Of a stretch of DNA of 64,000 bases, positions 1 to 64,000 are shown piece after piece (position 1 is the stretch's first letter; each line of letters opens with the position of its first letter). The stretch covers positions 1-64,000 of the forward strand of contig NZ_FOAZ01000004.1 of the NCBI RefSeq assembly GCF_900109465.1. Reading direction: 5' to 3'. This stretch comes from Streptacidiphilus jiangxiensis. GTDB lineage: Bacteria > Actinomycetota > Actinomycetes > Streptomycetales > Streptomycetaceae. The position numbers were made by a program, and so were the translations under genes. The notes under the pieces are model-generated. The model was not told the DNA's origin and did not search any database. It saw only the letters and a list, made by a program, of their open reading frames with translations.

Positions 1-3
1 CGT

Positions 4-121
4 GTTTCGGTGGTCATAGCGTGAGGGAAACGCCCGGTTACATTCCGAACCCGGAAGCTAAGCCTCACAGCGCCGATGGTACTGCAGGGGGGACCCTGTG
101 GGAGAGTAGGACGCCGCCGAA
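4..121 (+). rRNA. rrf: 5S ribosomal RNA
   Basis: The sequence from GTTTCGGTGGTCATAGCG to GGACGCCGCCGAAC is the Streptomyces-type 5S rRNA, about 117 nt and apparently complete. Its position at the window edge implies that the 16S and 23S genes of an rrn operon lie just outside to the left. The exact 5' and 3' processed ends are estimates. Confidence 0.93.
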
Positions 122-130
122 CAACTTTTA

Positions 131-169
131 CAGTGAAGCCCCCTGACCATCGGTCAGGGGGCTTCACTG
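131..169. terminator. rrn operon terminator hairpin, bidirectional
   Basis: A perfect 18-bp stem (131-148 with 152-169) and a 3-nt loop follow the 5S gene directly. It also lies just past the 3' end of the leftward transporter gene, so it can serve both transcripts. There is no U-tract on either side, which is common for actinobacterial terminators. Confidence 0.9.
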
Positions 170-179
170 CGTTACGGAC

Positions 180-1340
180 TCACATCAGCAGCCGCAGGGC
201 GAGACCGGCCGCGAGTGCCCAGACCGGCGCCCCGACCCCGTAGGCCGATACCCCGGATGCAGCAACGACGAAGGTGAGAACCGCTGCCTCGCGTCCCTTC
301 TCCTCCGCGAGGGCGGCGGCGAGTGCGGAGCCGAGCGTGGGGAGCAGGGCGAGACCGGCGATCGCCTCGACCAGCTGGGGCGGGGCCTGGGTCAGCAGGG
401 CGGCGGAGACGCCGGCGGTCAGGCCGAGCAGGATGTAGCAGGCGCCCGCCGTCACGGAGGCGATCCAGCGGCGACCGCGGTCCGGGTGGGCGTCGGGGCC
501 GGCGCACAACGCGGCGGTGATCGCGGCGAGGTTGACGGCGTAGCCGCCGCCGAGGGCCGTCGCGGTCGTGGTGAGACCGGTGGCCGTCAGGACGGATCGG
601 ATCGGCGGGTCGTAGCCGAAGTGACGGAGCACGGCGATGCCGGGGATGTTCTGGGAGGCCATGGTGATGACGTACAGCGGCACGGCGATCCCGATCACCG
701 CCGACCAGGTGAGCGTCGGTGTCGTGAGGGTGACCCGCGGCAGCAGGGAGTCGGCGGTGCCGCCGAGGTGCAGGGGGGTGCGGACCGCGAGGACCACCAG
801 CAGCGCCACGAGAGCACCCGGGGTCGCCCACCGGCGTGCCCAGCGCAGCAGAAGGGCCCACACGGCGAGGACCGGCAGCATGAGGCCGGGCAGGTGGAAG
901 GCGGCCTGGACGGGGGCCAGACAGAGCGGCAGCAGTACGCCGGCGAGCAGCCCGGTGGCCAGCCCCGTCGGGATGGCGGCGACGAGCGAGCTGAGCCGGG
1001 GCCAGAGACCCGTCAGGGTCAGCAGCAGTCCGCAGACCAGGAACGCGCCCACCGCCGCCCGGTAACCGCCGGCCGGGATGCCGGCGCTCGCCAGCAGCGC
1101 GGCGCCCGGCGTGGACCAGGCGATGCTGATGGGTTGGCGGTGACGCAGGCCGAGCCAGACCGCGAGGCCGCCCATGCCGAGGCAGAGCAGCAGCAGGCCG
1201 CTGACGGCCTGGTCGCGGTCGGCGCCGACGCCGCGCAGGCCCGTAAGGACCAGGGCGAAGGAGCTGCTGAAGCCGACCACGGCTGTGATCAGTCCTGCGG
1301 TCAGTGGTTGGACGGGTATCCGTCCCGGCGAGTGTTCCAT
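180..1340 (-). CDS. benE: BenE-family benzoate/H+ symporter-like membrane transporter
   Basis: A 386-residue very hydrophobic protein with 10-12 predicted membrane segments, the size and segment pattern of the benzoate:H+ symporter (BenE) family. The N-terminal helix contains LTAGLITAVVGFSSSFALV, and a mid-protein VITMASQNIPGIAVLRHFG stretch matches the family core. It probably imports an aromatic acid or a related compound with protons; the substrate cannot be read from sequence. The ATG at 1340 was chosen because upstream codons are not hydrophobic and run into the divergent regulator gene. Only 36 bp separate it from that XRE-cupin gene, so the pair probably forms a regulator/transporter unit. 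In-frame reading extends much further upstream but is an artefact of high GC. Confidence 0.85.
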   Translation of the reverse strand: MEHSPGRIPVQPLTAGLITAVVGFSSSFALVLTGLRGVGADRDQAVSGLLLLCLGMGGLAVWLGLRHRQPISIAWSTPGAALLASAGIPAGGYRAAVGAFLVCGLLLTLTGLWPRLSSLVAAIPTGLATGLLAGVLLPLCLAPVQAAFHLPGLMLPVLAVWALLLRWARRWATPGALVALLVVLAVRTPLHLGGTADSLLPRVTLTTPTLTWSAVIGIAVPLYVITMASQNIPGIAVLRHFGYDPPIRSVLTATGLTTTATALGGGYAVNLAAITAALCAGPDAHPDRGRRWIASVTAGACYILLGLTAGVSAALLTQAPPQLVEAIAGLALLPTLGSALAAALAEEKGREAAVLTFVVAASGVSAYGVGAPVWALAAGLALRLLM

Positions 1341-1349
1341 AAACGGAAC
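1334..1349. promoter_or_regulatory. Inverted repeat, candidate operator between transporter and XRE-cupin gene
   Basis: GTTCC-N6-GGAAC lies at 1334-1349, overlapping the transporter start codon and inside the 36-bp divergent gap. A dimeric XRE-cupin protein binding here would control both genes. This is inference from position and symmetry only. Confidence 0.4.
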
Positions 1350-1376
1350 GCTATCGGGCGCGAGATACTCGGGGCC

Positions 1377-1943
1377 ATGGAGAATTCCGGGCCCTGGTCG
1401 GCGGAGGCCGCCGTAGCGACGGGCGGACGTATCCGTGCGCTGCGTGCCCAGCGCGGGATCAGCCTGTCCGAGCTGGCACGGCGGGCAGGGGTCGGCAAGG
1501 CCACGCTGTCCGGCCTGGAGACGGGCACCCGCAACCCCACCGCCGAGACGCTCTACGCGATCGCCGGACAGCTGGGCGTCCCCCTGGCGATGCTGTTGTC
1601 CACGCCGGGAGGGCCGCTGAGCGTCCCCGAGGTGCGTGGCACGGCCGTCGCGGCGCAGTTGTTGGAGGCCTTCCAGGACGGCGGGGTCAGCACGGAGCTC
1701 TACCGTCTGGAGATCCGGCCGGGCGTGCTGCAGACCTCGCCCGCCCATCCGGCCGGCGTGGTCGAGTACCTGACGGTGTTCTCCGGCACGGCCCAGGTGG
1801 GCAGGGTCGGGGAACCGATCGTCGTGCGCGCCGGGGAGCACGCGTCCTGGGACTCCGACACGCCCCACACCTACGCCGCGCTCGGCGACGAACCGGTCCG
1901 GGCCTCGCTGCTGATCCGCCACCCGCTGGAGCCGGTGGGCTGA
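1377..1943 (+). CDS. XRE-family regulator with C-terminal cupin domain
   Basis: A 188-residue protein with an N-terminal helix-turn-helix of the XRE type (about residues 17-72, GRIRALRAQRGISLSELARR followed by GVGKATLSGLETG) and a C-terminal cupin fold (about 110-185) with the small-molecule-sensor motif ending in HASWDSDTPHTY. Such XRE-cupin proteins are ligand-responsive transcriptional regulators. It is divergent from the BenE-type transporter with 36 bp between starts, so that transporter is its likely target. The ATG at 1377 opens directly before the HTH; a longer upstream reading is compositionally antisense to the transporter and was rejected. The ligand is unknown but may be the transported compound. 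Confidence 0.88.
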   Translation: MENSGPWSAEAAVATGGRIRALRAQRGISLSELARRAGVGKATLSGLETGTRNPTAETLYAIAGQLGVPLAMLLSTPGGPLSVPEVRGTAVAAQLLEAFQDGGVSTELYRLEIRPGVLQTSPAHPAGVVEYLTVFSGTAQVGRVGEPIVVRAGEHASWDSDTPHTYAALGDEPVRASLLIRHPLEPVG

Positions 1944-2011
1944 ATCCGACCCGGCGCGCGCATCGTCACAGGTAGGCACTACGGTGAGCGCATCGAAAGG
2001 GGGTCGGCGCC

Positions 2012-2896
2012 GTGCAGAACCTGACGCTGGACTGGCAGTCGGCGGGCACGCTGGCGGTGGCGGCCTTCGGGGCGTCGCTGGCCGCGCGGCGCGTCGGCTC
2101 GCCCTCGCCGCGGCGGGTCAATGTGGGGCTCGTGCTGCGTGAGGCGGCGACGGTGATCGCGCTGTTCGCGGTCTGGCAGTACGCCGGCCAGCTGTCGGTG
2201 ATGAGCACGGACGGTGCCTTCTCCCGGGGCCAGGCGATCTGGGATGCGGAGCGGTGGCTCCATCTGCCCAGCGAGGCGACTCTGCAGAACTGGGTGCTGC
2301 CGCATCCGTGGTTGGCGCAGGCGGCGAACTACTACTACGCGTCGATGCACTTCGGCGCCGTCATCGTGATGCTGGTCTGGCTCTTCCTGCGACACCGGCA
2401 GGCGTATCCGTGGGTGCGCATGTCGCTGGTCCTGGTCACGGCCTGGTCGCTGCTGGTGCAGCTGATACCCGTGGCCCCGCCGCGGCTGCTGCCTGGCAGC
2501 GGCATGGCGGACCTGGCGGTCCAGTACGGGCAGTCCGTCTACGGGACGACGATCGGTGGGCTGCAGGCCGACTCGTACTCGGCGATGCCGTCGGTGCACG
2601 TGGCCTGGTGCGTGCTGGTGGCCGTCGCGGTGATCAAGGTGAGCAGCAGCCGGTGGCGCTGGCTGGTGATCGCCCACCCGCTCCTGACGGTGGCCGTCGT
2701 CGTGGTGACCGCGAACCACTACTGGCTGGACGGGGTCGCCGCGATCGCGCTGCTGCTGCTGGCCTATCTCGTGCAGTGGTACGCGGCCCGGTTGCGGGCC
2801 GCGTACCTGCTGCGCCATGCCCTTGCAGGCGAGGCGGAGGCTCCCCTCGGGTCTCCGCCCGCCCCCGTGCGATCGGTCAGCGGACGGGGAGATTGA
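2012..2896 (+). CDS. PAP2-type membrane phosphotransferase (inositol phosphorylceramide synthase-like)
   Basis: A 294-residue integral membrane protein of the PAP2_3 type. About six membrane helices carry the motifs AMPSVHVAW (His196) and ANHYWLDG (His236, Asp240), the usual phosphatase/phosphotransferase catalytic histidines. Streptomyces members are often named inositol phosphorylceramide synthase or phosphatidic-acid phosphatase, and the lipid substrate is not established. The GTG at 2012 has an AAAGGGGG ribosome site about 8 nt upstream. It is convergent with, and overlaps by 20 bp, the acetate-transporter-like gene. A glycolipid-type GH5 hydrolase lies two genes away, which may hint at lipid head-group metabolism, but this is only proximity. 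Confidence 0.82.
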   Translation: MQNLTLDWQSAGTLAVAAFGASLAARRVGSPSPRRVNVGLVLREAATVIALFAVWQYAGQLSVMSTDGAFSRGQAIWDAERWLHLPSEATLQNWVLPHPWLAQAANYYYASMHFGAVIVMLVWLFLRHRQAYPWVRMSLVLVTAWSLLVQLIPVAPPRLLPGSGMADLAVQYGQSVYGTTIGGLQADSYSAMPSVHVAWCVLVAVAVIKVSSSRWRWLVIAHPLLTVAVVVVTANHYWLDGVAAIALLLLAYLVQWYAARLRAAYLLRHALAGEAEAPLGSPPAPVRSVSGRGD

Positions 2897-3446
2897 GCCC
2901 GGCCCAGCTGCTGCCGCCGAGCGAGACCGTCGCCGCGTACCAGGAGAGCAGGCCTGCGACCGCGGCCACCCAGCCGGCCGTCTTGTCGAGGCCGGAGCTG
3001 CTCGCGAAGGCGCCGACCGCCCACAGCACCAGGGCGACGGTGAACAGACCGTAGACCCCGCGGAGCAGCAGGCTCGCGCCGCGCCACTGCGATGCGGTGA
3101 GCGCGAGTGCCAGCAGGGCCCAGAGGATGAAGAAGAGTCCGGCCGCGTTGGCCGACGAGGGTGAGGTCTCGGCGGCGACGACCCAGAGGGCGCCGAGGCC
3201 GGCGAAGGCGGTTCCGGTGGCGTTGCTGCCGGCCCGGAACTCGACCAGCCCGCAGATGAACAGGGCGATCCCGCCGACCCAGAAGGTCAGGGCGTGGGTG
3301 TCGGCGGCGGTGGTGTTGTGGATGACGCCGGTGGAGACGATGCCGTAGGCCAGGAGGGTGAGGCCGAGGGCGAGGTAGCCGAGCGATCCTGCTGCGGCAC
3401 CGAGAGTGAGGGAGCGGTTGTTTGCCACCGCGGCTTCGTTGCTCAC
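2877..3446 (-). CDS. satP: GPR1/FUN34/YaaH (SatP) acetate transporter-family protein
   Basis: A 189-residue protein with six hydrophobic helices, the size and topology of the acetate/succinate transporter family (SatP/YaaH). The first helix LGYLALGLTLLAYGI and FWVGGIALFICGLVEFRAG are typical of the family. The GTG at 3446 is preceded by AAAGGAG at good spacing, which decides the start over an in-frame but non-membrane-like extension further upstream. The 3' end overlaps that of the PAP2 gene tail to tail. It probably takes up or exports a small carboxylate. Orthology to E. coli SatP is by family only. Confidence 0.82.
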   Translation of the reverse strand: MSNEAAVANNRSLTLGAAAGSLGYLALGLTLLAYGIVSTGVIHNTTAADTHALTFWVGGIALFICGLVEFRAGSNATGTAFAGLGALWVVAAETSPSSANAAGLFFILWALLALALTASQWRGASLLLRGVYGLFTVALVLWAVGAFASSSGLDKTAGWVAAVAGLLSWYAATVSLGGSSWAGLNLPVR

Positions 3447-3644
3447 GGGGGCTCCTTTCACTGGTGATGCTGGTCGACGGTCGGGTCGGTTTCCGGCCGC
3501 CGGTGTCCGACAACTGTCCAGTACCCGACAGTGACGGGGCGTCAACATACCGTAATCAGAGTGATATCGAGCAATTCCGAAAATCTGCCGCAGAGGCGCT
3601 GGTGACGGGTGTAAAGGGCGTGTCCGATCGATGGCCGGGGCGCC

Positions 3645-6251
3645 TCAGCCGATGGACAGGCGGTAGTCACCGGCTGCACAGCCCGTGACGCGCCACCCGC
3701 CGGGCACCTGGTGCACGGTCAGCTGGGTGAGTCCAGTGGCGGTCGGCGTCGGTTTGGTCGTGCCGGGGTACCAGACGTCGAGGGTGCAGGCCGGGCCGGT
3801 CGTCGTCGCGAGCGGGGCCACACCGGTGAGCGAGAAGGCGCCGCTGACGGTGTCGGAGGTCAGCGCGGTGAGGGTGCCGGGGGCGGTGCGCGGGTAGGCG
3901 CGGGACAGTACCGCGACGGTCCCCGCCGAGGGGGCGACGTCCTTGCCCGTCGCGCAGTCGACGCCGACGAGGTTGCCGACCACGGTCGCGTGCTGGTCGC
4001 TCTCGGGGCTGCCGCAGGCCTGCTTCCAGACCCAGTAGGCGTCGCCGATCCGCGCCTGGTCCTCGGCGGCGGCGAAGCGGTGCAGCATCGCCGGGTTGCC
4101 GGCGGGGTCCGCGGGGCTGCCCGTGGTGGACGTGGTGGAGCCGAACCAGCCCCACTCACCCGCCCACAGTGGCATCCCGTAGACCTTGGCCTGCTGTTCG
4201 GCCAGTGCGAAGCCGCGCTCGACGGATACCAGCGTCAGGCCGAGCGACTGGTCCATGGTGATCGACTCGCTGTACAGGTGCGGTGCGAAGACCAGGTAGG
4301 GGTCCGTGCTGAAGCCGCGCGGCGGCGCGGCGTCGAAGCCGAGCCCCGACCAGAGGACGCTGGGCTCGATGAAGACCAGGTGCGGGAAGCCGCCGGTCGC
4401 CTGCCGTTCGGCGGCGCGGATCGCCTGGACGGCCCGGTTCTCGTAGGCGCCCAGCAGCACGGAGGAGGTGGCCGGAGCGTCGTCGCCGACGCCGGGCTCG
4501 TTCAGCACGCCGTAGCCGGCGACGGCCGGGTCGTTGGCGAAGGTGCGTGCCACCAGGGACCAGGTGCGGACAAGTTCGCTCTGGATGCCGTCGGTGTCGT
4601 GGTAGAAGGCGCTGAACGCACGGGTGTTGGCGGGGGTGAGGTCGCGGCTGAGGGCCTGGCAGCGGGAGGCGCCGTCGATGAGGGTGGCCCAGGCGGGTGC
4701 GCCGTCGTAGCCGAGGGAGGGGGTGCTGCCGCTCGGGCAGGTCGTGCCGGCGGGTGCGGCGAGGGCCGGGCCCCAAGCGTCCTCGTGCATGTCGATGTCG
4801 GTGTAGAGGCCGTGCCGGGCGGCCATGGCGACGGTGGCCTTGATCCGGTCCAGGTAGGCCTGGTCGAACTGTCCGCGGCTGGGCTCCAGCGCCGACCAGG
4901 AGACGTCGAGCCGCACCACGTCGAAGCCGAGGGCCGCCATCCGGGCGAAGTCGCTGTCGCCGAGCGGGCGGACGGCGGCCCGGCCGGGCGTCGGCGGGGC
5001 GGCGTAGTCGACGAGTTGGTTGACGTTGACGCCGCGCAACAGCACCTGGCGGCCGTTCACGTCGCTGATCAGGGCGGGCGCGGTCGTGGTGGCCGGTCGG
5101 ACGGTGAGCGCGGGCAGCGGCGCCCCGGCGGTGGCGCGGGCACCGGCGTCGACGACGGGTGTGGCGGTCGCCGTGCTGGGGGTGGCCTGGGCCAGCAGCC
5201 AGGAGCCGAGAGCCAGCGCGGTGGCCGAGGCGAGGACCGTCGCGATGCGGCGCCGCTGCCCGGAGATCACCTCGAGCAGGCGGCTGATCAGCAGCAGTGT
5301 GGGGACGACGCCCCAGCCGAAGGCCACGCCGAGGGAGAGCCCGGTGCCGATGCGGAGCCCCGCGTCGGGGATCACGAACAGGTCGGTGCCCTGGAGATCG
5401 CGAGGCAGCGCGAGCAGGGTCTGCACCACTCCGGCGGCCGCGCCGCCGCCGAGGGCGGCGAGCCAGCCGCCCAGCAGCAGGTCGGCCGGACGGGTGTAGT
5501 CGAAGCGCCGCGAGGACCGGGCGAGCAGGATCGCGCCCACGATCGCGGCCGTCACCAGCTCCACGGCGAACCGTGCGGGTCCGAGGTCGAGCCCGAACGG
5601 CTGGCGGCGCAGGCTCAGTTGCTCGCCGTAGAAGGCCGCGGCGGGGGAGCCCTCCCAGAGCATCGGCCCGACGAGCGGGCCGAGCAGGGCGAGCGGCAGC
5701 GCCGTGCCGGTGAGGCACCAGCGCCACCCGTAGTGCGGCTGCGCCGACAGGCGGCGTCGCTTCGGCTCCTCGGGCCGGGGCCGGTACCGGTGCGCGTAGG
5801 CGCCGAGCACGGCCGGGATCCACCCGATCAGTGCGACCCGCGAGGCGGGCAGTCCGCAGTCCCACAGGGCGGTCGCGACGAGCGTCCGGGCGCCCCCGTG
5901 CACGCCTGCACCGGCGGTCTCGGCGACCATCTGGGCGAGGCGCGCGAGGGCGGTGGCGAGGACGGTGACGCCCCACAGCCGGAACACCATCCGCTTGCGT
6001 CCGGTGCTCTCGGCCGCGCCGCGGAAGGAGACGGCGGTGCCCCACGCGGTGACCAGCACCAGCACGGGCAGGAACACCGCGACCCCGGCGACGGACCAGA
6101 GCCCGCGGAGGGGCGTCACCTGGAACGCGGACCACGGCAGTGGTGCGAAGAGCGAGGTGGGATCGGCATAGGCGGCGGCCGCGCAGACCGCGACCAGCGA
6201 GCCGGCGGTGACGACGGCTGCGAACGGGGCGCGGCGTGAGGGGCGGGACAC
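3645..6251 (-). CDS. Membrane-anchored GH5 endoglycoceramidase-like glycosidase
   Basis: An 868-residue fusion. Residues 1-360 hold about seven to eight membrane helices with an Arg/Lys-rich loop near 155-170; residues 385-745 form a GH5 barrel; residues about 770-868 form a beta-rich tail like the C-terminal domain of endoglycoceramidases. The barrel opens with LLRGVNVNQLVDY, has the acid/base in GVLNEPG (Glu585) and the nucleophile in PLWAGEWGWF (Glu699), the spacing and wording of endoglycoceramidase rather than cellulase. Known family members release the glycan from glycosphingolipids and are usually secreted by a simple signal peptide. Here the enzyme would be tethered at the outer face of the membrane. 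The start is GTG at 6251. Substrate is inferred from family only; another beta-glucoside is possible. Confidence 0.82.
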   Translation of the reverse strand: MSRPSRRAPFAAVVTAGSLVAVCAAAAYADPTSLFAPLPWSAFQVTPLRGLWSVAGVAVFLPVLVLVTAWGTAVSFRGAAESTGRKRMVFRLWGVTVLATALARLAQMVAETAGAGVHGGARTLVATALWDCGLPASRVALIGWIPAVLGAYAHRYRPRPEEPKRRRLSAQPHYGWRWCLTGTALPLALLGPLVGPMLWEGSPAAAFYGEQLSLRRQPFGLDLGPARFAVELVTAAIVGAILLARSSRRFDYTRPADLLLGGWLAALGGGAAAGVVQTLLALPRDLQGTDLFVIPDAGLRIGTGLSLGVAFGWGVVPTLLLISRLLEVISGQRRRIATVLASATALALGSWLLAQATPSTATATPVVDAGARATAGAPLPALTVRPATTTAPALISDVNGRQVLLRGVNVNQLVDYAAPPTPGRAAVRPLGDSDFARMAALGFDVVRLDVSWSALEPSRGQFDQAYLDRIKATVAMAARHGLYTDIDMHEDAWGPALAAPAGTTCPSGSTPSLGYDGAPAWATLIDGASRCQALSRDLTPANTRAFSAFYHDTDGIQSELVRTWSLVARTFANDPAVAGYGVLNEPGVGDDAPATSSVLLGAYENRAVQAIRAAERQATGGFPHLVFIEPSVLWSGLGFDAAPPRGFSTDPYLVFAPHLYSESITMDQSLGLTLVSVERGFALAEQQAKVYGMPLWAGEWGWFGSTTSTTGSPADPAGNPAMLHRFAAAEDQARIGDAYWVWKQACGSPESDQHATVVGNLVGVDCATGKDVAPSAGTVAVLSRAYPRTAPGTLTALTSDTVSGAFSLTGVAPLATTTGPACTLDVWYPGTTKPTPTATGLTQLTVHQVPGGWRVTGCAAGDYRLSIG

Positions 6252-6406
6252 GCGGCCGATGCTAGGGACGCGCGTAGGCGCGCAACAGGGGTCACTCCTG
6301 TCTCACAGCAACTCGGCGTGCCCAGACCCGGACAAGCCGGGGCGACCCGGCTGTGAAAGTTTGGCGCAGGGAACCGGGCTCGTGGTCCTCGCCGTCCTGG
6401 GCTGTC

Positions 6407-7192
6407 ATGACTGCTCTCGGGCAACTCTTCCGTTTCGGCTGGACCCAGGCGCAGTGCTGCGCGTTCTCGGTTCTGCTCTTCGCCGGCATGGCCGCTGTCC
6501 GCCTCGCCCCGGCGCTGCCGCTCGCGCGCTACGACCTGCTCCTCGCCTGCGGCATCGCGCTGACGGCGCTGATGTGGACGCTGGGCGTCGAGTCCGGCCG
6601 CGACGTGCTGGCGGTGCTGGCCTGCCACGTGCTGGGGCTGGCGCTGGAGCTGGTGAAGGTCCACGTCGGCTCCTGGAGCTACCCCGAGCACGCCCTCACC
6701 AAGCTCGCCGGGGTCCCGCTGTACAGCGGCTTCATGTATGCGGCGGTCGGCAGCTACGTCTGCTGCGCCTGGCGTCTCCTCCGCCTGCGCGTCACGGGCT
6801 ACCGCCCGCTCGCCGTCCCGCTGCTCGCGGCCGCGCTCTTCGTCAACTTCCTCACCGACCACTGGCTCCCGGACGTCCGCCTGCCTCTCGCGGCTCTTCT
6901 TGTCGCGGCGCTGTGGGGTACCACGGTCCGTTTCACTGTCGGCGGCCGCGACCACCGCATGCCGCTGACGCTCTCCTTCGTCCTCATCGGCTTCTTCCTC
7001 TGGCTCGCCGAGAACATCGCCACCTTCCTCGGCGCCTGGCGCTACCCGTACCAGCGTCACGGCTGGCAGCCGGTCTCGACCCACGAGTGGGGCTCCTGGA
7101 CCCTGCTGATCGCCGTCCTCTTCGCCCTGGTGCGCCTCTTGGCGCCGGGAGCGCAAGAGAGGAACGGGCGGCGTGTCCGAGCAGCCCGCTGA
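6407..7192 (+). CDS. DUF817 family integral membrane protein
   Basis: A 261-residue protein with eight or so hydrophobic segments that matches the DUF817 family, including the conserved VHVGSWSYPEHALTKLAGVP and GFFLWLAENIATFLGAWRYP regions. The function of the family is unknown. The ATG at 6407 starts directly before the first amphipathic segment; an in-frame GTG at 6353 would add 18 residues without a clear ribosome site. It is divergent from the GH5 gene and convergent with osaC, so it stands alone. Confidence 0.85.
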   Translation: MTALGQLFRFGWTQAQCCAFSVLLFAGMAAVRLAPALPLARYDLLLACGIALTALMWTLGVESGRDVLAVLACHVLGLALELVKVHVGSWSYPEHALTKLAGVPLYSGFMYAAVGSYVCCAWRLLRLRVTGYRPLAVPLLAAALFVNFLTDHWLPDVRLPLAALLVAALWGTTVRFTVGGRDHRMPLTLSFVLIGFFLWLAENIATFLGAWRYPYQRHGWQPVSTHEWGSWTLLIAVLFALVRLLAPGAQERNGRRVRAAR

Positions 7193-7218
7193 CGCGGGAG
7201 GACTGAGGGCCGGGCTCG

Positions 7219-9963
7219 TCAGCGCGCCTGGGGTGCCGGGGCGCCCAGGACCCGTAGGGCCAGGATCGCCATGTCGTCGGAGGCGGGGTCGGCGGCGAAG
7301 CGTTCCACCGCGCGCAGGACGCGGGTGGCGACGGCGCCGGCGGTGAGGCCGGTGCAGGTGGTCAGGACGGAGGCGAGGCCGTCGTCGCCGAGCATGCGGG
7401 GTCCGTCGCGGCGTTCGGTGATGCCGTCGGTGACGCAGAGGAGGACGTCGCCGGGGTCGAGGACGAGGGTCTCCGTCTCGAGGTCGAGCTCGTCGAGGAC
7501 GCCCAGCAGCGGCTGCGGCGAGGCTGCGGGGGTGACGGTGCCGTCGGGGCGCAGGCGCAGCGGCAGGGGGTGGCCCGCGCAGACGGTGCGCAGTTCGACG
7601 GTGCCGTCCTCGCGCGGGGTCATCTCGCCGTAGAGGAGGGTGAGGAAGCGGCCGCGGTCGCCCTCGTCGAGGATGGCGGCGTTGAGACGCTGCAGCACTT
7701 CCGGCGCGGAGAGACCCTCGCGGGCGAGCAGCCGCAGCGAGTGGCGGGCCAGGCCGGTGACCGAGGCGGCCTCGGGGCCGGTGCCGCAGACGTCGCCGAT
7801 GGCGAAGCCGTAGGTGCCCTCGCGGATCGGGAAGATGTCGTAGAAGTCGCCGCCGACCTCGTTGCCCTCGCCGGCCGCGCGGTAGATGACCTCGACCTCG
7901 ACGCCGGGCACCCGCGGCACCGCAGGCGGCAGCAGACTGCGCTGCAACGCCCGTGAGGTGGCCGTGCGTTCGAAGTAGAGGCGGGCGTTGTCGAGGGCGA
8001 GCGCGGCCCGCCGCGACAGGTCCTCGGCCAGCTCCAGGATCTCGCGGCGGAACTTCTCCTCGGCGGGCTTGCCGAGCGTCAGCATGCCGATGACGCGGTT
8101 ACGGGCGACCAGCGGCAGCACCACGGTGTCGCCGCCGACGGTCGCGACGGTGGCCAGCGCGGTGCGCTGGGCCGCGGTCTCGCCCGCGCCCTGGGTGCGG
8201 GCGCGCAGGGTGGCACGCAGCGCGGCGTCCTGGGCGGCGTCGGTGGGCGCGGGCCACTCGCGCGCGCCGGGCGTGTTCAACGGCTCCGGGGGCGCGATGC
8301 GCTCCAGCAGGGCGCGCAGACCGTCGATCTGCTCCTCGTCCTCGTGCAGGACGTAGGCGAGCTCGGGGACGGAGGGGTCGACGCCCGTGTAGGTCGTGTA
8401 GACGGCGCACCAGGAAGCGAGCGTCGGCACGGTCATCTGTGCGACGAGCGCGAGGGTCTGGTCCCGCTCCAGCGTGCCGGCCAGCAGGTCGGAGGCCTCG
8501 ACGAGGAACGACAGTGAGCCGCGTCGCAACCGCTCCAGCTCCGTCAGCCGGGCGCTCTCGACGGCGAGAGCGATCCGGTCGGCGGCGAACTGCAGCCGCA
8601 GCGCGTCGTCGTTGCGGTACTGGCCCGGTGACTGCGCGGCGACGCCGAGGGAGCCGGTGAGGCGGCCCTCGACCTTGAGCGGCACCGTCACGACCGAACG
8701 CAGACCGGTGCCACCGAGCAGCGGCACCGCGCCGGGGGAGTCGGCGAGGTCGTCGTGGACGGTGGGCAGCCGGGCGGAGTCGTAGCGGCCGACGCCGGAC
8801 TCCACGGGCACCCGGGCGAAGCGCTGTCGGCCGGACGGCAGTCCGCAGCTGGCGCGGACCTCCAACTCGGTCTCGTCGTCGGTGGCGAGCAGCAGGTAGG
8901 CGGCGTCGCCGTCGAGCAGGTCGCGGGCGCGCTCGACGGTGCGCTGGAGCAGGCCGTCGAGGTCGTCGGGCGCCTGGCCGCCGGTGAGCGGGCCGAGGAA
9001 GGCGTCGAGGGCGGGGCCGTCGGCACGGGTGCCACCCTCCGCGCCACCCCCCTTGGCGGCGCGCGAAGGGGTCTGCAGCACCGCGCGCTCCTCCTCGCGC
9101 ACGAGCAGGCAGACGGTGGAGGGGTTGCCATGGGTGTCACGCACGCGCAGGTGCGCGCCGTAGACGCCGAGCAGGCGGCCGTCGCCGCGCCGCATCGCGT
9201 AGCTGCCCTCCCAGCGCGACAGCCGCAGCGCCTCGTCGACGCCGAGACTGGTGCCGGGCGTCTGCGGCCACGCGGCCAGCTCCGCGAAGGGGCGGCCGAC
9301 GGCCTTGACGGCGGGGTGCTGGAAGAGCAGCTCGGCGTCCTGGTTCCAGGCGGAGACCAGGCCTTCGCCGTCCACCTGCACGACGGCGACGTGGACCTGC
9401 TCCTCGGCCTCGGGCAGCTGCGCGTCGGGGGTGACCGGGCCGGCGGCGCGGGTGCCGGTGGGGCGTGCGGGCAGGTCGAGGGTGAACCAGACGCGCTTGT
9501 CGGTGGCGGTGTAGTCGACGCCCCAGCGCGAGGCGAGCGCCGCGCACAGCAGCAGGCCGCGGCCGCCCTCGCGCTCCAACTCGGCGGTGGGGGCCGGGCC
9601 CTCGTCGGCGCCGGGGTAGATGGGCAGGGCGCGGCGCGGGTAGCGGTCGCCGACCTCGATGCGAACCTGCTCGCCCTGGCGCAGCAGTTCGACCAGGGCG
9701 GCGGTGCCCGCGTGCACGACCGCGTTCGTCACCAGTTCGCTGACCAGGACGACGGCGTCGTCGACGACCTCGCCGAAGCCCCAGCCCTGGAGCGTGTCGC
9801 GGACGAAGGCGCGTGCGCCGGCGACGGAGCGGCCGACGGGTTCGAACGTGGCGGCGGCCCGCGCGGTGGCCTCACCCACGAGCGCCTCCTCCTTCATCTG
9901 GGCTGCCGGGTCACTGGGACAAACACCGACCCACGCCGCCAGGTTACTGATCCGCGGTACCAC
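7219..9963 (-). CDS. osaC: OsaC-like multidomain regulator: RsbW-type kinase, PAS, GAF, PP2C phosphatase
   Basis: A 914-residue cytoplasmic protein. In order: an RsbW-like ATPase/anti-sigma kinase domain (about 30-165, with SELVTNAVVHAG and GGRGLLLC), a PAS domain (about 190-290), two GAF domains (about 330-475 and 490-650) and a SpoIIE/PP2C phosphatase (about 680-905, GGDFYDIF, GDVCGTGPEAA, SDDMAILAL). Next to osaA and osaB this is the arrangement of S. coelicolor OsaC, which returns sigma-B activity to base level after osmotic stress. The long start (GTG 9963) is shown; ATG 9897 is a reasonable alternative because the first 22 residues look non-conserved and neither start has a strong ribosome site. 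A sigma-B-like promoter is visible upstream. Confidence 0.9.
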   Translation of the reverse strand: MVPRISNLAAWVGVCPSDPAAQMKEEALVGEATARAAATFEPVGRSVAGARAFVRDTLQGWGFGEVVDDAVVLVSELVTNAVVHAGTAALVELLRQGEQVRIEVGDRYPRRALPIYPGADEGPAPTAELEREGGRGLLLCAALASRWGVDYTATDKRVWFTLDLPARPTGTRAAGPVTPDAQLPEAEEQVHVAVVQVDGEGLVSAWNQDAELLFQHPAVKAVGRPFAELAAWPQTPGTSLGVDEALRLSRWEGSYAMRRGDGRLLGVYGAHLRVRDTHGNPSTVCLLVREEERAVLQTPSRAAKGGGAEGGTRADGPALDAFLGPLTGGQAPDDLDGLLQRTVERARDLLDGDAAYLLLATDDETELEVRASCGLPSGRQRFARVPVESGVGRYDSARLPTVHDDLADSPGAVPLLGGTGLRSVVTVPLKVEGRLTGSLGVAAQSPGQYRNDDALRLQFAADRIALAVESARLTELERLRRGSLSFLVEASDLLAGTLERDQTLALVAQMTVPTLASWCAVYTTYTGVDPSVPELAYVLHEDEEQIDGLRALLERIAPPEPLNTPGAREWPAPTDAAQDAALRATLRARTQGAGETAAQRTALATVATVGGDTVVLPLVARNRVIGMLTLGKPAEEKFRREILELAEDLSRRAALALDNARLYFERTATSRALQRSLLPPAVPRVPGVEVEVIYRAAGEGNEVGGDFYDIFPIREGTYGFAIGDVCGTGPEAASVTGLARHSLRLLAREGLSAPEVLQRLNAAILDEGDRGRFLTLLYGEMTPREDGTVELRTVCAGHPLPLRLRPDGTVTPAASPQPLLGVLDELDLETETLVLDPGDVLLCVTDGITERRDGPRMLGDDGLASVLTTCTGLTAGAVATRVLRAVERFAADPASDDMAILALRVLGAPAPQAR

Positions 9964-10048
9964 TTGGGGAGCTAAGCCGGTACGTTCGGTGACTCGATCT
10001 GCACCTGACAGGCAGGGTCGGACCAGGTGACGCGGTTCAGCGGAGCCG

Positions 10049-10075
10049 ATACCCGTCCACGGCCCTCCCTCAACC
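10049..10075 (-). promoter_or_regulatory. Sigma-B-like promoter candidate for osaC
   Basis: On the minus strand GGTT (10072-10075) is followed after 17 bp by GGGTAT (10049-10054), close to the Streptomyces sigma-B consensus GnnT-N14-16-GGGTAY; the spacer is 1 bp longer than usual. It would start transcription about 75-140 nt before osaC and fit feedback of sigma-B on its own regulator. Confidence 0.4.
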
Positions 10076-10144
10076 CGTCGCGGTCGTTAGATTGTGTGGA
10101 AGCGTCCCACGCGCGGCAATCAACGCAACTCTGGAGGCACGCCG

Positions 10145-13100
10145 GTGGATTCGAGCAGGGCGACGGCGGTCGTGGCGAAGCCCGGCGGCACGCGGCCACC
10201 GCGCCGCAGCGGCCCCGGCGCGGACGCGGCCGATCTGCGCAAGCTGCTGACCGCGCTGACGGCCATGCGCGACGGCAACTTCCGCAAGCGGCTGACCGTG
10301 CCCGGGGACTCGGTGATCGCGGAGATCGCCGCGGTCTTCAACCAGGTCGCCGAGCGCAACCAGCACCTGACCGGGGAGTTGGCCCGGGTGCGGCGCGCGG
10401 TGGGGCGTGAGGGCCGGCTCGGCGAGCGGCTGGAGGTGGGCTCCTGCGAGGGCGCCTGGGCGACGGCCATCGACAACTCCAACGCGTTGATCGACGACCT
10501 GGCCCGACCGATGGCCGAGGTCGGCCGGGTGCTCGGCTCGATCGCCGAGGGCGACCTGCAGCAGCGGATGGAGCTGCGCGCGCTCGGCCCGGACGGCGGT
10601 TCGCACCCGCTGCGCGGCGAGTTCCTCAAGGTCGGCCGGACCGTCAACGGCTTGGTCGAGCAGCTCTCGGAGTTCACCGACGAGGTGACCCGGCTCGCCG
10701 TCGAGGTCGGCACCGAGGGCAAGCTGGGGGGCCAGGCGCGGGTGCGCGGCATGTCGGGCTCCTGGAAGGACCTGACCGACTCGGTCAACATGATGGCCAG
10801 CCGGCTGACCGCGCAGGTGCGCGACATCGCGCTGGTCACCACGGCCGTCGCCAAGGGTGACCTGTCGCGCAAGGTCACCGCGCAGGTCGCGGGCGAGATG
10901 CTGGAGTTGAAGAACACCGTCAACACGATGGTGGACCAGCTCTCCGGCTTCGCCTCCGAAGTCACGCGCGTGGCGCGCGAGGTGGGCACCGAGGGCAAGC
11001 TCGGCGGCCAGGCGCAGGTGCCGGGCGTGGCCGGCACCTGGAAGGACCTGACCGACAACGTCAACCTGATGGCGGTCAACCTCACCGACCAGGTGCGCAG
11101 CATCGCCCAGGTGACCACCGCCGTGGCGCGCGGCGACCTGTCCCAGACCATCGAGGTCGACGCCCGCGGCGAGATCCTCGAACTGAAGAACACCATCAAC
11201 GCGATGATCGGCCAACTCTCGGCGTTCGCCGACGAGGTGACGCGCGTCGCGCGCGAGGTCGGCACCGAGGGCATCCTCGGCGGCCAGGCGATGGTGCCCG
11301 GTGCCGCGGGCGTGTGGCGCGGCCTGACCGACAACGTCAATCTGATGGCGTCGAACCTCACCTTCCAGGTGCGCAACATCGCGACCGTCGCCACGGCGGT
11401 CGCGCGCGGTGACCTCACCCAGCGGATCACGGTCGACGCCCGCGGCGAGATCCTGCAGCTGAAGACGGTCCTGAACACGATGGTCGACCAGCTCTCCGCT
11501 TTCGCGGACGAGGTGACGCGGGTCGCCACGGACGTGGGCACCGAGGGGCGTCTGGGCGGTCAGGCGCGGGTGCCGGGGGTCTCCGGCACCTGGAAGGACC
11601 TGACCAACTCGGTCAACCTGATGGCCAACAACCTGACCAACCAGGTCCGCAACATCGCCGAGGTCACCACGGCGGTGGCGCGCGGCGACCTGTCCAAGAA
11701 GATCACCGTCGACGCGCGCGGCGAGATCCTGGAGCTGGTCACCACCGTCAACACCATGGTCGACCAGCTGTCCGTCTTCGCCGACGAGGTGACCCGGGTG
11801 GCCCGCCAGGTGGGCACCGAGGGCATCCTCGGCGGCCAGGCGCGGGTCAAGGGCGTCGAGGGCATCTGGCGCGACCTGGCCGAGAACGTCAACGGCATGG
11901 CGTCCAACCTCACCTTCCAGGTGCGCAACATCGCCCAGGTCGCGACGGCGGTGGCCGGCGGCGACCTGTCGAAGAAGATCACCATCGACGCGCAGGGCGA
12001 GGTCGCCGCACTGGCGGACACCCTCAACACGATGGTCGACCAGCTCTCCGGCTTCGCCGACGAGGTGACCCGCGTGGCCCGCGAGGTGGGCACCGAAGGC
12101 ATCCTGGGCGGGCAGGCGCGGGTGCCGGGCGTGGCCGGCATCTGGAAGGACCTGACCGACAACGTCAACCTCATGGCCGACAACCTGTCCGGCCAGGTCC
12201 GCAACATCGCCCAGGTCACCACGGCCGTCGCCAAGGGCGACCTGACCCGCAAGATCGACGTCGACGCCCGCGGCGAGATCCTGGAGCTGAAGACCACCAT
12301 CAACACCATGGTCGACCAGCTCTCCGCCTTCGCCGACGAGGTCACCCGCGTCGCCCGCGAGGTCGGCACCGACGGCCGCCTGGGCGGCCAGGCCCGCGTC
12401 CCCGGCGTCGCCGGCACCTGGCAGGACCTGACCGAGTCCGTCAACGAGCTGGCGGGCAACCTGACCCGCCAGGTGCGCGCCATCGCCCAGGTCGCCACCG
12501 CGGTGACCCGTGGCGACCTGAGCCTGCGGATCGACGTGGACGCGGCCGGTGAGCTCGACGAGCTCAAGGACAACATCAACCAGATGATCGCCAACCTGCG
12601 CGAGACCACCCGGACCAACCAGGAGCAGGACTGGCTGAAGACCAACCTGGCCCGGATCTCCGGCCTGATGCAGGGCCGCCGGGATCTGGAGGCGGTCAGC
12701 TCGCTGATCATGAGCGAGCTGACCCCGGTGGTCTCCGCCCAGCACGGCGCCTTCTTCCTGGCCATGCCGGCGCTGCGCAACGAGATGACGGTGGACGCGG
12801 GCGAGGAGGCGATCGAGCACGACACGGTGCTGCGGCTGATCGGCTCCTACGGCTACCAGCGCCGGGCCATGCCGACCTCGTTCCACCTGGGGGAGGGGCT
12901 GGTCGGGCAGGCGGCGATCGAGAAGAAGCCGATCCTGCTCAAGGACGCCCCGCCCGGATACCTGAAGATCGCCTCCGGGCTCGGCGAGGCCGCGCCGGTC
13001 AACGTGATCGTGATGCCGGTGCTGTTCGAGGGCCGGCTGCTGGGCGTGATCGAGCTGGCCTCGTTCAACCCGTTCACCAAGATCAGCATGGACTTCCTGG

Positions 13101-14812
13101 ACCAGATCGCCGAGATGATCGGCGTCACCGTCAACACCATCGCGGTCAACACCAAGACCGAGGGCCTGCTGCTGGAGTCCCAGCGCCTCACGGCCGAACT
13201 GTCGATGCGGTCGGCGGAGTTGGAGGCCCGGCAGGAGGAGCTGCAGCGCTCCAACGCCGAGCTGGAGGAGAAGGCCGAGCAGCTCGCGGTGCAGAACCGC
13301 GACATCGAGATCAAGAACTCCGAGATGGAGGAGGCCCGGCAGGTGCTGGAGGAGCGCGCCGAGCAGCTCGCCCTCTCCACCCGCTACAAGTCCGAGTTCC
13401 TCGCCAACATGTCGCACGAGCTGCGCACCCCGCTCAACTCGCTGCTGATCCTGGCCAAGCTGCTCTCCGACAACGCCGACGGCAACCTCAGCCCCAAGCA
13501 GGTGGAGTTCGCCGAGACCATCCACGGCGCCGGCTCCGACCTGCTCCAGCTGATCAACGACATCCTGGACCTGTCCAAGGTCGAGGCGGGCAAGATGGAC
13601 ATCCGTCCGGCCCGGATCGCGCTGGTGCAGCTGGTCGACTACGTCGAGGCGGGCTTCCGGCCGCTGACGGCGGACAAGGGCCTGGACTTCGCCGTCCGGG
13701 TCTCGCCGGAGCTGCCGGTCACCCTGCACACCGACGAGCAGCGGCTCCAGCAGGTGCTGCGCAACCTGCTCTCCAACGCGGTCAAGTTCACCGACTCCGG
13801 CGCCGTCGAGCTGCTGATCCAGCCCGCGGGCGGCCCCGGCGGCGAGCACCCGGTGCCGCAGGCGATCCGCGAGCAGCTGCTGGAGTCCGGCGCGATCGCC
13901 GACCCGGAGGAGCCGCTGATCGCCTTCTCGGTCACCGACACCGGCATCGGCGTGCCGCAGAACAAGCTGGGGGAGATCTTCGAGGCGTTCAAGCAGGCCG
14001 ACGGCACCACCAGCCGCAAGTACGCCGGCACCGGCCTCGGGCTCTCCATCTCCCGTGAGATCGCCCGGCTGCTCGGCGGCGAGATCAACGCCGAGAGCGA
14101 GATCGACCGGGGCTCCACCTTCACCCTCTACCTGCCGTTGCGCGAGGCCGCCGAGAACGAGGCCGTCGCTGCCGACGGCCACGGTCAGGCCGGGGTGAGC
14201 CCGGCGGAGCTGTGGGCCCAGGAGGTCATCGAGGCGGCCCACGAGCGCCGTCGCGCACCTTCCGTCCAGACCGGCGGCTCCCACGCGGGCTCCGCCGACC
14301 GGTTCGTCGCTCCGGCCCAGGTCGCCGCGCCCGCGCCGGAGCCGACCTCCCTGGCCCGTCCGGAGGAGATCGAAGCCGGGGAGCAGGAGGGGGCGCGCGA
14401 GGGGACATTCGCGCCGTTCTCCGGCCGGTTCAGTGGCGAGAAGGTGCTCATCGTCGACGACGACATCCGCAACGTCTTCGCGCTCACGAGCGTGCTGGAG
14501 ACGTACGGGCTCTCGGTGCTGTACGCGGAGAACGGGCGCGAGGGCATCGAGGTGCTGGAGCAGCACGAGGACGTCGCGCTGGTGCTGATGGACATCATGA
14601 TGCCGGAGATGGACGGCTACGCCACGACCGAGGCGATCCGCTCCATGCCGCAGTTCGCGGGTCTGCCGATCATCGCGCTGACGGCCAAGGCGATGAAGGG
14701 CGACCGGGAGAAGAGCCTGGCCGCCGGGGCGTCCGACCACGTCACCAAGCCGGTCGACACCGACCACCTGCTGGGGGTGATGGAGCACTGGCTGCGGGCC
14801 AGGCGGCCCTGA
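10145..14812 (+). CDS. osaA: OsaA hybrid histidine kinase with poly-HAMP array, GAF and receiver domains
   Basis: A 1555-residue soluble hybrid kinase. After an Arg/Pro-rich start and two more divergent HAMP-like units come seven 92-residue HAMP repeats (residues about 180-823), a GAF domain (about 835-1000), a coiled coil (about 1015-1080), a HisKA domain with the phosphorylated histidine in [11 protein letters not shown] (His1091), an HATPase domain (about 1190-1330 with the GTGLGLSIS box), a Pro/Ala linker and a C-terminal receiver with Asp1483 in [11 protein letters not shown]. No membrane helix is visible, so the input is intracellular. The GTG at 10145 has GGAGG 7 nt upstream, which rules out an in-frame start 17 codons earlier. 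Known role in S. coelicolor: osmoadaptation, with OsaB. Divergent from osaC. Confidence 0.92.
10682..12613 (+). repeat. Seven tandem 276-bp in-frame repeats encoding HAMP units
   Basis: Units begin at 10682, 10958, 11234, 11510, 11786, 12062 and 12338 with exactly 276-bp spacing and no indels. Each starts with EVTR and contains GTEG-LGGQA, KDLTD-VN and [15 protein letters not shown]. Units 2, 6 and 7 share long stretches of identical DNA, so recombination between units could change repeat number. Confidence 0.95.
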
Positions 14813-14974
14813 GGGCCGATCGTCCAGGCGTGCACGGGACCGGGGCATATGCGTCGCACACCGTGCGCGGGACGGTTGGCGGGGGTGGACGAGAGGGCAT
14901 CTGACCGGAGCCTGATCTCCCGTGATCCCCCAACGGTCCGTCAGTACCGAGTTGTCCCCACTCGTCAGGGTGGT

Positions 14975-14999
14975 GGCTCGGTGGCACAGGAACGGGATA
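14975..14999 (+). promoter_or_regulatory. Weak sigma-B-like promoter candidate for osaB
   Basis: GGCT (14975-14978) and GGGATA (14994-14999) are separated by 15 bp, which resembles GnnT-N14-16-GGGTAY with one important mismatch in the -10. It sits about 80 nt before osaB in a 271-bp gap after osaA. Sigma-B control of osaB is known in S. coelicolor; this exact site is a guess. Confidence 0.28.
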
Positions 15000-15083
15000 A
15001 GGTCACTCGGCGTTGCCAACGGTGCTGGGACGGTGACCGGAGGCGGGCAGTTCACCGGGTGCGGGCAGTGAGGTGCGGCTAGC

Positions 15084-15842
15084 ATGACCGTCGGCAGGAC
15101 AGTGGTGGACACACGGGTGACGTACGAATCCGACACGTACCGCGGCGCGGCCGCGCCCGCGGTGGGGGCGGCGCGAGGAGGGCAGGCCAAGGTGCAGAAG
15201 GCCAAGATCCTCCTGGTCGACGACCGGGCGGAGAACCTGCTCGCGCTGGAGGCGATCCTCTCCGCGCTCGACCAGACCCTGGTCCGGGCCGGCTCCGGCG
15301 AGGAGGCGCTCAAGGCGCTGCTCAACGACGACTTCGCGGTCATCCTGCTCGACGTGCAGATGCCCGGCATGGACGGCTTCGAGACCGCCGCCCACATCAA
15401 GCGCCGCGAGCGCACCCGTGACATCCCGATCATCTTCCTGACGGCGATCAACCACGGCCCGCACCACACCTTCCGCGGTTACGCGGCCGGCGCGGTGGAC
15501 TACATCTCCAAGCCCTTCGACCCGTGGGTGCTGCGAGCCAAGGTCTCCGTCTTCGTCGAGCTCTACATGAAGAACTGCCAGCTCAAGGAGCAGGCCGCGC
15601 TGCTGCGTCTGCAGCTGGAGGCCGGTCAGGGCCCCGGCGCCGGGCTGCTGTCGGAGCTCTCGGCCCGGCTCGCCGCCGTCGAGGAGCAGGCCGAGGCGCT
15701 CACCAAGCAGCTCGCCGAGGGCACCGACCAGGCCGCCGTCGCCACCGCCACGCACCTGGAGCGCCGCCTCGCCGGTCTGCGCCGCGCCATCGACGCCCTC
15801 GAGCCCGGCAACCCGAACCGGAACGGCACGACGGACGCCTGA
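15084..15842 (+). CDS. osaB: OsaB response regulator (receiver plus coiled coil)
   Basis: A 252-residue protein with a receiver domain (about residues 40-160: KILLVDD, phosphoacceptor Asp90 in [13 protein letters not shown], the conserved Thr in IFLTA, Lys in YISKPF) followed by a Leu/Ala/Glu-rich coiled coil (about 165-240) and no DNA-binding domain. It is the cognate partner of the upstream hybrid kinase OsaA in osmoadaptation. The ATG at 15084 has little ribosome-site support; an in-frame GTG at 15192, with GAGGAGG about 9 nt upstream and just before KAKILLVDD, would give a 216-residue protein and may be the true start. The 110 bp after it lead to ftsK. Confidence 0.9.
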
Positions 15843-15952
15843 CGGCGTGTCGCGCTTGACGGGCGGCCCTTTCCCGCCCGTGCCGCGACACGACCGGAGC
15901 AACCTCGTGCAGCACGTGTTGCGCCCCTGCCCACGCTAGTAATCTGAACGCC

Positions 15953-18718
15953 ATGGCCACACGCACGTCCGGAAGCGGTTCGTCCACCCGAGGCGCGGGG
16001 ACGGCGAAGAAGGCCACACCCGCCAAGGCGCCCGCGAAGAAGGCCGCGGCGAAGGCACCCGCCAAGAAGGCCGCCCCCGCGAAGAAGGCACCCGCCAAGA
16101 AGGCGGCGCCCGCCGCGCCTCCGCCGAGGCCACCGAAGCCGATGGCCTACCGTGCCGTGCGCGGGAGTTGGCTCGGCGTCGCCAACGGTGTCGGCGCGGT
16201 CGCCCGGGGCTTCGGCAACGGCGCCAAGAACCTGCACCCGGCCCACCGCAAGGACGGGCTGGCGCTGCTGCTCATCGCGCTCGCGCTGCTCATCGCCGCG
16301 GGCTCCTGGTCCGACCCGCAGGGCTGGCTCGGCATCGCCGTCACCGACGTGGTCAAGGGTGCCTTCGGCAAGCTCACCGCCGTCGTGCCGGTGCTGCTCT
16401 TCGGCATCGCCGTCCGGCTGATGCGCCATCCGGAGCGGCCCGAGGCCAACGGACGGATCGTCATCGGCCTCGGCGCGCTGACCGTCGGCGTCCTCGGCCT
16501 GATCCACATCAGCTACGGCGCGCCCAGTCTGTCGGCCGGTGCCCCGCGCATCCGCGAGTCCGGCGGGCTGATCGGCCTGGCCGCCTCCCGCTGGCTGATG
16601 GCCGCCGCGGGCCCCGCGCTCGCCGTGCCGTTCCTGACGCTGGTCTCCTTCTTCGGGCTGCTGGTCGTCACCGCCACGCCCGTCAACCAGATCCCGCAGC
16701 GGCTGCGGCTGCTCGGTGAGCGGCTCTCGATCGTCGAGCCGCGCCCCGACGCCTACGGTCACTTCGACGAGGAGGCCGGGCTCGACGGGCTGGACGGCCT
16801 CGACGGGATCGGCTTCGGTGACTTCGAGGGGGAGCCCGGCACGCCGGAGGAGCGCGCGGTCCTGGAGGCCAAGCGCAGGCAGATGGAACGCGACGGCGAG
16901 ACCGCGCCGCGCCGTCGCCGCCCCCGCCGCCGCGTGGGCACGGCCGCCCCGGACGGGGAGCAGCCGGACCCCTTCGACACCATCGGCGTCGCCGCCGCGG
17001 CCGCCGCCGAGCTCGACGGCGCCGTCATGCACGGCGTCCAGCCCTCGGCCGCGCTGGCCGACATGCTCGGCCGCGTCAAGGACCGCACCCCGCCGTCCGA
17101 CCTGCCGGTCGACGTCCCGCCGATGCCGGACCACGCGCCCGAGGCGCCGGTCCCGGCCGCGCGCACCGAAGCCGCCGACCACGAGCGGGGCGCCGCGACG
17201 CCGGACGACGCCATCCCGCCGCTCCGCTCCGAGCAGCTGAAGCTGCCCGACGGCAACCACTACCGGCTGCCCTCGGTGGACCTGCTGACCCGCGGTGGCC
17301 CCGGCAAGGCCCGTTCCAAGGCCAACGACGACGTGGTCGCCTCGCTCATGGGTGTCTTCGCCGAGTTCAAGGTCGACGCCGCGGTCACCGGCTTCACCCG
17401 CGGCCCGACGGTCACCCGCTACGAGGTCGAGCTCGGCCCGGCGGTCAAGGTCGAGCGGATCACCGCGCTCGCGAAGAACATCGCCTACGCCGTCGCCAGC
17501 CCCGATGTCCGGATCATCAGCCCGATCCCGGGCAAGTCCGCGGTCGGCATCGAGATCCCGAACACCGACCGGGAGATGGTCAACCTCGGCGACCTGCTGC
17601 GCTCGCCGGCCTCCACCAGCGACCCGCACCCGATGCTGGTCGGCATGGGCAAGGACGTCGAGGGCCAGACGGTCATGGCCAACCTCGCCAAGATGCCGCA
17701 CATCCTCGTCGCCGGCGCCACCGGCGCCGGCAAGTCCTCCTGCATCAACTGCCTGATCACCTCGGTGCTGATGCGGGCGACGCCGGAGGAAGTGCGGCTG
17801 GTCCTGGTCGACCCCAAGCGCGTCGAGCTCACCGCCTACGAGGGCGTGCCGCACCTGATCACGCCGATCATCACCAACCCGAAGAAGGCCGCAGAGGCGC
17901 TCCAGTGGGTCGTCCGCGAGATGGACCTGCGCTACGACGACCTGGCCGCGTTCGGCTTCCGCCACGTCGACGACTTCAACCGCGCGGTGCGGGCCGGCAA
18001 GGTCCAGCCTCCGCTCGGCAGCGAGCGCGTGCTGCAGCCCTACCCGTACCTGCTGGTGATCGTCGACGAGCTCGCCGACCTGATGATGGTCGCCCCGCGC
18101 GACGTCGAGGACTCGATCGTCCGCATCACGCAGCTCGCCCGTGCCGCCGGCATCCACCTGGTGCTCGCCACCCAGCGTCCCTCCGTGGACGTCGTGACCG
18201 GTCTGATCAAGGCGAACGTGCCCTCCCGACTCGCTTTCGCCACCTCCTCGCTCGCCGACAGCCGCGTCATCCTCGACCAGCCCGGCGCCGAGAAGCTGAT
18301 CGGCAAGGGCGACGCGCTCTTCCTGCCGATGGGCGCCGGCAAGCCGGTGCGCATGCAGGGCGCCTTCATCACCGAGGAGGAGATCGCCGCCGTCGTCGAG
18401 CACTGCAAGGCGCAGCTCCAGGCCGAGTACCGCAGCGACGTCACGGTCGGTTCGGGCCCGAAGAAGGAGATCGACGAGGAGATCGGTGACGACATGGATC
18501 TGCTGATCCAGGCCGCCGAGCTGGTCGTCTCCACCCAGTTCGGCTCGACCTCGATGCTGCAGCGCAAGCTGCGGGTCGGCTTCGCCAAGGCGGGCCGGCT
18601 GATGGACCTGATGGAGTCGCGCGGCATCGTCGGTCCGAGCGAGGGCTCCAAGGCCCGCGACGTACTGGTGCAGCCGGACGAGCTCGACGGGGTTTTGCTC
18701 ACCCTCCGGGGGGAATGA
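15953..18718 (+). CDS. ftsK: FtsK/SpoIIIE DNA translocase
   Basis: A 921-residue septal DNA pump. The first 60 residues are a Lys/Ala/Pro repeat tail (AKKA-PAK units) like histone H1. Four membrane helices follow (about 100-245), then an acidic and basic linker (about 260-440) and the motor: the alpha/beta RecA-like domains with Walker A GATGAGKSS (Lys594), Walker B LLVIVDELADL and a C-terminal gamma winged helix (about 860-921, STSMLQRKLRVGFAKAGRLM) for KOPS-type recognition. It acts in chromosome clearance at sporulation septa. Its place next to osaAB and rimO/pgsA is the normal Streptomyces order. The ATG at 15953 is the only reasonable start. Confidence 0.95.
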   Translation: MATRTSGSGSSTRGAGTAKKATPAKAPAKKAAAKAPAKKAAPAKKAPAKKAAPAAPPPRPPKPMAYRAVRGSWLGVANGVGAVARGFGNGAKNLHPAHRKDGLALLLIALALLIAAGSWSDPQGWLGIAVTDVVKGAFGKLTAVVPVLLFGIAVRLMRHPERPEANGRIVIGLGALTVGVLGLIHISYGAPSLSAGAPRIRESGGLIGLAASRWLMAAAGPALAVPFLTLVSFFGLLVVTATPVNQIPQRLRLLGERLSIVEPRPDAYGHFDEEAGLDGLDGLDGIGFGDFEGEPGTPEERAVLEAKRRQMERDGETAPRRRRPRRRVGTAAPDGEQPDPFDTIGVAAAAAAELDGAVMHGVQPSAALADMLGRVKDRTPPSDLPVDVPPMPDHAPEAPVPAARTEAADHERGAATPDDAIPPLRSEQLKLPDGNHYRLPSVDLLTRGGPGKARSKANDDVVASLMGVFAEFKVDAAVTGFTRGPTVTRYEVELGPAVKVERITALAKNIAYAVASPDVRIISPIPGKSAVGIEIPNTDREMVNLGDLLRSPASTSDPHPMLVGMGKDVEGQTVMANLAKMPHILVAGATGAGKSSCINCLITSVLMRATPEEVRLVLVDPKRVELTAYEGVPHLITPIITNPKKAAEALQWVVREMDLRYDDLAAFGFRHVDDFNRAVRAGKVQPPLGSERVLQPYPYLLVIVDELADLMMVAPRDVEDSIVRITQLARAAGIHLVLATQRPSVDVVTGLIKANVPSRLAFATSSLADSRVILDQPGAEKLIGKGDALFLPMGAGKPVRMQGAFITEEEIAAVVEHCKAQLQAEYRSDVTVGSGPKKEIDEEIGDDMDLLIQAAELVVSTQFGSTSMLQRKLRVGFAKAGRLMDLMESRGIVGPSEGSKARDVLVQPDELDGVLLTLRGE

Positions 18719-18843
18719 GCGCGCGTACGCGTATCCGTTCGGTTCTGCTGGTCGTTGTCAGGACCTGGCGGGAACCATCGTGCGCGCTTTTGCGTGTCGA
18801 CTTCCGACACTCCGTCAACACGTGCCTCAGCGGTGCGCGGAAG

Positions 18844-18863
18844 GTCCTGATAACGATCAGGAC
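18844..18863 (+). terminator. Hairpin downstream of ftsK
   Basis: GTCCTGAT (18844-18851) and ATCAGGAC (18856-18863) form an 8-bp perfect stem with a 4-nt loop in the 292-bp gap between ftsK and the RodZ-like gene. It may be a weak terminator; nothing else was recognised in the gap. Confidence 0.45.
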
Positions 18864-19010
18864 GCAGAGCTTCCCTTTCGGCCGAATCCCGGTTGAGCGG
18901 GGCTCAGACCCGCCCCCTAGACTGGTGTTTCGACGGCGTTCCCGGGGGGTCGCGACTTCCTTGCGAAGCCCCTGAGAAGCCTGGCCGCCCACGTTCGAAA
19001 GGCGCCCCTT

Positions 19011-19838
19011 GTGACCACCGGCACGACCGCCACCGGATCGACCGAACCCCTCGCGAACGAGCCCTCCATCGGTCAGGTGCTCGGTAACGCTCGCGTGGCC
19101 GCCGGGCTGACCGTCGACGAGGTCAGCGCCGACACGCGGGTCCGCGTGCCGATCGTGCAGGCCATCGAGGAGGACGACTTCAGCCGCTGCGGCGGCGACT
19201 TCTACGCCCGCGGCCACATCCGCGCGCTGGCGCGCGCGGTCGGCGTCGACGGCGAGGAGCTGGTGCGTCGCTACGACGCCGCCCACGGCGGCGCGCCGCA
19301 GGACGCCAAGGTCCCGCTGTTCGAGAACGTCGGCGACCGCCGCATCTCGGCCGAGCGCCGCCGCCCGAACTGGACCGCGGCGATGGTGGCCGCGATCGTC
19401 GTGGTCGTCGCCGTGATCGGCTTCAACCTCGCCCAGTCGGGTCCGCACTCGACCCCCGCGGCGGCGAACACCCCCTCCGCGGCGGCCACCCCCTCGATCG
19501 GCCCCGTCCTCCACCCGACCCTCCCGTCCTCCTCCCCGGCCCCCGTCAAGGGCAGCGCGATCGCGGCGGCCCCGGCCGGCAAGGTCACGGTGAAGCTGCT
19601 GGCGCAGAACGGCGACAGCTGGATGATGGTCAAGGACGGAACCGGCCAGGTCGTCTTCGAGGGCGATCTGGCCCAGGGGCAGAGCAAGACCTTCACGGAC
19701 AACAAGCAGCTCAAGCTCGTCTTCGGCAACGCCGGCGGCGTCCACGTCTGGGCCAACGGCAAGGACCTCGGCACCGCCGGCGGCGACGGCCAGGTCGTCA
19801 ACGTGACCTACACCCCGGGCGACCCGGTCGCCGGCTGA
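19011..19838 (+). CDS. RodZ-like membrane protein with N-terminal HTH and C-terminal DUF4115
   Basis: A 275-residue bitopic protein: HTH_25 domain (about residues 18-85, [21 protein letters not shown]), basic linker, one membrane helix (about 123-143), Ala/Pro/Ser linker and an extracellular beta domain of the DUF4115 type (about 185-270). In other bacteria RodZ ties cell-wall synthesis to MreB; in Streptomyces the homologue is usually annotated simply as an HTH membrane protein. The start is GTG with GAAAGG upstream. It lies between ftsK and rimO, each separated by gaps, so it probably has its own promoter. Confidence 0.85.
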
Positions 19839-19867
19839 CCTTTCGGCAGTCGGCGCGGTTGCACCAT

Positions 19868-19972
19868 CAGGGGCGCGGGGAACTGCGCGAGCAACCACCC
19901 GGGGCGGATGGCCCTGCACGTTCAGGACCATCCGCTCGTCGGTGGCGTGTCGCGCAGTTCCCCGCGCCCCTG
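19868..19972. repeat. Dispersed palindromic element, copy 1 (105 bp)
   Basis: Two perfectly complementary 23-bp arms at 19868-19890 (begins CAGGGGCGCGGGGAACTGCG) and 19950-19972 flank a 59-bp centre that itself contains a partly paired GGATGG/CCATCC segment. Related copies lie at 30622, 34764 and 48059. It fills the gap between the RodZ-like gene and rimO and would fold into a long hairpin. Confidence 0.85.
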
Positions 19973-20031
19973 TTGGGCTTCTCTCCTGCCCAATGCTCAG
20001 GCTTCCGGAAAACCTCGGTAACCTTGGCGAC

Positions 20032-21507
20032 ATGCCCGAACGCCGTACAGTCGCTCTCGTCACCCTTGGATGCGCCCGCAACGAGGTGGATTCCGAGGAA
20101 CTCGCCGGGCGGCTGGAGGCCGACGGGTGGGAGCTCGTGGCCGACGCCGCCGATGCGGACGTCGCCGTCGTGAACACCTGCGGCTTCGTCGACGCCGCCA
20201 AGAAGGACTCCGTCGACGCCCTGCTGGAGGCCAACGACCTCAAGGGTCATGGCCGCACCCAGGCCGTCGTCGCGGTCGGCTGCATGGCCGAGCGCTACGG
20301 CAAGGAGCTCGCCGAGGCGCTGCCCGAGGCCGACGCCGTGCTCGGGTTCGACGACTACGCGGACATCACCGAGCGTCTGCAGACCATCCTCTCCGGCGAG
20401 AAGCACATCTCGCACGTCCCGCGCGACCGCCGCAAGCTGCTGCCGCTCTCGCCCGCCGACCGCCAGTCCGCCAAGGACGACGTCGCGATCCCCGGCCACG
20501 GCGAGACCCCCGAGCAGAAGATCGACGACCTGCCGGAGGGCCTCGCGCCCGCCTCCGGCCCGCGCACGCTCCGCCGCCGCCTCGACGACAACCCGGTGGC
20601 GAGCGTCAAGCTCGCGTCCGGTTGCGACCGCCGCTGCAGCTTCTGCGCGATCCCGGCCTTCCGCGGCAGCTTCGTCTCCCGCCGTCCCTCGGACGTGCTG
20701 AACGAGACCCGGTGGCTCGCCGAGCAGGGCGTCCGCGAGGTCATGCTGGTCAGCGAGAACAACACGTCCTACGGCAAGGACCTCGGCGACATCCGCCTGC
20801 TGGAGACCCTGCTGCCGGAGCTCGCCGCCGTCGAGGGCGTGGAGCGCGTGCGGGTCAGCTACCTGCAGCCCGCGGAGATGCGGCCGGGCCTGATCGACGT
20901 GCTGACCTCCACCGAGAACGTCGCGCCCTACTTCGACCTCTCGTTCCAGCACTCGGCGCCGAACGTGCTGCGCCGCATGCGCCGCTTCGGCGACACCGAC
21001 CGCTTCCTGGACCTGCTGGACCAGATCCGGGCCAAGGCGCCGGAGGCGGGGGTCCGCTCGAACTTCATCGTCGGCTTCCCCGGCGAGACCGAGCACGACC
21101 TGGCCGAGCTGGAACGCTTCCTCACGGGCGCGCGTCTCGACGCCATCGGCGTCTTCGGCTACTCCGACGAGGAGGGCACCGAGGCCGCCGGCTACGACGG
21201 CAAGCTCCCCGAGGACGAGGTCGCCGAGCGCCTCGCGCGCTTCAGCCGCCTCGCGGAGGAGCTGACCTCGCAGCGGGCCGAGCAGCGGATCGGCAGCACG
21301 ATCCGGGTGATGGTCGAGTCCAACGACGGCGAGGACGGCGTGATCGGCCGCGGCGCGCACCAGGCGCCGGAGACCGACGGGATCACGATCCTGCTCGGCG
21401 ACGTCGAGGACCTCGCACCGGGCGACTTCGTCGAGGCGAAGGTCACCGCGAGCGAGGGCGTCGACCTGTACGCCGAGGTGACCGGGCCGGTCGGAGCGCG
21501 AGCGTGA
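20032..21507 (+). CDS. rimO: Ribosomal protein S12 methylthiotransferase RimO
   Basis: A 491-residue radical-SAM enzyme: N-terminal UPF0004 domain with [12 protein letters not shown] and VVNTCGF, radical-SAM core with the CxxxCxxC iron-sulfur motif CDRRCSFC (Cys198, Cys202, Cys205), and C-terminal TRAM domain (about 410-490). It beta-methylthiolates the conserved aspartate of S12. It is about 50 residues longer than E. coli RimO through an insertion before the SAM core (residues about 125-185), as in other Streptomyces. The ATG at 20032 begins at [18 protein letters not shown]; an in-frame ATG 39 bp upstream is possible but adds non-conserved residues. Its stop overlaps the pgsA start (GTGA). 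Confidence 0.95.
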
Positions 21508-22163
21508 ATCAGACCTCGGGGGGCGGGGTCGCGAGAACCGGCACCGGCGCTCCTCCGGCCTCGGAGCCCGGTGACACCGGCGGTCAGGCGGGACTGTGGA
21601 ACATCCCGAACCTGCTGACGATGCTCCGTCTGGTGATCGTCCCGATCTTCGCGGCGCTGTTGTTCGCTGACGGCGGACACGACCCGAAGTGGCGCGCCTA
21701 CGCGTGGGCCGCCTTCGCGATCGCGATGATCACCGACCTCTTCGACGGCGAGTTGGCCCGCCGGATGGGTCTGGTCACCGACTTCGGCAAGATCGCCGAC
21801 CCGATCGCCGACAAGGCGATCATGGGTACGGCCCTGATCGGCCTCTCCGTGCTGGGCGATCTGGCCTGGTGGGTGACGGTGGTGATCCTGGTCCGGGAGA
21901 TCGGCATCACCCTGATGCGCTTCTGGGTGATCCGCTTCGGCGTGATCCCCGCCAGCCGCGGCGGCAAGATCAAGACGCTGACCCAGGGAATCGCGGTCGG
22001 CATGTACGTGTTGGTGCTGACGGGCCCGCTGGCGTCGGCACGCTGGTGGTTGATGGGCGTCGCCGTCCTGCTCACCGTGGTGAGCGGCCTCGACTACGTG
22101 CGCCAGGCGCTGGTGCTGCGTCGTGCGGGCCTGGCGGCACGCGCCGGGCAGCCGGCGGCGTGA
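21504..22163 (+). CDS. pgsA: CDP-diacylglycerol-glycerol-3-phosphate phosphatidyltransferase
   Basis: A 219-residue membrane enzyme with the complete CDP-alcohol phosphatidyltransferase signature D-x2-DG-x2-AR-x8-G-x3-D-x3-D ([12 protein letters not shown] through [11 protein letters not shown]). It makes phosphatidylglycerophosphate from CDP-diacylglycerol and glycerol-3-phosphate at the inner membrane. About five membrane helices. The GTG start at 21504 overlaps the rimO stop and its own stop overlaps cinA, so the three are translationally coupled. Actinobacteria may have several PgsA paralogues; this is the one linked to ftsK and clgR. Confidence 0.92.
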
Positions 22164-22651
22164 GCGCCGAGCGGGCGCTCGCGGAGCTGGTCCGCGTGGG
22201 CGCGACCCTCGCCGTCGCGGAGTCGCTGACCGGCGGCCTGCTGGCGGCGGAGTTCGTGGCCGTGCCGGGCGCCTCCAAGGCGTTCCGCGGCTCGGTCACC
22301 GCTTACGCCACCGAGCTCAAGGGTTCCGTCCTCGGGGTGGATCCGGAGTTGCTGGCCGCGCGCGGCGCGGTCGACCCGGACGTCGCCGCGTCGATGGCCC
22401 GCGGCGTCCGTCTGCTGATGGGTGCGCATTTTGCGCTCGCGACGACGGGCGTGGCAGGACCGGACCCGCAGGACGGTCAGCCGGTCGGCACGGTCTTCGT
22501 GGCCGCATCATGGACCACCCCCGCCGGGGAGAGTGGAGAATCCGTCTCTGCCCTACGCCTGTCAGGGGATCGTGCCACAATCCGACGCAAGGCGGTTTCG
22601 GCCGCCGTGGACTTGCTCGTCAGCGTACTGGAGGGCAAACCGGTGGGTTAG
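22160..22651 (+). CDS. cinA: CinA C-terminal domain family nicotinamide-nucleotide amidase
   Basis: A 163-residue protein made of the stand-alone CinA C-terminal (PncC-type) domain: [20 protein letters not shown] near the start, [15 protein letters not shown] and [21 protein letters not shown]. Such proteins deamidate nicotinamide mononucleotide; the N-terminal competence-damage domain of full-length CinA is absent, as in other Streptomyces. The GTG start overlaps the pgsA stop by GTGA, so it belongs to the rimO-pgsA-cinA transcript. The 191 bp after it hold the clgR control region. Confidence 0.9.
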
Positions 22652-22697
22652 GAACGCCGTTCCCACCGGGAAGAACACAAGGGATGGGCCGGAAAGA

Positions 22698-22717
22698 TTC
22701 GCGGACGATACCGCGAA
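22698..22717. promoter_or_regulatory. Perfect inverted repeat upstream of clgR
   Basis: TTCGCGG-ACGATA-CCGCGAA, 7-bp arms with a 6-bp centre, 126 bp before the clgR start. ClgR is autoregulated in related bacteria, so this is a candidate operator, but the CGC and GCG half-sites are 10 bp apart rather than the 5 bp described for corynebacterial ClgR, so another regulator is possible. Confidence 0.45.
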
Positions 22718-22733
22718 CAACAGGGGAGGGGCC

Positions 22734-22778
22734 ATGGATGCAGCCCAGAGTGAACACGACCAGGCTCCCCGCACGTGA
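22734..22778 (+). CDS. Possible 14-residue leader peptide before clgR
   Basis: ATG GAT GCA ... ACG TGA encodes [14 protein letters not shown] with a GGGGAGGGG ribosome site 3-8 nt upstream, better than that of many full genes here. Its stop codon lies in the loop of a perfect 7-bp hairpin. It could be a small regulatory reading frame in the clgR leader. It could also be chance; no homologue is claimed. Confidence 0.35.
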
Positions 22779-22785
22779 TGCGGGG
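22767..22785 (+). promoter_or_regulatory. Hairpin in the clgR leader
   Basis: CCCCGCA (22767-22773) pairs perfectly with TGCGGGG (22779-22785) around a 5-nt loop that contains the TGA of the 14-codon reading frame. It lies 57 nt before the clgR start and could act as an attenuator or partial terminator. Confidence 0.4.
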
Positions 22786-22842
22786 CAGGCGGTACGGTGG
22801 GGCTGTGAGGTTCCGAGCCGCGGTCCAAGGAGGGAGCAACCG

Positions 22843-23193
22843 ATGATCCTGCTCCGTCGTCTGTTGGGTGACGTGCTGCGTCGGCAGCGCCAGCGCCAGG
22901 GCCGCACCCTGCGCGAGGTGTCGGCTGCCGCGCGGGTCTCGCTCGGCTACCTCTCGGAGGTCGAGCGCGGACAGAAGGAGGCCTCGTCCGAGTTGCTCTC
23001 CGCGATCTGTGACGCCCTGGACGTGCGCATGTCCGAGGTCATGCGAGAGGTCAGCGACGAGCTCTCGTTGGCCGAGCTGGCCGCCGGTGAGGCGGTCCGT
23101 CCGGCCCTGCTGGAGCCCGTGCCGGTACCGCCGGCCGAGCGTGTGCCCTCGCTGGTGCCCAAGTCCAGCGCGATGGACGTCGTCGCGGCGTAA
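22843..23193 (+). CDS. clgR: ClgR, XRE-family activator of clp protease genes
   Basis: A 116-residue regulator that is mostly one [23 protein letters not shown], then [22 protein letters not shown] and [20 protein letters not shown], the highly conserved actinobacterial ClgR sequence. The C-terminal end DVVAA is also the usual ClgR tail, which in Streptomyces takes part in ClpP-dependent degradation. ClgR activates clpP1P2, clpC and lon. Its position after pgsA and cinA matches Mycobacterium and Corynebacterium. The ATG at 22843 has AAGGAGGGA 7 nt upstream. An intrinsic-type hairpin follows the gene. Confidence 0.92.
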
Positions 23194-23210
23194 CCGCTGC
23201 CGCGTCGTGT

Positions 23211-23252
23211 CAGCCCCTCTCCCGAGCCCCGTGTGGCCCAGGGGAGGGGCTG
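23211..23252 (+). terminator. Terminator hairpin after clgR
   Basis: CAGCCCCTCTCC (23211-23222) pairs with GGGGAGGGGCTG (23241-23252) with one G-U pair and an 18-nt loop, followed by TTCTTGCT. It starts 17 nt after the clgR stop. Confidence 0.85.
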
Positions 23253-23310
23253 TTCTTGCTGCGCACGCATACGCTGAGGCTGGTTCCGTTCCCCGTGCGG
23301 GAGGAGATCG

Positions 23311-23562
23311 ATGCTCTCGATACCCCGGCGCAGGCCGCTCGTCTGGGCGCTGTGCGCGGTGCTCAGCGCCGCCGCATGGGCGCTGCTCCTCACCGGCGCG
23401 CTGACCGGCCGTGAGACGGCCGGGGTCGGCCTGCTGTTCGCGGGCGGCTGGAACGTGAGCCTGCTACCCGTCCACGCGCGCCCGTGGGCCGCGCGGCGCG
23501 ATCGCCACGCGGCCCCGACGGAACAGGTCCCGCCGCAGGAGCCTCAGAACGCGGAGGCGTGA
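23311..23562 (+). CDS. Small two-helix membrane protein, unknown function
   Basis: An 83-residue protein with two hydrophobic helices (about residues 10-30 and 37-53) and a charged, Pro/Gln-rich C-terminal tail. GGAGG lies 7 nt before the ATG and codon positions show the strong third-position GC of a real gene. No family is recognised. Its 3' end overlaps the convergent NmrA-type gene by 19 bp. Confidence 0.68.
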   Translation: MLSIPRRRPLVWALCAVLSAAAWALLLTGALTGRETAGVGLLFAGGWNVSLLPVHARPWAARRDRHAAPTEQVPPQEPQNAEA

Positions 23563-24377
23563 TCGCGCACCCAGGAGTGGAAGCTCCGCGCCGGACGGCC
23601 GGTCACCTTCTCGATGTCCGCCGTGGTCGGGACCTGCCGGCCGACGGAGCCGGCCCACAGGGTGAGCATCGCGTCCAGGATCGGCGCCGGCACGTGGGCA
23701 CTCAGGGCCTGCCGCACGGCCTCCACCGGCAGCTCCTGGTAGCTCAGCGGGCGACCCAACGCCTCGCCGATGATCCGCGCCTGGTCGGCGTGGGTCAGCG
23801 ATTCGGGTCCCGTCAGCCAGTAGATCTGCCCGCCGTGCCCGTCCTGGGTGAGCGCGGCCACCGCGACAGCGGCGATGTCCGCCTCGTGGACCGGCGCAGA
23901 CGCGGCCTCGGCGTAGGCGCCACGCACCACGTCCCCGGCCTTGGTCTGGCCGGCCCACATCAGCGTGTTCGCGGCGAAGACCTGCGGCCGCAGGAAGGTC
24001 CACTCCAGCGAGGAGCCGCGGAGCGCCTGCTCCGCCTCGTGGTGGTAGGCGGCGATCAGGTCGCTCTGCGCCTCGGCGTCGTCGTCGACCGCGCCGGAGG
24101 AGAGCAGCACGACCTTGCGGACGCCGGCCTTCTCGGCCGCCGCGACGAAGCCCGCGGTCGCGCCCGGCACGGCGAACAGGAACACCGTCTCGACACCGGT
24201 GAGCGCCTGCTCCAGCGAGGCCGTGTCCGCGAGGTCCCCGGTGGCGACCTCCGCCTCGGCCGGCCAGGCGGAGTCCTGCGGGGCCCGGCTCAGCGCGCGG
24301 ACCGAGTGGCCCTGCTCGACCAGCTGCTCCAGCACGTTGCGGCCGACGTTGCCCGTGGCTCCGGTGACCAGAATCAT
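23544..24377 (-). CDS. NmrA-like NAD(P)-binding oxidoreductase
   Basis: A 277-residue atypical short-chain dehydrogenase. It opens with the Rossmann motif MILVTGATGNVGRNVLEQL, has VRKVVLLSSGAVDDD and the family helix LEWTFLRPQVF but no YxxxK catalytic pair, as expected of NmrA/NAD(P)H:quinone-reductase-type proteins. The ATG at 24377 follows GGGGAA; an in-frame ATG at 24389 would add four residues. It is divergent from a WYL-domain regulator, a common pairing in Streptomyces in which the regulator controls the oxidoreductase. Substrate unknown. A second, more distant homologue lies at 56537. Confidence 0.85.
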   Translation of the reverse strand: MILVTGATGNVGRNVLEQLVEQGHSVRALSRAPQDSAWPAEAEVATGDLADTASLEQALTGVETVFLFAVPGATAGFVAAAEKAGVRKVVLLSSGAVDDDAEAQSDLIAAYHHEAEQALRGSSLEWTFLRPQVFAANTLMWAGQTKAGDVVRGAYAEAASAPVHEADIAAVAVAALTQDGHGGQIYWLTGPESLTHADQARIIGEALGRPLSYQELPVEAVRQALSAHVPAPILDAMLTLWAGSVGRQVPTTADIEKVTGRPARSFHSWVRDHASAF

Positions 24378-24458
24378 CGCGTTCCCCATTCGCAGATCCG
24401 TTGTTCCGCCGTCCTTCCTGGGCGGCAGAAGAGACACTAGGACCCGTTGCGGACAGGT

Positions 24459-24477
24459 CCGGTCCTCAAGGGACCGG
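24459..24477. promoter_or_regulatory. Inverted repeat between NmrA-type gene and WYL regulator
   Basis: CCGGTCC-TCAAG-GGACCGG, perfect 7-bp arms with a 5-bp centre, in the 124-bp divergent gap and 25 bp before the regulator start. Probable operator of the WYL regulator. Confidence 0.45.
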
Positions 24478-24501
24478 AGGAGTCGAAGGGATTTCGGGAC
24501 C

Positions 24502-25464
24502 TTGCTGGAGACCTCGGCACGGCTGCTGCGTCTGCTCTCCCTGCTCCAGTCACGGCCCGACTGGCCCGGCGCCGAGCTGGCCTCCCGGCTGGGCGTCACC
24601 ACCCGGACGATCCGCCGCGACGTCGACCGGCTGCGGGACCTCGGCTACCCCGTCGAGTCCACGACCGGTACCGCGGGCGGCTATCGGCTCGGCGTCGGCG
24701 CGGCACTGCCGCCGCTGCTCCTGGACGACGACGAGGCGGTCGCCGTGGCGGTCGGCCTGCGGGCCTCGGCGGCGGGCTGCGTGACCGGCAACGAGGAGAG
24801 CGTGCTGCGGGCGCTCGCCAAGCTGGAGCAGATGCTCCCCGCACGGCTCCGCTACCGCGTCAGCGCCATCCAGGCGGCGGTGCAGCCGTTGACGGCGCCC
24901 GGCGGGCCGAGCGTCGCCCCCGATCTCCTCGCGGCGCTGGCCGGCGCGTGCCGGGCCCATGAGGGCGTCCGCTTCAGCTACCAGGGCCGCACCAGGCGGG
25001 TCGAGCCGTACCGCCTGGTCCCCACCGGCCGCCGCTGGTACCTGCTCGCCTTCGACCTCGACCGTGACGACTGGCGCACCTTCCGCGTCGACCGGGTGGA
25101 CGGCTCACTGCAACCGGGCGCCCGCTTCACGCCTCGACCGGCACCGGCCGAGGACCTGAACGCCTACCTGGGTGACCGTCTCACCTCCAGCCCGTACCGC
25201 TTCCAGGCGACGATCCGGTTCTTCGCCCCGCTGGAGCAGGTCGCCGAACGGACCTCGCCGACGGCGGGCCGGCTGGAGCCGGAGGGTGAGTCCACCTGCC
25301 TGTTCCACGCGGGGGCGTCGTCACTGGACGAGCTGGCGGTGCATGTGGCGCTCAAGGGAGTGGACTTCGAGGTCCTGGAGCCGCCCGAGCTCAGGCACCA
25401 CCTGGCCCACCTGGCCGAGCGCCTCAGCCGGGCCGCGAGCGCCGCCACGCGCGAAACCGCGTGA
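24502..25464 (+). CDS. HTH/WYL-domain transcriptional regulator (YafY type)
   Basis: A 320-residue protein with an N-terminal HTH_11 (about residues 5-60, ELASRLGVTTRTIRRDVDRLR), a linker and a WYL domain (about 145-215, FSYQGRTRRVEPYRLVPTGR followed by WYLLAFDLDRDDWRTFRVDR), then a WCX-type C-terminal extension (about 235-310). WYL regulators bind nucleic acids or small ligands. The start is taken as TTG at 24502, with GAAGGG about 12 nt upstream; no ATG or GTG fits the HTH N-terminus. It is divergent from an NmrA-type oxidoreductase, its likely target. It is not the pafBC pair, which has a different context. Confidence 0.85.
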   Translation: MLETSARLLRLLSLLQSRPDWPGAELASRLGVTTRTIRRDVDRLRDLGYPVESTTGTAGGYRLGVGAALPPLLLDDDEAVAVAVGLRASAAGCVTGNEESVLRALAKLEQMLPARLRYRVSAIQAAVQPLTAPGGPSVAPDLLAALAGACRAHEGVRFSYQGRTRRVEPYRLVPTGRRWYLLAFDLDRDDWRTFRVDRVDGSLQPGARFTPRPAPAEDLNAYLGDRLTSSPYRFQATIRFFAPLEQVAERTSPTAGRLEPEGESTCLFHAGASSLDELAVHVALKGVDFEVLEPPELRHHLAHLAERLSRAASAATRETA

Positions 25465-25474
25465 CGGCCCCCGG

Positions 25475-25920
25475 GCCTGCGGGCCTGCGGCCCTGGCCCT
25501 CGGCGCTGCGCGCGGAGCCCGGCTTCGGCCTCGGGGCCGGGGGCTTCCGGTCTCTGGCGCCGTGCCGGGCCTCCGGCCTGCGGGCCTCGGCGCTGGGGGC
25601 GGAGCCGGGCTTCGGTCTCGGGGCGGGTGGTCGCCGGTCTGCGGCGGTGTGCCGGGCGACCGGCCTGTGGCATTCGGGGCGTGGCGCGGGTGGAGGGCCC
25701 GGCTTCGGCCTCGGGGGGCTTTCGGTCTCTGGCGCCGTGCCGGGCCACCGGCCTGTGGGCCTCGGCGCTGGGGGCGGAGCCGGGCTTCGGTCTCGGGGCG
25801 GGTGGTCGCCGGTCTGGGGCGGCGTGCCGGGCGACCGGCCGGGGCCTTCGGGGTGTGGTGCGGGTGGAGGGGGCGGGGTGGGCCGGGATGCCTGCGGCCG
25901 CGCTTGCGACGGGCGGTGGG
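25475..25920. repeat. GC-rich intergenic region with imperfect internal repeats
   Basis: This 458-bp convergent gap has no credible gene. It contains a perfect 60-bp direct repeat (25582-25641 and 25757-25816) inside larger imperfect units built from GGAGCCGGGCTTCGG, TCTCGGGGCGGGTGGTCGCC and CCGTGCCGGGC motifs. The composition is unusually G-rich on the plus strand and changes abruptly at both gene ends. All frames read as Gly/Ala/Arg or Pro/Arg low complexity. Confidence 0.75.
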
Positions 25921-25922
25921 GC

Positions 25923-28900
25923 TCAGCCCCGGACGCGGAGCCCCCGCGGTGTCGGGACGAAGCCTGCGGCTTCGAGCGTCGGGCCGAGCGAGGACGTGAG
26001 CGCGGGCTCGCCGTTGATGCGTTCCACGACCAGGTCCCGCAGCGCTCCCTCGTGCACGGCCCGGACCAGCGCCGTCGCCGCGTGGCCGAGGCGGACCGGA
26101 TCCGTCGCCCAGGTGAGGAGTGTCTTGCCCCCGCGTTCGACGTAGGCGACCAGCTCGCCGTCCACCAGGGAGACCAGCGCGCCCGCCTTGCGGCCCGGCT
26201 TGTGGGCCGACGCGCCGCCACCGCCCGGTGGCTCCGGCCACCCCAGCGCCGCGCCGTAGGCGTTCGCCGGGTCGGCCGCCGCGAGGACCACCGCCTGCGG
26301 TGCCTCCTCGGCACCGCCCTCCGCGCGCCGGTCCAGCGCGGTACTCACCGCGCGCAGCCGGTCGATCGCGCCGTCGGAGGCGAACTGGGCGGCGCCGAGG
26401 CCGTCCACGACGTAGCCGCGGCGGGTGCGGCCGGTGTCCTCGAAGGCGGACAGGACCCGGTAGACGCCGGCGAAGCCACCCGGCGCCCGCTCGGCCTGGA
26501 CCGCGCCGCGGGTGACGACGCCGTGGCGGTCCAGCAGCGTCTGGGCGAGCGCGTGGGCGCGCTGCGTCGGGTCGGTGACCGCCGCGGGCAGGAGCGACCA
26601 GCGGCCGGCCGTCGTCGGCAGCTGCGGGACGCGCGGCATGGGGCGGGCGACGCCGTAGCGGGCGCGCGGGGTCGCGCGCGGGGCACGGTGGGCCGTCGCG
26701 CCCGGGGTGCGGCCGGAGCCGAGCACCGCGCGGAGCGGGGCGAGGGTGTCGTTGGTGATCCGGCCCGACCAGGTCAGGTCCCACAGGGCCGCGGCGAGCT
26801 CAGTCGGCGAGGTCTCGGCCCCGGGCAGCTGCCGCGCGACCTCCTCCGTCAGCTGACGGAAGAACAGCCCGTAGCCCGGCGCCAGCGCCGCGAGGACCGC
26901 GTAGTGCAGGGGGGTGAGCTCCAGCGGCAGCGCCTCCGGCAGCAGCAGCGGGGCGGCGTCCGCCGGGTGCAGGGCGACCCAGCCGTCCTTGCCGGGCAGG
27001 GAGCCCGCACCCGCCCAGAAGACCTCGCCCTGGGAGGTCAGCTCGTCGAGCATCGCGGGGCTGTAGTCGGCGACGCGGGAGGGCAGGATCAGCCGCTCCA
27101 GCGCGGACGCGGGCACGGGAGTGCCCTGGAGCTGCTCGACGGCCCGCAGCAGCCCGTCCACGCCGCGCAGCCGGTTCCCTCCGCCGAGGTGCTGCCACTG
27201 CGGCAGGAACGCCGCCAGGGCCCGCGGTGGCACCGGCTCGACCTCGTGCCGCAGCGCCGCGAGCGAGCGGCGGCGCAGGCGGCGCAGGACCTCGGCGTCG
27301 CACCACTCGGTGCCGGAGCCGCCGGGGCGGAACTCGCCCTGGACGACGCGGCCGGTGGCGGCGAGGCGCTGCAGGGTGCCGAGGACGACGGCCGGGCCGA
27401 GGCCCAGCCGGGTGGCCGCGTCGGCGGCCGCGAAGGGGCCGTGGGTGCGGGCGTGGCGGGCCAGCAGGTCGGCGAGCGGGTCCTTGACGGGTTCGGTGAA
27501 GGCCTCCGGGACGCCGACCGGCAGGGGCGTGCCCAGGGCGTCCCGCAGCCGGCCCGCGTCCTCGATCGCGGCCCAGCGCTGCTCGCCCGCGATGCGCACC
27601 TCGATCGCTCGCCGCGAGGCCTGGAGCTCGCGCGCCCACCCCGCCTCGGCGCCGCGCTCGGCGAGCTCCGCGTCGGACAGCGGACCGAGCAGGCGCAGCG
27701 CGTCGGCGACGCCCTCGACGTCCTTGACGCGGCGGTCGGGGGTGAGCCGCTGCAGCTCCGCCTCCAGCTCGGCCAGCACGTTCTCGTCCAGCAGTTCGCG
27801 CAGCTCGGCCTGGCCGAGGAGCTCCGCGAGCAGCCGCGAGTCCAGCGCGAGCGCGGAGGCGCGGCGCTCGGCGAGCGGTGAGTCGCCCTCGTAGAGGAAC
27901 TGGGCGACGTAGCCGAAGAGCAGCGAGCGGGCGAAGGGCGAGGGTTCGGGGGTGGTGACCTCGACGATGCGGACCCGGCGTGACTCGATGTCCCGCATCA
28001 GCTCGACGAGCCCGGGGACGTCGAAGACGTCCTGCAGGCACTCGCGGACGGCCTCCAGCACGATCGGGAAGGACCCGAACTCGGCGGCTACGGAAAGCAG
28101 TTGGGAGGCCCGCTGGCGCTGCTGCCAGAGCGGGGTGCGGCGGCCCGGGTTGCGGCGCGGCAGCAGCAGCGCCCGGGCGGCGCACTCGCGGAAGCGCGAG
28201 GCGAACAGCGCGGAGCCGCCGACCTGGTCGGTGACGGTCTGTTCGATCGTGGTGGCGTCGAAGACGACGGCCTCGGCGCCGACGGGCGCCTCGTCGGCGG
28301 CACCGGCTTTGAGCGGGGCCTCCGGGTCGGGGAAGTCCAGCAGGTCCGCGTCCGGCAGGCGCAGCACGATGCCGTCGTCGGCGTGCATGACCTGCGCGTC
28401 CAGCCCGTGACGCTCGCTCAGCCGGGCGGCCAGCGCGAGCGCCCACGGGGCGTGGACCTGCGCGCCGAAGGGGGAGTGGACAGCGATCCGCCAGTCACCC
28501 AGTTCGTCGCGGAAACGCTCCACCACGATGGTGCGGTCGTCGGGGAGGTGGCCGGTGGCCTGGCGCTGCTCGGAGAGGTAGGCGAGCAGGTTGCCCGCCG
28601 CCCACGCGTCCAGCCCGGCTTCGGCGAGGCGGCCGGTGGCCTTCTCGGTCGGCAGTGCGGCGATCTCGCGCAGGAACCCGCCGACGGCGCGGCCGAGCTC
28701 CAGCGGGCGGCCGAGCGCGTCGCCGTGCCAGAACGGCAGCTTGCCCGGCACGCCCGGGGCGGGGGAGACGAGCACCTTGTCGTGGGTGATGTCCTCGATC
28801 CGCCAGGAGCTGGTGCCGAGGGTGAAGACGTCGCCGACGCGGGACTCGTAGACCATCTCCTCGTCCAGCTCGCCGACGCGACCGCCGCCCTTCTTCGGGT

Positions 28901-30566
28901 CGGCCCCGGCGAGGAAGACGCCGAAGAGCCCGCGGTCGGGGATCGTCCCGCCGGAGGTGACGGCGAGCCGCTGGGCGCCCGGCCGGGCGGTGACGGTGCC
29001 GGTGACGCGGTCCCAGACGATGCGGGGACGCAGCTCGGCGAAGGCGTCGGACGGGTACCGCCCGGCGAGCATGTCGAGCACACCCTCGTAGGCGGAGCGC
29101 GGCAGCCCGGCGAACGGCGCGGCGCGCTGGACCAGCGTGAGCAGCTCGTCGACGTCCCACTCGTCCATGGCCGTCATCGCGACCAGCTGCTGCGCCAGCA
29201 CGTCGAGCGGGTTGCGCGGCACCCGCAGTGCCTCGATCTTCCCCGCGCGCATCCGCTCCGTCACGACGGCCGACTGGACCAGGTCCCCCCGGTACTTGGG
29301 GAAGACGACGCCGGTCGACACCGCGCCGACCTGGTGTCCGGCGCGGCCGACGCGCTGCAGCCCCGAGGCGACGGACGGCGGCGACTCGACCTGCACCACC
29401 AGGTCGACCGCGCCCATGTCGATGCCGAGCTCCAGGCTGGAGGTGGCGACGACGGCCGGCAGCCGGCCGGACTTCAGCTGCTCCTCGACCTCGGCGCGCT
29501 GCTCCTTCGACACCGAGCCGTGGTGTGCGCGGGCGAGGACGGGCGGTGCGGCCTTGTTCGCCCCCGCCTGCGCCATCAGCTGCGCGGGCGCGTGGGCGGC
29601 CGGGAGCGCCTCGCCCGCGGCGCGCTCGACGGCGATCTCGTTGAGCCGGTTGCACAGCCGCTCGGCAAGACGGCGGGAGTTGGCGAAGACGATCGTCGAC
29701 CGGTGCGCCTGCACGAGATCGGTGATCTTCTCCTCGACGTGCGGCCAGATGGAGGCGGCCTGCTGCGGGTCCTCCTCGGGCGTGCCGTGGGTACCCCGAC
29801 CGCCGGAGAGCTCGCCCAGGTCCTCGACCGGGACGACGACGGAGAGGTCGAACTGCTTCTCCGACGGCGGTTGGACGATCGTCGTGCTGCGGCCCGGGGA
29901 GAGGTAGCGGGCGACCTCCTCGACCGGGCGGACGGTGGCGGAGAGCCCGATCCGTCGGGCGGGCTTCGGCAGCAGCTCGTCGAGGCGCTCGAGGGAGAGC
30001 GCGAGGTGGGCGCCTCGCTTCGTCCCCGCGACGGCGTGGACCTCGTCGAGGATCACCGTCTCGACCCCGCGCAGGGCGTCCCGGGCGTTGGAGGTGAGCA
30101 GGAGGAAGAGCGACTCGGGGGTGGTGATCAGGATGTCCGGCGGGTGCGTGGCGAAGCGCCGCCGCTCGGCCGGCGGGGTGTCGCCGGAGCGGATCGCCAC
30201 CTCGATCTCGGGCTCCGGCAGCCCCATCCGCGTGGCTTCCTGCCGCAGGCCGGTGAGCGGCGCGCGGAGGTTGCGCTGCACGTCCACCGCGAGCGCCTTC
30301 AGCGGCGAGACGTAGAGCACCCGGCAGCGCTTCTTCGCCTCCGCGGGCGGCGGCGCGGACGCGAGCCCGTCCAAGGCGGAGAGGAACGCGGCCAGTGTCT
30401 TGCCCGAGCCCGTCGGCGCGACGACCAGCACGTCGCTCCCGGCCGCGATCGCCCGCCACGCCCCCTCCTGCGCCCCGGTGGGCGCGTCGAACGCCCCCTC
30501 GAACCACGCCCGTGTGGGCGCGCCGAAGTTCTCCAGGGCGGACGGTGCGGGCTTTGCGCGTGCCAT
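25923..30566 (-). CDS. lhr: Lhr-family large ATP-dependent DNA helicase
   Basis: A 1547-residue superfamily 2 helicase. Residues 1-450 hold the two RecA-like domains: Walker A VAPTGSGKT (Lys56), DEVH box (174-177), motif III LSATVRP and motif VI VGRAGHQVG. A winged helix and Lhr-core beta domain follow (about 450-870), then the long DUF4145/HTH-rich C-terminal half (about 880-1547) characteristic of long Lhr. It translocates 3' to 5' on single-stranded DNA and is induced by DNA damage in mycobacteria. The start is ATG at 30566 on the minus strand. It is convergent with the WYL regulator across the repeat region and divergent from the S8 protease. Confidence 0.95.
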   Translation of the reverse strand: MARAKPAPSALENFGAPTRAWFEGAFDAPTGAQEGAWRAIAAGSDVLVVAPTGSGKTLAAFLSALDGLASAPPPAEAKKRCRVLYVSPLKALAVDVQRNLRAPLTGLRQEATRMGLPEPEIEVAIRSGDTPPAERRRFATHPPDILITTPESLFLLLTSNARDALRGVETVILDEVHAVAGTKRGAHLALSLERLDELLPKPARRIGLSATVRPVEEVARYLSPGRSTTIVQPPSEKQFDLSVVVPVEDLGELSGGRGTHGTPEEDPQQAASIWPHVEEKITDLVQAHRSTIVFANSRRLAERLCNRLNEIAVERAAGEALPAAHAPAQLMAQAGANKAAPPVLARAHHGSVSKEQRAEVEEQLKSGRLPAVVATSSLELGIDMGAVDLVVQVESPPSVASGLQRVGRAGHQVGAVSTGVVFPKYRGDLVQSAVVTERMRAGKIEALRVPRNPLDVLAQQLVAMTAMDEWDVDELLTLVQRAAPFAGLPRSAYEGVLDMLAGRYPSDAFAELRPRIVWDRVTGTVTARPGAQRLAVTSGGTIPDRGLFGVFLAGADPKKGGGRVGELDEEMVYESRVGDVFTLGTSSWRIEDITHDKVLVSPAPGVPGKLPFWHGDALGRPLELGRAVGGFLREIAALPTEKATGRLAEAGLDAWAAGNLLAYLSEQRQATGHLPDDRTIVVERFRDELGDWRIAVHSPFGAQVHAPWALALAARLSERHGLDAQVMHADDGIVLRLPDADLLDFPDPEAPLKAGAADEAPVGAEAVVFDATTIEQTVTDQVGGSALFASRFRECAARALLLPRRNPGRRTPLWQQRQRASQLLSVAAEFGSFPIVLEAVRECLQDVFDVPGLVELMRDIESRRVRIVEVTTPEPSPFARSLLFGYVAQFLYEGDSPLAERRASALALDSRLLAELLGQAELRELLDENVLAELEAELQRLTPDRRVKDVEGVADALRLLGPLSDAELAERGAEAGWARELQASRRAIEVRIAGEQRWAAIEDAGRLRDALGTPLPVGVPEAFTEPVKDPLADLLARHARTHGPFAAADAATRLGLGPAVVLGTLQRLAATGRVVQGEFRPGGSGTEWCDAEVLRRLRRRSLAALRHEVEPVPPRALAAFLPQWQHLGGGNRLRGVDGLLRAVEQLQGTPVPASALERLILPSRVADYSPAMLDELTSQGEVFWAGAGSLPGKDGWVALHPADAAPLLLPEALPLELTPLHYAVLAALAPGYGLFFRQLTEEVARQLPGAETSPTELAAALWDLTWSGRITNDTLAPLRAVLGSGRTPGATAHRAPRATPRARYGVARPMPRVPQLPTTAGRWSLLPAAVTDPTQRAHALAQTLLDRHGVVTRGAVQAERAPGGFAGVYRVLSAFEDTGRTRRGYVVDGLGAAQFASDGAIDRLRAVSTALDRRAEGGAEEAPQAVVLAAADPANAYGAALGWPEPPGGGGASAHKPGRKAGALVSLVDGELVAYVERGGKTLLTWATDPVRLGHAATALVRAVHEGALRDLVVERINGEPALTSSLGPTLEAAGFVPTPRGLRVRG

Positions 30567-30621
30567 GCGCCCATCGTGCCCGCTGGGACTGACAAACGCG
30601 GGCCTTCACTTGCAGCGACCC

Positions 30622-30727
30622 CAGGGGCGCGAGGAACTGCGTGAGGAACCCTCCCCAGGCGGACGGCCCTGCTCGCTCGGGATCGGACTGCCCGGGGTGG
30701 CTTGTCGCGCAGTTCCCCGCGCCCCTG
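30622..30727. repeat. Dispersed palindromic element, copy 2 (106 bp)
   Basis: Arms 30622-30644 and 30705-30727 are complementary at 21 of 23 positions and match copy 1; the right arm is identical to that of copy 1. It lies in the divergent gap between lhr and the S8 protease gene. Confidence 0.85.
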
Positions 30728-30850
30728 GGGCTGCGCCCCTGAAGGCCCCCGGCTGGCGGAGCTCGACGGGCGAAATCCGGCAAACCGTACATATCGTCGG
30801 AACATCCCTCGCCCGGGGCGCGGTCACGCGCCACGACCTCTGGAGGCCTG

Positions 30851-32347
30851 GTGGCGCGTGCCGCGAAGGGCCTGCGATCGGCGACGGCGCGGTGCGCCGT
30901 CGTGCTGGCGCTGGTGACCCTGCTCCTGGGTGGCGCCGTGCCATACGTCGGCGGCACCGGCCGTCTGTACCTCGCCTACCTCGTGGTCGCCGACCGCGCC
31001 GACTCCGGTGGGGTCGCCGTAGCGGACCAGGCGATCAGGGACGAGGAGGGCATGGTCGGCCAGGAGTACCCGCAGATCGGTGTCGTCCTCGCCTACGCCT
31101 CCGCCGCCGACTTCGGCGCGCGGGTCCGGGCGCACCCCGGGATCGCCGCGGCCGGTGCGAGCCGGACCGCTCCGGTGCCGGATCCGCGGGTGGGTACGCC
31201 CTACGGCGGGGCGCAGGGCACGGCCTCCGTGGTGTCCGCCAAGCGCGGCGGCGACGTCGCGTCCGGCGGCGACCTCGCCCCCGCCGACGACGTCCCGCTC
31301 GCCGCCGACCCGCACGGCCGCACCCAGTGGAACCAGCAGATGGTCGGCGAGAGCGACCGCCTCTCCGCCGCGGACAGCGCCGCCCTGAAGGACGTGGTCG
31401 TCGCCGTGCTGGACTCGGGCGTCGACGACACCCACCCGGACCTGCACGCCGCCGTCGACCCCTCCCGTTCCACGTCCTGCGCGACGGGCACGCCGGACAC
31501 CCGGGCGGGCGCCTGGCGGCCCGACCCCTCGCTGGGCGAGAGCGGGCACGGCACGCACGTCAGCGGGATCATCGCCGCGGACCGTCCGGGTGACGGCGTG
31601 GTCGGTGTCGCGCCCGGCGCCCGGATAGCGGCGGTGCGGCTGCTCGGCGAGGCCGGCCAGTACTACGGCGAGAACATCGTCTGCGGCTTCCTGTGGGCCG
31701 CCGACCACGGCGCTTCCGTGATCAACGACAGCTACTTCGCCGACCCGTGGAAGTACAACTGCCCGGAGAACGCGGACCAGGCGGCCATCACCGCCGCCGT
31801 CGGTCGCGCGGTCAAGTACGCGCAGGACAAGGGCGCCGTGGTGGTCGCCTCGGCGGGCAACGACGGTCAGGACCTGGCCGGCGCGCGGATCGACGACCGC
31901 AGCCCGAACGACCGCGCGGACGGTGCCGCCGCCCCGATCCGGCACCTGGGCGCGGAGTGCATCCGCCTGCCCGGCGGCCTGCCCGGCGTGCTCGACGTGA
32001 GCGCGCTCGTCGCGGACGGCAGCCTGGCGGCCTACTCCAACTGGGGCTCCGGCCAGATCGCGCTGGCCGCCCCGGGCGGCGACCCGGACGGCGGCGTGGC
32101 GCAGGCCATCGTCTCGGACTGGCCGGGCGGCCGCTACGCGGCCCTCGCCGGGACCTCGATGGCGGCGGCGACGGTCAGCGGCGTCGCCGCGGTCGAGGCG
32201 GCCCGCCACCCGGACGTCCGCGGCGCGGCGCTTGCGCGCCTGCTGGAGCAGCGGGCCATGCCGCTGGGCTGCCCCTCCCGCAGTCCGACGGGCAAGGACT
32301 GCCCCGGCGGCCCCTACTACGGATACGGCCTGGCCGACGTGCGGTGA
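30851..32347 (+). CDS. Secreted S8 (subtilisin-like) serine protease
   Basis: A 498-residue protease with an N-terminal signal sequence (basic start, hydrophobic residues about 14-30), a propeptide (about 35-110) and a subtilisin domain with the full triad: Asp188 in VAVLDSGVDDTHPDL, His233 in GHGTHVSG and Ser436 in AGTSMAAATVSG; the oxyanion Asn337 is in SAGNDG. No C-terminal membrane anchor is present, so it is not a classic mycosin. Five or six cysteines in the catalytic domain could form disulfides after export. The GTG at 30851 has GGAGG 4 nt upstream. Role unknown; probably extracellular proteolysis. It is followed convergently by a TetR gene. Confidence 0.88.
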   Translation: MARAAKGLRSATARCAVVLALVTLLLGGAVPYVGGTGRLYLAYLVVADRADSGGVAVADQAIRDEEGMVGQEYPQIGVVLAYASAADFGARVRAHPGIAAAGASRTAPVPDPRVGTPYGGAQGTASVVSAKRGGDVASGGDLAPADDVPLAADPHGRTQWNQQMVGESDRLSAADSAALKDVVVAVLDSGVDDTHPDLHAAVDPSRSTSCATGTPDTRAGAWRPDPSLGESGHGTHVSGIIAADRPGDGVVGVAPGARIAAVRLLGEAGQYYGENIVCGFLWAADHGASVINDSYFADPWKYNCPENADQAAITAAVGRAVKYAQDKGAVVVASAGNDGQDLAGARIDDRSPNDRADGAAAPIRHLGAECIRLPGGLPGVLDVSALVADGSLAAYSNWGSGQIALAAPGGDPDGGVAQAIVSDWPGGRYAALAGTSMAAATVSGVAAVEAARHPDVRGAALARLLEQRAMPLGCPSRSPTGKDCPGGPYYGYGLADVR

Positions 32348-32354
32348 CCCGGCC

Positions 32355-32999
32355 TCAGACGGTGAGCAGCCGTTCGAAGTAGCCGACGAACAGGTCCTGC
32401 AGCTGTTGTGTCAGGGCCGGGACCTGTTCCTCCGGGGCCTCGACCAGCAGTGGCAGCACGCCCTTGTACGCGGCGAGCATGACCGTCGCGCCGAGCTCCA
32501 GTCGCGTCGCGGGAAGGTCCGGCCCGTAGAGGGTGAGCAGGGCCGTGATCCGCTGGTGGGTGCGTGCCATCAGTGGCGCCTGGAGGTCCATCACGTGACC
32601 CGGCGCGCTGCCGCCGACGAAGAGGACGATGCAGGCCGGGTTGACCCGGTGGAACTCGACGATCGGGCCGAGCGAGACGGCGAGTGCCTGCTCCAGCGTG
32701 ACCACGGACGGGTCCAGCACCGCGAACGGGGCGAGCAGCGCGTCCAGGTTGTCGGCGTAGTACTCCGCGAGGGCCGCCGCGATCGCGTCCTTGTTCGGGA
32801 AGTACTGGTAGAGCGAGCCGGGGGAGACGCCCGCCCGTGCGGCGATGGCGTTGGTCGTGGTGGCCGCGTACCCGGACTCGGCGAAGACCTGGCCGGCGGC
32901 CTCCAGCAGCTGGGCGATCCGGCGCTCCCCGCGGGCCTGACGCCGCTTCGGGCGTTCGGTGGCCGGCGGTTCGACGGGGGACGAGGTCTCGGCTGTCAC
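32355..32999 (-). CDS. TetR-family repressor of the adjacent MFS exporter
   Basis: A 214-residue TetR protein: HTH at about residues 28-75 (RRIAQLLEAAGQVFAESGYA, then TTTNAIAARAGVSPGSLYQYF) and a C-terminal ligand domain rich in hydrophobics. It is divergent from a 14-helix MFS exporter with twin palindromes between them, the layout of self-regulated drug-efflux pairs. The GTG at 32999 is preferred: an in-frame start at 33035 would put the first operator inside the coding region. The inducer is not known. Confidence 0.85.
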   Translation of the reverse strand: MTAETSSPVEPPATERPKRRQARGERRIAQLLEAAGQVFAESGYAATTTNAIAARAGVSPGSLYQYFPNKDAIAAALAEYYADNLDALLAPFAVLDPSVVTLEQALAVSLGPIVEFHRVNPACIVLFVGGSAPGHVMDLQAPLMARTHQRITALLTLYGPDLPATRLELGATVMLAAYKGVLPLLVEAPEEQVPALTQQLQDLFVGYFERLLTV

Positions 33000-33018
33000 C
33001 TTGCCGATGGTAGGGCCG

Positions 33019-33078
33019 TTGACGAATGCGAGCAATCACTCGTAATCTCGTGAACAGGAAATGCGAGTAAAGACTCGC
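33019..33078 (+). promoter_or_regulatory. Exporter promoter with two TetR-type operators
   Basis: TTGACG (33019-33024) and TAATCT (33043-33048) are 18 bp apart. Two related palindromes, GCGAGCAATCACTCGT (33028-33043) and GCGAGTAAAGACTCGC (33063-33078), fit the consensus GCGAGyAAnnACTCGy. The first fills the spacer and the second lies just past the expected start point, so the divergent TetR protein should block transcription. Confidence 0.75.
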
Positions 33079-33159
33079 GTTCTTGTCCGGGCCTTGACCT
33101 GCCCTTTTTCGGTGCATCGCGCCATCTGCCACCTCTTCCGCTCGTCCAGGGGGACACCC

Positions 33160-34731
33160 ATGTCCGCAACCGTCGACACCGTCGGCACAACCGCTCTCGC
33201 CGCGCCCGCGCCCGCGCCGGGCGAGCGTGCCCCGGGCCGGGGCTGGACGCTCGCGATCGTCTCGATCGCGACGTTCATGCTGATGCTCGACCTGACCGTC
33301 GTGAACGTAGCCCTGCCCGACCTGCGCAACGCCCTGCACGCCGACTTCTCCGGCCTCCAGTGGGTCCTCGACGCCTACGCGCTGACCCTCGCCGCCTTCC
33401 TGCTGACCGGCGGCTCGCTCGCCGACCGGCTCGGTCGCAAGCGCGTCTTCATCGCGGGCTTCGCCGTCTTCACCGCCGCCTCCCTGCTCTGCGGCCTCAC
33501 CCCGGACGTGCTGACCCTCAACCTCGCCCGCGGCCTCCAGGGTGTCGGCGCGGCCGTCCTCTTCGCCGTCGGACCGGCCCTGCTGGGCCACGAGTTCCGC
33601 GGCAAGGACCGGGCCATGGCCTTCGGCGTCTTCGGTGGCGTCTCCGGCCTCGCGATCGCCTTCGGCCCGCTCATCGGCGGTGCACTGACCAGCGGCGTCG
33701 GCTGGCGGTGGATCTTCCTGGTGAACGTCCCGATCGGCGTCGTCGCCATCGTCCTGAGCTCGCTTCGGATCCGCGAGTCCCGCGAACCCGGCACCCACGG
33801 CGTCGACTGGGCAGGCCTGGGCCTCTTCTCCGTCGCCCTCGGCGCGCTCGTCCTCGGCTTCCTGCGCGGCGAGGCGGAGGGCTGGACCAGCCCGCTGATT
33901 CTCTCCCTCCTCGCCGGATCCGTCGCGCTGCTCGCCGTCTTCGTCCTGGTCGAGCGGCGGCTCGGTGCCGCCGGGATGCTGGACCTCGCGCTCTTCCGCA
34001 ACCGCACCTTCAACGGCATCTCCGCGGCCACGCTGCTCGGCAACGCGGCCGGCATGTCGTCGATCTTCCTGGAGGTCTCCTACGTCCAGAACGTCCTCGG
34101 CGCGACGCCGTGGCAGGCGGGCCTGCGCTTCCTGCCGCTGACGCTGATGCTGTTCGTCGTCGCGGCGGTCACCGGCAGCCTGACGGTGGCGGTCCCGCCG
34201 CGGCTCCTCGTCGGCACCGCGATGGCCCTGATGGCCGGCGGGCTCTTCGCGATGCGGTTGATCGACGTGCACAGCGACTGGACCGCGATGCTGCCCAGCA
34301 TGCTGCTGACCGGCGCCGGGATGGGCATGTTCAACCCGCCCCGCGCGTCGCTCTCCATCGGCGTCGCGGAGCCTGCGCGGGCCGGTATGGCGGCCGGCAT
34401 GGGCGAGACGTTCCAGCAGGTCGGCATCGCGATCGGCATCGCCGGGTTCGGCGCGCTCTTCCAGCACCGCGTCGGCGACCTCTTCGCGGCGGCGGTCCCG
34501 TCGCTCCCCGCGTCGGCGCGGGAGGCGGTCGCGGCGGGTGCGGGCGACCAGGTCGCCCGCACCGCGGGCCCGCTGCGGACGGCTGTCGCGGAGGCGGCAC
34601 GGGCGTCCTTCGTCCACGGGCTCTCCGACGTCCTCACGCTGTGCGCGATCTGCGCGGCCCTCGCCTCGGCGATCGCCTTCGCGACGATCCGCCGCCGCGA
34701 CCTCCACGAGAGCGCGATCGCTGGGCACTGA
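33160..34731 (+). CDS. MFS drug-efflux transporter, DHA2 (14-helix) family
   Basis: A 523-residue permease with 14 predicted membrane helices. Family motifs are present: LDLTVVNVALPDLRNAL in helix 1, GGSLADRLGRKRVF (motif A) and GRGLQGVGAAVLF-type motif B region. These exporters pump toxic compounds out with protons. The ATG at 33160 follows AGGGGGA; an ATG at 33061 in the same frame would begin inside the operator region and is rejected. The divergent TetR gene and its two operators suggest substrate-induced expression. A palindromic repeat element follows the gene. Confidence 0.88.
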   Translation: MSATVDTVGTTALAAPAPAPGERAPGRGWTLAIVSIATFMLMLDLTVVNVALPDLRNALHADFSGLQWVLDAYALTLAAFLLTGGSLADRLGRKRVFIAGFAVFTAASLLCGLTPDVLTLNLARGLQGVGAAVLFAVGPALLGHEFRGKDRAMAFGVFGGVSGLAIAFGPLIGGALTSGVGWRWIFLVNVPIGVVAIVLSSLRIRESREPGTHGVDWAGLGLFSVALGALVLGFLRGEAEGWTSPLILSLLAGSVALLAVFVLVERRLGAAGMLDLALFRNRTFNGISAATLLGNAAGMSSIFLEVSYVQNVLGATPWQAGLRFLPLTLMLFVVAAVTGSLTVAVPPRLLVGTAMALMAGGLFAMRLIDVHSDWTAMLPSMLLTGAGMGMFNPPRASLSIGVAEPARAGMAAGMGETFQQVGIAIGIAGFGALFQHRVGDLFAAAVPSLPASAREAVAAGAGDQVARTAGPLRTAVAEAARASFVHGLSDVLTLCAICAALASAIAFATIRRRDLHESAIAGH

Positions 34732-34763
34732 GGCCCAGTTGCACCCTCCGGCGGCGCAGCCGC

Positions 34764-34869
34764 CAGGGGCGCGAGGAACTGCGCGACAGGCCACCCACGG
34801 CCTTGAGATCCCGAGCGGACAGGGCCATCCGCCCCCGGAGGGTTGCTCGCGCAGTTCCTCGTGCCCCTT
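34764..34869. repeat. Dispersed palindromic element, copy 3 (106 bp)
   Basis: Arms 34764-34786 and 34847-34869 match the element at 19868 with a few substitutions, and many of these are on one arm only, so pairing is slightly weakened. It lies after the MFS gene and before the AraC operon. Confidence 0.8.
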
Positions 34870-34936
34870 GGGGTGGCAACCACCTGCGGGAGCACGGCCC
34901 TGACCGGTCGCGCCCACACGGAGGAGCCGCACATCA

Positions 34937-34964
34937 GCAGAGCCCCGTGCCGCTCGGGCTCTGC
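34937..34964 (+). promoter_or_regulatory. Strong hairpin in the leader of the AraC-azlCD operon
   Basis: GCAGAGCCC (34937-34945) pairs perfectly with GGGCTCTGC (34956-34964) around a 10-nt loop, 66 nt before the AraC-type gene. It may end the MFS transcript or act as an attenuator; no U-tract follows. Confidence 0.4.
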
Positions 34965-35029
34965 ATGGCGGACGTTTCAGCACCGCTCTCCGGTGGCGTG
35001 GGAGTCTTCCTGGAGGGGAGGGTGATGTC

Positions 35030-35881
35030 ATGGGCGAAGAGCGCGCACACTACTGGCAGCATCCCGCGCTGCCGGGCGTGGACCTGCTGCGGGCGCACTA
35101 CGTGCACCACACCTTCGGCAAGCACACCCACGACACCTACGTGCTCGCCGCCATCACCGAGGGCGTCGAGGCCTTCCAGTACCGCGGAGCGCTCGAGATC
35201 GCCCCGGCGGGGAGCGTCGCCCTCGTGGAGCCGGACCGCGTGCACACCGGGCACGCGGGGGAGCCGGACGGGTGGAGCTACCAGGTGCTGTATCCGAGCG
35301 CCGAGCAGGTCGTCGCCGTCGCCGCCGAGTTGGGTGCCACACCCGGCGCCCCCGGTTTCGGGACGGCGGTCGTGCACGACGACGAGCTCGCCCGGCTCGT
35401 TCTGCGGACCCATCTGGCCGCCGAGCAGAACCAGGCGCTGGCCGCCGGGACCTTCCTGCGCCTCGCGCTCGCGCGCGCCGTGCGCCTGCACTCCTCACAG
35501 CGGCTGGTCCGCGACCTGCCCGCGGCCGGGCGCGACGCCGCCCGCACCGCGCGGGACCTGCTCGCGTCCGGGCTGGAGGCGCCGCCCACCCTGGAGCAGC
35601 TCGCCGCCGCTGTCGGGACGGGACCGTTCCCGCTGCTGCGGGCCTTCCGGGAGGCCTACGGGCTGCCGCCGCACGCGTGGCTCACGCAGTACCGGGTGCG
35701 GACCGCGCGCACGATGCTCGACGCGGGTGTCGCACCGGCCGACGCGGCTGTGGCCGTGGGCTTCGTCGACCAGGCGCACCTGACCCGGCACTTCCGGCGG
35801 ATCGTCGGCGTCCCGCCCGGCGCCTACCGGCGGGCGCGCAAGAACGTACAAGAAACAGGCGGGCCTGCACCGGCAGCATGA
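35030..35881 (+). CDS. AraC-family regulator with N-terminal cupin sensor
   Basis: A 283-residue protein: AraC-type cupin binding domain (about 20-110, HHTFGKHTHDTYVLAAITEG and PDRVHTGHAG) and two C-terminal HTHs (about 185-275, ending VGFVDQAHLTRHFRRIVGVPPGAYR). The ATG at 35030 lies within a GGAGGGTGATGTC context giving an adequate ribosome site. Its stop codon overlaps the azlC start, so it is co-expressed with the AzlCD exporter. This AraC-azlC-azlD order is common and suggests ligand-induced export of a branched-chain or other amino acid. Confidence 0.88.
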   Translation: MGEERAHYWQHPALPGVDLLRAHYVHHTFGKHTHDTYVLAAITEGVEAFQYRGALEIAPAGSVALVEPDRVHTGHAGEPDGWSYQVLYPSAEQVVAVAAELGATPGAPGFGTAVVHDDELARLVLRTHLAAEQNQALAAGTFLRLALARAVRLHSSQRLVRDLPAAGRDAARTARDLLASGLEAPPTLEQLAAAVGTGPFPLLRAFREAYGLPPHAWLTQYRVRTARTMLDAGVAPADAAVAVGFVDQAHLTRHFRRIVGVPPGAYRRARKNVQETGGPAPAA

Positions 35882-36699
35882 GCCGCATGACGGCACCCGC
35901 TCACCCATCCACGACCACCCCGCCCCCACCGACCTCCACCACGACCACCAGCACGACCGCGAGCGCTCGGACCGACCGCGCCGTGATTCGGGACTCGCTC
36001 GGGGTCGGCGTGGCGGTCGGGGTCTCCGGCGTCGCCTTCGGCGTGGCCGGGACCGCCGCCCACCTGACGGTGTGGCAGACCTGCGCGCTCAGCCTGCTGG
36101 TCTTCACCGGCGCCAGCCAGTTCGCGCTGATCGGCGCGCTGGCCGCGGGTGCCGCGCCGCTCGCCGCCGTCGTGGGCGCGCTGTTCCTCGGGGTGCGGAA
36201 CTCCTTCTACGGGCTGCGCCTCGCGGAGCGGTTGGAACTGCCGCGCTGGGTGCGTCCCCTGGCGGCGCAGACGGTGATCGACGAGACGGCGGCGGTGTCG
36301 CTGGTCCAACCCGACCGGCGCTCGGCGCGGCTCGGTTTCGCGGTCACCGGGATCAGCCTCTACCTGATCTGGAACGCGACGACCCTGGCCGGGGCGCTGG
36401 GCGCCGACGCGCTGGGTGACCCGTCCCGCTACGGACTGGACGTGGCCGGTCCCGCGGTCTTCCTCGCCCTGCTGGCCCCCCGTCTGCGCGAGGGCGGCGC
36501 GGAGCGGGCGACCGCGCTGGTCGGCGCGGTGCTGGCGTTGGTCGCCGTGCCACTGGTCCCGGCGGGCGTCCCGGTGTTGATCGCGCTCGCGGCCGTGCCG
36601 GCCGTGCTGCTGCTCGGACCGCGACGGCAGGCGCAGGAGCAGGCTCGGCACCAGGCGCAGGAGCAGCAGCAGGAGCAGGCACGGGAGGACGGACGATGA
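35878..36699 (+). CDS. azlC: AzlC-family amino-acid exporter subunit
   Basis: A 273-residue membrane protein. After a Thr/Pro/Ser-rich N-terminal tail it has the AzlC core (about 40-230, GVGVAVGVSGVAFGVAGTAA, FTGASQFALIGALAAG and FLGVRNSFYGLRLAE) and ends in a Gln-rich charged tail. AzlC with AzlD exports branched-chain amino acids or analogues. The ATG at 35878 overlaps the AraC stop (ATGA); an in-frame ATG at 35887 is also possible. It overlaps azlD in the same way, so the three genes form one coupled unit. Confidence 0.87.
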   Translation: MSRMTAPAHPSTTTPPPPTSTTTTSTTASARTDRAVIRDSLGVGVAVGVSGVAFGVAGTAAHLTVWQTCALSLLVFTGASQFALIGALAAGAAPLAAVVGALFLGVRNSFYGLRLAERLELPRWVRPLAAQTVIDETAAVSLVQPDRRSARLGFAVTGISLYLIWNATTLAGALGADALGDPSRYGLDVAGPAVFLALLAPRLREGGAERATALVGAVLALVAVPLVPAGVPVLIALAAVPAVLLLGPRRQAQEQARHQAQEQQQEQAREDGR

Positions 36700-37007
36700 A
36701 CACGACCTGGCTGGCGATCCTGGGCACCGCGGTGGGCTGCTACGGCCTGAAGCTGCTCGGCCTCTCCGTCCCGACGGGCCTGCTGGACCGGGCCGCCGTT
36801 CGGAGGTTCGCCGCGCTTGCGCCCGTCGCCCTGCTGGCCGCGCTGACCGCGCTGCAGACCTTCGGGCAGGGTGCCCACGGGCTGACCCTGGACGCCCGGG
36901 CCGCCGGCCTCGCCGCGGCCGGGGTGGCGGTCTGGCGGCGGGCACCGTTCCTGCTCGTGGTGGTGGTCGCCGTCGCGGTCACGGCCCTGGTCCGCGCGGT
37001 GGCCTGA
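36696..37007 (+). CDS. azlD: AzlD-family amino-acid exporter small subunit
   Basis: A 103-residue protein with four short membrane helices in the AzlD pattern (TWLAILGTAVGCYGLKLLG, then APVALLAALTALQTF and a Val-rich last helix). It is the obligate partner of AzlC. The ATG overlaps the azlC stop by ATGA. It ends 36 bp before the convergent MFS gene. Confidence 0.87.
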   Translation: MNTTWLAILGTAVGCYGLKLLGLSVPTGLLDRAAVRRFAALAPVALLAALTALQTFGQGAHGLTLDARAAGLAAAGVAVWRRAPFLLVVVVAVAVTALVRAVA

Positions 37008-37042
37008 GGGCGAGGTCGGCCGCGCGGGCGGGAAGACCGCCG

Positions 37043-38395
37043 TCAGCCCGCCGCGCGCGGCCCGTCCAAGGGGGCGTCGGACGGGACGCCCAGCCGGTCG
37101 GCGTCCCGCTCCGGGCGGACCAGCAGGGCCACCAGGACGCCCGTGACGCCGACCATCGCGGCGCTCAGCAGGTAGGCCTCGCGGTAGCCGGCCGCCAGGT
37201 GACTGCCCGTCGTCAACGAGCCCACGACCAGCGGTGAGAGGACCCCGGCGAGGGAGTAGACGAAGGCCGTCGCGCCCAGCACGACACCCCGGCGGTCCGG
37301 CGGCGTGATCCGGGCGACCGCCGTCTGCGCGAGGATCAGCATGATGGTGGAGAGCACGCACGGCCCGACCGCGAGGACGATCTTGAGCGGCACCGAGTCG
37401 GTCAGCGCGAACCCCGCGCCCGAGACCGCCGCGACCACCGCCGCGGTACCGGTCCAGCGCGACAGGGCGGTGAACGTCCCGCCGCCCAGACGCGAGCGCT
37501 GGGCGAGCAGGCCGAAGCCCGTGACGGCCAGCGCGGAGCTGAGCCCCGTGCCCATGGTGACCAGGCCCGTCTGCGTCGCCGTCAGCTTGGCGACGTTGCG
37601 CAGGTAGTCCGCACCCCAGGTGAGCGAGGAGACGGTGGCCCAGTAGGAGGCGAAGGCGCCGAGCGAGCAGGCGATCCAGGTGCCCGTCAGCAGGATCCGC
37701 CGCAGCGGCAGCGCCGCAGCGGTGGGCGGGAGGGCCCGTGATGCCGCCTCGCCGCGGATCGACTCGGGGCCCTCGCGCCCCAGCCGCAGCCAGACCACGG
37801 CCCAGGCCAGGCCCGCCACGCCCACCGCGCCGAAGCCCCAGCGCCAGCCCGCACCGTTGATCACGGCCGTGAGCAGCGGCGCGGCGACGGCGACCCCGGC
37901 CGCCGAGCCGAGGCCCAGCACCGCCGTCGGCAGGCTGCGCTCACGGTCCGGGAACCAGGTGTAGAGGCTGTGGGTGGCGACCGGGAACGCGGGCCCCTCC
38001 GCCGCGCCGAGCAGCACACGGGTGGCCACCAGTGTCCCGAACCCGGCCGCGCCGAGCAGCATCGGCAGCTGCGCGACGGACCACAGCAGCGCCAGCACCA
38101 GCAGCAGCGTCGTGGTACTGATCCGGCGGGTGAGCGCGGAGACGCCGAACGCCGCCAGGCTGAAGAGCGCGAAGAAGGCGGCTGCGGCGCGCCCGTACTG
38201 GGCGTGAGTGATGCCGAGGTCGTGCATCATCGGGGTCGCGGCGAGCCCGAGGACGGTCTTGTCGGCGAAGTTGACCAGCATGAACGCCAGCAGCAGCCAG
38301 GTGGCCCGCCAGCCGGCGGACCGGACGGCCCGGCCCGAGGAGCCGTCGGCCTGGACGGCGGGACCGTCGGCCGCGTCCGGGGTCACGGTGGTCAC
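37043..38395 (-). CDS. MFS transporter, 12-helix (ACS-like) family
   Basis: A 450-residue permease with 12 membrane helices. The opening VNFADKTVLGLAATPMMHDLG and the spacing of motif A resemble anion:cation symporters (sugar acids, phthalate, tartrate and similar). The GTG at 38395 has GGAGG 6 nt upstream; a longer in-frame reading upstream is not membrane-like. It is divergent from a PucR/CdaR-type regulator with a perfect palindrome between them, so the regulator probably senses the substrate and controls uptake. The exact substrate cannot be assigned. Confidence 0.82.
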   Translation of the reverse strand: MTTVTPDAADGPAVQADGSSGRAVRSAGWRATWLLLAFMLVNFADKTVLGLAATPMMHDLGITHAQYGRAAAAFFALFSLAAFGVSALTRRISTTTLLLVLALLWSVAQLPMLLGAAGFGTLVATRVLLGAAEGPAFPVATHSLYTWFPDRERSLPTAVLGLGSAAGVAVAAPLLTAVINGAGWRWGFGAVGVAGLAWAVVWLRLGREGPESIRGEAASRALPPTAAALPLRRILLTGTWIACSLGAFASYWATVSSLTWGADYLRNVAKLTATQTGLVTMGTGLSSALAVTGFGLLAQRSRLGGGTFTALSRWTGTAAVVAAVSGAGFALTDSVPLKIVLAVGPCVLSTIMLILAQTAVARITPPDRRGVVLGATAFVYSLAGVLSPLVVGSLTTGSHLAAGYREAYLLSAAMVGVTGVLVALLVRPERDADRLGVPSDAPLDGPRAAG

Positions 38396-38426
38396 GAGGT
38401 ACCTCCACACGATCATGCCTGCCTGC

Positions 38427-38445
38427 TTGCACGCGCTGCGTGCAA
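38427..38445. promoter_or_regulatory. Perfect palindrome TTGCACGC-GCT-GCGTGCAA
   Basis: 8-bp arms with a 3-bp centre, 32 bp before the MFS start and 110 bp before the PucR-type gene. Its strength and place in the divergent gap make it a likely operator for the pair. Confidence 0.6.
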
Positions 38446-38509
38446 AGGAGCCTGCCTGCCGTCGGCGGACGGCGACAACGGACGGCGTCACACATGACCG
38501 CCCCGCATA

Positions 38510-38525
38510 CTGTGATGCGTCACAG
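38510..38525. promoter_or_regulatory. Second palindrome CTGTGA-TGCG-TCACAG
   Basis: 6-bp arms with a 4-bp centre, 30 bp before the PucR-type start. It may be an autoregulatory site of that gene. It is not related in sequence to the palindrome at 38427. Confidence 0.4.
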
Positions 38526-38554
38526 AGGGGTCGGAGGAGCACGGATGGCCGAGG

Positions 38555-39799
38555 ATGGCTGAGGGCGCGTCCCAGCTGCCGCTCTCGCCGCAGGCGCGGG
38601 CGCTGGCCGCGCGCTGCGAGGGGCAGGTCAACGAGCTGGCGCGGCGGATCACGCGTGAGGACTTCGCCGTCTTCCCCGGCTACGAGGTGCTGCCGGAGGA
38701 CATGAAGCACACCGAGATGGCCGCCACGGTCCGCTACGGCCTGCGTCTCTTCTTCACCCTGGTCCGGGAGGACCGGGTCGGCCGTGGCGAGGAGTTCCGG
38801 CTGTTCCAGGAGCGCGCGGCCCAGCGCGCCGAGGAGGGCTGGCCGCTGCACCTGCTGCTGCGCACGCACCTGATCAGCCGTCACGCACTCTTCCGCACGC
38901 TGCGTGCGGCGGCGGAGCCGGGGGAGGAGGCGGCCCTGGCCGAGCTCGCCGACCTGCTGCTCGGCAGCTCGGCCGAGGTGATCGGCGCGGTCGCTGAGAG
39001 CTACCAGGTCGAGCAGTCCGCGCTGCTCGTGGAACGGCGCGAGCAACGCCGCACGCTCGCCCGCGCACTGTTGGCCGGGTTCCCGGTGCTGCCCGGACGC
39101 CTGGAGGAGGCCGGCCTGCAGCACGGAGCGCTGGTCCTCGCCTTCGACGTCGCGGCGCCCCGGACGCACTCGCCGGAGCAGCCGCCCTCCGTCGCGCTCG
39201 GACGTCGGCTGCGACGGGTGCAGGCCGTGCTGGAGCGGACCTTCGAGACGGAGGTGCTCGTCGTCGCCGAGGCGGAGGGCGGGTACGCGCTGGTGCCGGC
39301 CGAGGCCCTCGGCCCGCGCGGAGCGGAGCCGGCCCGGGTGCCCGACACGCTGGCCGCGCGGCTGGGCCGCACCTGCGAGGCCGACGTCTGGCTGGCCGCC
39401 GCCGCGGCGCCGGACGGCCCGCGGATCGCCTCCGCGGGCCGCACGGCGAGCGAGGTGCTGCGGCTCACCCGCGCGCTCGGACGTCGCCCCGGCGTCTACC
39501 ACCTCGACGACGTGCTGCTCGAGTACCACCTCTCGCGCTCCGACGAGGCGAGCGCGCCCCTGGCCGCGCTGCTCGACCCGCTCGCCGACCGCCCCGAACT
39601 CCTCGACACCCTGCGCGCCCACCTCGCCCACCAGCAGGACCGCAGGGCGACGGCGCGCGAGCTCGGCCTGCACCCCAACACCGTGGACAACCGGATGGCC
39701 CGCGTGGGCGAGTTGATCGGCATCGACGTCACCGCGCCACGCGGCTACGCCCTCGCGCTCACCGCGCTGACTCTGCGCGATCTTCGTGGACCGGCCTGA
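38555..39799 (+). CDS. PucR/CdaR-type transcriptional regulator
   Basis: A 414-residue regulator with an N-terminal RsbRD-like sensory region (about 10-160), a GGDEF-like/CdaR middle (about 170-330) and a C-terminal PucR HTH (about 355-410: LLDTLRAHLAHQQDRRATAR and LGLHPNTVDNRMARVGELIG). It probably controls the divergent MFS gene. Start: the best ribosome site (GGAGGAG, 38533-38539) points at an ATG at 38545 that reads only five codons to a stop; a 10-bp near-duplication (ATGGCCGAGG, ATGGCTGAGG) creates the usable ATG at 38555. Translation may reinitiate there after the short frame. Confidence 0.85.
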   Translation: MAEGASQLPLSPQARALAARCEGQVNELARRITREDFAVFPGYEVLPEDMKHTEMAATVRYGLRLFFTLVREDRVGRGEEFRLFQERAAQRAEEGWPLHLLLRTHLISRHALFRTLRAAAEPGEEAALAELADLLLGSSAEVIGAVAESYQVEQSALLVERREQRRTLARALLAGFPVLPGRLEEAGLQHGALVLAFDVAAPRTHSPEQPPSVALGRRLRRVQAVLERTFETEVLVVAEAEGGYALVPAEALGPRGAEPARVPDTLAARLGRTCEADVWLAAAAAPDGPRIASAGRTASEVLRLTRALGRRPGVYHLDDVLLEYHLSRSDEASAPLAALLDPLADRPELLDTLRAHLAHQQDRRATARELGLHPNTVDNRMARVGELIGIDVTAPRGYALALTALTLRDLRGPA

Positions 39800-39819
39800 G
39801 CGGACGCGATACTGGGCGC

Positions 39820-40014
39820 ATGCGCCTGACCGAGTTCTGGAAGCGGATGTACGCCCACTTCGGCGAGAGCTATGCGGAGAGCTTCGCCACCGACCACGTG
39901 ATGACGGAGTTGGGTGGCCGCACCGTCCAGGAGGCGCTGGCCGCGGGCTGGGAGGCGAAGGACGTCTGGCGCGCGGTCTGCGTCAGCATGGGAGTCCCGG
40001 AGTCGAGCCGGTAG
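39820..40014 (+). CDS. DUF3046 domain small protein
   Basis: A 64-residue protein of the DUF3046 family (MRLTEFWKRMYAHFGESYAE, then LGGRTVQEALAAG and WRAVCVSMGVP), conserved upstream of recA in actinobacteria. No function is known. It begins 20 nt after the PucR-type gene. Confidence 0.9.
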   Translation: MRLTEFWKRMYAHFGESYAESFATDHVMTELGGRTVQEALAAGWEAKDVWRAVCVSMGVPESSR

Positions 40015-40085
40015 TTGCATCCGCCCCTGGGTGGTGCAACTGCCTCGTTTGCCGGAATTCGACCTGTCTGCGTAAGACTGTCCGC

Positions 40086-41246
40086 GTGGCAAGCAGTGAA
40101 CAGACCCCCGATCCCGTCGTCGACCCCGCCCGCCCGCGCCCGAGCGGCATGCCCCGCTGGCTGCCCCGCGCCGTCGTGCTCGTGCTGCTGCTCGTCGGGC
40201 TGTTCCAGCTCGCCAGTTGGGCCTTTCTCCAGCTGACCGGATTCCTTGCGACACTGCTCGTCTCGTTCGTGATCTCCCTGGCCATGGAACCCGCCGTGGA
40301 CCGGATGGCGGCCCGTGGCATGCGTCGCGGGCTCGCCACCTTCCTGGTGTTCCTCGTCACGATCGTCGTCACCGCCGGCTTCGTCGCCGCGATGGTGACG
40401 CTCCTGGTGGACCAGGCCGGCCAGGTGGCCACGCAACTGCCGCACCTGCTGCAGGAGGCGCTCGACCGGTGCAACAGCACCTTCGGCACCGACTTCTCCA
40501 TGGACAAGCTCCAGCAGGCCCTGCTGAACAACGCGGGCAGTGTCGAGCAGTGGGCACAGAAGGCCGCCAACAACATCTGGGGCGTCTCCAGCTCTCTCCT
40601 CGGCGGCGTCTTCCAGCTCTTCACCATCGCCCTGTTCACCTTCTACTTCACCGCCGACGGGCCCCGGCTGCGGCGGGTCGTCTGTTCGGTGCTGCCGCCG
40701 CACCGCCAGCAGGAGGTGCTGCGGGCCTGGGAGGTGGGCATCGAGAAGACCGGCGGCTACCTCTACTCCCGCGCGTTGCTCGCCTTCTGCTCCGCGGTCG
40801 CGCACTTCGTGGTCCTCGCACTGCTGGGCATCCCCTACGCCGCCGCGCTGGCGATCTGGGTCGGTGTGGTCTCGCAGTTCGTGCCGACCATCGGCACCTA
40901 TCTGGCCGGCGCGCTGCCGATCCTGGTCGCTCTCACGGTGAACCCCTGGTACGCGCTGTGGATCCTGGTCTTCGTGATCGTCTACCAGCAGGTCGAGAAC
41001 TACCTGCTGCAGCCGCGGATCACCGCGCGGACCGTGGAGATCCACCCTGCGGTCGCGTTCGGGTCGGTGATCGTCGGTGCGGCGCTGCTCGGCGCGGTGG
41101 GTGCGCTCATCGCAATTCCGGTGACGGCGACGGTGCAGGCGTTCGCCGGCTCCTACATCCGACGGTACGAACTGGTTGATCATGCGCGAGTCGGACGGGA
41201 GGCTGGACCGAAGAAACGGGAAGAAGCGAACAATGCAGACAAATAA
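40086..41246 (+). CDS. AI-2E family transporter-like permease
   Basis: A 386-residue membrane protein with eight or so helices and the AI-2E transporter (PF01594) layout, including FSFVISLAMEP-like helix 2-3, a soluble insertion (about 110-175) and the C-terminal QVENYLLQPRITARTVEIHP motif. The family contains permeases and Na+/H+ antiporter-like proteins; autoinducer-2 transport is not implied. GTG at 40086 is the start, with a Pro-rich 25-residue tail before helix 1. It precedes recA by 149 bp. Confidence 0.86.
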   Translation: MASSEQTPDPVVDPARPRPSGMPRWLPRAVVLVLLLVGLFQLASWAFLQLTGFLATLLVSFVISLAMEPAVDRMAARGMRRGLATFLVFLVTIVVTAGFVAAMVTLLVDQAGQVATQLPHLLQEALDRCNSTFGTDFSMDKLQQALLNNAGSVEQWAQKAANNIWGVSSSLLGGVFQLFTIALFTFYFTADGPRLRRVVCSVLPPHRQQEVLRAWEVGIEKTGGYLYSRALLAFCSAVAHFVVLALLGIPYAAALAIWVGVVSQFVPTIGTYLAGALPILVALTVNPWYALWILVFVIVYQQVENYLLQPRITARTVEIHPAVAFGSVIVGAALLGAVGALIAIPVTATVQAFAGSYIRRYELVDHARVGREAGPKKREEANNADK

Positions 41247-41250
41247 CCGC

Positions 41251-41283
41251 TTGACTTAAATTCGAACGCACGTTCCCTATACT
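41251..41283 (+). promoter_or_regulatory. recA promoter region with LexA (SOS) box
   Basis: TCGAAC-GCAC-GTTCCC (41262-41277) is the actinobacterial LexA box TCGAAC-N4-GTTCGA with a full left half and a partly changed right half. It is followed immediately by a -10 TATACT (41278-41283). A TTGACT (41251-41256) lies 21 bp before this -10, too far for a standard -35. Confidence 0.75.
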
Positions 41284-41328
41284 GGATTGCGGCACGTTAT
41301 CCACAGGCTTGCCCTCAACGGGGGCCGT

Positions 41329-41351
41329 TTGTCAGTGGTGCGCGCTAGCGT
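41329..41351 (+). promoter_or_regulatory. RecA-NDp-type (PafBC-dependent) second recA promoter
   Basis: TTGTCAGTG (41329-41337), 8 bp, then TAGCGT (41346-41351) matches the RecA/LexA-independent DNA-damage promoter consensus TTGTCRGTG-N8-TAnnnT known from actinobacteria, in front of recA as in Mycobacterium. It would start transcription about 35-40 nt before the RecA ATG. Confidence 0.85.
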
Positions 41352-41395
41352 CTTCGGTGATGAAGCGTTCAGCACAGACCCCCAAGGTGGCACCC

Positions 41396-42532
41396 ATGGC
41401 AGCAGCGAACGATCGCGAGCGGGCCCTCGAGACAGCCCTCGCACAGATCGAGCGACAGTTCGGCAAGGGCTCCGTCATGCGCCTCGGCGACGAGGCCCGA
41501 GCTCCGATCGCGGTGATCCCCACGGGGTCGATCGCCCTCGACGTGGCGCTCGGCGTCGGCGGCCTGCCGCGCGGCCGCGTCGTCGAGGTCTACGGCCCCG
41601 AGTCCAGCGGTAAGACGACGCTGACCCTGCACGCGGTCGCCAACGCGCAGAAGGCCGGCGGCGTCGTCGCCTTCATCGACGCCGAGCACGCGCTCGACCC
41701 GGACTACGCCAAGAAGCTCGGCGTCGACACCGACGCCCTGCTGGTCTCCCAGCCGGACACCGGTGAGCAGGCGCTGGAGATCACGGACATGCTGATCCGT
41801 TCCGGCGCCGTCGACCTCATCGTCATCGACTCCGTCGCCGCACTCGTGCCGCGCGCCGAGATCGAGGGCGAGATGGGCGACTCCCACGTCGGTCTGCAGG
41901 CCCGGCTGATGAGCCAGGCGCTGCGGAAGATCACCGGTGCGCTGAGCCAGACCAACACCACCGCGATCTTCATCAACCAGCTGCGTGAGAAGGTCGGCGT
42001 CATGTTCGGCTCGCCCGAGACGACGACGGGTGGCCGCGCGCTCAAGTTCTACGCCTCGGTCCGCCTCGACATCCGCCGGATCGAGACGCTGAAGGACGGC
42101 ACGGAGGCGGTCGGTAACCGCACCCGCGTCAAGGTCGTCAAGAACAAGGTGGCCTCGCCGTTCAAGCAGGCCGAGTTCGACATCATCTACGGCCAGGGCA
42201 TCAGCCGCGAGGGCGGCCTGATCGACATGGGTGTCGAGCACGGCTTCATCCGCAAGTCCGGCGCCTGGTACACCTACGAGGGCGACCAGCTGGGCCAGGG
42301 CAAGGAGAACGCCCGCAACTTCCTGCGGGACAACCCGGACCTGGCCGACGAGATCGAGAAGAAGATCAAGGAGAAGCTGGGCGTCGGCCCGAAGCTGGAC
42401 ACCCCGGCCGAGGCCGCTCCGGCCGTCGGTGAGGCTCCGGCCGCCGCCGCCGCCGCCGGCGCCAAGGCGCCCGCCGCTCGCGGCAGCAAGGCCAAGGCCG
42501 CCGAGGCCGTCCCGGCGGAGGTCAAGGCCTGA
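41396..42532 (+). CDS. recA: Recombinase RecA
   Basis: A 378-residue RecA: Walker [11 protein letters not shown]1/L2 DNA-binding loops, Walker [13 protein letters not shown] and [19 protein letters not shown] are all intact. The C-terminal 40 residues are an Ala/Lys/Pro-rich tail in place of the acidic tail of E. coli, as in other Streptomyces. It catalyses strand exchange and LexA cleavage. The ATG at 41396 opens [20 protein letters not shown] with AAGGTGG upstream; an in-frame ATG 36 bp earlier is inside the region expected to be leader. Two damage-responsive promoters lie upstream, and recX follows after 5 bp. Confidence 0.97.
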
Positions 42533-42537
42533 GCGCG

Positions 42538-43380
42538 GTGACGCCGTCGTCGACCGAGAGCGCGTGGGGTCCGCGCGATTGGTCCTCCCACGGGGGCGGC
42601 GGCAGCTGGCCGGAAACGCCGGCTGACCTCGCCCCCGCCCCGGGCTCCAGGCCGAGCCCCGGGGCGGAGCCCCAGCCGGGCGAGGCCCGGTTCGGCGACG
42701 CCCCGTTCGGCGAGGCTCGCTCCGACAAGCCGGCGCCCGGGCGCGGTGCACGCGGGCGGCGGTCCGACCGACGGGGCGGCCGACGATCCGCGGACGCGGC
42801 CGGTGGGGCGTCCGACGAGGCTTCGGGTGAGGACGCGCCCGTCGGGGCCGCGGCCGATCCCGCCTCCCGGGCCCGGGACATCTGCCTGCGGCTGCTGACC
42901 GGGCAGGCCCGCACCCGGCGCCAGCTCGCCGACGCGCTGCGGCGCAAGGAGATCCCCGACGAGGTCGCCGAGCAGGTGCTGGACCGGCTGACCGAGGTCG
43001 GGCTGATCGACGACGCGGCCTATGCACGCTCCTGGGTGGAGCAGCGGCAGCGCAGTCGGGGCCTGGCCCGGCGCGCCCTGGCCGGGGAGCTGCGGGCCAA
43101 GGGCGTCGACAGCGCGTTGGTCGCCGAGGCCGTGGCCGAGGTCGATCCGGACGACGAGGAGGCGGCGGCCCGCCGCCTGGTCGAGCGCAAGCTCTCCTCC
43201 ACCCGCGGTCTGGACCGTCAGGTCCGGCTGCGCCGCCTCGCGGGCATGCTGGCCCGCCGCGGCTATCCGGAGGGCCTGGCCCTCCGCGTCGTCCGCGCCC
43301 TGCTCGACGAGGAGGCCGCCGAGGACGACGAGTCCGCCGTCGGCCTCGAGAACGACCACCTCGACTCCGGCGAGGAGTGA
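42538..43380 (+). CDS. recX: Regulatory protein RecX
   Basis: A 280-residue RecX, about 100 residues longer than the family norm because of a Gly/Pro/Ala-rich, disordered N-terminus (1-105). The RecX core (about 108-262: ARDICLRLLTGQARTRRQLA, VLDRLTEVGLIDDAAYARSWVE, LARRGYPEGLALRVV) consists of three three-helix repeats that bind inside the RecA filament groove and inhibit it. The GTG at 42538 lies 5 bp after the recA stop, so it is cotranscribed with recA. Confidence 0.93.
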   Translation: MTPSSTESAWGPRDWSSHGGGGSWPETPADLAPAPGSRPSPGAEPQPGEARFGDAPFGEARSDKPAPGRGARGRRSDRRGGRRSADAAGGASDEASGEDAPVGAAADPASRARDICLRLLTGQARTRRQLADALRRKEIPDEVAEQVLDRLTEVGLIDDAAYARSWVEQRQRSRGLARRALAGELRAKGVDSALVAEAVAEVDPDDEEAAARRLVERKLSSTRGLDRQVRLRRLAGMLARRGYPEGLALRVVRALLDEEAAEDDESAVGLENDHLDSGEE

Positions 43381-43480
43381 CGCGGGTGCGTCCCGGTGCT
43401 GTTGCGTACCGGTGTTGCCTCCTGAGGCGGACGCGACCCGCGCCGCCGCTGCTACCGAACGGTCAGGAGCAGTCGCCATC

Positions 43481-43509
43481 TTGACCGTTTCGTAACCCGG
43501 ACCTAGCCT
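43481..43509 (+). promoter_or_regulatory. Housekeeping promoter for rny
   Basis: TTGACC (43481-43486), 17 bp, TAGCCT (43504-43509), a good HrdB-type promoter about 85 nt before the rny start. An ATG at 43514 opens a 19-codon reading frame that begins almost at the expected transcription start; whether it is translated is unknown. Confidence 0.7.
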
Positions 43510-43597
43510 CACCATGAGTGATGAGGGGCCGATGCCAGCCTCGCACCGAGATCGCACTGTGATCACGGCGTGATCCCGCGCCGGACGGGGAGGGCTG

Positions 43598-45010
43598 ATG
43601 ACGCTGGCAGTCGGCACGACGACGGCAGTCCCGATCCTGATGCTGGTTCTCGGCCTGATCCTGCTCTGCGTCGCGGCGTTGGCGGTGCGCCAACTTCTGC
43701 ACGGTGCCCGGGAGCGGGCGTTGGAACTGGACCGGCGCGAGGAGCGCAGCGCGGAGCGCGAGGCCCGCATCGACGAGGAGCAGCGACGGCTGCTGCAGCG
43801 GGAGTTGGACACCGCCCAGGCCCAGGCCGAGGTCTCCGTGCGTACCGAGGAGCTGCGTGCCGAGCGGCGGCGGATGCTGGAGGAGGTGGCCGGCCTCAGC
43901 GCGGCGGAGGCGCGGGCCGAGGTGGTCCGCTCGGCCGAGCAACAGGCCAAGCGCGAGGCCGTGCTGACCGTCCGCGAGATCGAGCGGCAGGCGCGGGCGG
44001 ACGGAGAGGCCCGGGCCCGGGAGATCGTGGCCTCCTCGATCCAGCGTGTGGCCGTCCAGGGCACCACCGACTACGTCGTGACCGCCGTGCGCCTGCCGGG
44101 CGAGGAGATGAAGGGTCGGATCATCGGCCGCGAGGGCCGCAACATCCGCTCCTTCGAGTCCGTGACGGGCGTCAACCTCGTCATCGACGAGACGCCCGAG
44201 TCGGTGCTGCTCTCCTGCTTCGACCCGGTTCGTCGGGAGGTGGGCCGGCTCACCCTGGAGGAGCTGATCGCCGACGGCCGGATCCATCCGCAGCGCATCG
44301 AGGACGCGTACCAGCGCAGCCTCGTCGAGGTGGAGCGGCTCTGCCAGGCGGCGGCGGAGGAGGCCGTCGCCCAGGTCGGCATCGACGAGCTCCACCCCGA
44401 ACTGCTGCGCCTGCTGGGCCGGTTGCGCTACCGCACCTCCTACGGGCAGAACGTGCTGGGCCACCTGGTGGAGTCCGCGCACCTGGCCGGGACCATGGCG
44501 GCGGAACTCCACGTCGATCCGACCCTGGTCAAGCGCTGCAGCCTGCTCCACGACATAGGCAAGGCCGTCACCCACGAGGTCGAGGGCAGCCACGCCCAGA
44601 TCGGCGCGGAGCTCGTCCGGCGCTACGGCGAGTCGGAGGAGGTGGTGCACGCGGTGGCGGCGCACCACAACGAGATCGAGCCGCAGACGGTCGAGGCGGT
44701 CCTCACCCAGGCCGCGGACGCCTGCAGCGGCGGACGCCCCGGCGCGCGCCGGGAGTCGGTGGAGCTGCACGCGCGCCGTCTGGAGAAGCTGGAGCAGATC
44801 GCGCGGCGGCACGAGGGCGTCTACAAGGTCTACGCGATGCAGGCCGGTCGCGAGGTGCGGGTGATGGTCCTGCCGGAGGCGGTGGACGACCTGCAGGCGC
44901 AGGTCATCGCGAAGGACGTGGCCCGCGAGGTGGAGAACGAGCTCACCTACCCGGGCCAGATCCGCATCACGGTGATCAGGGAGAGCCGGGCGACGAGCTT
45001 CGCCCGGTGA
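43598..45010 (+). CDS. rny: Ribonuclease Y
   Basis: A 470-residue endoribonuclease with one N-terminal membrane helix (about 10-31), a long Glu/Arg-rich coiled coil (about 35-145), a KH domain (about 155-220: RLPGEEMKGRIIGREGRNIRSF) and an HD domain with LLHDIGKAVTHE and VAAHHNEIEPQ metal motifs. It initiates mRNA decay at the membrane. It is shorter than Bacillus RNase Y (about 520 residues) mainly in the coiled coil. The ATG at 43598 follows GGGGAGGG. It is usually found after recA-recX in Streptomyces. Confidence 0.93.
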   Translation: MTLAVGTTTAVPILMLVLGLILLCVAALAVRQLLHGARERALELDRREERSAEREARIDEEQRRLLQRELDTAQAQAEVSVRTEELRAERRRMLEEVAGLSAAEARAEVVRSAEQQAKREAVLTVREIERQARADGEARAREIVASSIQRVAVQGTTDYVVTAVRLPGEEMKGRIIGREGRNIRSFESVTGVNLVIDETPESVLLSCFDPVRREVGRLTLEELIADGRIHPQRIEDAYQRSLVEVERLCQAAAEEAVAQVGIDELHPELLRLLGRLRYRTSYGQNVLGHLVESAHLAGTMAAELHVDPTLVKRCSLLHDIGKAVTHEVEGSHAQIGAELVRRYGESEEVVHAVAAHHNEIEPQTVEAVLTQAADACSGGRPGARRESVELHARRLEKLEQIARRHEGVYKVYAMQAGREVRVMVLPEAVDDLQAQVIAKDVAREVENELTYPGQIRITVIRESRATSFAR

Positions 45011-45027
45011 GACCCCCGGGTGGGCCG

Positions 45028-45417
45028 CTACTTCGAGACGGTCAATCCCTCCGCCTTCCAGGCCTGGAAGCCGCCGATGAGGTCCGTTGCGCGGTGGAGG
45101 CCCAGGGCCTGGAGGGAGCGGGCGGCCAAGGAGGAGGCGTAGCCCTCGTTGCAGACCACGATGACCAGGCGGTCGTGGTCCGTCGTCTCGGGCGAGCGGT
45201 GGCTGCCCTGGGGGTCCATGCGCCACTCCAGCTCGTTGCGCTCCACGACGAGCGCGCCGGGGATCAGCCCGTCCCGGTCCCGCAGTGCGGCATAGCGGAT
45301 GTCGACCAGCAGCGCGTTCTGCTCGACGAGCGCGGCGGCGGCCTCCTGCGGCGTCAGCCGGTGAAGGTGGGTGCGCTCCCGCTCCAGCAGCGCGTCGATC
45401 CCGATGGGTGTGCTCAC
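45028..45417 (-). CDS. Rhodanese-like sulfurtransferase
   Basis: A 129-residue single rhodanese domain: LLVDIRYAALRDRDGLIPGA, the catalytic loop VVCNEGYASSLAA with Cys89 or so, and a C-terminal GGFQAWKAEGL. It transfers sulfane sulfur. GTG at 45417 overlaps the stop of the cysteine dioxygenase gene (GTGA), so the two are coupled and probably handle sulfur from cysteine together. Convergent with rny, 17 bp apart. Confidence 0.9.
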   Translation of the reverse strand: MSTPIGIDALLERERTHLHRLTPQEAAAALVEQNALLVDIRYAALRDRDGLIPGALVVERNELEWRMDPQGSHRSPETTDHDRLVIVVCNEGYASSLAARSLQALGLHRATDLIGGFQAWKAEGLTVSK

Positions 45418-45959
45418 CAGTCCTCCTGCGTCTCGACCGCGGCCACGCTCAGCACGTCGCCCTGCCGGGCGTAGCGGCGCAGTTGCGGCAGCGGCGGGTG
45501 GTAGACGTGCACCGAGACGGCGTGGCCGGTCGCGGACGGGTTGATCACCTGGTGCACGTGGTGGGGGCCGAAGGCCCGGCCGCGGCCCGCTTCCAGTGTG
45601 CGCTGCCGGTCGACGCCCTCCTCCAGTTCCAGGCTGCGCCAGCCCGCGCTGGGCAGCGGCATCACGAGCGACAGTTCGCTCAGCTCACCGAGCGCGGTGA
45701 CGAACGCGCCGCTGGAGCCGCCGTGGTCGTGCCAGCCGGTCTCGGAGCCGGGCGGCCAGCCGATCAGCCAGGCCTCGCTGCCGCCGGGGCCCTCCAGCCG
45801 GATCCAGGTCCGCTCGGTCGGATGCAGGGCGAGCCGGGCCAGTACCTCCGGATCGGTGGCGGTGGCGCGGGCGAACTCCAGCAGCGTCGCGAGGTCGGGT
45901 GCGGAGGATGAGGATGAGGGTGCGGGCACGGGTGACGGGGGTGCGGAAGTCTGCAGCAC
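45414..45959 (-). CDS. cdo: Cysteine dioxygenase, cupin family
   Basis: A 181-residue cupin enzyme. After a Pro/Ser-rich tail, the core has the iron ligands in TGWHDHGGSSGAF (two His) and HHVHQVINPS (third His), and the family phrase YHPPLPQLRRY. Cysteine dioxygenase oxidises L-cysteine to cysteinesulfinate, an entry to cysteine catabolism. The GTG at 45959 has AGGA 7 nt upstream. It is followed in an overlapping arrangement by a rhodanese gene and is preceded by a 175-nt leader that carries a short cysteine-containing reading frame and hairpins, which suggests cysteine-responsive attenuation. Confidence 0.88.
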   Translation of the reverse strand: MLQTSAPPSPVPAPSSSSSAPDLATLLEFARATATDPEVLARLALHPTERTWIRLEGPGGSEAWLIGWPPGSETGWHDHGGSSGAFVTALGELSELSLVMPLPSAGWRSLELEEGVDRQRTLEAGRGRAFGPHHVHQVINPSATGHAVSVHVYHPPLPQLRRYARQGDVLSVAAVETQEDW

Positions 45960-46103
45960 GGTGGCGTCCTGGGGTCGTCGGAGCGATGACGGGGCGCCGC
46001 CGGGCAGCGGGACCGGGCGTGCGTGCGCGTCAGGGCGCGACGGATGCGGTCAGCGGGCGCGGCGGCGTGGGGTGCCGTGTGAAGGGCTGTCCGTGACGAC
46101 AGC

Positions 46104-46143
46104 GAGAAGTGTTCTTCTCCAGCCGGGCGTCAGGTCAGCCCGG
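46104..46143 (-). promoter_or_regulatory. Two leader hairpins between leader peptide and cdo
   Basis: CCGGGC-N9-GCCCGG (46123-46143) contains the leader-peptide stop codon in its loop, and GAGAAG-N4-CTTCTC (46104-46119) follows it. Ribosome position on the leader peptide could decide which RNA structure forms. A terminator with a U-tract is not obvious. Confidence 0.5.
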
Positions 46144-46218
46144 GGTACAGAACAGGCGGGGGCACCGGACGACGTCCAGTCGCGTGCTGCGGACTGACCG
46201 CAAGACGATGATCCCCAT
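46135..46218 (-). CDS. Leaderless 27-residue cysteine-containing leader peptide
   Basis: On the minus strand the ATG at 46218 encodes MGIIVLRSVRSTRLDVV followed by RCPRLFCTPG, with Cys19 and Cys24 close to the stop. The ATG lies exactly where a transcript from the TTGACC-N17-TCTACT promoter should begin, so it needs no ribosome site, and none is present. Short leaderless peptides with late cysteine codons are known attenuators of sulfur and cysteine genes in mycobacteria and occur widely in Streptomyces. Here it precedes cysteine dioxygenase and rhodanese. Confidence 0.68.
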   Translation of the reverse strand: MGIIVLRSVRSTRLDVVRCPRLFCTPG

Positions 46219-46224
46219 GGCGGG

Positions 46225-46253
46225 AGTAGAGCACGCGCTCAGAAGATGGTCAA
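46225..46253 (-). promoter_or_regulatory. Promoter of the cdo leader, leaderless spacing
   Basis: On the minus strand TTGACC (46248-46253), 17 bp, TCTACT (46225-46230), then 6 nt to the ATG. Element quality and spacing are close to ideal for a housekeeping sigma factor. Confidence 0.75.
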
Positions 46254-46279
46254 GAAGGCTTCCACCATGAGGACGGGCC

Positions 46280-47941
46280 TCAGGGCTGTCCGGCAGGAAG
46301 CGTCTCGAGCCGAGGGGCGCCCTCGCCGGTGCCGGCGCCGCGGGGGACGGGTAGCTCGGAAGCGGCGTTGCGGGCCCGGTCCGCCAGTGCCACGAGCTCC
46401 TCGGGCCGGCTCCCGGGTGTGGCGGCCACCAGGTGCCCGTCGGGGCGGATCAGCAGCACGGTGTGGGCGGGGGCGCCGGGGTAGCTCTCGGTGACGAGCA
46501 GTTCGGCGGGGACGGGCAGCTCCTGGGTCACCTCGGTGAGCTGCGGCATCAGCCCGGCGCCGAGCCAGTGCTCGGTGGCCCACACGCCCGTGCCCGGGGC
46601 GACGAGTACCACCAGGAAGCCGCGCCCGAGCCGGGCGCGCAGCCGGTCCCGGGTGCCGTCCGCGGTGATCACGGACAGGTCCTGGACCAGCACGCCCGGG
46701 CTGGTCGGGCTGAGCCCCGGCGTGAGCGCGGCGCGGCCCTGGCCCGGCGCCGGGTAGGCGGGCGCGCCGCCGAGCCGGCCGGTGCCGAGGCTCCCGTCGG
46801 AGAGCAGCTCGGCGTTGCGGCGCAGCGAGCCCGAGAGGAGGCTGCGGCGCGCCTCCAGCAGCGGGGTGCTGGGCTGCAGCAACGGCATCGCCTGGTCGAC
46901 GGCGCGCAGCCGCGCGATGACCGCGCTGCGGCGCTCCTGCTGGTAGGTGGTCAGCAGGCGTTCGGGCGCGTGACCGTGCCAGACCAGGCCGAGCTTCCAC
47001 GCGAGGTTGTCGACGTCGCGCAGGCCCTCGTCGAGGTTCTGCATGCCGAGCGCGCCCAGCAGGTGCGCGGCGTCCCCGGCGAGGAACGCGCGGCCGACCT
47101 GGAAGCGGGTGGCGAGGCGCTGCTGCACGACGTGGTCGGCGCTGGAGATCAGCTCGTAGCCGGGCACCCGGCCGTCGTTCCACGCCGCGAGTGTCGCCCG
47201 CAGCTGTTCGATCAGTTGGTCCGGGCTGAACCCGGGCGCGCGCGGGGGCAGGCGCCAGTCCAGCCGCCAGACGCCGTCCGGCAGCGGCCGGGCCACGACC
47301 TCGCGCGCCGAGGGCGCGCCGGAGTGGCGCGGCTGGTCGCGGTGGAGCAGGGCCTCGCCGGGGAACGGGAGGTCCGCGCGGATCGTCGCGACCGCGTAGT
47401 GGTCGGCGGCGGCACGTCCGGGGAAGCGCAGCGCGAGCCGCTTGCGGACGGTCGAGCGCGGGCCGTCGCAGCCGACCAGGAAGCTGCCGTGCAGCCAGGT
47501 GCGCTGCGTGCGCACGCTCACAGCGGCCTCGCCGGGCTCCTGCTCCAGCTCCAGCAGCGCGGATTCGGGCATCAGCTCGACCAGCCCGGTGGCGGAGACG
47601 GCGTCCCGCAGGCCGCGCAGCAGCCGGTGCTGGGCCAGGTGCAGGACGTCGTCGTGGCGCAGCTCGACGCTGTGCAGTTCGCGGCCCCGACGCAGGGTCC
47701 GCCAGGCGGTCCAGCCCCGACCGTCGGCGGTGACCCGGCCGTACCCGATGCGCTGGAGCAGTTCGACGGTGTCGGCTCGCAGGACGGTCGAGCGCGCGCT
47801 CTCCGGGGCGAGCCCCGTGCCCTCGTCCAGCACCAGGCTCGGCACGTCGTGCCGGGCGAGGGCGAGCGCGAGCGCGAGGCCGATGGGACCGGCACCGGCG
47901 ATGATCACGGGGTCGGAACCGGAGGGGGCTGGGCCAGTCAT
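46280..47941 (-). CDS. FAD-dependent aromatic monooxygenase (PheA/TfdB type)
   Basis: A 553-residue flavoprotein hydroxylase: GAGPIGLALALALARHDVP (FAD, GxGxxG), the DG motif LVGCDGPRSTVRK and the GD motif FLAGDAAHLLGALGMQNLDEG, followed by a thioredoxin-like C-terminal domain (about 400-535). These enzymes hydroxylate aromatic or polyketide-like substrates with NAD(P)H, and close relatives also inactivate antibiotics such as rifampicin. It stands alone and is not near a catabolic operon; a homologue sits at the same place between rny and the glutamate transporter genes in S. coelicolor. The ATG at 47941 has no ribosome site but ideal leaderless promoter spacing. Confidence 0.87.
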   Translation of the reverse strand: MTGPAPSGSDPVIIAGAGPIGLALALALARHDVPSLVLDEGTGLAPESARSTVLRADTVELLQRIGYGRVTADGRGWTAWRTLRRGRELHSVELRHDDVLHLAQHRLLRGLRDAVSATGLVELMPESALLELEQEPGEAAVSVRTQRTWLHGSFLVGCDGPRSTVRKRLALRFPGRAAADHYAVATIRADLPFPGEALLHRDQPRHSGAPSAREVVARPLPDGVWRLDWRLPPRAPGFSPDQLIEQLRATLAAWNDGRVPGYELISSADHVVQQRLATRFQVGRAFLAGDAAHLLGALGMQNLDEGLRDVDNLAWKLGLVWHGHAPERLLTTYQQERRSAVIARLRAVDQAMPLLQPSTPLLEARRSLLSGSLRRNAELLSDGSLGTGRLGGAPAYPAPGQGRAALTPGLSPTSPGVLVQDLSVITADGTRDRLRARLGRGFLVVLVAPGTGVWATEHWLGAGLMPQLTEVTQELPVPAELLVTESYPGAPAHTVLLIRPDGHLVAATPGSRPEELVALADRARNAASELPVPRGAGTGEGAPRLETLPAGQP

Positions 47942-47948
47942 AGAAGGA

Positions 47949-47978
47949 AATGGACCAGATCGCCTGTACCGCCGTCAA
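47949..47978 (-). promoter_or_regulatory. Promoter of FAD monooxygenase, leaderless spacing
   Basis: On the minus strand TTGACG (47973-47978), 18 bp, TCCATT (47949-47954), then 7 nt to the ATG. The region between -10 and ATG is pyrimidine-rich with no ribosome site. Confidence 0.6.
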
Positions 47979-48058
47979 GCAGCGTCAGGCGTACGCCGGT
48001 TCACTTCACACGCCCGTGCGAACGGCTACCCGTTTCTGCGAGGCTGAAGATGCACGAT

Positions 48059-48190
48059 CAGGGGTGCGGGGAACTGCGCCACAAGCCACCCACGCAGGTG
48101 GTGCACCGAACGCGCAAGGCCATCCGCACAGGGTGGTTTCTCGCGCCCGGGCGGCGGAGCCGCATGTGTCGGAGCCTCGCGCCCCCGGGG
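48059..48190. repeat. Dispersed palindromic element, copy 4 (degraded)
   Basis: The left arm (48059-48081) and the adjoining CCACCC segment match copies 1-3 well, and a CCATCC-N-GGGTGG segment follows, but the right arm breaks off after TCTCGCGC and the rest is replaced by other GC-rich sequence. It separates the FAD monooxygenase from the decayed ATPase gene. Confidence 0.65.
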
Positions 48191-48209
48191 GTGCAACCGC
48201 AGGAGGGGC

Positions 48210-48974
48210 CTATCTCCTGCGGAGGCGGGAGACGAAGTCGCGGGCGCGGAAGGTGCGGGGGGCCGAGAAGAACTGCTCCGGGGGTGCCGATTCGACGATG
48301 CGGCCCCCGGACATGAACAGGACGCGGTCCGCCGCGGCGTGGGCGAACCCGGGGTCCTCGGTGACGATGAGCATGGTGCGGCCGTCGGCCGCCAGCTCGC
48401 GAGCGAGCTCGTGGAGGTCCGCCGCGGGTTCGTCGAGGACCAGCACCTTGGGGTCCAGGACCAGGGCGCGGGCCAGCGCGACCCTGCCGCGACCGGACGG
48501 GCCCAGCTGCCGGCCGCGCAGGGCCGCCTCCGACTCCGCGCCGACCTTCCGCAGCGCGCCCGCCGTGCGCTCCGCGGCCACCTCGGGCGCGGTGCCGCGG
48601 GCCTCGATCTGGCAGCGGGTCAGTTCGCCGAAGACGGTGCGGCCGAGGCCCAGCGCACCGGCCAGGGCGTGTTCGACGGTCTCCGGCGGCGGCACCAGGC
48701 CGACGTCTGCCCGCGCCCTGCGCCGCGCGCGCCCGCGCCCGCCGGTGGGGAGGGGTGCGCCGTCGAGCAGGATCTCCCCCGAGTCGATGCGCTCGGCGCC
48801 GTGGATGGCCCGGCACAGGGTGGTCTTGCCGGCGCCGGGCGGCCCGACCAGGGCGACCACCTCGCCGCGCGAGAGCTCCAGGTCCACCTCGTGCAGGGCC
48901 TGCACCAGCCCGTGCCGCTTGCTCACGCCCCTCAGCTGCAGCAGCCCGGCGGGCGGCGCGGCGGCGGAGGTCAC
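48210..48974 (-). CDS. gluA: Degenerate GluA-type ABC transporter ATPase, probably inactive
   Basis: A 254-residue protein that aligns along its whole length with amino-acid-import ATPases of the GluA/GlnQ type (IDSGEILLDGAPLP; AADRVLFMSGGRIVE; RARDFVSRL). Walker A is kept (GPPGAGKT, Lys50), as is Walker B (VLVLDEP, Glu182). But the Q-loop glutamine is lost (VGLV-PPPE at 91-98), the ABC signature is changed from LSGGQ to LGPSGRGR (157-164), about a dozen residues of the D-loop region are missing after DEPAADL, and the switch histidine is Glu206. ATP hydrolysis is therefore unlikely. No permease or binding-protein gene follows. The reading frame is open, so it may be a recent or repurposed remnant. 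Next gene: the divergent GluR-like regulator. Confidence 0.75.
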   Translation of the reverse strand: MTSAAAPPAGLLQLRGVSKRHGLVQALHEVDLELSRGEVVALVGPPGAGKTTLCRAIHGAERIDSGEILLDGAPLPTGGRGRARRRARADVGLVPPPETVEHALAGALGLGRTVFGELTRCQIEARGTAPEVAAERTAGALRKVGAESEAALRGRQLGPSGRGRVALARALVLDPKVLVLDEPAADLHELARELAADGRTMLIVTEDPGFAHAAADRVLFMSGGRIVESAPPEQFFSAPRTFRARDFVSRLRRR

Positions 48975-48990
48975 GGCGGTCCCACTCCTC

Positions 48991-49011
48991 GGGGCGTTGC
49001 AGGGGCGTTGC
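48991..49011. promoter_or_regulatory. Direct repeat GGGGCGTTGC x2 before gluA remnant
   Basis: The 317-bp divergent gap between the ATPase remnant and the response regulator (48975-49291) has one clear feature: two identical GGGGCGTTGC units (48991-49000, 49002-49011) with an 11-bp period, as bound by OmpR-family regulators. It is a candidate GluR site. Otherwise nothing was recognised in the gap. Confidence 0.45.
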
Positions 49012-49291
49012 GTCGGTGCGGAACTTCAGGCGGTTCGGTCGGGCAGACTCCAGGTCTTCCGGATGGAGGTGGAGGACGCCCGTTCCCGACTCTACGGGGC
49101 CGTTCGCGCGCGCATCACACTTCTGAGGGTGATTTGAGGATCATGTGTTCTCCGGGTGCCGATCCGCGCTCCGGATCATCGCAGCTCGGTAACGGAACCC
49201 GCCGGTCACGCGCCGCCACTTGACCTGAGCCGGTCCGATGAGGGTGGATGCCTGCTGGAGACCGACCCAACCCTGGCGGGAGGAGTGACCC

Positions 49292-50020
49292 GTGCGCCTG
49301 CTCCTGGTCGAGGACGACGAACACGTCGCCGCCGCCTTGATGGCCGTGCTGGGCAAGCACGGGTTCGAGGTGCGCCATGCCCGTTCGGGGAACGAGGCGC
49401 TGGACGCCCTCGTGCCCGACGGCCGTCCGCAGTTCCGGGTGGTGCTCCTCGATCTCGGGCTGCCCGACCGGGACGGGTTCGACGTGTGTGACCAGATCCG
49501 GCGCCGCTGCGGCATCCCGGTGATCATGGTCACCGCGCGGGCCGAGGTCCGCGACCGTATCCACGGGCTGAACATCGGCGCCGACGACTACATCGTCAAG
49601 CCCTACGACATGGGCGAGCTGCTGGCCCGGATCCACGCCGTGGCCCGTCGCGACGCCGCCGCCCGCCCGGTTCCGGCGCAGGCCCAGGCTGCGGGGGACG
49701 ACGCGCAGGGGCTGCTCGACCGGGCCTTCGGGCTGGTGCTGGACCAGGCGTCGCGCCGCGCCACCGTGCACGGCGAGGACGTCGCGCTGACCCGCAAGGA
49801 GTACGAGCTGCTGGCGCTGCTCGCCCAGAGCCCCGGCGTGGTCTTCCGGCGCGAGCAGATCATCAGTGAGGTGTGGCGCAGCAGCTGGGACGGGACGGCC
49901 CGGTCGCTGGAGGTCCACGTCGCCTCGCTGCGCCGCAAGATCGGCCTGCCCGGCCTGATCGAGACGGTGCGGGGCATCGGCTACAAGCTGGCCGTGCCCG
50001 ACCATCTGGTCCGCGACTGA
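49292..50020 (+). CDS. gluR: OmpR-family response regulator, GluR-like
   Basis: A 242-residue regulator: receiver domain with VEDDE acidic pocket, phosphoacceptor Asp54 in VLLDLGLPDRDG, Thr in IMVTA and Lys in DDYIVKPYD, then a Pro/Ala linker and a winged-helix domain (about 150-235, TRKEYELLALLAQSPGVVFR). GTG at 49292 has GGGAGGAG 7 nt upstream. It is followed by its kinase after 21 bp. Position next to a gluA-type gene and after rny matches S. coelicolor GluR-GluK, which activates gluABCD in response to glutamate. Assignment to GluR is by synteny. Confidence 0.8.
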   Translation: MRLLLVEDDEHVAAALMAVLGKHGFEVRHARSGNEALDALVPDGRPQFRVVLLDLGLPDRDGFDVCDQIRRRCGIPVIMVTARAEVRDRIHGLNIGADDYIVKPYDMGELLARIHAVARRDAAARPVPAQAQAAGDDAQGLLDRAFGLVLDQASRRATVHGEDVALTRKEYELLALLAQSPGVVFRREQIISEVWRSSWDGTARSLEVHVASLRRKIGLPGLIETVRGIGYKLAVPDHLVRD

Positions 50021-50041
50021 CACGACCGCCGGAACCCTCCC

Positions 50042-51445
50042 ATGCGTACCCGCCTGCTCGGCATCCTGCTCGTGCTGCTCGCCTGTGTGCTGCTCGCGCT
50101 CGGCGTTCCGCTGGCCGCCAGCGAGGCCCAGACGGAGCAGCAGCGCGTCGTGGTCGACCGGATCGACGACACGGCGCGCTTCGCCGCGCTCGCACAGAAC
50201 CCCTTCGGCCAGCCGGACTCGGCCGACGCCGGCGAGCAACAGCGCACCCTCGACGCCGAGCTCCGTCGCTACCACGACGTCTACGGCATCTCGGCCGGGA
50301 TCTTCGACCTCTCCGGCAAGGAACTGCACGCCTACCCGTCGAGCTGGCAGAACGCGCTGAGCGGTGACTCCGCCGAGCCCTTCCGCGAGGCGCTGGACGG
50401 GCGCCGCAGCCACGACCCCGCCCAGGTCTGGCCGTGGGACGGCCCCTCGGCCCGGCTCGTGATCGCCTCCCCGGTCGTCTGGGACGGGGACGTGGTCGCG
50501 GTGGTGGTCACCGAGTCGCCGACGGACGGGCTGCGCGCCCGGGTGCTGAGCGCCTGGCTGTGGCTGATCGGCGGGGAGTCCCTTGCCGTGCTCTTCGCGG
50601 TCGGCGGCGCCGTCGTGCTGACCCGGTGGGTGCTGCGGCCGGTGCACGACCTGGACAAGGTCACCCACGACATCGCCACCGGACGCCTCGCCTCCCGGGT
50701 CGCCCCGGCCGGCGGACCGCCGGAGCTGCGCCGTCTGGCGCACGCCTTCAACGAGATGGCGGACCACGTCGAGCTGGTGCTCGACCAGCAGCGGGCGTTC
50801 GTCGCGGACGCCTCGCACCAGCTGCGCAATCCCCTGTCCGCGCTGATGCTGCGGGTCGAGGTGCTGGGCATGGAGCTGCCCGACGGCCACGACGAGGAGA
50901 TGGCGGGCGTGCGCGAGGAGGGCCGCCGCCTCGCGCAGGTCCTCGACGACCTGCTGGGCCTCGCCCGCGCGGAGAACGCCCGCCCGGCGGCGCTGCCGAC
51001 CGACGTGGGCCGGATCGTCGCCGACCGGGTCGAGGGCTGGAGCGCGTACGCGCGGGAGCGCGGTGTCTCCCTCGACCTCCGCGTGCCGCAGGGCGACCCG
51101 CTGACGGCGCTGGCCGATCCGGTGGGGCTGGGCAGCGCGCTGGACGCGGTGCTGGACAACGCGCTCAAGTTCACGCCCGAGGGCGGCGCGGTGCGGGTGG
51201 AGACGCAGGCGGAGGCCGCTGCGGTGGTGATCCGCGTGACGGACGGCGGTCCGGGCCTGGACGAGGACGAACTCGCCCGCATCGGCGACCGTTTCTGGCG
51301 CAGCCCGCGCCACCAGAACACCGACGGCTCGGGCCTCGGCCTGTCCATCGCCCGCGCCCTGCTCACCGCGAACGGCGGCGCGATCGACTTCGCGGCCCAA
51401 CAGCCCAAGGGGTTGACGGTCACCGTGACGCTGCCGGTCGGATAA
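50042..51445 (+). CDS. gluK: Sensor histidine kinase, GluK-like
   Basis: A 467-residue membrane kinase: helix 1 (about 4-25), an extracellular sensor (about 27-170), helix 2 (about 173-195), HAMP (about 197-248), HisKA with His259 in ADASHQLRNPLSAL and an HATPase domain (about 360-465, DNALKFTPEGG and TDGSGLGLSIARAL). The extracellular region has no recognised fold. It is the partner of the upstream regulator. If it senses glutamate as GluK does, its usual output, the uptake operon, is missing here. Confidence 0.82.
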   Translation: MRTRLLGILLVLLACVLLALGVPLAASEAQTEQQRVVVDRIDDTARFAALAQNPFGQPDSADAGEQQRTLDAELRRYHDVYGISAGIFDLSGKELHAYPSSWQNALSGDSAEPFREALDGRRSHDPAQVWPWDGPSARLVIASPVVWDGDVVAVVVTESPTDGLRARVLSAWLWLIGGESLAVLFAVGGAVVLTRWVLRPVHDLDKVTHDIATGRLASRVAPAGGPPELRRLAHAFNEMADHVELVLDQQRAFVADASHQLRNPLSALMLRVEVLGMELPDGHDEEMAGVREEGRRLAQVLDDLLGLARAENARPAALPTDVGRIVADRVEGWSAYARERGVSLDLRVPQGDPLTALADPVGLGSALDAVLDNALKFTPEGGAVRVETQAEAAAVVIRVTDGGPGLDEDELARIGDRFWRSPRHQNTDGSGLGLSIARALLTANGGAIDFAAQQPKGLTVTVTLPVG

Positions 51446-51478
51446 CCGGAGCCTCGCGGCCCCGAGTGGTGCAACCCA

Positions 51479-51507
51479 TTGACCGAGCCAGTGGGCACTG
51501 GGACATT
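51479..51507 (+). promoter_or_regulatory. Promoter with palindrome filling the spacer, before hydrolase-MerR genes
   Basis: TTGACC (51479-51484), 17 bp, GACATT (51502-51507); the palindrome CCAGTG-GG-CACTGG (51488-51501) occupies the spacer. A MerR-type gene is the second downstream gene, so this may be its own operator; such proteins usually prefer 19-20 bp spacers. Confidence 0.5.
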
Positions 51508-51546
51508 GGCCGATGGGAGCGTCAGCCCGGCGCTGCGGGGAGGGCC

Positions 51547-52536
51547 ATGATCGACGGGGCGCGCGAGCATCGGGTCGTCACCGACGACGGCGTGGAGCTG
51601 GCCGTGGTGGAGGCGGGTGATCCGCTGCGGCCGACACTCTGGTTCCTGCACGGGTATCCCGACTGCCGGGATGTCTGGGCGCCCGTCATGGACCGGCTGC
51701 GGGACCGCTACCACGTGGTCGCCTACGACGTCCGGGGCACCGGTCGCTCCACCGCGCCGCCGTCGGCCGACGGCCGGGACGGGTACACGCTGGAGCGCCT
51801 GGAGGAGGACTTCCTCACCGTGCTGGACGCGCTCGCGCCGTACGGGCCGGTGCATCTGGTCGGGCACGACTGGGGGTCGGTGCAGGGTTGGGAGTTCGCG
51901 ACCTCGCCGCGGCTGCAGGGCGGGCTCGCGTCGTTCACCAGCATCAGCGGGCCCTGTCTCGACCACGTCGCGCTGTGGGCGCGCACGCGCCTGCGCCGGC
52001 GGACCTCGGCGGACCTGCGGGCCCTGCTCGACCAGGCGGTGCGGTCCTGGTACATCACGGCCTTCCGGCTGCCGCGGCTGCCGGAGGCGCTGTGGCGCGG
52101 ACCGCTGGCGCACGGCGGGTGGGCGGCGCTGTGGCGGGCGCTGGAGCGGACCCGGGTGCCGGGGCATCCGGCGCCGACACTGGCCCGGGACGCGGTCGCG
52201 GGTCTCTGGCTCTACCGTGCCAACACCCGCCGTCGTGCCCGCGAGCCGCGCCCGGACCGGGTGGCGCGGGTGCCGGTGCAACTGGTGGTGCCGGAGCGGG
52301 ACCCGTTCCTCGGGCCGCGCCTCTACGACGACCTCGACCGATGGACACCGGTCCTGCGTCGGCGCACCGTGGACGCGGGGCACTGGCTGCCGCTGACCCG
52401 CCCCGCACTGGTGGCCGACCTGATCGCCGAGTTCGTCGACGCCGTTCGCGTCGGTAGCATCCCGTCCGTGGGTCGCGATCATCTCGTGGACCCTTCCCCG
52501 GCCCTCGGCCGGGGGCACCCCCATCCGGCGCTCTGA
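51547..52536 (+). CDS. Alpha/beta hydrolase, possibly the truncated hydrolase half of an EphD-like fusion
   Basis: A 329-residue epoxide-hydrolase-type alpha/beta hydrolase: oxyanion HGYPD, nucleophile elbow LVGHDWGSVQGWEF with Asp109 or so, cap domain, and catalytic His in VDAGHWLPLTRP. Actinobacterial homologues with the same wording are usually about 580 residues, with a C-terminal short-chain dehydrogenase domain (as in mycobacterial EphD). Here the hydrolase ends normally near residue 300 (LIAEFVDAV) and the last 30 residues read through an intergenic-type hairpin, so the dehydrogenase half appears to be lost. The ATG at 51547 follows GGGGAGGGCC. MerR gene downstream. Confidence 0.8.
   Translation: MIDGAREHRVVTDDGVELAVVEAGDPLRPTLWFLHGYPDCRDVWAPVMDRLRDRYHVVAYDVRGTGRSTAPPSADGRDGYTLERLEEDFLTVLDALAPYGPVHLVGHDWGSVQGWEFATSPRLQGGLASFTSISGPCLDHVALWARTRLRRRTSADLRALLDQAVRSWYITAFRLPRLPEALWRGPLAHGGWAALWRALERTRVPGHPAPTLARDAVAGLWLYRANTRRRAREPRPDRVARVPVQLVVPERDPFLGPRLYDDLDRWTPVLRRRTVDAGHWLPLTRPALVADLIAEFVDAVRVGSIPSVGRDHLVDPSPALGRGHPHPAL
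52496..52514 (+). terminator. Terminator-like hairpin inside the 3' end of the hydrolase gene
   Basis: CCCCGGCC-CTC-GGCCGGGG (52496-52514) is immediately followed by GGGGGCACCCCC-like sequence. Such structures are usually intergenic; here they are translated as the last residues of the hydrolase. Confidence 0.6.
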
Positions 52537-52595
52537 CGGCGCCTGACGGAGCGTCGCGGGCAACCAGGCAGGCGGCGGGAGCGGAGGAGGACGTC

Positions 52596-53501
52596 ATGAG
52601 CGACGGCATGAACACGGTGCCGCGCCCGAGCCGGGAGTACCTGATCGACCACCTGGCCCAGGCGGCCGGGACCACCGTGCGCAACGTCCGCGCCTACCAG
52701 GACCGCGGCCTGCTGCCCCGCGCCGACCGACGCGGCCGGGCCAACGTCTACGACGACACCCACCTGGAGCGGCTGCGTCTGATCGCCGCCCTGCTGGACC
52801 GCGGACACACCCTGGCCGGCATCAAGGAGCTGCTCGACGCCTGGGAGGACGGTCGCAGCCTCGGCGGGGTGCTGGGGCTGGTGGCCGAGGTGACCGCGCC
52901 CTGGTCCGACGAGCGCCCCGAGTACCTGGACCGGGCCGACCTGACGGCCCGCTTCGGCGGCCTCCGGGACCCGCAGGCCATCGCCGCCGCCGTCGGCCTC
53001 GGCGTGCTCGAGCCCGTCCGGGACGGGGACGGCGCGGCGGTGGCGCAGCTGATTCCGCAGCCCAGAGCCGTCCCGGAGCTGGGAGCGCTCCCGGACGCGA
53101 GTGGCGGTTCAGGGGGCGACGAGGAGCCCTTGGCCGAGCGTTACCGGGTGCCGAGCCCGGCCCTGCTCGAGGCTGCCGCGCGGCTGCACGAGCTGGGTGT
53201 GCCGCTCGCGGCCAGCATCGCGCACCTGCAGGAGGTACGGCGCGACATGGAGCACCTCGCCCGCCGGTTCGTGCACTTCGCGGCCGTCGAGGTGTTCCCG
53301 CGCTACGTCGGCTCCGCGCCGCTCACCGACGCCGACGCGGCCCGCGCGGCCGAGGTGGTGCGCCACATGCGGCCGCTCGCGCAGTCCGTCGTCGACGCGG
53401 AGCTGGCCCGCGCCATGCGGCACGAGGCGACGCTGCTGCTGGAGGCCTCCGTCGCCTCCCTGCCGGGCCCCGTCCGCGACGCGGTCGCGGAGGAGCTGTG
53501 A
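52596..53501 (+). CDS. MerR-family transcriptional regulator
   Basis: A 301-residue regulator: MerR winged helix (about 14-85, YLIDHLAQAAGTTVRNVRAY and YDDTHLERLRLIAALLDRGHTL) and a long effector region. The C-terminal half (about 180-300) is helical with a conserved HLARRFVHFA stretch and no cysteine metal site, so it is not a metal sensor. GGAGGAGG precedes the ATG. It lies 59 bp after the hydrolase gene and is probably cotranscribed; in Streptomyces such regulators often sit beside EphD-like genes. Confidence 0.85.
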   Translation: MSDGMNTVPRPSREYLIDHLAQAAGTTVRNVRAYQDRGLLPRADRRGRANVYDDTHLERLRLIAALLDRGHTLAGIKELLDAWEDGRSLGGVLGLVAEVTAPWSDERPEYLDRADLTARFGGLRDPQAIAAAVGLGVLEPVRDGDGAAVAQLIPQPRAVPELGALPDASGGSGGDEEPLAERYRVPSPALLEAAARLHELGVPLAASIAHLQEVRRDMEHLARRFVHFAAVEVFPRYVGSAPLTDADAARAAEVVRHMRPLAQSVVDAELARAMRHEATLLLEASVASLPGPVRDAVAEEL

Positions 53502-53525
53502 GAGCCGCGGGACAAGCGGTGGGCG

Positions 53526-54551
53526 TCAGGGCTTGACCGAGACGTAGTAGCGGCGGGCGCCCTCCGCCAGCGGCAGCGGTTGCGTGTAGATCGCGGACCG
53601 GACGTCCACGAGCTGGGCGGCGTGCACGCGCTGGCCGATCGCGTCGCGGCTGCTCATCACGACCTCGGTCATCCGCTCCACCAGTGAGCTCGGCACGTCC
53701 GCGCGGGTGACCAGCAGGTTGGCCACCGCCAGCGTCGAGACGGACTCGTCCGGCTCACTGGCGGGGTAGGCCCAGCGCGGCACCGTGGACGCGCGGTAGA
53801 TCTGGGTGTTCCGGGCGCCCGGGTCGACCTGCTGCGCCAGCTCGTCCATCTGCGTCGAGAGCGTGCCGAGCGGCACCAGCCGCACGTGGTCCTGCTTGGT
53901 GAGGGCGATGATGCCCTCGGTCGGCAGGCCACCGGACCAGAAGAAGGCGTCGATGCGGTGCGCCTTCAGCGCGGCCGGCGCGTCCGCGATCCCGTACGGC
54001 AGCTCCTGCAGGTCCCTCCCGGCCTGCAGATGGGAGATGGCCAGCACCCGGTGGGCGATCAGCTGCACGCCGCTGCCGGGCTGGCCGGTGCCCACGCGCA
54101 GGCCCTGGAGGTCCTTGACGGACTTCACGGGGGAGTCGGAGGGGACCACGAGCTGCACGTAGTCGTCGTAGAGCTGGCCGAGCGCGCGGAGCTGGTCCTT
54201 GCCCGGTCCGGAGAAGTGGGCGACCGCGTCGGCGGTGGCGATGCCGAAGTCGTCGCGTCCGTCGGCGACCCGGGCCAGGTTGTCCGGACCGCCGACGCTC
54301 GGGTCCAGCGCCAGCCGGACGCCCGGCAGCCCGTGGTCCACCGCGGCCTGCAGCAGCGTCCCGTAGAGCGCGTACACGCCCGAGGGCGCGCCGGTGGCCA
54401 TCCGGAAGGTGCCGGTCGGGTAGTCCGGACCGCTGTCGGTGCCCAGCCAGCCGCCCAGTGCGGTCACCGCGACCAGCGCGAAGGCGAGGCCCAGCCGCAC
54501 ACGGCGCAGCCCGAGCAGGCGGCGCAGTCGGGGCGGCAGGGTCACAGGCAT
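53526..54551 (-). CDS. TAXI-family TRAP transporter solute-binding protein
   Basis: A 341-residue protein with one N-terminal signal/anchor helix (about 18-38) and a TAXI binding-protein domain (about 45-335: FRMATGAPSGVYALYGTLLQ, LRVGTGQPGSG, AFFWSGGLPTEGI). TAXI proteins bring glutamate or other acids to TRAP permeases. No DctQM-type permease is nearby, so it is an orphan, as usual for this locus in Streptomyces; it may be a sensory partner. It is next to a GluK-like kinase region in the conserved order but convergent with the MerR gene. Confidence 0.85.
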   Translation of the reverse strand: MPVTLPPRLRRLLGLRRVRLGLAFALVAVTALGGWLGTDSGPDYPTGTFRMATGAPSGVYALYGTLLQAAVDHGLPGVRLALDPSVGGPDNLARVADGRDDFGIATADAVAHFSGPGKDQLRALGQLYDDYVQLVVPSDSPVKSVKDLQGLRVGTGQPGSGVQLIAHRVLAISHLQAGRDLQELPYGIADAPAALKAHRIDAFFWSGGLPTEGIIALTKQDHVRLVPLGTLSTQMDELAQQVDPGARNTQIYRASTVPRWAYPASEPDESVSTLAVANLLVTRADVPSSLVERMTEVVMSSRDAIGQRVHAAQLVDVRSAIYTQPLPLAEGARRYYVSVKP

Positions 54552-54639
54552 GCCGGGATCCTGTCAGCCCCGAAGGCCAGGGCCAAGGGGGTGACCGAGA
54601 ATCGGACGGAGCGGCCGCGTCGTGGGGCGGGCGGACCGG

Positions 54640-55431
54640 TCAGCCGCGGGAGCGCTCCCGCGGGGCATCCGCCCGTGGGGCCTTGCCCCGGCCGCGACCG
54701 GCCCGGGCGGCTGTGGTCCCGGCCGTGGTCGGTGTCTTCCCGGACCCCGACCCGCCCGACTCGGACTGGGCCTCGACCTCGGCGGTCGCGCGCTCCGCCT
54801 CCTGGTGTGCCCGGACCAGCCGTTCGCCGCGGTCCGGTGCCATGTCCAGCCGCACCAGGATCGACGGGACCGCGATGCTGGGCAGCAGCAGCTGCTGCAT
54901 GCCGGCGATGTACTCGGGCAGGTCCTGGTAGCCCGTCAGCAGGCCGGACATCATCTGCAGGCCGGCGAAGGCGCCCACGCACAGACCCGCCGTCCTCGGC
55001 ACGTCGACCTGGGGCAGCAGCTCGCCCTGCTCCCGCGCGGCCTCCAGGACGCGCAGGATCGAGTCGTTCCAGTCGTGGAACGGCTGGGACCGCGCCGCGA
55101 TGGGCGTGCGCTCGTCCAGGGTGAGCCGGACGCTCGCCCGCACCAGCGGTTCCGTGCGCAGCCGCTGGGCCAGCACCTGGGCCGTGTCGATGAACTCCTG
55201 GAGACGGATGGGCTGCGGCAGCACCGCGGACTCGTCGCTCTGTGCCTCCAGGACGGCGTTCGCCAGTTCCTCCTTGGAGGCGAAGTGGAAGTAGAGCGCC
55301 CCCTTGGTCACCTGGGCGACGCTCAGCACCTCGGCGATGGTGGCCGCCTGGTAGCCGTCCCGTTCGAAGACCGCCGCCGCCGCCTCGATGATCTTCCGTC
55401 GTGTGGCGACGGCCCGCTCCTGCTGGGCCAA
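54640..55431 (-). CDS. Gamma-butyrolactone receptor (ArpA/ScbR family)
   Basis: A 263-residue TetR-type repressor with the conserved butyrolactone-receptor HTH: AVFERDGYQAATIAEVLSVA and VTKGALYFHFASKEELANAV (about residues 8-62), and a ligand domain with the typical Trp (FHDWNDSILRVLEAAR). The last 45 residues are an unusual Ser/Gly/Arg/Pro-rich tail not found in ArpA or ScbR (about 215-230 residues). The start is TTG at 55431 with GGAAGGA upstream. It is divergent from an AfsA-type synthase with two ARE-like sites between, so it should repress both until the lactone signal binds. Confidence 0.9.
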   Translation of the reverse strand: MAQQERAVATRRKIIEAAAAVFERDGYQAATIAEVLSVAQVTKGALYFHFASKEELANAVLEAQSDESAVLPQPIRLQEFIDTAQVLAQRLRTEPLVRASVRLTLDERTPIAARSQPFHDWNDSILRVLEAAREQGELLPQVDVPRTAGLCVGAFAGLQMMSGLLTGYQDLPEYIAGMQQLLLPSIAVPSILVRLDMAPDRGERLVRAHQEAERATAEVEAQSESGGSGSGKTPTTAGTTAARAGRGRGKAPRADAPRERSRG

Positions 55432-55455
55432 GAATCCGTCCTTCCGCGCGTAACC

Positions 55456-55479
55456 GGTATCAGACCTATCAGTTTGTTC
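55456..55479. promoter_or_regulatory. ARE-like operator 1
   Basis: GGTATCAGACC-TATCAGTTTGTTC fits the right part of the autoregulatory element consensus (ACYNNNCGGTTTKTTT) with few changes; it also contains the direct repeat TATCAG at 9-bp spacing. It lies 25 bp before the receptor start and is the likely autorepression site. Confidence 0.6.
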
Positions 55480-55517
55480 CTCGCCAGGTTACCTCTTTGT
55501 GTCGTCCCCGGGGAGCC

Positions 55518-55546
55518 TTGAAAAAAAACCACGTGCCTCGTATGTT
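55518..55546 (+). promoter_or_regulatory. afsA-type gene promoter with ARE-like operator 2
   Basis: TTGAAA (55518-55523), 17 bp, TATGTT (55541-55546). Within it, 55522-55545 read on the opposite strand matches the ARE consensus at most defined positions (A-tract, AAACC, GTATGT). Receptor binding here would cover the promoter completely. Confidence 0.65.
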
Positions 55547-55616
55547 TTCAGTCGCGCTAGCCAGTCCGGGGCATTCCATCCGAATCAGCACCATCCGACT
55601 GGAACGGGGAACCGCA

Positions 55617-56540
55617 ATGAGTCCCAGCCTCACCGCCTCCGCCTCCTCCCTCGCGGAGCTCACACACCGGATCGAGCAGGTCGAGGTCCTGCCGACCGAC
55701 TGGATCAGGCTCGGGGGCGATCGCTACCTGATCTCCGCCCGCTGGCTCCACCCCTTCTTCGTGCCCGTGCACGGCTACTCCTTCGACCCCTTACTCGTGG
55801 TCGAGAGCATGCGCCAGAGCAGCATCCTGGTCAGCCACGTCGGCTTCGGGGTGCCGACCGACCATCGGTTCGTGATGAACAGCATGTCCTTCGCCGCGGA
55901 GCAGGGCGCGCTGTCCGGCGCGGAGCGGGGCTGCACCGAGACGGGCGGCGACGCCGTGATCGAGGTGCACTGCACCGACGTGCTGCACCGCGGCCGCCAG
56001 CTGGCCGGGCTGCGCACCGAGGTCCAGGTGCGGTTCGGCGGACGGCTCGTGGCGACGGGGGCCGGGAACATCGGGTTCGTCCGCCCCTCCGTCTACGAGC
56101 GGCTGCGCGGACACTGTCCGCTCAGCACCGATGCCGCGGTGCGGACGGCGCCGCTCCCCACGCCGCTGGACCCCTGGCTGGTGGGCCGGGCGAGCGAGGA
56201 GGACGTGCTGCTCGCGCCGAGCGGCCAGCAGGACTGCTGGCAGCTGCGGTGCGACCCCACGCACCCCGTCCTCTTCCACCGCCCGAGCGACCACGTCCCC
56301 GGGATGATGTTGTTGGAGGCCGCCCGGCAGGCGGCCCACGCGGCCACCGTGTCCAGCAGACCGTTCGTGCCCCTGGGCGGCGGGCTGAAGTTCCACCGCT
56401 ACGCCGAGCTCGACCAGCCTGTCTGGATCCAGGCGTACGCCGTGGACCTCGGTCGGGACGGCTGTTCCGTCGTCGTGCGCGGGCGGCAGAACGACACCCT
56501 GGTCTTCGAGGGCGTGCTCGCGGCCGGGGCCGACGCGTGA
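55617..56540 (+). CDS. AfsA/ScbA-family gamma-butyrolactone synthase
   Basis: A 307-residue protein with two hot-dog AfsA domains (about 45-175 and 205-300): HPFFVPVHGYSFDPLLVVES and LFHRPSDHVPGMMLLEAARQ are the hallmark segments. AfsA-type enzymes condense a beta-ketoacyl group with dihydroxyacetone phosphate in butyrolactone signal synthesis. The ATG at 55617 has GGGGAA upstream. It is divergent from the receptor and overlaps an NmrA-like reductase gene by GTGA, the arrangement of jadW1-jadW2-type pairs. Hence this strain probably makes its own butyrolactone signal. Confidence 0.9.
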   Translation: MSPSLTASASSLAELTHRIEQVEVLPTDWIRLGGDRYLISARWLHPFFVPVHGYSFDPLLVVESMRQSSILVSHVGFGVPTDHRFVMNSMSFAAEQGALSGAERGCTETGGDAVIEVHCTDVLHRGRQLAGLRTEVQVRFGGRLVATGAGNIGFVRPSVYERLRGHCPLSTDAAVRTAPLPTPLDPWLVGRASEEDVLLAPSGQQDCWQLRCDPTHPVLFHRPSDHVPGMMLLEAARQAAHAATVSSRPFVPLGGGLKFHRYAELDQPVWIQAYAVDLGRDGCSVVVRGRQNDTLVFEGVLAAGADA

Positions 56541-57397
56541 TCCTGGTGACCGGTGCCACCGGCCGGGTGGGCCGCGAGGTGGTGCGTCTTCTCGCGGACC
56601 GCGGTCCGGTGCGGGCGCTCGTGCGCAGCCCCGAGCGCCTCGCGGCACTCGGTCCGTGCGGGGCCGGGGTGGAGGTGGCCGTCGGCCGCTACGAGCAACC
56701 GGAGACGATCGCCGCCGCGTTGCGCGGGATCCGCCGGGCGTTCCTGGTCACCACCGACCCCTTCCGCCCCGACGACGAGGTCTTTCTCGGCGAGGCGCGC
56801 AGGGCGGGGGTCGAGCACGTGGTCAAGCTCTCCGCACTGGCCGCCGCCGAGGAGGACGCCCAGGACCTGATCAGCCGTCGGCAACGCGCGGCGGAGCAGG
56901 CGCTGCGGACCTCGGGCCTCGGTTGGACGCTGCTGCGTCCCCGCGCCTTCATGTCCAACTCCCTGGCCTGGGCGGACGACATCCGCTCCACGGGCGTCGT
57001 GAGCGCGCTGCACGGTGACGCCCCCGCTGCCGTGATCGACCCGCGGGACGTGGCCGAGGCGGCCGTCCACGCGCTGACGCAGGCCCGGTGCGTGGACACC
57101 GCGCTCGCACTGACCGGCCCCGAGGCCCTCTCCGCCCGGGAGCGGACCGCCCGGCTCGCCGGGCTGCTCGGCCGGCCGCTCGGCTTCCGCGAGCTCACCG
57201 TCGAGGAGGCGCGGGCGGGCCTGGTCCTGCGCTACCCGCCGCAGGTGGTGGACGCCCTGCTGGAGAGCGCGGTTCGGCTCCTGGACGGCCGCAAGGCTGC
57301 CGTCGAGCCGGACTTCACCGCGACGACCGGCCTGCTGCCGCGCTGCTTCGACGTCTGGGCCGCCGACCACCTGTCGGCCTTCGCGGCGGTGGCGTGA
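56537..57397 (+). CDS. NmrA-like reductase coupled to butyrolactone synthase
   Basis: A 286-residue NAD(P)-binding protein: VILVTGATGRVGREVVRLLA at the start, VVKLSALAAAEEDAQDL and WTLLRPRAFMSNSLAW. It belongs to the same NmrA-type family as the protein at 23544 but is diverged from it. The GTG overlaps the AfsA-type stop, so the two are translated together. A role in reducing the lactone precursor, as for JadW2-type proteins, is likely but inferred from context. The gene is followed by a strong bidirectional hairpin. Confidence 0.85.
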   Translation: MILVTGATGRVGREVVRLLADRGPVRALVRSPERLAALGPCGAGVEVAVGRYEQPETIAAALRGIRRAFLVTTDPFRPDDEVFLGEARRAGVEHVVKLSALAAAEEDAQDLISRRQRAAEQALRTSGLGWTLLRPRAFMSNSLAWADDIRSTGVVSALHGDAPAAVIDPRDVAEAAVHALTQARCVDTALALTGPEALSARERTARLAGLLGRPLGFRELTVEEARAGLVLRYPPQVVDALLESAVRLLDGRKAAVEPDFTATTGLLPRCFDVWAADHLSAFAAVA

Positions 57398-57469
57398 GGC
57401 CGCTGCGCCCCCACGGCCCGCCGGTCCGCGCCCCTGTTCCGCCCCACCCCTTCCGCCGCACCCCTTCCG

Positions 57470-57514
57470 CCGCGCACCCGCTCCGACCGTGACCCGGCCG
57501 GAGCGGGTGCGCGG
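57470..57514. terminator. Bidirectional terminator between reductase and pseudo-receptor genes
   Basis: A perfect 16-bp stem (57470-57485 with 57499-57514, outer part CCGCGCACCC / GGGTGCGCGG) and a 13-nt loop in the 151-bp convergent gap. Confidence 0.88.
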
Positions 57515-57548
57515 CGTTGCGGGCCGCCGCCGCGAGCCCGGCACCGGG

Positions 57549-58184
57549 TCACTGGACCGGTGCCGGCCCGCTCGCCGACGCCAGCAGCGTCGCCGCCTGC
57601 GGGGTGGCGATCCGGGGCAGGACGAGGCGCCAGAAGGAGCCGAGCCTGCTCGGCTCCAGCCAGCACAGACTCTCCTGGCTGAGCATCACCAGGCCGTGGA
57701 GCAAGGCTGTGAGCACGGTCTCCAGCTCGTCGAGGGCGGCCTCGTCGGTGAGCTCGCCCTCCTGCCGCGCCCGACGGAGCAGCGAGGCCACCAGCTCCTG
57801 CCAGGCCTGGCGCAGGCGCCCACCGCTGCGGTGGCGTTCGAAGCCGAGCCGGACGCCGGCGCGGACGACCGGGTTCACGCTCAGGGTGTCCATCACCCGG
57901 TGGGAGACCTGGATCAGTTCTCCGAGCGCGCCGCCGGGCGTCCCGTGGGCCGCGGCACGGGCGGTCGCCACGCAGCGGCGCAGGTCGTCCTCCGCGTACT
58001 CCTCCACCGTCGCGGCCAGGGTGGCCTTGCTGTCGAAGTGGAAGTGCAGGGCCCCCGTGCTGACGCCACAGCGCAGGCTGATGTCGTTGAGCGTGGTCTC
58101 GGCGTACCCGCGACGCTCGAACTCCTCCGCGGCAGCTCGGATCAAGGCGGTACGGGTCCGCGCCGCACGCTCCTGCTTGGTCAC
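57549..58184 (-). CDS. Pseudo gamma-butyrolactone receptor, JadR2/ScbR2 type TetR regulator
   Basis: A 211-residue TetR protein whose HTH (EEFERRGYAETTLNDISLRC, VSTGALHFHFDSKATLAATV) has the butyrolactone-receptor pattern but with wording typical of pseudo-receptors, which bind antibiotics rather than butyrolactones. GTG at 58184 has AGGAGG 7 nt upstream. It is divergent from a JadR1-type regulator whose promoter contains a near-consensus ARE. The same pairing occurs in jadomycin (jadR2/jadR1) and auricin clusters, so it probably represses that regulator until the end product accumulates. Confidence 0.87.
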   Translation of the reverse strand: MTKQERAARTRTALIRAAAEEFERRGYAETTLNDISLRCGVSTGALHFHFDSKATLAATVEEYAEDDLRRCVATARAAAHGTPGGALGELIQVSHRVMDTLSVNPVVRAGVRLGFERHRSGGRLRQAWQELVASLLRRARQEGELTDEAALDELETVLTALLHGLVMLSQESLCWLEPSRLGSFWRLVLPRIATPQAATLLASASGPAPVQ

Positions 58185-58229
58185 TGTGGCCTCCTGACGC
58201 CAGGCAGCGGCGTGTGATGGGTGGTGCGT

Positions 58230-58242
58230 ACAACTGAGTTGT
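58230..58242. promoter_or_regulatory. Short palindrome upstream of pseudo-receptor gene
   Basis: ACAACT-G-AGTTGT, 6-bp arms with one central base, 46 bp before the pseudo-receptor start. Possible autoregulatory site; weak evidence. Confidence 0.3.
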
Positions 58243-58389
58243 CCGCATCAGCAAATAATAGACCGTACGCGCTGTTTTAGGGACCGGTGTGCCGGTGTTC
58301 GGACCTCGTTCGACCCTGGTGGTGGGCGTGCTCGGAGTGGTCGAGGCCTGATCTGGTGGGCCCCGTAGCGTCCTGAGAGGTTCTGAGGT

Positions 58390-58419
58390 TTGACAAACGG
58401 ACCGCGCGGTTTGTAAATT
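58390..58419 (+). promoter_or_regulatory. Promoter of the cluster regulator with near-consensus ARE
   Basis: TTGACA (58390-58395), 18 bp, TAAATT (58414-58419) is one of the best promoters in the window. The ARE at 58393-58416 (ACAAACGGACC-GCG-CGGTTTGTAA) matches the 24-bp consensus ANAWACNNACYNNNCGGTTTKTTT at every defined position but the last two. A bound receptor would cover both promoter elements. Confidence 0.88.
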
Positions 58420-58478
58420 TTCAGCCAGACACCCGCGCCGGCGTGGACCGGAAGCGAGCGAGATTTGGGGGATTGATC

Positions 58479-59252
58479 GTGAGTCTTCCTCTACGAAATC
58501 AACAGGACCAGGCGTTCGGGGCGTGGCGGGTCCTCGTCGTCGAGAACGACGAGGTGGAGGCCCAGTTGCTGGCGCTCCGGCTCAGACGCCACGGACACGA
58601 GGTGGAGAGCGTCGCGACCGGCGACGCCGCGTTACGCCGCTGGGACCAGGCCGATCTGGTGCTGCTGGACCTGGAACTGCCCGACCTCGACGGGCTCGAG
58701 GTCTGTCGGGGCATCCGCGAGACCAGCATGCTGCCGGTCATCGCGGTCACCTCGCGCGACTCCGAGCTCGACTGCGTCCTGGCGCTGCAGGTCGGCGCCG
58801 ACGACTACATGGTCAAGCCCTACGGCTTCCGGGAGCTGATGGCCCGGATCGAGGCGGTGATGCGGCGCTCCGGCCCCCGTCGGGTGTTGCCGGTGACGAT
58901 CGCCTACGGGGAGCTGCGCATCGACGCGGGCACCCGCGAGGTCTTCCTGGCGGGGCAGCGGATCGAGCTGACCCGCAAGGAGTTCGACCTGCTGCGGCTG
59001 CTCGCGGCCAACCCCGGCGTGGTGCTGGAGCGCGAGCGCCTGTTGGAGGAGGTCTGGGGCCAGACCTGGTCGCGCCGGACCCTCGACACCCACGTCAGCA
59101 GTCTGCGGGCCAAGCTCGGCGCGAGCGACTGGGTGATCACCGTGCGCGGCGTCGGCTTCCGGCTCGGCCCGGCCGAGCGTGGCGCCGCGCGCGACGGCCG
59201 CAGTGACGACGAGCGCGACGGTGACCGCGACGACGATCGGAGGTCGGCATGA
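58479..59252 (+). CDS. JadR1-type OmpR-family cluster activator
   Basis: A 257-residue OmpR-type regulator: receiver (about 16-130) and winged helix (about 150-240, LTRKEFDLLRLLAANPGVVL, LEEVWGQTWSRRTLDTHVSSL). Asp64 (VLLDLELPDLDG), Thr91 and Lys113 are conserved, but the acidic pocket reads E22-N23-D24, so one metal ligand is Asn, as in atypical regulators of this class. No kinase gene is nearby. GTG at 58479 has GGGGGA 6 nt upstream; an in-frame GTG at 58443 lies too close to the transcription start. Its ATGA overlap couples it to the next gene. It probably activates the polyketide genes that follow, under butyrolactone control. Confidence 0.85.
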   Translation: MSLPLRNQQDQAFGAWRVLVVENDEVEAQLLALRLRRHGHEVESVATGDAALRRWDQADLVLLDLELPDLDGLEVCRGIRETSMLPVIAVTSRDSELDCVLALQVGADDYMVKPYGFRELMARIEAVMRRSGPRRVLPVTIAYGELRIDAGTREVFLAGQRIELTRKEFDLLRLLAANPGVVLERERLLEEVWGQTWSRRTLDTHVSSLRAKLGASDWVITVRGVGFRLGPAERGAARDGRSDDERDGDRDDDRRSA

Positions 59253-60121
59253 CGCCGGCGGCGTACGGGGAGGAGGGGCTGCCGCGCTGCGTCGGCCACG
59301 ACTGCTCCGAGGGGGAGCGGGCGCAGGAGGGCGCGGCACGGGAGGGCGCGACCTCGGCGGAACCCGTCGGCCGGACGGTCCTGCCGGACCTCCGGCTCTG
59401 TCACCGCTGTCTGCGCCGCTTCCGCGTGCGTCTGACCGAACTCCCGCAGCTCCACCGGAGTCTGGAGGACCTGCTCGGCGGTGGGCCGCAACGGGGTCTG
59501 CGCGAGCGGGTCTCGGGCGCCGCCCGGGCTCCCGGGCTGTTCTTCAACGAGCGTGCGGCCGAGGCGCGTTCCGGGATCCTGACGACACTGGGCAGCTGGG
59601 CCGGCCTGGTCGCCGCCGAACGCGGCGTCGGCGTTCCGGAGCGCAGCGTCGAGGCGCTGTCCCGGTTCCTGCTGCGGCATCTGCTCTGGCTCGCCGCACA
59701 CCCCGCGGTGGCGGACGCGACGGGCGAGACGGCCCGCCTGGTCGGTGCGGCCCGTGCCGTCACCTATGCCGAGCCGGTGCGCCGGACCTTCGTGGGCGAC
59801 TGCGAAGTACAGGACTGCAGCGGCCGGTTGAGCGTCTCCGTGGGCGGTGGCCGGGCGGTGTCGGAGGCCGGCGTGCGATGTGACGCCGATCCGGCGCACC
59901 GCTGGACCGTCGAGCAGTGGTCCCAGCGGGAGGGCGCCGCCCGGGCGCCCGAGCGCTGGCTGGGCGCCAAGGACGTCTCGCTGCTGTGGGGCGCCTCCAT
60001 GGGCACCGTCTACCGGCTGGCGAGTGAGCAGTCCTGGCGCCGGGTGAGCCGCGGCGGTCGCACCTTCTACGCGGAGAGCGACGTGCGTCGCTGGTTCACC
60101 CGCCGCACGTCAATTCTCTGA
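59249..60121 (+). CDS. Zinc-cluster protein with C-terminal excisionase-type HTH, unknown function
   Basis: A 290-residue protein. N-terminal cysteines C14-x4-C19 and C51-x2-C54 and a second set C185-x4-C190 with C211 and His217 look like two zinc ribbons; between them is a helical segment (about 100-170). The C-terminus (about 237-285, LGAKDVSLLWGASMGTVYRL, then WRRVSRGGRTFYAESDVRRWF) is a MerR/Xis-type winged helix. It is not a known cluster regulator family to me. The ATG overlaps the regulator stop, so the two are made together and may act together. Real coding is supported by length, overlap and codon bias. Prophage-like origin of the fold is possible. Confidence 0.72.
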   Translation: MTPAAYGEEGLPRCVGHDCSEGERAQEGAAREGATSAEPVGRTVLPDLRLCHRCLRRFRVRLTELPQLHRSLEDLLGGGPQRGLRERVSGAARAPGLFFNERAAEARSGILTTLGSWAGLVAAERGVGVPERSVEALSRFLLRHLLWLAAHPAVADATGETARLVGAARAVTYAEPVRRTFVGDCEVQDCSGRLSVSVGGGRAVSEAGVRCDADPAHRWTVEQWSQREGAARAPERWLGAKDVSLLWGASMGTVYRLASEQSWRRVSRGGRTFYAESDVRRWFTRRTSIL

Positions 60122-60171
60122 CAGTCGGCTGCGCAGGATTGACCCAGCTCTGAAATCAAGGGCGTTGAGCC

Positions 60172-60209
60172 CCGGACCCGGACCGAAGAACATATTCATC
60201 AGGGTCCGG
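60172..60209. promoter_or_regulatory. Repeats in the polyketide operon promoter region
   Basis: Two CGGACC units in tandem (60173-60178 and 60179-60184) and an inverted GGTCCGG (60203-60209) lie 70-108 bp before the cyclase gene. They are candidate sites for the upstream activator. A TTGACC at 60139-60144 has no convincing -10. Confidence 0.4.
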
Positions 60210-60279
60210 TGCTCTGTCCGCACGAGCATCGGGCCCTTCTTCACGGGCACATTCCCCGCCGTCAACGAAAGGGAATCCA

Positions 60280-60609
60280 ATGTTCAGCACCCTGATCGTG
60301 GCCCGCATGCAACCCGGGTTCAGCGACGATGTCGCCGGGCTTTTCGGTGAGTTCGACGGGACCGAGATGCCGGAGCTCATGGGGACGCGCGGGCGGCAGC
60401 TCTTCAGCTACCGCGGCCTCTACTTCCACCTGCAGGACTTCGACGCCGACCACGGTGGTGCGGTGATCGAGGAGGCGAAGACGCACCCGCTCTTCGTGAA
60501 CATCAGCGAATCCCTGAAGCCGTTCATCGGCGCCTACGACCCGGCGACCTGGCGGTCCCCCGCGGACGCGATGGCGACGCGTTTCTACCACTGGCAGAAG
60601 AAGAGCTGA
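60280..60609 (+). CDS. TcmI-family aromatic polyketide cyclase
   Basis: A 109-residue protein with the TcmI ferredoxin-like cyclase fold signatures LIVARMQPG near the start, LFSYRGLYFHLQDF and FVNISESLKPFIGAYDPATW. These enzymes direct ring closure in tetracenomycin- and anthracycline/angucycline-type pathways. The ATG has AAAGGGA 5 nt upstream. It is the first gene of the biosynthetic operon and lies 27 bp before KS-alpha. Confidence 0.92.
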   Translation: MFSTLIVARMQPGFSDDVAGLFGEFDGTEMPELMGTRGRQLFSYRGLYFHLQDFDADHGGAVIEEAKTHPLFVNISESLKPFIGAYDPATWRSPADAMATRFYHWQKKS

Positions 60610-60636
60610 CGAGCCGACCGGAAGGGAGTGCGCTAC

Positions 60637-61893
60637 ATGTCACGCCGTGTAGTGATCACCGGAATAGGCGTTGTCGCCCCCGGTGGAATCGGCGCCAAGG
60701 AATTCTGGAACCTGCTCAGCCAGGGGCGTACGGCGACCCGTGCCGTCACTTTCTTCGACGCCTCGCCGTTCCGTTCCCGGGTGGCCGCCGAGGTGGACTT
60801 CGACCCGCTGGCGCACGGGCTCGGCCCGCAGGAGATCCGCCGGATGGACCGGGCCGCGCAGTTCGCCGTGGTGGCGACCGGCGAGGCGCTGGCCGACAGC
60901 GGGATCGGCGCGGACGGCATCGACCCGTACCGCACCGGCGTCAGCGTCGGCAGCGCGGTCGGTGCCACGATGAGCCTGGACCGGGAGTACCGGGTCGTCA
61001 GCGACGGCGGCCGGCTGGACCTGGTCGACCACCGCTACGCGGTGCCGCATCTCTACGACGCCTTCGTGCCCAGCTCGTTCGCCCGCGAGGTCGCCTGGGC
61101 GGCCGGGGCCGAGGGCCCGGCCGCGGTGATCTCCACCGGCTGCACCTCGGGCCTGGACTCCGTCGGCTACGCCGTCGAGCTGATCCGCGAGGGCGGCGTG
61201 GACGTCATGGTCGCCGGCGCGACCGACGCGCCCATCTCGCCCATCACGGTGGCCTGCTTCGACGCGATCAAGGCCACCACCCCGCGCAACGACGACCCCG
61301 AGCACGCCTCCCGCCCCTTCGACCGCAGCCGCAACGGCTTCGTGCTGGGGGAGGGGTCGGCGATCCTGGTGCTCGAGGAGTACGAGCACGCCAAGCGCCG
61401 CGGGGCTCACCTCTACGCCGAGATCGCCGGGTTCGCCTCCCGCTGCAACGCCTTCCACATGACGGGCCTGCGGCCGGACGGTGCGGAGATGGCCGAGGCC
61501 ATCAAGGTCGCCCTGACCGAGGCCAGGATGAACCCGGAGGAGATCCACTACATCAACGCGCACGGTTCGGGCACCAAGCAGAACGACCGCCACGAGACCG
61601 CCGCGTTCAAGCGCAGCCTGGGGGAGCACGCCTACCGGACCCCGGTCAGCTCGATCAAGTCCATGATCGGGCACTCGCTGGGGGCCATCGGCTCCCTGGA
61701 GATCGCCGCCTCGGCGCTGGCGATCGAGCACAACCTGGTCCCGCCCACGGCCAACCTGCACGAGCCGGACCCGGAGTGCGACCTCGACTACGTGCCGCTG
61801 ACCGCCCGCGAGCAGACCACCGACGCGGTGCTCTCCGTCGGGAGCGGGTTCGGCGGCTTCCAGAGCGCGATGGTGCTGCGGAGGGTGGCATGA
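60637..61893 (+). CDS. Type II polyketide ketosynthase alpha (KS-alpha)
   Basis: A 418-residue ketosynthase with the catalytic Cys169 in [13 protein letters not shown], His in [16 protein letters not shown] and [12 protein letters not shown], all intact. It extends the polyketide chain with the chain-length factor. The ATG at 60637 follows GAAGGGA; a GTG 9 bp earlier is in frame. Its ATGA overlap with the chain-length factor is the classic KS-alpha/KS-beta coupling. The sequence looks typical of aromatic (angucycline, tetracenomycin-like) clusters; the ring system cannot be told from this gene alone. Confidence 0.96.
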
Positions 61894-63170
61894 GCCCGAC
61901 CGACACGAGGACCGAGGCGGAGCAGGCGGTGGCCACGGAGCAGGGGGGCCGCGCCGCGACCCGGCCGGCGCCGCCGGTGGTGACCGGCCTCGGCGTGGTC
62001 GCGCCCAACGGCCTGGGCACCGAGGCGTACTGGGCGGCCACCCTGCGCGGTGAGAGCGGGATCGGCCCGGTCTCCCGGTTCGACGCCAGCGGCTACCCGC
62101 TGCGGCTGGCCGGCGAGGTGCCGGGCTTCGCGGCGGAGGAGCTGCTGCCCGGGCGGCTGCTGCCGCAGACGGACCACATGACCCGCCTGGCACTGGTCGC
62201 CGCCGACTGGGCGCTGGCCGACGCCGACGTCCGGCCGCAGGAGTGGCCCTCGCTCTCCCTGGGCGTGATCACGGCCAGCTCGGCGGGCGGCTACGAGTTC
62301 GGCGAGAACGAACTGCGGGCGCTGTGGAGTCGGGGCGCGCAGTACGTCAGCGCCTACCAGTCCTTCGCCTGGTTCTACGCGGTGAACACCGGTCAGATCT
62401 CCATCCGCAACGGGATGCGCGGACCGAGTGGTGTCGTCGTCGCGGACCAGGCGGGCGGGCTCGACGCGGTGGCGCAGGCGCGCCGGCAGATCCGCAAGGA
62501 CACGATGCTGGTGCTGACCGGTGGCGTGGACGGCTCGGTCTGCTCCTGGGGCTGGGCCGCCCGCCTCGCCGGTGGCCAGGTGAGCACCTGCGCGGATCCC
62601 GCGCTGGCCTACCGGCCCTTCCACGCCGAGGCGGCCGGGCACGTGCCCGGCGAAGGCGGCGCGCTGCTGGTCCTGGAGGACGCCGGTTCGGCCCGTGAGC
62701 GCGGTGCCCGCGTCTACGGAGAGATCGCGGGCTACGGCGCCACCTTCGACCCCGCTCCCGGCAGCGGCCGGGTCGGCGGGCCGGAGCGGGCGATCCGGGC
62801 CGCGCTGGCCGACGCCGGTGTCGCAGCCGAGGAGGTCGACGTCGTCTTCGCCGACGCGGCGGGGCTCCCGGAGAGCGACCGGGTCGAGGCCGAGGCGATC
62901 GGAGCCGTCTTCGGGCGGCACGGCGTGCCGGTGACGGCACCCAAGACGATGACCGGACGACTGCTCTCCGGTGCCGCCCCGCTGGACCTGGCGGCGGCCC
63001 TGCTGTCGATCCGGGACGGTGTGATCCCGCCGACCGTGAACACCACCGCGGCCGCCGAGCTCGGCCTGGACCTGGTGGCGGGCGGGCCGCGGGTTGCTCC
63101 CGTCAAGACCGCGCTGGTGCTGGCCCGCGGCGAGGGCGGCTTCAACTCCGCCATGGTCGTCCGCCGCTGA
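61890..63170 (+). CDS. Chain-length factor (KS-beta)
   Basis: A 426-residue ketosynthase-like protein in which the catalytic cysteine is replaced by Gln187 ([12 protein letters not shown]), the mark of a chain-length factor, with a 30-residue Thr/Ala/Glu-rich N-terminal extension before [14 protein letters not shown]. The heterodimer with KS-alpha sets chain length. Its start overlaps the KS-alpha stop. An acyl-carrier protein is expected downstream, but instead an FAD enzyme follows within the window. Confidence 0.96.
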
Positions 63171-63228
63171 GCGCGGCGCCGACACCCCCGCACGCAGCAA
63201 CCAGACCTACCGAAGAGAGGTTCCGCTC

Positions 63229-64000
63229 ATGCCCAGCAAGGTGATGGCGGCGCAGCCGGCCGTGCCGGCCGGCGCCAAGCCGACCGAATGCGACGTGCTC
63301 ATCATCGGGTCCGGCCTGGCCGGATCGGTGAGCGGCGCGATCCTCGCCCGTCAGGGCGCCTCCGTCGTGCTGATCGACGCGGCGCAGCACCCCCGGTTCG
63401 CCATCGGCGAGTCGATGACCCCGCAGCTGGTGGAGTGGCTGCACATCCTGAAGTCGCGCTTCGACGTCCCCGAGATCGGCCACCTGATCGACACCAGGTC
63501 CGTGGCGGAGCACATCGGTCCGCAGCACGGCAAGAAGCAGAGCTTCGGGTTCATCAAGCACGAGGCCGGTCAGGAGCCGGACCCGGAGCAGGCGAACATC
63601 TTCGTCATACCCAAGGCGCTGACCGAGGCGAGCCACCTGTTCCGGCAGGACACCGACGCCTACTACTTCAACGTCGCCGCGAAGTACGGCTGCACCACCC
63701 GGCAGAACTGGCGGGTGCAGGACCTGGACTTCGACGACGACGGCGTCACCGTCACCGGGGCGAACGGCGAGCAGTTCCGCGCCAAGTACCTCATCGACGC
63801 GAGCGGCTTCCGCTCGCTGCTGGCGGAGAAGATGAACCTGCGCGAGCAGCCGGCGCGGTTCAAGCACCACGCGCGCTCGATGTTCACCCACTACATCGGG
63901 GTCAAGCCCTTCGACGAGGTCTCCCACCACCCGCAGAGCCTGCGCCCGCCGGCGCCCTGGCACGGCGGCACGCTGCACCACCTGATCGAGCGCGGCTGGT
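63229..64000 (+). CDS. Flavin-dependent halogenase (start only, runs off the window)
   Basis: The first 257 residues of an FAD enzyme with GSGLAGSVSGAILARQG (GxGxxG), the halogenase-type GESMTPQLVEWLHIL and KKQSFGF (Lys102/Lys103, the region of the catalytic lysine). The wording matches polyketide phenol halogenases rather than simple hydroxylases. The WxWxIP motif, which would settle it, should lie beyond the window. It is in the same direction and 58 bp after the chain-length factor, so it belongs to the cluster. GAGAGG precedes the ATG at 63229. It would chlorinate the aromatic product or its precursor. Confidence 0.8.
   Translation, partial: MPSKVMAAQPAVPAGAKPTECDVLIIGSGLAGSVSGAILARQGASVVLIDAAQHPRFAIGESMTPQLVEWLHILKSRFDVPEIGHLIDTRSVAEHIGPQHGKKQSFGFIKHEAGQEPDPEQANIFVIPKALTEASHLFRQDTDAYYFNVAAKYGCTTRQNWRVQDLDFDDDGVTVTGANGEQFRAKYLIDASGFRSLLAEKMNLREQPARFKHHARSMFTHYIGVKPFDEVSHHPQSLRPPAPWHGGTLHHLIERGW

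Follow-up and report, generated by a model that had tools for sequence, protein, structure and literature searches.

In Streptomyces coelicolor, gluABCD is described as being under the control of the two-component system GluR-GluK (SCO5774-5779 for importer and pair together), and a review states that glutamate activates the kinase GluK, that GluK binds glutamate directly in BLI, and that uptake is not required for its antibiotic role (PMC9739842). In the literature examined, GluRK is presented as a switch for glutamate sensing and uptake. A 64,000-nucleotide stretch of DNA from Streptacidiphilus jiangxiensis (contig NZ_FOAZ01000004.1, positions 1 to 64,000; hereafter the window) carries a same-family pair in the same kind of place. 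In contrast to the S. coelicolor system as outlined in that review (PMC9739842), the window has no gluBCD, its ATPase is devoid of hydrolysis motifs, and no importer is encoded at the locus (Table 1). In this soil-dwelling organism, as in the sister species that have been sequenced, most of the importer is gone and the adjacent sensor pair is retained.

Table 1. Features of the gluR-gluK locus, in window positions.
Feature	Position	Strand	Basis
Lone GluA-type ABC ATPase, 254 aa	48210..48974	-	ORF; Pfam ABC_tran
Direct repeat of the initial annotation, outside the conserved unit	48991..49011	+	Private to the window genome
Operator-like tandem repeat TCTGAGGGTGATTTGAGG, 11-bp period, candidate GluR site	49122..49139	+	Conserved in spacers
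Second conserved spacer block TCGCAGCTCGGTAACGG	49179..49195	+	Spacer comparison
Promoter-like TTGACC ... GTGGAT before gluR (putative, by eye)	49220..49249	+	TTGACC conserved, seven-genome spacer alignment
gluR, OmpR-type response regulator	49292..50020	+	Pfam Response_reg/Trans_reg_C
gluK, sensor kinase	50042..51445	+	Pfam HAMP/HisKA/HATPase_c
TAXI solute-binding protein, convergent with gluK	53526..54551	-	TIGR02122 211.5 bits, cut-off 84.35

ORF and Pfam analyses confirm that gluR and gluK stand intact beside the ATPase gene, as the initial annotation had proposed, in a tandem of OmpR-type regulator and HAMP/HisKA/HATPase kinase. The pair shares homology and synteny with family members carrying gluABCD, and the divergent gluABCD target operon is absent beside it. 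The structure model of GluK (pLDDT 53) is too poor for interpretation. Calling the system orphaned is misleading, since gluR-gluK stays together with the convergent TAXI gene.

The proposed loss of gluBCD is borne out by the comparison of loci and by genome searches. No gluB, gluC or gluD lies near the window locus (tblastn, E ≤ 1e-5), and no gluBCD orthologue was found elsewhere in the window genome, where GluC has no match at 1e-30 and the best GluB match reaches 149 bits. The three genes are missing at 14/14 Streptacidiphilus loci and at the locus of genome G015. Among all loci compared, 15 were chosen for weak or distant gluC, so the frequencies given here are not those of a random sample. 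At 1e-30, GluC finds no match in 10 of the 14 Streptacidiphilus genomes, and the remaining four have only matches of at most 159 bits distant from the locus; in relatives, gluC genes close to gluK score 179-405 bits. Relocation of gluBCD was rejected for the window genome. Two of those four genomes (G001 and G010) do carry a full, though divergent, GluABCD-like set at another place, so Streptacidiphilus is not wholly without such importers.

An altered ATPase in genomes that retain gluBCD would speak against this loss, and none was encountered: the ATPases read beside gluBC(D) have intact motifs throughout (10/10, none altered), and all 13 with altered motifs lack gluBCD at the locus. The degenerate ATPases form one clade (support 100/99), whose sister is G015 (96/87) with an intact lone ATPase, and the tree implies at least four changes of importer gain or loss. 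These sequence comparisons make it probable that the loss of gluBCD predates the genus Streptacidiphilus, the sister lineage having the intact lone ATPase.

The statement that no binding-protein or permease gene is adjacent holds for gluB, gluC and gluD, but a TAXI gene, whose product is probably membrane-anchored, lies about 2.1 kb downstream of gluK. Of the 42 loci read, 41 have TAXI and gluK in convergent orientation, and the same linkage is found in all 14 loci entirely without gluABCD; G015 has no TAXI nearby. The suggestion that the sensor had been rewired to TAXI is not supported by this arrangement, which occurs both with and without gluABCD, and TAXI as a newly recruited target was rejected because the linkage is ancestral. 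No operator-like repeat precedes TAXI in the window. The unit also adjoins other transporters. A plasmid of Streptomyces sp. NBC_01207 carries a GluK-like kinase gene (40% identity) with a TAXI gene converging on it, and the kinase's regulator (47%) is transcribed divergently from genes for a TRAP fused permease and another TAXI protein; in Nonomuraea, TAXI, kinase and regulator adjoin an MFS-like gene. A DctM TRAP permease (PF06808) is absent from 38 of the 39 genomes searched, the sole match, in the window genome, being partial (32 bits, cut-off 23.8) and located on a different contig. The TAXI neighbour may be a real partner of GluK-GluR, and on balance we consider it somewhat probable that the unit is a TAXI-assisted sensor with exchangeable transporters.

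The best-surviving alternative starts from the direct binding of glutamate by GluK, as given in the review's account (PMC9739842), since GluK may then need no binding protein. GluK would sense its ligand alone, GluRK would be kept for controlling other genes (antibiotic genes in S. coelicolor), and TAXI would be a long-standing neighbour that does something else. Both the BLI result and the uptake-independent antibiotic role reported there (PMC9739842) agree with this, as does a TAXI pocket unlike that of glutamate-binding VcGluP; TAXI and gluK are, moreover, convergent genes that form no operon. The pocket difference, the 2.1 kb between TAXI and gluK in the window and the fact that convergent genes are not co-transcribed also count against TAXI as part of the sensor. 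Nevertheless, sensing by GluK alone is rather unlikely, in view of the near-constant linkage of TAXI to gluK, its presence beside other transporters and the general lack of a TRAP permease.

The pair had also been described as without a local target. However, a [CT]TGAG-N6-TTGAG repeat, a candidate GluR site, persists in the window spacer and is common to gluABCD-bearing relatives, occurring in 21/21 gluA/gluR spacers of the first set, window included. In the window alone, a scan allowing three mismatches finds one such repeat against 0.80 expected, which is insignificant. The direct repeat at 48991-49011, previously offered for GluR binding, does exist, but it occurs in 0/20 other gluA/gluR spacers read and was rejected as a GluR site. 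Many spacers do contain other short repeats with spacings like that of this direct repeat. Regarding possible rewiring to other loci, a single candidate emerged: the operator-like repeat is also present upstream of a KamA-type operon in five species (in genome G000 at contig C38, 2787-2803). Across 21 genomes, a 17-base pattern matches 36 places, of which 17 belong to the glu locus and 19 lie outside it, and a reversed control pattern matches nine. A wider GluR regulon was rejected, because the KamA place is the only one common to several followed-up genomes (12 places read). Identification of the KamA protein as a glutamate 2,3-aminomutase is unsupported (94 bits, cut-off 650).

The lone ATPase retains Walker A (GPPGAGKTT) and Walker B (VLVLDEP), and motif comparison confirms the initial observation that the Q-loop Gln, LSGGQ signature, D-loop and H-loop His are lacking: relative to its relatives, it has LVPPP for MVFQS, LGPSG for LSGGQ, AADLH for SALD and E206 for His. 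The cognate permease and binding protein of an importer ATPase are absent. Among the 13 readable Streptacidiphilus orthologues, the exact LSGGQ, D-loop and H-loop His are absent in all and the Q-loop Gln in 12, while the Walker A Lys and an open frame are retained in all 13 and the C-terminal part is conserved. Genome G013 (broken frames, assembly 76% complete) was left out of the ATPase table, dN/dS and trees. The dN/dS of the ATPase is 0.12-0.33 (12 within-genus pairs), similar to gluK (0.14-0.37) and TAXI (0.16-0.42) and above gluR (0.06-0.27); neutral simulations gave means of 1.15-1.72 and a minimum of 0.45. Judged by these ratios and the open frames, purifying selection acts on the altered ATPase, which is no mere local decay, contrary to its earlier description as decayed. 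The structure model (pLDDT 48) is unusable.

A functionless, slowly decaying remnant is improbable, given open frames throughout, dN/dS far under the simulated neutral means, and the kept Walker A Lys and C-terminal part. It would accord with the loss of hydrolysis motifs through different substitutions among subclades, with the missing Walker B Glu in G011 and G012, the missing signature region in G004 and the long insert in G009, and with a dN/dS higher than that of gluR. That the protein energises the permease of another cellular importer is highly improbable, for although ATPase sharing is known among sugar importers and the window genome encodes further polar amino-acid importer ATPases, these are separate genes and the Q-loop Gln, signature, D-loop and switch His are all absent here.

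Taken together, the locus would be a sensory unit of GluK-GluR and the TAXI binding protein from which optional cargo was lost. Ancestrally, this unit would have adjoined the importer gluABCD and controlled it, as is reported for S. coelicolor; comparison indicates that gluBCD then disappeared in the Streptacidiphilus ancestor, and the leftover ATPase has, by its sequence, shed the residues for hydrolysis and permease coupling. Because it is still selected as a protein and its Walker A is intact, its likeliest present role, which we advance tentatively, would be that of a nucleotide-binding, non-transport accessory within the GluK-GluR regulatory unit; nothing ties it physically to GluRK, which counts against this. 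The sensor is still used, since both proteins of the pair have been retained along with the operator-like repeat and TAXI. TAXI would most likely present ligand to GluK outside the membrane, a step to which we give even confidence, and GluR would then act at its own spacer as well as at other loci. The explanation as a whole, a TAXI-assisted sensor with exchangeable transporters, lost cargo and a repurposed stripped ATPase, is in our judgement somewhat probable. More speculatively, it could represent an undescribed three-component class in Actinomycetota, in which a membrane-anchored TAXI without permease is the extracytoplasmic ligand receptor of a GluK-type histidine kinase, the transporter (ABC gluABCD, TRAP-TAXI or MFS) is exchangeable, and the Streptacidiphilus ATPase has become a nucleotide-binding regulatory subunit; the literature searched yielded no TAXI protein paired with a GluK-type kinase. 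With the importer as the dispensable part and TAXI as the constant neighbour, what should be tested as the signal input of GluRK changes. Family members with the full importer, with an intact lone ATPase, with a stripped lone ATPase or with none of these form a natural series in which to study how a transport ATPase comes to be retained in another role.

GlnX is part of the mycobacterial GlnH-PknG type of sensing. This mycobacterial amino-acid sensing (PMC6069109) resembles the proposed unit in that a solute-binding protein signals to a kinase, but differs in being a Ser/Thr kinase pathway with another binding-protein family. The Bordetella pertussis TAXI-GltS system (PMC12344293) likewise has a TAXI protein outside a TRAP transporter; unlike the window TAXI, it serves uptake with a GltS carrier and has an elongated dimeric architecture. 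By sequence, the window protein belongs to the same family as the glutamate-binding TAXI proteins VcGluP and TtGluBP and keeps pocket Tyr45, whereas, measured against those proteins (PMC11574862), it has no recognisable TRAP permease, its gene and that of a histidine kinase converge, and three pocket residues are replaced (Gln93 by Thr, Tyr200 by Trp and Met201 by Ser, with PDB 8s4j taken as VcGluP from its residue numbering).

Our comparative genomic analysis establishes that gluBCD, the importer genes that would accompany the GluA-type ATPase, have been lost at this locus in all 14 Streptacidiphilus genomes sampled (the window's counted in), and that GluRK is intact and constantly linked to a gene for a TAXI solute-binding protein. 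The initial annotation had described a lone ATPase beside gluR-gluK and proposed that gluBCD were gone; both points were borne out, as tblastn (E ≤ 1e-5) found none of the three genes at the locus in 14/14 genomes, while elsewhere in the window genome GluC gave no match at 1e-30 and the best GluB match reached 149 bits. In all 14 the same search placed the ATPase after rhodanese-like, cysteine-dioxygenase-like and FAD-monooxygenase-like genes and before gluR-gluK, which a MerR-like gene and TAXI follow; the "-like" names were assigned by eye and the TAXI identity was tested. The nearest named relatives of the ATPase (84–86% identity) are those of S. neutrinimicus, S. melanogenes, S. anmyonensis and S. 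pinicola, which a comparison of 400 bases matched to the sampled genomes G007, G006, G002 and G008, respectively.

Coordinates of the features discussed
Feature	Record	Position	Strand
GluA-type ATPase	window	48210-48974	-
Spacer repeat	window	49122-49139	
gluR	window	49292-50020	+
gluK	window	50042-51445	+
TAXI	window	53526-54551	-
TetR-like/AfsA-like pair	window	54640-56540	divergent
Second OmpR-like regulator	window	58443-59252 (aligned with GluR, 58527-59165)	
Weak ATPase, GluB, GluC matches	G001, C1	9334560-9337797	
Weak ATPase, GluB, GluC matches	G010, C2	1000285-1003470	
Kinase/GluB-like fusion	L142	10706-12640	
Fusion counterpart	L143	7130-9082	
Fusion counterpart	L145	3902-5869	
Fusion counterpart	L147	272-2203	
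TAXI (ends)	L203, NZ_CP108555.1	4926-5882	
GluK-like kinase	L203, NZ_CP108555.1	5891-7354	
GluR-box-like repeat, KamA place	G000, C38 (in L154)	2787-2803	

At 1e-30 the GluC profile found no match in 10 of the 14 genomes, including the window's; the other four (G001, G005, G010, G012) gave matches of at most 159 bits away from the gluRK locus. Best GluB matches ranged from 106 to 185 bits in Streptacidiphilus and from 237 to 534 bits in the other genera searched (gluB beside gluK or best gluB), G015 (165 bits) excepted. Weak ATPase, GluB and GluC matches adjoin one another in G001 and G010, away from gluRK: both genomes carry a GluABCD-like importer set that is complete, though divergent.

Across the family, GluK is present in 198/200 genomes (E ≤ 1e-70), and gluABCD lies beside gluR-gluK in six of the seven outgroup loci of the first set, the seventh, G015, having the ATPase alone. 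The GluC profile matched 123/200 genomes at 1e-60; besides the 14 Streptacidiphilus, 63 went unmatched, of which 49 match at 1e-40, some beside gluK (G021, read) and some elsewhere. From these 63, 15 loci picked for gluC missing or far from gluK were read, together with three comparison loci; in 14 of the 15 the interval from the monooxygenase-like gene to gluR lacks the ATPase and gluBCD alike, and in G029 only the ATPase remains. A tree built from GluK and GluR (41 rows; G013, whose frames are broken, left out) places the 13 degenerate ATPases in one clade (100/99) with G015 as sister (96/87); on it, importer presence needs at least four changes, a count that cannot separate gain from loss. 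The simplest history is that gluBCD were lost before the genus Streptacidiphilus arose and the ATPase motifs later, with separate importer losses in other lineages.

The motifs noted as absent from the window's ATPase are indeed missing, with Glu206 in the place of the switch histidine, and this condition extends to the genus. None of the 13 readable Streptacidiphilus ATPases retains an exact LSGGQ, the SALD D-loop or the H-loop His; the signature reads LTGGQ in G003, and its region is deleted in G004 (L134). The Q-loop Gln is gone in 12/13, G008 having Gln in that column in an altered context. All 13 copies retain the Walker A Lys as well as the Walker B Asp, and 11 of them the Walker B Glu. 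All 12 ATPases from other lineages are canonical, ten with gluBC(D) and two without (G015, G029). Because the replacements differ among subclades, the losses were partly parallel. The G009 ORF (L133) carries a long in-frame insert rich in proline and glycine.

Nevertheless, the stripped ATPase is a protein under selection. The reading frame is open in 13/13, and dN/dS is 0.12–0.33 (Nei-Gojobori, 12 within-genus pairs), with 0.06–0.27 for gluR, 0.14–0.37 for gluK, 0.16–0.42 for TAXI and 0.06–0.23 for the monooxygenase-like gene. Neutral simulations under nine settings gave mean dN/dS of 1.15–1.72 (minimum 0.45) and stops in 3–45% of lineages, a rough control since simulated dS (0.04–0.16) lies below all 12 real pairs (0.18–0.67). 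The protein probably does not work as a transport ATPase; it may serve as a nucleotide-binding accessory.

The ATPase/gluR spacer contains a conserved repeat, [CT]TGAG-N6-TTGAG, in 21/21 first-set loci. A stricter 17-base pattern finds it in 17/21, the window-clade genomes G000, G006, G007 and G008 differing by one base. The loose match in the window alone is within chance, and its case as a candidate operator, intact here, rests on conservation; its 11-bp period agrees with an OmpR-type regulator. In the second set the repeat occurs in 7/18 loci (five importer-less genomes of group g14, G017 and G027), this form being absent from 11; it was also found in the Streptomyces sp. BHT-5-2 record. 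In S. neutrinimicus (L129) only, the spacer holds an additional copy of the second half of the repeat (GATTTGAGGATCAGGATTTGAGG). The window also encodes a second OmpR-like regulator, 43% identical to GluR.

Over 21 genomes, the 17-base pattern occurs at 19 places outside the glu locus, against nine for a reversed control, so most are probably chance. One place is common to G000, G002, G006, G007 and G008, the five species of the window clade, before a two-gene operon encoding a 349-aa protein (single Pfam match, DUF5919, below cut-off; no NCBIfam match) and a 438-aa radical SAM protein of the KamA family, whose scores fall short of the family cut-offs. There the repeat has one altered base in one of the five species, DNA farther upstream is unrelated, and portions of the spacer after the repeat are also conserved. 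The pattern is absent within 1.5 kb on each side of 18 of 23 KamA homologues from 101 family genomes, including those of G004, G005, G010, G011 and G013. This operon is a putative GluR target.

TAXI is convergent with gluK in 41/42 loci, the exception being G015. Outside Streptacidiphilus (n = 27, match ends) the gap is 31–248 bp in 22 loci and 955 bp to 8.9 kb in five (for the largest, G087, the stretch reached the TAXI end only); Streptacidiphilus loci (n = 14) have 1.9–5.8 kb there, with other genes inserted. In four outgroup genomes a fusion of a Ser/Thr protein kinase with a GluB-like binding domain lies between gluK and TAXI (Pfam Pkinase + SBP_bac_3 for L142; the other three grouped by sequence). 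Adjoining TAXI in the window is a divergent TetR-like/AfsA-like pair (by eye), without counterpart in the grouped relatives' loci.

The window genome has a single TAXI match, the gene near gluK, and no clear TRAP permease emerged for it: a DctM profile matched nothing in 38/39 genomes; in the window genome it gave a single partial match of 32 bits, on a different contig, and its controls matched in 7/14 known genomes. At least 31 of 41 TAXI N-terminal stretches have a hydrophobic segment, often ending in a WWL-like motif, and the window's protein has one as read by eye. In at least 6 of the 41 a Cys lies close to the segment; these include the Nonomuraea and NBC_01207 plasmid proteins, which resemble lipoproteins. 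These features suggest membrane anchoring.

Similar modules occur in two further records, one each. A plasmid of Streptomyces sp. NBC_01207 bears a GluK-like kinase gene (40% identity) with an annotated TAXI gene in convergent orientation; the regulator gene (47%) follows the kinase and diverges from genes for a TRAP fused permease and another TAXI. The Nonomuraea gerenzanensis record repeats the three genes (TAXI at 33% identity, the kinase at 38%, the regulator at 49%) beside an MFS-like gene (by eye). The [CT]TGAG-N6-TTGAG repeat is not in either locus. We infer that TAXI serves as a receptor for GluK.

Compared with the glutamate-binding protein VcGluP (8s4j, which we take to be this protein), Tyr45 is the same in 40/40 TAXI proteins, whereas all 40 have Trp for Tyr200 and Ser for Met201, and the Gln93 column holds Thr (23), Ala (11), Gln (4) or Leu (2); given these pocket replacements, the ligand may not be glutamate. 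A review (PMC9739842) describes direct glutamate binding by S. coelicolor GluK, which argues against TAXI being required; it also states that the antibiotic role of GluRK there does not depend on uptake, which favours GluRK functions beyond gluABCD.
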